The position numbers were made by a program, and so were the translations under genes. Of a stretch of 15,833 nt of DNA, positions 1 to 15,833 are shown piece after piece (position 1 is the first letter of the stretch; each line of letters opens with the position of its first letter). Below the pieces are notes generated by a model. The model searched no databases, had not been told where the DNA came from, and saw nothing but the letters and a program-made list of their open reading frames with translations. The stretch spans positions 1 to 15,833 of the forward strand of contig JAJQHT010000149.1 of NCBI GenBank assembly GCA_021199595.1. The letters run 5' to 3'. This stretch comes from Oscillospiraceae bacterium. Its GTDB lineage: Bacteria > Bacillota > Clostridia > Oscillospirales > Oscillospiraceae.

Positions 1-2
1 CC

Positions 3-98
3 TCCGTCTATTCTCCTCGCTTCATTCAGCTGATGGGCGACCTGGAAAGTCTGTGCGAGACATTCAAGTATCTGGGAAGCTATACGGAAATTGTGTAA
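3..98 (+). CDS. pheA: C-terminal end of probable prephenate dehydratase (partial)
   Basis: An open frame enters from the left edge and ends with TAA at 96-98, giving about 31 residues that finish in LGSYTEIV. The fragment has the form seen at the end of the ACT domain of prephenate dehydratases: a helix carrying a short acidic stretch (LMGDLESLCE), then a strand leading into L-G-S/N-Y. Those enzymes convert prephenate to phenylpyruvate in phenylalanine synthesis, and the ACT domain binds phenylalanine. Only the tail is visible, so catalytic residues and a possible fused chorismate mutase domain cannot be judged. The family call rests on a short C-terminal motif and is moderate; that it is a real gene end is better supported, because a strong terminator follows 14 bases later. 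Confidence 0.55.
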   Translation, partial: SVYSPRFIQLMGDLESLCETFKYLGSYTEIV

Positions 99-112
99 TA
101 ACCACCCTTATT

Positions 113-148
113 GAAAATCCCACAGGCCGTCTGGCCTGTGGGATTTTC
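113..148. terminator. Strong hairpin terminator, probably bidirectional
   Basis: A perfect 16-bp inverted repeat (113-128 with 133-148) encloses a 4-base loop. The core is GC-rich (cccacaggcc) and the stem ends in A4/T4. It starts 14 bases after the stop of the upstream rightward gene, and TTTTCCTTTAT follows on the plus strand. On the minus strand the stem ends in TTTTCAATAA, so it can also stop transcription of pcrA, which ends at 204. Confidence 0.85.
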
Positions 149-203
149 CTTTATCGCCGCAGGGGGGATTCATCCTCATGAATCATCCCTGCCGCTTATG
201 TAT

Positions 204-2615
204 TTATTCCACTTTCTTCATATACCTGGACGCCGCTTTCAGCATCAGGCGCTTCATCCCGGTGTCCTCAAATTCGATTTCCACCAGAAAATCCCCACCC
301 ATGGGGGTCATTTTTTGTATAACACCGGTCTTGAAGGCGTTATGGATAACTCGGTCACCCACCTTGTAATCCAGAACCGGCTTCCCCTGAGGCCGGGGCG
401 GCGCGATGGTCTTTTTCTGCGATGACTGCCGTGTATCGCGCCGGGCTACGCCGTCCGGCGTCCAGTCGTCCGCCTGAGGAACGTCCTCGAAGTCAAAATA
501 GCTGTTTTTCAGCGACTGATAGGGCCGGTCGATATGCTCCGGCGGTATCTCGTCCACAAAGCGGCTGACCCGGTGCGGAGCCGTCTGGCCGAACACCATG
601 CGCTGCCGGGCGCTGGTAATATAAAGCCGCTTTTTCGCACGGGTGATGGCAACGTAGGCCAGACGCCGCTCCTCCTCCATCTGCTCCTGCTCCCCGATGG
701 CCTGGAGGGACGGGAATATCCCTTCCTCCATCCCGGCGATGAACACGGTGGGAAATTCCAGGCCTTTGGCGGAGTGAATGGTCATCATGGTAACGGTGTT
801 CTCGTCCAAATCCACATTTTGCAGGTCGGTATACAGGCTGACCTCATCCAAAAAGCCCGCCAGGGAATTGTCCCCCGTCTGGCGGACATGGGTGGCAATA
901 AAGCTTTTCAGCTCCCGGACGTTTTCCAGCCGGTTCAGACTGTCCTCCGTATGGGCCTCCTCCAACAGACGGGCATAGCCGGTTTTTTCCAGCAGCGCGT
1001 CGTACAGCTCCTCCAGGCCGGCGGTCTGGGTCATTTTGGACAGCTCGTTCATCATCTGGGCAAAGGCTTTCAGCTTCTCCGCTGCACGGGACAGCTCCGG
1101 GAAATTACCCGCGATGGAGACGACGGTAAAGAGCGGTACACCGTTCTGCGCGGCGATGGTTCTGGCCCGGTCAATGGTCGTCTGGCCGATGCCGCGAGGC
1201 GGCGTGTTGATAATGCGCGTCAGGCGCAGGTCGTCCGCCGGGTTCAGCAGCACGAAGAAATATGCCATCAAATCCTTGATTTCCGCCCGCTCAAAGAAGG
1301 GGTTGCCCTTCACAATCCGGGGGCGGATACCGCTGCGCAGAAACGCCTGCTCCAAAGCGCGGGACTGCGCGTTCAGCCGATACAGCACCGCATGGTCTCG
1401 CAAATTGTCGCCCCGGTCTACAGCCTGAAGCACCTGGCGGACAATATATTGGGCTTCGTCCTCCTCGTTTTTCGCCACATAGAGCGTGATGCGGTCGCCC
1501 TCTCCCGCCTTCGTCCAAAGGCGCTTGCCCTTGCGCCCGGTGTTGTGGGCTACCACACCGTTGGCCGCTTCCAGGATATGTCCTGTGGAGCGGTAATTCT
1601 GTTCCAGGCGAATCACGCGGGCGTTGTCATATTGATCTTCAAAGGACAGGATATTCTCGATGGTCGCGCCCCGGAATGCGTAGATAGACTGGTCGTCGTC
1701 ACCCACCACGCATATATTCTTATGACCTCCGGCCAGAAGCGTCGCCAGCATATATTGCAGGTTGTTGGTGTCCTGATACTCATCTATCAGAACATAGCGG
1801 AACTTTCGCTGATAATATTCCCGCACATCGGGAAACTCACGAAGAAGGCGAACGGTGTTATAAATCAGATCCTCGAAATCCATGGCCCCCGCCTCCAGAA
1901 GCCGCTCGCTGTACGCCTGATACAGCTTGGCCGCGCCCTGAAGCCGGAAATCTCCGGCCCGCTCCGCCAGGGCCATAAGCGCCTCCGGCGTCTGCATTCT
2001 ATCCTTGGCCTTGTCGATAACGCCCAGCACCCACTTGGGGGGATACATTTTTTCGTCCCGGTTCTGCTCCTTTACCAGACGTTTCATAACAGCGGTGCGG
2101 TCGGCGGTATCATAAATGGTGAAGCTGCTGGGATAGCCCAGCTTCTCCCCATCCCGCCGCAGAATACGCACACAGGCGGAATGGAATGTCCTGGCCCAGA
2201 CATCCTCCGCCGCCTCCCCCAGCATGGAGGAAAGCCTGTCCTTCAGCTCGCCAGCCGCCTTGTTGGTGAAGGTAATAGCAAGTATCTGCCAGGGCGCCAC
2301 CTGGTCATAGACAGCGGCTTCCTCCGCCTGACGGCGCAGCTCCTGCTCCCCGTCCAGATACCGGCGCATAACGCAAAGCTTTTCCTCGTCCGCATCGGGG
2401 GGCAGCTCCCGGCAGTCGGATGCGCGGCCATATTTCATCAGGTTCGCAATGCGGTTTATCAGCACCGTGGTCTTGCCGCTTCCGGCTCCGGCCAATATCA
2501 GCAGCGGCCCCTCTGTTGCCAGCACCGCTTCCCGCTGGCGGTCATTCAAATGGGGAAAGCTTCGGGCAATAACCTCCCGGCGCGTATCTATATAATTTTT
2601 CGTAAAACTATCCAT
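204..2615 (-). CDS. pcrA: ATP-dependent DNA helicase PcrA/UvrD (superfamily 1A)
   Basis: An 803-residue 3'-5' DNA helicase of the PcrA/UvrD/Rep type, which acts in repair, plasmid replication and clearing proteins from DNA. Visible motifs in order: Q motif LNDRQREAV (about 23-31), Walker A GAGSGKTT (43-50), Ia ITFTNKAAGELKDRL (114-128), Walker B LIDEYQDTNN, motif III GDDDQSIYAFRGA, motif IV LEQNYRST, motif V TIHSAKGLEFPTVF and motif VI AYVAITRAKKRLY. The tail has the PcrA-type small domain (KVGDRVIHNAFKTGVI). It is longer than the usual 720-750 residues, partly because of an acidic insertion at about 63-108 between Walker A and motif Ia. The frame stays open 30 codons further upstream, but that part overlaps promoter elements and lacks the family's N-terminus, so the ATG at 2615 is chosen. 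The ribosome site there (ACAGG) is weak. It is divergent from the MATE gene. Confidence 0.97.
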   Translation of the reverse strand: MDSFTKNYIDTRREVIARSFPHLNDRQREAVLATEGPLLILAGAGSGKTTVLINRIANLMKYGRASDCRELPPDADEEKLCVMRRYLDGEQELRRQAEEAAVYDQVAPWQILAITFTNKAAGELKDRLSSMLGEAAEDVWARTFHSACVRILRRDGEKLGYPSSFTIYDTADRTAVMKRLVKEQNRDEKMYPPKWVLGVIDKAKDRMQTPEALMALAERAGDFRLQGAAKLYQAYSERLLEAGAMDFEDLIYNTVRLLREFPDVREYYQRKFRYVLIDEYQDTNNLQYMLATLLAGGHKNICVVGDDDQSIYAFRGATIENILSFEDQYDNARVIRLEQNYRSTGHILEAANGVVAHNTGRKGKRLWTKAGEGDRITLYVAKNEEDEAQYIVRQVLQAVDRGDNLRDHAVLYRLNAQSRALEQAFLRSGIRPRIVKGNPFFERAEIKDLMAYFFVLLNPADDLRLTRIINTPPRGIGQTTIDRARTIAAQNGVPLFTVVSIAGNFPELSRAAEKLKAFAQMMNELSKMTQTAGLEELYDALLEKTGYARLLEEAHTEDSLNRLENVRELKSFIATHVRQTGDNSLAGFLDEVSLYTDLQNVDLDENTVTMMTIHSAKGLEFPTVFIAGMEEGIFPSLQAIGEQEQMEEERRLAYVAITRAKKRLYITSARQRMVFGQTAPHRVSRFVDEIPPEHIDRPYQSLKNSYFDFEDVPQADDWTPDGVARRDTRQSSQKKTIAPPRPQGKPVLDYKVGDRVIHNAFKTGVIQKMTPMGGDFLVEIEFEDTGMKRLMLKAASRYMKKVE

Positions 2616-2648
2616 GCCTGTAAGTATACCACACTTCCCCGCTTCGTG

Positions 2649-2677
2649 GCTATATAAAATCCGAAATCTAACGTCAA
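2649..2677 (-). promoter_or_regulatory. Sigma-A type promoter for pcrA
   Basis: On the minus strand, TTGACG (2672-2677) is followed by a 17-base spacer and TATAGC (2649-2654), giving a leader of about 30 bases before the pcrA ATG. A second -10-like element with a TG extension (TGGTATACT, 2623-2631) lies only 7 bases from the ATG and would give an almost leaderless message. Which one is used cannot be told from sequence. Confidence 0.5.
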
Positions 2678-2687
2678 AAAGAACGCC

Positions 2688-2716
2688 TTGCAATTTTCGT
2701 CCCATGCTCCTATAAT
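2688..2716 (+). promoter_or_regulatory. Sigma-A type promoter for the MATE gene
   Basis: TTGCAA (2688-2693), a 17-base spacer and a consensus TATAAT (2711-2716) predict a start near 2723. This rules out the longer open frame that begins with the TTG at 2688, since that codon is the -35 box. The -35 boxes of this promoter and the pcrA promoter are 10 bases apart, back to back. Confidence 0.8.
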
Positions 2717-2762
2717 ACTACACGCCGGACGGATATGCCGCCCGGAGAGAGAGGGTATTTTT

Positions 2763-4088
2763 TTGTTTACGAAAGCGCAGATAAAGGCCCTGCTCATTCC
2801 TTTGGTGATAGAGCAGGTGCTGACAGGACTGATGGGCGTCGCGGATACGCTGATGGTCTCCAATGTGGGCGAGGCCGCTATATCCGGCGTGTCCCTGGTG
2901 GATGCCATCAACACCCTTGTCGTCTATTTCTTCTCCGCCCTTGGCGCCGGCGGCACCATTGTCTGCGCCCAATATATCGGCCATGAGGAGCTGAACAAGG
3001 CAAACCGCGCCTCCCGACAGGTGCTGATTGCGGCGCTGGGTCTGGCGCTGTTTCTCAGCGTGACCCTGGCGAGCCTGCGCGGGCCAATTCTGCGGCTGAT
3101 TTTCGGCTCCGTAGAGGCGGACGTTTTGGCGGCAGCCGATGTATATTTTCTGGTGACTGCCTTGAGCTATCCCTTTTTGGGTCTTTATTCCGTCAGCGCG
3201 GCGCTGCACCGGGCCACCGGCAACTCCAAGCGGCCTATGATTGTGGCAGCCGTGGCGGACGGAGTCAATATCGTCGGCAATGCCATTTTGATTTTTGCCT
3301 GCGGGCTGGGTGTGCTCGGCGCGGCGCTGTCCACACTGTTCAGCCGCATTTTGTGCGCTGTGGTAATGCTGTATTTCCAAAGCCGCCCCGGGCAGGTCAT
3401 TACACTGGGCCGGCTTCGGGATTTTCGGCTGGATGGCGCCATGATGAAGCGCATCATTCGCATCGGTTTGCCCACCGCCGTGGAAAACAGTATGTTCCAA
3501 TTCGGCAAGCTGGTGGTACAAAGCACCGTGGCCAGCCTTGGGACAACCGCCATCGCAGCCCAGGCCATCGTCTCTACGCTGGAAAACTTTGGTTCCATGC
3601 CGGCCATGGCCATTGGCACCGGCCTTCTCACGGTGGTGGGGCAATGCCTTGGGCGGGGCCAGACGGAAGAGGCCAAGCGATATATGACCTACTTCACCAA
3701 AATATCCACTGGGGTCATCCTGCTGACCAGCGTGCTGCTGTCCGTTTCAGTGCCGGTCGTCGTTCGGTTCACTGCGCTCAGCGCCGAAGGCGCGCGGCTT
3801 GCCTGCCAGCTGATATGGTTCAGCTCCGTTTTGAAGGTATTCACCTGGCCCTGCGCCTTCACACTTCCCAATGGTCTTCGAGCCTCCGGGGATGTATCCT
3901 ATACCATGTGGGTCAGCGGCATCAGTATGTGGGTATTCCGCGTGGCGTTGAGCTGGTTTTTGTGCCGCGCTACCTCCATCGGCCTCTGGGGCGTGTGGAT
4001 AGGCTGGTGCGTAGACTGGCTGTTCCGAGAAATCTGCTTTGTCGCGCGCTATCGCAGCGACAAATGGCTGGGGAAAAAAGGTGCTTGA
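2763..4088 (+). CDS. MATE-family multidrug/Na+-coupled efflux transporter
   Basis: A 441-residue polytopic membrane protein of the MATE family, which exports cationic drugs or metabolites in exchange for Na+ or H+. The first segment carries the family signature GLMGVADTLMVSNVGEAAIS (about 22-41), followed by SGVSLVDAIN and GAGGTIVCAQYIG. About twelve hydrophobic segments in two halves are visible, and the length matches the usual 440-460. The start is the TTG at 2763: it lies 7 bases after a purine-rich site (GAGAGAGGG, ending at 2755) and downstream of the predicted transcription start, whereas the only longer start overlaps the -35 box. It stands alone between its promoter and the 4115-4166 inverted repeat. 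Substrate is unknown. Confidence 0.93.
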   Translation: MFTKAQIKALLIPLVIEQVLTGLMGVADTLMVSNVGEAAISGVSLVDAINTLVVYFFSALGAGGTIVCAQYIGHEELNKANRASRQVLIAALGLALFLSVTLASLRGPILRLIFGSVEADVLAAADVYFLVTALSYPFLGLYSVSAALHRATGNSKRPMIVAAVADGVNIVGNAILIFACGLGVLGAALSTLFSRILCAVVMLYFQSRPGQVITLGRLRDFRLDGAMMKRIIRIGLPTAVENSMFQFGKLVVQSTVASLGTTAIAAQAIVSTLENFGSMPAMAIGTGLLTVVGQCLGRGQTEEAKRYMTYFTKISTGVILLTSVLLSVSVPVVVRFTALSAEGARLACQLIWFSSVLKVFTWPCAFTLPNGLRASGDVSYTMWVSGISMWVFRVALSWFLCRATSIGLWGVWIGWCVDWLFREICFVARYRSDKWLGKKGA

Positions 4089-4114
4089 ATAGCTACCTAC
4101 TGCCAAATAATAAT

Positions 4115-4166
4115 GCTCCCTCCATGCTTGACAGCGTTGTTATCACTGTCTCTCCATGGAGGGAGC
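4115..4166. terminator. Long inverted repeat between convergent genes, likely bidirectional terminator
   Basis: A perfect 12-bp repeat gctccctccatg (4115-4126) / catggagggagc (4155-4166) encloses a second 5-bp pair gacag/ctgtc (4130-4134 with 4146-4150) and an 11-base loop. It sits between the 3' end of the MATE gene and the 3' end of the small leftward gene. The minus-strand side runs into ATTATTATTT and the plus-strand side into TATTACATTTT, which fits termination on both strands. The large two-part stem is longer than a typical terminator. Confidence 0.6.
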
Positions 4167-4194
4167 TATTACATTTTGGGACGTTATTTGCTGC

Positions 4195-4215
4195 GGAATA
4201 AAATCCTTTTATTCC
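4195..4215 (-). other. AT-rich hairpin over the stop codon of the small gene
   Basis: A perfect 9-bp inverted repeat ggaataaaa/ttttattcc with a 3-base loop covers the TAA stop (4209-4211). It has no following U-run, so it is more likely an RNA 3'-end or stability element than a complete terminator; its role is unknown. Confidence 0.35.
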
Positions 4216-4574
4216 TGAACCTCTGCGGTCTCAGGTTCGGCAGGGGATTCCTCGGCGGCAGCCTCTACAGGCTCGGCAGCGGGTTCTGCGGCAGCCTCAG
4301 GGGCGGAAGCCTCGGCGGGCGCGGCCTCATCAAATACAACCAGGTCGTCCTCGACCTCCTTGCCGGCGTTTTCATCGATGTGCAGCACATTCATGGCCTT
4401 TTTCTTCGCCTTCCGCCAGGCCACACCGATGACCGCACCGGCCACAACCACCACGCCTACAACGGCCTGAATCGCAAAGGTCGTGACAGAGGGGTCAACA
4501 TAGGAGGCGCACGCAGGCACCATCAGCAGCAGGGCAAAGCAGAGCGTGTAAAAGACAGTCCGAATCGTTTTCAA
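4209..4574 (-). CDS. Small single-pass membrane protein with acidic Ala/Glu/Pro tail
   Basis: A 121-residue protein of unknown function. Residues 1-23 look like a signal peptide (MKTIRT, then a hydrophobic core to VPACA). C22 could be a lipidation site, but proline at -2 is not a good lipobox. A short YVDPSV segment leads into a hydrophobic span (about 33-53), then a basic stop-transfer patch RKAKKKA (54-60), a segment with HIDENAGKEVEDDLVVFD, and a low-complexity tail rich in Ala, Glu and Pro (84-121). This predicts an N-out, C-in topology. The start is TTG at 4574, because AAGGA (4582-4586) lies 7 bases before it and no ATG or GTG is suitably placed. It follows licC by 115 bases and has its own promoter. 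I recall similar YxDPSV-type small proteins in clostridia but cannot name a family. Confidence 0.7.
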   Translation of the reverse strand: MKTIRTVFYTLCFALLLMVPACASYVDPSVTTFAIQAVVGVVVVAGAVIGVAWRKAKKKAMNVLHIDENAGKEVEDDLVVFDEAAPAEASAPEAAAEPAAEPVEAAAEESPAEPETAEVQE

Positions 4575-4607
4575 GAGTTTGTCCTTCTTTCTTATGGATT
4601 GTGTATA

Positions 4608-4636
4608 AGTATATCATTGATATAGCATTTTCGCAA
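4608..4636 (-). promoter_or_regulatory. Sigma-A type promoter for the small membrane protein gene
   Basis: On the minus strand, TTGCGA (4631-4636), a 17-base spacer and TATACT (4608-4613) precede the TTG start by about 33 bases. The -35 box lies inside a 7-bp inverted repeat (tttcgca 4629-4635 / tgcgaaa 4647-4653), which could be an operator or chance. The gene may also be reached by read-through from licC, since no clear terminator separates them. Confidence 0.6.
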
Positions 4637-4689
4637 GCCATATTTCTGCGAAAGACAGAATAAACCATCAGCACTCCCGCGAAATGGCA

Positions 4690-5469
4690 TCAGGTCACAT
4701 AGGTTTTATCCAGCGCCTTCAGCTCATCCAGCGTATCTATCTCCTGAATGTCTGAAAAGACACAGGGGCGGACGCGAACAGTATAATGGTCGTGAAAGAT
4801 ATTAAGTGGAACGGCCTCAAAAAATGCCTGACGATTTTCCTCCCGCTGGAAGGCAGCGGGGAGATCCTCCCCCAGGCGGCGGCCGTCCTCTTCTGACCAG
4901 TAGGAGACGCCGAACATATGCCAGCAGTCATCCCCGCCCTTTTGGACGCACTGGATAACCCCGTCCTTTACGGGAAAGCACCAATCGTCCGTGTGAGCCA
5001 CCGGTACGCCCAGGAAGTTTGATCTGTATTGATATTTACTGATAAGACCGGGATTTTGCAGCAACAGGTCAGCCTCGAACACATAAGCGTTTTGCAGGTA
5101 CTCCGACGCCTGGAGAATGGAGGAGATGTTGTTTGTCTCGTCATAGAGTGGGTTTTCAATAAACTGTATCATGGGATACTCTTCCAGCAGCGAATTAAAC
5201 GCCTCCCCCATATAGCCCCGGACAAGATATATCTCCTCTATCCCGGCAGCCAGCACCGCATCCAGCAACGACGCTATGATGGGACGTCCGAACACAGGAA
5301 TCAGGGGCTTGGGGGTCGTCAACGTCAGCGGCGCGAGACGGCTGCCGAAGCCCGCCGCCATAAACACAGCCCGCCTGGCGCGGTATGGCTCCAGTGCGGC
5401 CAGCTCCGCCGCCGTGGCAATCCCCTGCCGTTCTTTTGCTGCCAGGGCATTAAACTCCTGTTCCGTCAT
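4690..5469 (-). CDS. licC: LicC-like CTP:phosphocholine cytidylyltransferase
   Basis: A 259-residue cytoplasmic nucleotidyltransferase. The hallmark AAGFGSRLAPLTLTTPKPLI (38-57) is the nucleotide-binding loop of the sugar-phosphate/choline-phosphate nucleotidyltransferase fold. The acidic FEADLLL (131-137) and FSDIQEIDTLDEL (238-250) fit the two metal-binding positions, and ENPLYDETNNISSI (105-118) is typical of LicC-type rather than sugar-type enzymes. The expected reaction is CTP plus phosphocholine to CDP-choline. About 33 residues precede the catalytic fold, an extension possibly left from a helix-turn-helix seen in some clostridial relatives. The start ATG overlaps the licA stop (ATGA, 5466-5469) and GGAGG lies 7 bases before it, so the two are translationally coupled. 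The licA partner makes phosphocholine the likely substrate, though phosphoethanolamine is possible. Confidence 0.85.
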   Translation of the reverse strand: MTEQEFNALAAKERQGIATAAELAALEPYRARRAVFMAAGFGSRLAPLTLTTPKPLIPVFGRPIIASLLDAVLAAGIEEIYLVRGYMGEAFNSLLEEYPMIQFIENPLYDETNNISSILQASEYLQNAYVFEADLLLQNPGLISKYQYRSNFLGVPVAHTDDWCFPVKDGVIQCVQKGGDDCWHMFGVSYWSEEDGRRLGEDLPAAFQREENRQAFFEAVPLNIFHDHYTVRVRPCVFSDIQEIDTLDELKALDKTYVT

Positions 5470-6374
5470 ACCTTTCCCTCCTGGAAAAGCCGGTCAAGGC
5501 TCTCCCTTGCGTATCGGACGCCAAGCTGGGCGTAATCCTGATAAAAAGCCCGATCCTGCGGTTCCATCTTTGTTTTGAATACCGACCAGGTGCCCCACAT
5601 GATAGCGGCACTGGCGCACATAGCAAACAGCTTTCTGCGCTCCGCCGATGTGGACGGCCTCTCTAAATACAGCTCCAGCAAATGAACGCACGCCTCCGCC
5701 GGTAAATCTCCATCGTGGCAAAAATCCCCCAAATCCTCCATGGGGTCGCTGATGCTCGCGTATTCCCAGTCAATCAGCACCGGCTCCCGTCCATGCGGAA
5801 ACAGAAAGTTATGGGGCAAACAGTCTCCATGGACAAGCTGGATCTGACTGCCGTCGCCATAATAGGCCGGGCATACAGACAGCACCCGCTCCCGCACGGG
5901 CCAATATTCAGCAGGGTAAAACGACTCTCCCTCCACGTCCTTCACCCATTGGATGTAATACTCCATCCTGTCCAGGGCAGTGTTCTGCCGTTCACCCTTT
6001 ATTTTCAAGCCATGAAAGCGTCGTAGCAGGGCCATCCCCCGGCGCAGCTCCCCCTCGTCGGCGGTATTTATCACATGACTATCTGGGTAATACACCGTCA
6101 CACGAATGCCGGTGTCCGGCTCAAAATAGCATACCTCGTCGGTAATATGCTCGTCCTTCAGCCGAGCATACAGTGCACACTCCGCGCGGCGGTCACAGAA
6201 CATCTCCGTTCCCCGCCCGGGCAGGCGAAGCATATAGTCCCCCACCGTGGTGCGGAACACATAGGTATCGTTTGTGATGCCCCGCCCCGGGTTATTGTAC
6301 GCCTCCAAAATCTGCTCCTGACGCAGATTCATGGCCTGAAGGAATATTTCCGTTGTCCTCTCATCCACTGGCAT
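5466..6374 (-). CDS. licA: LicA-like choline kinase
   Basis: A 302-residue kinase of the choline/ethanolamine kinase and APH fold, expected to phosphorylate choline with ATP in the cytoplasm as the first step of surface phosphocholine synthesis. The N-terminal nucleotide loop is around GRGITNDTYVF (30-40), and YMLRLPGRGTE (47-57) carries the strand-3 region. The catalytic Brenner-type motif is VHGDCLPHN (181-189; D184 and N189), and the metal-binding motif is LIDWEYASISDP (200-211; D202). Length matches LicA. The ATG at 6374 has AAGGA about 10 bases upstream, slightly long but the best site. It lies 18 bases after the amidohydrolase stop and overlaps licC by 4 bases. Ethanolamine or another amino alcohol cannot be excluded as substrate. 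Confidence 0.87.
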   Translation of the reverse strand: MPVDERTTEIFLQAMNLRQEQILEAYNNPGRGITNDTYVFRTTVGDYMLRLPGRGTEMFCDRRAECALYARLKDEHITDEVCYFEPDTGIRVTVYYPDSHVINTADEGELRRGMALLRRFHGLKIKGERQNTALDRMEYYIQWVKDVEGESFYPAEYWPVRERVLSVCPAYYGDGSQIQLVHGDCLPHNFLFPHGREPVLIDWEYASISDPMEDLGDFCHDGDLPAEACVHLLELYLERPSTSAERRKLFAMCASAAIMWGTWSVFKTKMEPQDRAFYQDYAQLGVRYARESLDRLFQEGKV

Positions 6375-6392
6375 AGGCAGCGTTTCCTTATC

Positions 6393-7969
6393 TCATATAA
6401 ACGCCCGGCGGAAAAGCCGGTTGTGGACACTGCAGCGAAGAAGCCCCATCACACCTGGCGTTTTGCCGTCGTATTTTTTCCCGGCAAGATACAGCGCCTG
6501 AATCTGAATAGCCCGAATATCCGGTGCGGTCAGCGGGTCATCGCTCAAAACCACAAAGTCCGCAATCTTTCCTTCCGTCAAGCTGCCCCGCTCATGCTCG
6601 TCAAAGCTCATATAGGCCGGGTTGTAGGTTATCATTCGCAGCGCATCCAGCCGCTCCATCCGCGCCTCTGCGTCGGGGTGAGAAACAGCGTTCGCCATGG
6701 CTGCCAGAGGATTCGGCATGGTGCATGGGCCGTCCGACCCATCCCCCATTACCACGCCCCGGCGCTGGAGCTGTCCCAAGGGATTTAAGGCCCCGGCCCG
6801 CTCCGGGCCGAGTATCCTGTCCAGATATTCCTGAGGCTCCTGCTTCCAGAAGATAAAGGGCGACTGCACCGCCACGCACAGCTTCAGGCTTGCGATACGG
6901 TCAAGCTGTTCAGGCGTGGCCATGCAGCAGTGTATCAGCACATGACGGGCATCCTCCCTCGGATAATCCGCCATCGCGGCCTCATAGGCTGTGACTGCCT
7001 GCTCCACCGCACGGTCTCCAATGGCGTGCATGGCAATCTGCAGGCCCATGCGATTCGCGCGAATGACAAAGTCGTTTATCTCCTCCTGGCTATAATACAG
7101 AACCCCGACATTATTGGGGTCGTTCGCATAGGGGCTTGTCAGGGCCGCATCCTCTGAACCAAAGCAGCCATCCAGCGCGAGCTTAAAGCAGCCGCCCACA
7201 CGGGGGAACTTCCGCTTTTTCACAGCCTCCAAATCCATGGTCTGAAAAATATGCGATACGCCTGAGGCAGACCAGGGGCAAGAATATTTATCATGTCCAC
7301 ATCCAAATCGCCGGTGTAGCCCACGCCCTCAACATTATGGACAAGGCCAATCCCCACGTCCGCCAGCGCCTTCGCCCCTTTGGAAAGGCCCCGCACCACG
7401 TCCAGGATAGGTATTTTTGCCGTTACCTCGTTCACGCCCTTATAAAAGGCGTTCTGATACAGCCAGCCGCTCTCTCCGTCATAGCCGGGGTCGGTTTTCA
7501 CCTCGTCCGTCAGCAGGGACAGCATGGCGCTGTTGCAAACGGCGGCATGGCCGTCATACTTCACCACCATAAGAGGCCGGTCTGTCCAGCTGTCCATATC
7601 GGCCCGCTCCGGCAGACGCCCCTCCCGAACTGTATGGGCGGAGCAGCCATAGCCCATCAGCACCTTGGCCCTGGGATGGGCGTCCGCGTAAGCCCGCACG
7701 ATGGCCGCGTCCTCCTCAAAGCTCTCTGCATCCATGAGATAGAAAGTCTGCTGGAAGGTGGCAAAGGACTCAAAATGGATATGTGTGTCTGCAAAGGCTG
7801 GCGTCACTGCCGCCCCCTGAAGGTCAACGACCCTAGCTCTCTGACATGATGTCGGCAGATCTTCCTGGCTGCCAACCCATACAATGCGGCCCTTATCCAC
7901 CGCCATGGCGGAAAAAAATCTGTTTTCCGGCTCGCAGGAAATAAACCTGGCGTTTTTATATACAACCAT
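6393..7969 (-). pseudogene. YtcJ-like amidohydrolase (Amidohydro_3) split by a one-base frameshift
   Basis: Two abutting frames together make one metal-dependent amidohydrolase of about 525 residues, close to YtcJ length. The N-terminal part (stop at 7220) carries the metal-binding ADTHIHFES; the C-terminal part carries the remaining ligand motifs, MHAIGD, HVLIHCCM and GDGSDGP. The join lies at a run of five A (7245-7249; T5 in the coding strand). One more base there restores a continuous IFFQTMDLEAV. The start is taken as the ATG at 7969 because GGGGAGGG lies 6 bases before it; upstream in-frame ATGs at 7999/7996 have no comparable site. It lies 38 bases after the fusion-gene stop and 18 before licA, so it belongs to the same operon. 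The substrate is unknown; the family hydrolyses C-N bonds in amides or cyclic compounds. It may be a true inactive allele, a sequencing error, or less likely a recoded gene. Confidence 0.85.
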
Positions 7970-8007
7970 GCCTGACCCTCCCCTCGGAAACTCCATCAAG
8001 ATTAAAA

Positions 8008-9813
8008 TTACAGTTTTATTTTTTCCAGCGCCTGATACAGCGCCTCATTGTCCGCCTCATCCCGGACGGCCACGCGGATGAAACTCGCTCCGCCGAAGCC
8101 GTTTTTGGTGGACAGGTCTTTGATAAGCAGATTATCGTCCCGCAGAAGACGGTTTGCAAGCTCCTTGGAGCCAATGCCCTCCACACGGCACATAATATAG
8201 TTCGCCTGGGACGGATAGGGCGTCAGGAAGGGGTATGCTCCCAACCGCTCCTTCATTTTTTCCCGCTGGCGGACGATTTTGTTGCAGGCAGTTCTGTACT
8301 CCCCGCTGTAAAGGCCTACAATCTGGAAGAAATATTCCCCAAAGGAGTTGATATTCCAGATGGGCAGCAGTCCGCGGAGCTGCTCCATCCAAGCCGTGTT
8401 GCCGCTGGCGGCCACGCCCAGACGCAGCCCCGGCACTCCGTAGGATTTGCTAATGCTCTTAATGACCATCAGGTTCGGATATGCATCCAAAATATCGTTA
8501 TCCAGCAGCGTAAAGCGCAGCGGCGCTTCCGCAAAGTCCACAAAGGACTCGTCCACCACAAAGGTCGTGCCATGCTCCCGGCAGATGTCGGCCAGCTCCA
8601 ATATTTCCTCGCGCTTCAAAAAGCTGCCGCTGGGGTTATCGGGATTGATGATGACAAGATTATCCATCTCCGCCGCTGCTTTGCGAAGGGCGGACATATC
8701 AAACTGGAAGCCATAGTCTTCGGCCTGGATGGGAACGATCTCGCAGTCCGGGAAGCAGCGGACATATTCGTTGAAAGCAGGAATAGAAAGGCCCGTCCGG
8801 CCCCGCATGGTGCGGCCCAGGGTGTTGATAAGCTCCGCCGCCCCGTTCCCAACCAGGACAAGCTCATCCCGAATACCGAACATCTTGCCCGCCATCAGTT
8901 TTTGCACAAACATCCCGGACGGGTAGCTGGTCAAAAGCTGGGAATAGGAATACTGCATCTGCTCCAGCATTTTCTTCGGGGGAAAATAGGGATTCACCAG
9001 ATAACAGAAGTCCTTCAGCCCGTCAAACCGCCAATAGCCGCCGAAGTGCAGCTCGTAGGCGTGGAGCCTGTCCTCATCTCTGGCAAAAATAGTATTGGCG
9101 ATGTCCAAATCCTGCACATCGTCTATCTCGTACCATTTCAAATCGCCCATCTTAAAGGCCCGCAGGCCGGCAAACGGCAGATGGGCCAGGGCTTTCAGCA
9201 CCATTTCATAATACTGGTTGGCCCCATATGCCTGGAGATAGGACATCATGAACGGCACATACTGCCGGGTGGAAAACTCCCGGCTGAATTTATACACGTT
9301 CACGGTTTTATAGTAGGTGTCCGCGCTGGCAAAGCTGAAATCCTTTTTCTCGATAAACTCCCGGATAAGGCCGTCCTCGTCCACCAGGGTAACGGTGCCG
9401 TCCATCCACTGCTCGTACTTCGCCACGGCCACCATGTTCGGCTCCGGGGCCTCCACCAGGCGGCGTATCAGGCTGGGATCATATATCAGGTCAGATTCCA
9501 GCAGGACGGTATCATCCGCCATCAGCTCCTCCCGCGCCAGATACAGAGAATAAATATTATTCGTGGTGGCATAGTCCGGGTTTTCCACAAAGACAAGGTC
9601 AAAGTCGCTGAGCTTTTCCCGGGCGAACGCCTTCAGCTTCTCCCCCTCATAGCCCACCACAATGACAAAACGCCGGATGCCCGCCTGGCGTAGGGCCTCT
9701 GCCGCGTGCTCCAGGAGAGTATAGCCCCCCACCTTCACCATGCACTTGGTCTGGTTGTTCGTATAGGCCCCCAGGCGCTTTCCCATCCCGGCAGCCAGCA
9801 TCAATGCCTGCAT
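8008..9813 (-). CDS. Fusion: LicC-like nucleotidyltransferase + class I/II PLP-dependent aminotransferase-fold enzyme
   Basis: A 601-residue two-domain cytoplasmic protein. Residues 1 to about 245 form a nucleotidyltransferase: LAAGMGKRL (6-14), TKCMVKVGG (22-30), ENPDYATTNNIYSLY (77-91), ESDLI (106-110) and YEIDDVQDLDIA (228-239) supply the nucleotide loop and metal acids. Residues about 255-601 form a fold-type I PLP enzyme resembling HisC/CobD: NPDNPSG (390-396), VVDESF (419-424; D421), the PLP lysine in KSISKSYGVPGLRLG (452-466; K456), and the substrate-carboxylate arginine region SFIRVAVR (577-584; R580). The NTP domain likely makes a CDP- or NDP-linked compound; the PLP domain could be a transaminase or, as in CobD, a decarboxylase of a phospho-amino acid. 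The ATG has AGAGGA 7 bases upstream, 12 bases after the GNAT stop. Domain calls are firm, substrates are inference. Confidence 0.9.
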   Translation of the reverse strand: MQALMLAAGMGKRLGAYTNNQTKCMVKVGGYTLLEHAAEALRQAGIRRFVIVVGYEGEKLKAFAREKLSDFDLVFVENPDYATTNNIYSLYLAREELMADDTVLLESDLIYDPSLIRRLVEAPEPNMVAVAKYEQWMDGTVTLVDEDGLIREFIEKKDFSFASADTYYKTVNVYKFSREFSTRQYVPFMMSYLQAYGANQYYEMVLKALAHLPFAGLRAFKMGDLKWYEIDDVQDLDIANTIFARDEDRLHAYELHFGGYWRFDGLKDFCYLVNPYFPPKKMLEQMQYSYSQLLTSYPSGMFVQKLMAGKMFGIRDELVLVGNGAAELINTLGRTMRGRTGLSIPAFNEYVRCFPDCEIVPIQAEDYGFQFDMSALRKAAAEMDNLVIINPDNPSGSFLKREEILELADICREHGTTFVVDESFVDFAEAPLRFTLLDNDILDAYPNLMVIKSISKSYGVPGLRLGVAASGNTAWMEQLRGLLPIWNINSFGEYFFQIVGLYSGEYRTACNKIVRQREKMKERLGAYPFLTPYPSQANYIMCRVEGIGSKELANRLLRDDNLLIKDLSTKNGFGGASFIRVAVRDEADNEALYQALEKIKL

Positions 9814-9825
9814 AATAAAATCCTC

Positions 9826-10623
9826 TCAGTCCTCTCGAAGTAACCGGGCGTACAGACCCAGGAAGTCATAGCCCATCTTGTGATGCAGGGACAGGGTGTT
9901 CTCGTTGTCAGCGCCCAAATAGGCGAGCCCCCGCTTTCCCTCCGTCAGCACCAGATTCCATGTGCTTGCAGTAATGGCCCGGCCAAGGCCGTGTCCGCGC
10001 ATTTCCGTGTCCGTAACGAGGCCGCTGATAACCGCAAGCTCCTCCGTCTCCGCGCTGGTGGCGTTGGTGGCTACAAGACGTCCCTCTGGCTCCCGCATGA
10101 CGAACAGACGGCCAAAGCCGCTGTCAATGCGGTTTTCCAGCTGCTCGCACAGACTCTCATAGGTGTACACGGAGTTATAGATAGGCTCCTTCATCATCAG
10201 CCGGGCAATCTCCGGCACATCCGACTTCCCCGCCTGCTGGACGGACAGATCGGATTTCCCGTCCATCAGCTTATCCGTTGTGATAATGTGGCTCAGCTCA
10301 TAGGCGTATGTATCCTTCGTCTTTCCCTTCAACGGGTCGATGCTCCGCTGCTCTCCTGTAACGCACTTGGGGTGCAGCTGCTCAATCATGGCCAGCGCCT
10401 CCCGCTGGGGAAACACGTCCCGGCTATAGAGGTGTAGGGTGTCAAAATAGCGGTACATGACTCCGTCTATCCGATCGCCCTCCCCACACATCCAAAGGCC
10501 CACATCCGGCCCCTGGGCGCCGTATTCCTTCATGTCCATATACAGGTAAAAGCACTTGTACTTATCCTCGCCAATGTAATCTATCACCTGGGGGATATAT
10601 GAGTTATCACATTGAATCATCAT
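9826..10623 (-). CDS. GNAT-family N-acetyltransferase
   Basis: A 265-residue protein whose C-terminal half is a GNAT fold: GLVTDTEMRGHGLGRAITA (201-219) holds the acetyl-CoA-binding motif A (RGHGLG, 209-214), and GADNENTLSLHHKMGYDFLG (237-256) is motif B. The first roughly 125 residues form a distinct domain with no motif I recognise (YKCFYLYMDMKEYG, LWMCGEGDRIDGVMY); it looks like the degenerate N-terminal half of a tandem GNAT. The frame is open 53 codons further upstream inside the preceding gene, but that stretch is basic and unlike a protein start. The ATG pair at 10623/10620 follows the preceding stop by 4 bases, suggesting translational coupling; no strong Shine-Dalgarno is seen. It may acetylate an amino group on a precursor or intermediate of the cluster product; the acceptor is unknown. 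Confidence 0.85.
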   Translation of the reverse strand: MMIQCDNSYIPQVIDYIGEDKYKCFYLYMDMKEYGAQGPDVGLWMCGEGDRIDGVMYRYFDTLHLYSRDVFPQREALAMIEQLHPKCVTGEQRSIDPLKGKTKDTYAYELSHIITTDKLMDGKSDLSVQQAGKSDVPEIARLMMKEPIYNSVYTYESLCEQLENRIDSGFGRLFVMREPEGRLVATNATSAETEELAVISGLVTDTEMRGHGLGRAITASTWNLVLTEGKRGLAYLGADNENTLSLHHKMGYDFLGLYARLLRED

Positions 10624-10627
10624 CGCT

Positions 10628-12529
10628 TTATTTCCCGTTTTGTTCGTCCTTTGCCTTTTTTTGATTTTCCACCATGCGGCCGATGAGATAATCTGCCGCA
10701 TACTTTCCGCTCTCGCCGAAGTGATAGAGCTTCTCCTGCCGGACAGCCTCCAGCGTTTCCGCGTAGGCAGCCCGGTTTTCAATCATATCCAGCGCCGCAG
10801 CAGCCGCCTTTTCCCGCACTTCATCCAGCTCAAGCGCCGCGCCCATCACTGCCCGGAGCTTTGCATCCGGGGCGCAGCGGGCAATGTCCTCGTCCGTCCA
10901 GGCCTCATTAACTCGCTTCATGGGCGTATTGATGTAAAGCACCGGCTTTTTGGTCGCCAGCGCGTATTCACAGCCAATGTTTGACCAGTCGGTCACCAGA
11001 ATATCCGAGGAGAACACTGTCTCGTTGGAGCTGAAATTGAGCTGGAAGCGGAAGCGTTCCTTGTCGTACCCCTCACAGTCGTGGATAAGCTTTTCAAGCC
11101 GCTGGGGGAAGCGGCGAATGTACTGCGGATGGGGCCGAACGGTCACGTCAAAGCCCGCCGCCAACAGCGGCTCCGCCAAGTCCGCAAGGCAACTGTCCAG
11201 GATATTATCCTCCTGCCAGGAGGGGGCGATAAGCACCGTTTTCACGGGATTTTCATGCTTTTCCATACGGTCATATTCCGCCGCCATGTTGTCAATAACG
11301 CCATAGCCGCAGGGTATCATTTTCTGGTCCGGCAGGCCCATTTTTTCATTCCAGCCGCGCATCTCCACCTCGAAGCCGGGGGTGGGCGTCAGCAGGGTGT
11401 CGAAATGGTCAAGCGCTCCCTTCCGCAGCGTCACCAATCCGGAGAATATGCCGTGGAACATATAAACATATTCCACGTCCTTGCGCACATAGCTGCGCTT
11501 AAAGTGGTAGGTGTCCAGATCCGGCATGGTCATCACCACGATGTCCGCGTCCATCTTCATGAACAGGGTAATCATCCGCCGTTCGCCAATATAATAGGGC
11601 TGAATGCGCGGTTCCTTTTCCGCAAGGGCAAATATCTGGTCGTCCGGGTCGCTGGTGACGTAGTTTATCACCACGTTCGTCCGGGCCAGCAGCTCCTCAA
11701 TGGTATTCTGAAAATACTTATAAAATCCGCTGGCCTCGGAATAGAACACCAGCCGCTTGTTGGCCACATGGAAAAAGTGCTTGTAATCTGCTTTTTCCCG
11801 CTTTTTCAGCTCCTTGGTCTGGGTCTGGCCGAACTGATCCAGCGCCTCCAGCTCCTTCCGGCTGGCCTCCAGCTCCTCATAGTCCACATACTTCTTCGGC
11901 GGCATGATGGCGTTGCAGGCAAGCTGCACCAGAATAGAAAAGAGATTACTGTATATCCAGTACAGCGCCACGCCGGTGGAAACAAACACACCCAGTACCA
12001 GCGAAATGCCCACAGACACCCCATTGGAGGAGAGCTGCTCGGCTTTACTCTGCTCCCGCTGAAGGGGATTGATGTGGTTTTGCGCGAAGCTCAGCACCAC
12101 TGCCGCAAGTCCAGCGCCCAGCGGCATGAGCCACGTCCAGCCCCCATCCGTCATCGGGATAAGGCCCAGGGCCGGAGCCGCGCCGGTATCCGTCACCGAA
12201 TGGATGACGCCAATCATCCCCAAAAGGATGATGATTTGAATAATCAGCGGAACGGTACTCAGCAGGGGCCGGTAGTGCTTTTCCTTATACAGGGCGGCCT
12301 GCTCGTCGCCGATTTTTTCCCGGTCTCCGTAATACTGTACCTTAATGCGGTTCAGCTCCGGCATTAGGGCCACCATTTTCAGGCCGTTGCGGTTCGTCCA
12401 CAGGGACACAGGCATGAGAATGATTTTGGTCAGCAGGGTAAACAGGGCAATAGCCACCACATAATTCGGCACGATGGCATAGCACAGATCCATCACATAG
12501 CCGAATATTTTCGCCAGAAAATCAATCAT
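10628..12529 (-). CDS. Fusion: YidC/Oxa1-like membrane domain + CDP-glycerol glycerophosphotransferase domain
   Basis: A 633-residue membrane enzyme with two recognisable parts. Residues 1 to about 210 resemble Gram-positive YidC2: a hydrophobic segment with a single charged residue in the groove position (LLTKIILMPVSL, K35, where YidC2 proteins have Arg), a cytoplasmic hairpin (about 45-90), then segments near 92-110, 131-150 and 171-208 ending in the YidC-type VALYWIYSNLFSILVQL (187-203). No signal peptide or lipobox is seen. A charged linker (214-250) leads to a TagB/TagF-type transferase: FHGIFSG (358-364), LIAPSWQED (433-441), VRPHPQ (464-469) and the family signature LVTDWSNIGCEYALATKKPV (511-530). 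That domain transfers glycerol phosphate (or related phospho-alcohols) from a CDP donor to a polymer. The gene begins 27 bases after the sulfatase-like stop, with AGGAGG somewhat far (15 bases) and GAGAG nearer. The YidC part may anchor or feed the transferase. Confidence 0.9.
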   Translation of the reverse strand: MIDFLAKIFGYVMDLCYAIVPNYVVAIALFTLLTKIILMPVSLWTNRNGLKMVALMPELNRIKVQYYGDREKIGDEQAALYKEKHYRPLLSTVPLIIQIIILLGMIGVIHSVTDTGAAPALGLIPMTDGGWTWLMPLGAGLAAVVLSFAQNHINPLQREQSKAEQLSSNGVSVGISLVLGVFVSTGVALYWIYSNLFSILVQLACNAIMPPKKYVDYEELEASRKELEALDQFGQTQTKELKKREKADYKHFFHVANKRLVFYSEASGFYKYFQNTIEELLARTNVVINYVTSDPDDQIFALAEKEPRIQPYYIGERRMITLFMKMDADIVVMTMPDLDTYHFKRSYVRKDVEYVYMFHGIFSGLVTLRKGALDHFDTLLTPTPGFEVEMRGWNEKMGLPDQKMIPCGYGVIDNMAAEYDRMEKHENPVKTVLIAPSWQEDNILDSCLADLAEPLLAAGFDVTVRPHPQYIRRFPQRLEKLIHDCEGYDKERFRFQLNFSSNETVFSSDILVTDWSNIGCEYALATKKPVLYINTPMKRVNEAWTDEDIARCAPDAKLRAVMGAALELDEVREKAAAAALDMIENRAAYAETLEAVRQEKLYHFGESGKYAADYLIGRMVENQKKAKDEQNGK

Positions 12530-12556
12530 TTCTTACTCTCTCAGCCTCCTGCTGTA

Positions 12557-14326
12557 TCAATAGAAGGAGTCGTACAGCGGCTCGATAGCGTCGGCCACGC
12601 CGTACAGGTACCAGTAGCGTTCTTCCTCATAAATGGTGTCCCGGTCGCCGATATAGTTGAACACGCCGAACACGTTATAGCGGTAGGAGCCGTTGGCCTG
12701 GGCGTCCCACTGGTTCAGGTTGCCGACCCAGTCCACCTCCGGGTAAGACCGCATATAGCCCCACACGCGGGTCGTCCGCTCCCGGACGTCTCCCTCCTCC
12801 CAGTCGAAGACGGTGGTGCCGTAGTCGCTGTAATCCTCGCCCAGGGCATACAGAATGGTGGGCATAATGTCCTCCTGGGCCACAGGCGCGCTTGTGACCT
12901 GCATTTCCTCAAACTCCTGGCCGGGCATTTTGATAAGGAACGCTGCCTGGAAGCACTCGAAATAGCCGTGGTCGGCGGAGATGATGATGGTGGCGTCGTC
13001 ATAGATGCCCTGCTCCTTCATCTGCTCCAAAAATTCGCCGACGGCCAGCAGATAGCCGTGGAGCTGGCTCATGCGGTCAGTCTCGTCCTCGTCGCACAGA
13101 TAGCCGTCATAGTCCACCACATAGGGGAAGTGGGCGCCCTGAAGGTGGTACCAGCTAAAGATCTTGGTGTCGTCCGTCAGGCTGATGCGCTCCTCCTGAA
13201 GCTCGGTGTAGAAGTCATAGTTGATGTGCAGCTTTTCCACGCCCTGATACTGGGCCACGTCCACAATGCCGCCGGTGGAGACGTAGAAATCATTTTTCAG
13301 CATGGTGGGCAGATAGCGGTATAGGGACATGTACACCACATTTTCCAGCAGCTCCCCTGTCACCACCAGGTCTCCCGCCACAGCAATGTTATCCACCTTG
13401 CCCAGCATATTCTCCGTGTCGATTGCCGCGTAGTTAGACTCCAGATAGAGATTCACCGTGTACCCGTTGTCGTGGAGAGTGTCATAGAAATTGTTCGCCA
13501 GGTCGCTGTGCCAGGCGTTATACACCGCCTCCACGGTGGGGATGGTGGTGTCGAAATACTGATGGGTCAGCAGATAGCACAGGGACGGGAAGGTGAAGGA
13601 ATAGCAGGAGGACATATTATCGTAGTAAATGAAATCCTGGAAAAAATCCGCCAGCGTGGGATCCTCCTCCAGCGCCTCCTCAAAAATCAGGGGGGAGAAC
13701 TGGTCAAGGGTAATAACGATGATATTCTCATCCGATGACAGCACAAACTCATCGTCCCCCGCGAGCTGATAGTTGATGGCGTCCGGGTCCTCTGCCTGCC
13801 AGGTAGTCACCAGACTGACAGCCTGGGCCAGCACCAGCGCGGCGCAGAGGATATAACCCGCCGTGCGGTATGCGCCATGCAAAAACCATCCGGCTATCAC
13901 AATGACCACCAGGGCCACAGCCCACACGGCAATGTTTACATACGCGGCCTGGGCATCATCATGCCAATCGAAGCCAGAGCCATCCAGTACCGCCAGCTCG
14001 CCGTTCAGCAGAACGCCCTGGAGATAAAACAGCACAGCAACACCCAGCAGAAGGGCATAAACAATGCGCTGAGCCTTTCCGGGGACAAAAGCAAGCACAG
14101 CGGACAGAAGCGCCGTCGCTCCGACCGTTACCCCAGCCAGAGACCAGAACAACGTTCCCGCCGAAAAAGTCAGATATGCCTGGTTTGAGTTTACAATGTC
14201 CAGCGGGCCAAAGAACAGCCCAGTAAAGCACAGCAGAAAGGCCGGCGCCAGCAGCCCCAGGAATCGGTGGAGCCAGTTTTTCCAGTAGTCTTTGCCGGAC
14301 ACGGCCTTCGTCTTATGTTCTTCCAT
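12557..14326 (-). CDS. LTA-synthase/sulfatase-like membrane phosphotransferase
   Basis: A 589-residue protein of the alkaline phosphatase superfamily. Hydrophobic segments at about 21-40, 52-80, 87-108, 131-149 and 155-175 resemble the five-pass N-terminus of LtaS-type enzymes, and the rest is an extracellular catalytic domain. Visible catalytic features: NIIVITLDQF (201-210; metal ligand D208), SFTFPS (243-248; likely nucleophile T245), HLQGAHFPYVVD (394-405; H394 or H399) and IISADHGYF (448-456; D452 and H453). There is no sulfatase C/S-x-P-x-R motif, so a phospho-group transferase (glycerol phosphate, phosphocholine or phosphoethanolamine) is more likely than a sulfatase. The ATG has a strong AGGAGG but with a 12-base spacer; no closer in-frame start exists. 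It is the first gene of the leftward operon. Confidence 0.87.
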   Translation of the reverse strand: MEEHKTKAVSGKDYWKNWLHRFLGLLAPAFLLCFTGLFFGPLDIVNSNQAYLTFSAGTLFWSLAGVTVGATALLSAVLAFVPGKAQRIVYALLLGVAVLFYLQGVLLNGELAVLDGSGFDWHDDAQAAYVNIAVWAVALVVIVIAGWFLHGAYRTAGYILCAALVLAQAVSLVTTWQAEDPDAINYQLAGDDEFVLSSDENIIVITLDQFSPLIFEEALEEDPTLADFFQDFIYYDNMSSCYSFTFPSLCYLLTHQYFDTTIPTVEAVYNAWHSDLANNFYDTLHDNGYTVNLYLESNYAAIDTENMLGKVDNIAVAGDLVVTGELLENVVYMSLYRYLPTMLKNDFYVSTGGIVDVAQYQGVEKLHINYDFYTELQEERISLTDDTKIFSWYHLQGAHFPYVVDYDGYLCDEDETDRMSQLHGYLLAVGEFLEQMKEQGIYDDATIIISADHGYFECFQAAFLIKMPGQEFEEMQVTSAPVAQEDIMPTILYALGEDYSDYGTTVFDWEEGDVRERTTRVWGYMRSYPEVDWVGNLNQWDAQANGSYRYNVFGVFNYIGDRDTIYEEERYWYLYGVADAIEPLYDSFY

Positions 14327-14342
14327 GGTATAAGGGTTCCTC

Positions 14343-14530
14343 CTAAGATACGGGTTTTGGGGGTTGAAAGTCTTATGCGTCTTTCACACGCGAGCGAAGG
14401 TGTACGGACAGCCTGCATATTAACATTTATTTAATATTTAATTAATAGTATCACAACTCTTACAAGAATACAACAGAAATCCTACATATGTTACAAAATA
14501 AACTATATATCTACCTTAACAAAGTGACTA
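14343..14530. promoter_or_regulatory. AT-rich divergent control region
   Basis: This stretch between the leftward operon and the rightward acyltransferase has no gene. Its right part (about 14418-14530) is strikingly AT-rich compared with the flanking coding DNA. It must hold the promoter of the leftward operon, but no clean -35/-10 pair stands out on the minus strand; several 4-of-6 matches occur (for example TTGTAT with GATACT). A small inverted repeat tgaaag/ctttca (about 14365-14386) lies in what would be the long leader of the operon and may be an operator. Confidence 0.5.
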
Positions 14531-14559
14531 TTGACGAACGACGAGGAACAATCTATAAT
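14531..14559 (+). promoter_or_regulatory. Sigma-A promoter for the acyltransferase gene
   Basis: TTGACG (14531-14536), a 17-base spacer and a consensus TATAAT (14554-14559) predict a start near 14566, about 34 bases before the ATG at 14600. The longer open frame beginning at TTG 14531 is therefore excluded, since that codon is the -35 box. Confidence 0.85.
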
Positions 14560-14599
14560 ATTTTACAAAACATTCACAAAGACTCGAAGGAGCTGTCTT

Positions 14600-15655
14600 A
14601 TGGAAACTTTAGCTTCCCCTGCGCCCGCCGCCACCGCAAAAAAGCGCTGGTATCGGGCCGACAACATCCGCTGGATTCTGCTTTTCAATGTGATTGCAGA
14701 GCATATGCTGACCCAGACGGACATCACCTATAACTGGCTTATCACCGTAATCGTATGCTGGTCGCGGATGATTACCATGCCCGCTTTCTGCTTTTTATCC
14801 GGGTATTTCTCCAAAAAGGGAGATAAGTGCTACCAGAGCGCTATTTTCGACTTCCTGATCCCTTATCTGATCTTCAATTCCCTCTTCGCGCTGATATTCG
14901 GCTCCTCCGCGCCGAACATCTTCACGCCCACCTTTGTCTATTGGTACCTTATGTGTATGTTCTGCTGGAAGCTGATGACCAAGGCGCTGCAGCAGATAAA
15001 ATACATACTGCCGCTCTCCATCGTGGTGGCTCTGCTGGTAGGTGGACTGAACGATGTGGGCCATTTCCTGAGCCTGAGCCGCACCATCGGCTTCCTCCCC
15101 TTCTATATCGTCGGCATGAAGATGAGCCGGGAGGACGTAGCCAAGGTGGAAAAGCTCCCCAAAATTCCCGTCCTGCTCATCACCCTGGCTGTCATGGGCG
15201 TCTGGGGCTGGCTCAATGTGAAGGGCGTGTATCACATCGACTTCTATTATTATTGGGAACCTTATGCCGGTGTGGCCGGCGATCCCCTGAGTACGTTCTC
15301 CTATAGCTTTTTGAAGGGCATCATCCTGCGGGCGCTGGGCTATGTCATCTCCGGGCTGCTGATTGTGTTCCTGTTCTGCTTCGTGCCGGACAGATCCCTT
15401 CCTGTCATTCGGGACGGCGGCACCCGCACCATGGTTCCCTATCTGCTGCACACCTATTTCATCATAAATATGGGGTATCTCTACAGCTTTGTCCCCGCTC
15501 TGGATCACTGGTATTTCACCATCCCCATCGCCGTGGTCATGGCCGTGTTCCTCCTCTGGCTCCTTGGCCTGCCCGCGCTGGATCAGCTGTATAAGGATTT
15601 GATGAGCTTCATCAAAAAGCTGCTTTACAAAGAGCCGGACACGCCAAAGGCATAG
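14600..15655 (+). CDS. Membrane acyltransferase of the acyltransferase-3 (OatA/fucose O-acetylase-like) type
   Basis: A 351-residue polytopic membrane protein. The N-terminal segment RADNIRWILLFNVIAEHML (about 19-37) matches the acyltransferase-3 opening, in which an Arg-containing stretch is followed by a hydrophobic helix ending in the conserved His (H35). MPAFCFLSGYFSKK (60-73) is the second conserved block of the family, and about ten hydrophobic segments follow. The late VPYLLHTYFI is also typical. Such enzymes move acetyl or other acyl groups across the membrane onto surface sugars or polymers. The start is the ATG at 14600, with AAGGAG (14587-14592) 7 bases upstream and a clear promoter. 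It is transcribed divergently from the teichoic-acid-like operon, which suggests it O-acylates the same surface polymer; this link is inference from position only. Confidence 0.82.
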   Translation: METLASPAPAATAKKRWYRADNIRWILLFNVIAEHMLTQTDITYNWLITVIVCWSRMITMPAFCFLSGYFSKKGDKCYQSAIFDFLIPYLIFNSLFALIFGSSAPNIFTPTFVYWYLMCMFCWKLMTKALQQIKYILPLSIVVALLVGGLNDVGHFLSLSRTIGFLPFYIVGMKMSREDVAKVEKLPKIPVLLITLAVMGVWGWLNVKGVYHIDFYYYWEPYAGVAGDPLSTFSYSFLKGIILRALGYVISGLLIVFLFCFVPDRSLPVIRDGGTRTMVPYLLHTYFIINMGYLYSFVPALDHWYFTIPIAVVMAVFLLWLLGLPALDQLYKDLMSFIKKLLYKEPDTPKA

Positions 15656-15678
15656 CCCGCAGAGCTCTAAAAAATCAC

Positions 15679-15712
15679 GCGCTGGACAGCAATTTGCTCT
15701 CCAGCGCTTTTT
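15679..15712 (+). terminator. Rho-independent terminator of the acyltransferase gene
   Basis: An 8-bp GC-rich repeat gcgctgga (15679-15686) / tccagcgc (15700-15707) with an inner agcaa/ttgct pair is followed by five T (15708-15712). It lies 24 bases after the stop codon. A run of six A just upstream (15669-15674) would give a U-run on the other strand, so it may act in both directions. Confidence 0.85.
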
Positions 15713-15752
15713 CATTCTCTGCTGTATTTTATTTCCGGGAGAAAACGTAAGT

Positions 15753-15787
15753 AAAAAGCCTGTGATTACTGAAATCACAGGCTTTTT
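15753..15787 (-). terminator. Hairpin terminator downstream of the tRNA gene
   Basis: A perfect 15-bp inverted repeat (15753-15767 with 15773-15787) encloses a 5-base loop, with A5/T5 at the stem ends so that either strand gives a GC-containing stem running into U5. It ends 3 bases from the 3' end of the leftward tRNA and so fits its terminator, and it can also back up the acyltransferase terminator. Confidence 0.85.
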
Positions 15788-15790
15788 CGT

Positions 15791-15833
15791 TGGTGGAGAC
15801 GAAGGGATTCGAACCCTCGACCTCTCGGATGCG
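15791..15833 (-). tRNA. tRNA-Ala (anticodon CGC), 3' part only
   Basis: Read on the minus strand, the last 43 bases form a tRNA 3' part. They give loop bases CGCAT, anticodon-stem strand CCGAG, a 5-base variable loop AGGTC, a T arm GAGGG-TTCGAAT-CCCTT, acceptor strand CGTCTCC, discriminator A and an encoded CCA end. In the standard layout, the first three bases at the window edge are positions 34-36, anticodon CGC, which reads the alanine codon GCG. Acceptor position 70 is U, as needed for the G3-U70 alanine identity pair. The 5' half lies beyond the window. Confidence 0.85.

Follow-up and report, generated by a model that had tools for sequence, protein, structure and literature searches.

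A YidC/Oxa1-fold domain fused to a TagF-type transferase in an Oscillospiraceae bacterium, with neighbours that point to cell-surface tailoring

The fusion gene and its surroundings

The window analysed here, the whole 15,833 nucleotides of contig JAJQHT010000149.1 from Oscillospiraceae bacterium GCA_021199595.1, carries on its reverse strand a gene (10628..12529, -) in which a YidC/Oxa1-fold membrane domain precedes a TagF/TarL-type transferase domain. An LtaS-like enzyme of the alkaline phosphatase superfamily (AP) is encoded 27 bp upstream of it (12557..14326, -). This protein matches PF00884 (4.6e-8; 33.2 bits against a cut-off of 25) and PF01663 (1.8e-6), and its hydropathy profile indicates five hydrophobic segments followed by an extracytosolic domain. 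Its matches to the LtaP and LtaS structures are weak (E 0.0076-0.024) and it scores below the LtaS equivalog cut-off (NF053595, 23.6 bits versus 970). Directly downstream of the fusion gene lies a GNAT-type acyltransferase gene (9826..10623, -; PF08445, PF00583), whose open reading frame extends to 10782 and whose ATG at 10623 agrees with its relatives; a GNAT gene occupies this +1 position in 11 loci, the window included. The following gene (8008..9813, -) encodes a LicC-like cytidylyltransferase (PF12804, 2.2e-17) fused to a CobD-like PLP decarboxylase, which matches TIGR01140 at 7e-53 yet with 179.9 bits stays below the cut-off of 290.55. Its matches in the PDB comprise the threonine-phosphate decarboxylase-like 6oux (1.4e-39) and the CTP:phosphocholine cytidylyltransferase 1jyk (8.1e-14), and its product is probably CDP-ethanolamine or a related CDP-amino alcohol. 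Such a protein could by itself convert a phospho-amino acid into a CDP-amino alcohol, and it differs from the nucleotidyltransferase-AEP transaminase fusion found at locus L018.

Further along the same strand, an amidohydrolase gene (6393-7999, -) is split over two overlapping frames, 7220-7999 and 6393-7238, with the Amidohydro_3 match in the downstream part. The near relative L007 has a single 525-residue open reading frame at the same position in the gene order, and the split in the window reflects either a frameshift or an assembly error. The cluster continues with a choline/ethanolamine-kinase-like (LicA-like) protein (5466..6374, -; PF01636 2e-17, PF01633 4e-10), a second, LicC/PntC-like nucleotidyltransferase (4690..5469, -; PF00483 2.2e-11, PF12804 4.4e-10) and a small membrane protein with a Y[IV]DPS motif (4209..4574, -), which starts like a signal peptide, contains one more membrane segment, ends in a basic tail and has no match in Pfam or NCBIfam. 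Members of this YVDPS family are membrane proteins of about 100 residues in which Y-x-D-P-S is invariant in the 15 sequences aligned. They occur either free or fused to AP, and 19 of the 40 proteins matching the YVDPS piece are AP proteins.

The sequence-only reading of the fusion gene had described a YidC2-like domain followed by a TagB/TagF-type transferase, and both the order and the motifs that it named were borne out by domain searches, a predicted model and alignment to structures; residues 1-210 match the YidC fold. Both folds are established by prediction. The YidC domain (residues 1-208; 11906..12529, -) passes the cut-offs of PF02096 (103.4 bits, cut-off 35) and TIGR03592 (91.5 bits, cut-off 84.3) and is predicted to comprise an amphipathic helix (2-19), the five membrane helices of the YidC/Oxa1 core and a cytosolic helical hairpin (39-83). 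Its groove carries lysine K35, which aligns with an arginine of YidC2 3wo7, and position 35 is basic in 96/96 fusions (K in 93, R in 3). Conservation extends to N48, Q98, Y190, W191 and N195, each present in 96/96, and to a cytosolic loop between helices 3 and 4 at about 150-160 (Q150, N154, Q157, E159, Q160), where Q157, E159 and Q160 are likewise found in 96/96. In the set compared with housekeeping YidC proteins these three residues were present in 51/51 fusions, and no pattern at 157-160 was shared among the 20 housekeeping copies. One group of fusions (L067, L068, L072-L074, L077, L079, L082 and L088-L093) has 685-719 residues and carries an insert of about 60-80 residues between the second and third membrane helices, which YidC topology would place on the outer side.

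A linker (residues 209-250; 11780..11905, -), delimited from the predicted model and alignments, is mostly helical and rich in both K/R and D/E, with ten of each in residues 207-250. It leads into the transferase domain (residues 251-633 plus stop; 10628..11779, -), which is predicted to adopt the GT-B fold of TagF and passes the PF04464 (Glyphos_transf) cut-off (28.8 bits versus 22.1) with a match that spans only 130 residues. The motifs H359, RPHP (465-468) and DWS (514-516) are invariant, and H359 and H467, conserved across 96 fusions, presumably correspond to the catalytic pair of TagF. The top structural match of the domain is TagF with bound CDP-glycerol. A search for the LicD domain PF04991 gave no match in the fusion at E 0.01. 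Mean entropy is 1.14 bits in the N-lobe (251-400) and 1.65 bits in the C-lobe (401-560); the higher conservation of the N-lobe fits a shared acceptor combined with varied donors. In the model of the whole protein (pTM 0.72) the placement of the YidC domain relative to the transferase domain is not firmly defined.

Distribution of the fusion and permutations of its parts

A database search with the fusion protein returned matches at E 1e-3 or better for 6631 of 7999 scored proteins, and both Pfam domains are present in 113 of the 120 matches listed. The architecture is thus already visible in database domain lists, in which the named entries are called membrane protein insertase YidC or YidC/Oxa1 family. 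Scanning one genome per species yielded 403 relatives, of which the best 80 were kept; their record titles refer to Oscillospiraceae, Lachnospiraceae, Christensenellaceae, Coriobacteriia, Victivallales/Lentisphaerae and one Planctomycetia-labelled bin. All ten nearest species-level loci (L004-L013) carry the gene in fused form, so that the fusion does occur in close relatives, and it was found in only 1/25 other genomes of the same family in the order sample (G282), which is a thin signal. Its distribution is patchy: 12/295 genomes of the order sample, own genome included, and 6/393 genomes of the class sample (completeness 90, E 1e-40), in which the five besides that of the window are intact frames.

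We considered whether the gene is an assembly chimera and rejected this, since the same two-domain architecture occurs in database proteins and in loci of other species; the earlier claim that the join shows no frameshift and is not an obvious assembly artefact is upheld, the frame being single and intact. A broken or recent fusion was rejected too, because in the YidC-domain tree 51 transferase-fused domains form one clade with support of 100/100; a long branch sets this clade off from the 20 housekeeping copies. Carriage on plasmids was likewise rejected: a tblastn search of 72,556 plasmid records returned five, in each of which the match was confined to 31-32% of the query, at its YidC end.

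The genome itself (1.67 Mb, 64.9% complete) contains a second yidC match, a separate gene on contig C183 preceded by frames that we read by eye as rnpA and yidD. The separate housekeeping yidC whose presence had been raised by the sequence-only reading was thus found. The fusion gene lies outside the rnpA-yidD-yidC setting and does not qualify as the housekeeping copy, of which it is a paralogue. No further PF04464 match was detected in the assembled part of this genome.

The YidC domain, the transferase and the AP are joined in at least three permutations, and the YVDPS piece adds a fourth arrangement. As in the window, a YidC-transferase fusion may be accompanied by a separate AP. In nine genomes of the order sample a relative of the transferase occurs alone, as a protein of some 415 residues that has a single YIDPG helix at its N-terminus; in eight of these nine it adjoins a gene for a large protein with AP as its best match, and in the ninth the contig ends. 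Three of the eight AP neighbours were scanned and 3/3 begin with 60KD_IMP (E 3.5e-22, 3.7e-20 and 6.5e-23), followed by a sulfatase match just below the Pfam cut-off of 25 (22.5, 23.3 and 22.9 bits); in the YidC tree the remaining five fall together with these three. For this YidC-AP form the database search found 4634 relatives, and the precomputed domain list for the 120 matches listed gives PF02096 in 120/120 and PF00884 in 68/120. At locus L060 the AP, YidC and transferase domains are found in a single 1200-residue chain, and a search with this protein gave 39 chains of at least 1185 residues among the 120 matches listed, and in 19 of these the three Pfam domains are all present. In Coriobacteriia, finally, the YVDPS piece lies inside AP proteins (19 proteins, 12 loci). 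The small YVDPS protein also resembles the YIDPG helix of the free transferases, with an hhalign probability of 86.4 and P 4.7e-6 that are only suggestive.

Parts that are joined differently in different genomes usually act together. These varied permutations are therefore our strongest evidence that the YidC fold, the transferase and the AP probably form one machine. The groove lysine is replaced by N in 22/22 AP-fused YidC domains, so the groove need not work alike in the two YidC forms. In an AU test a joint clade of transferase-fused and AP-fused YidC domains was not rejected (p 0.343), a result compatible with one recruitment of YidC as well as with separate recruitments to the transferase and to the AP.

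Neighbouring genes and the donor

Neighbourhoods were compared in 89 loci (the window included) with 90 fusions, after calling and clustering of open reading frames. Excluded from the counts were L001-L003 and L084, which belong to the own genome, and L004, which is 99% identical; L085-L093 have flanks of about 1.5 kb, and L080 and L087 encode an identical protein. Gene counts are based on exemplar searches with thresholds that we set ourselves. AP is the commonest recognised neighbour, present in 61/89 loci, and lies directly upstream of the fusion in 36, with a gap within 100 bp in 31 of these; the AP counts are lower bounds, as clusters 13 and 24, upstream of the fusion in L020, L024 and L025, were left uncounted. 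Two proteins from these clusters, both from L025, had no Pfam match when scanned. By eye, cluster 13 reads like a member of the AP superfamily.

Across the same loci the phosphonate genes comprise PEP mutase (25 loci), phosphonopyruvate decarboxylase (Ppd; 22) and AEP transaminase (15). NTP-transferases were counted in 51 loci, the small YVDPS protein in 32, copies inside AP included, CobD-like enzymes in 13, GNAT proteins in 11, iron alcohol dehydrogenases in 8, choline kinases in 5 and solute-binding proteins in 3. Representatives pass the NCBIfam cut-offs for PEP mutase (two), phosphonopyruvate decarboxylase (one) and the 2-aminoethylphosphonate aminotransferase AepZ (two). The window belongs to the CobD type of locus. 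In L077 an NTP-transferase is followed by a solute-binding protein, an ABC ATPase and a permease, and in L037 and L095 a nucleotidyltransferase domain and a choline-kinase domain are united in a double protein. Two side observations concern single loci: in L026 (6781-11878) two divergent YidC-transferase genes flank a phage-type integrase gene, and in L057 (1947-7004) a 1044-residue LicD-family protein is encoded directly upstream of the YidC-transferase gene.

By chance, about 0.08 of the 89 loci would be expected to have PEP mutase within 22 kb, an estimate based on its presence in 38/393 genomes and on assumed genomes of 2.5 Mb. In the order sample, 6/12 fusion genomes have PEP mutase above the cut-off, compared with 3/52 genomes that have a strong ordinary PF04464 gene (best E under 1e-20) and no fusion (p 8e-4), where genomes and loci are related and this and the following p-values are indicative only. 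Among the 231 other genomes, a group that includes weaker PF04464 matches, nine have PEP mutase, so that no link with ordinary PF04464 genes is seen (3/52 versus 9/231, p 0.47). The class sample gave 4/6 fusion genomes versus 34/387 (p 9.8e-4). In several fusion genomes PEP mutase lies on another contig than the fusion. Where only the free-standing transferase relative occurs, PEP mutase was present in 1/7 order-sample genomes and in 3/3 class-sample cases. Mapped onto a quickly built fusion tree, the three donor types require six changes (46/90 rows typed), and each donor label alone needs at least three gains or losses on well supported branches. The donor types are therefore not carried by one inherited island.

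In all, the neighbourhoods lend contextual support to a donor other than CDP-glycerol and favour other CMP/CDP-activated groups. The earlier label of a CDP-glycerol glycerophosphotransferase accordingly finds no support: the neighbouring genes make CMP/CDP-activated phosphonates, choline and ethanolamine-like groups, and PEP mutase co-occurs with the fusion and not with ordinary PF04464 genes. Weighing against this donor assignment, 44/90 fusion rows have no PEP mutase, Ppd, CobD, choline-kinase or solute-binding marker nearby, some of them near contig ends or with flanks of about 1.5 kb, and PEP mutase was found neither in the own genome (64.9% complete) nor in 6/12 fusion genomes of the order sample, besides its presence in only 1/7 order-sample genomes that have a free-standing relative and no fusion.

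A possible role and comparison with known systems

We propose, with confidence that is evenly balanced, that the fusion is the membrane-embedded head-group transferase of a cell-surface tailoring machine, in which the YidC fold would handle the acceptor or carry the product across the membrane. The cytosolic TagF-type domain would use a CMP/CDP-activated donor and take over its small head group. In the window this donor would probably be CDP-ethanolamine, a related amino alcohol or CDP-choline, and in relatives CMP-aminoethylphosphonate, CMP-hydroxyethylphosphonate or CDP-choline. The head group would be placed on a membrane-held acceptor, presumably a lipid or lipid-linked polymer, held at the membrane by the YidC-fold domain. 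More speculatively, the same domain might allow the headgroup lipid, once made, to reach the outer face, for use by the AP encoded next door. The genomic context supports the donor class and the joint action of the three parts. Since the YidC fold sets the orientation of the protein, the transferase would lie on the cytosolic side, where its CMP/CDP donors are found, and the AP, to judge from its superfamily and from the five hydrophobic segments that precede its domain, acts outside; with the AP outside, the transferase inside and YidC joined to either, holding an acceptor and passing a product would be the simplest common task. The sequence-only reading had suggested that YidC was repurposed for a polymer, a lipid carrier or an LtaS-like partner. 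This gains support from the AP, which is the most frequent recognised neighbour and elsewhere is fused to YidC or to YidC plus transferase; in sum its observation is confirmed and its interpretation is partly supported.

The YidC domain might instead be a mere anchor or scaffold that keeps the transferase near the membrane and the AP, with nothing moving through it. This is possible, if somewhat doubtful: the free-standing transferases manage with just one N-terminal Y-I-D-P-G helix, and the loosely defined arrangement of the two domains (pTM 0.72) would suit an anchor, yet anchoring does not need a whole groove, and K35, N48, Q98, Y190, W191, N195, Q157, E159 and Q160 are all conserved. Moreover, the AP neighbours of these lone transferases carry YidC themselves (seen in the three of eight scanned, with which the other five cluster), so the machine seems to keep its YidC domain.

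We regard it as unlikely that the domain has remained a protein insertase with a dedicated partner, for instance the small YVDPS protein or the AP. YidC clients are often small membrane proteins, such a protein is a frequent neighbour (32/89 loci, AP-fused copies counted) and the fusions retain the groove lysine. Against this, the transferase occupies the place of the tail after the last helix, which binds ribosomes in some YidC proteins; the loop residues Q157, E159 and Q160 are fixed in the fusions and follow no common pattern in the housekeeping copies; the YVDPS piece of Coriobacteriia is part of AP proteins; and the own genome retains a separate yidC. It appears quite improbable that the protein is an ordinary teichoic-acid polymerase with CDP-glycerol as its donor and an incidental membrane anchor: the structural match to TagF with CDP-glycerol and the Pfam label Glyphos_transf speak for it, but the neighbours make other CMP/CDP-activated groups, ordinary PF04464 genes show no PEP mutase link and the PF04464 match covers only 130 residues.

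YidC/Oxa1 proteins are known for the insertion and folding of proteins. Here the fold is tied to two surface-chemistry enzymes by fusion in several permutations, and gene neighbourhoods connect it with phosphonate, choline or ethanolamine-like donor genes, which suggests that a protein-insertion fold was given a new job in cell-surface building. Returning to our proposed head-group transferase, a more specific and tentative version is that the YidC fold came to serve as a lipid translocator or substrate-presenting groove and thereby links the CMP-donor transferase in the cytosol with the extracytosolic AP. Its natural cargo might then be a headgroup lipid and not a protein, and in many gut anaerobes the fusion might supply the transfer step that is missing from surface tailoring with phosphonate, ethanolamine and choline. 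According to a preprint (PMC10491306), purified E. coli YidC robustly scrambled lipids in liposomes, and the Oxa1-family members tested there scrambled lipids in simulation. The fusion offers a compact natural system for asking whether lipid scrambling can be the main task of a YidC-family member. The database labels membrane protein insertase YidC and CDP-glycerol glycerophosphotransferase are probably misleading for the fusion proteins.

Our search of the open-access literature found no account of a YidC-transferase or YidC-sulfatase fusion and no paper printing the motif YIDPGTGS, and the available text of an article on the origin of SecY and YidC (PMC8675477) does not mention the fusion. 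Compared with the YidC/Oxa1/Alb3 insertases (60KD_IMP; B. halodurans YidC2 3wo6/3wo7, E. coli YidC 6al2), the fusion has the same five-helix fold, cytosolic hairpin, basic groove residue and Y-W and N motif in the last helix, but differs by its TagF-type transferase, its own long-branch clade, its setting away from rnpA-yidD and its family-specific loop positions. With the TagF/TarL polymerases (PF04464; 3l7k, 8va1) it shares the GT-B fold, the HP and D-[WY]-S motifs and, as we expect, a donor chemistry in which CMP leaves; it differs by its integral membrane N-terminus, its neighbours that point to amino alcohols and phosphonates, and its PEP mutase link.

The likeness to LicD phosphocholine transferases is an analogy of role, the expected place in the pathway being the same, after a LicC-like cytidylyltransferase. 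The fusion lacks PF04991, and in L057 a LicD protein stands next to it. In the lic pathway a CMP-activated head group is added to a surface glycan or lipid (PMC6697681). In Pnt phosphonyl tailoring PntC performs the CMP activation of AEP, and the steps after C-P bond formation, later phosphonyl tailoring, are called enigmatic in the same paper (Rice et al. 2019, PMC6697681), the main text of which does not contain the words 'insertase', 'sulfatase' or 'glycerophosphotransferase'. Relatives of the fusion adjoin PEP mutase, Ppd, AEP transaminase and nucleotidyltransferases, and we offer the fusion as a candidate for the transfer step that follows CMP activation in phosphonyl tailoring. A further parallel is MprF, a flippase-synthase that modifies lipids and in which a membrane domain is joined to a cytosolic domain altering the lipid head group. 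The folds and the chemistry of MprF differ from those of the fusion; both combine a membrane domain with a cytosolic head-group domain, so that making and moving would be coupled in one protein.
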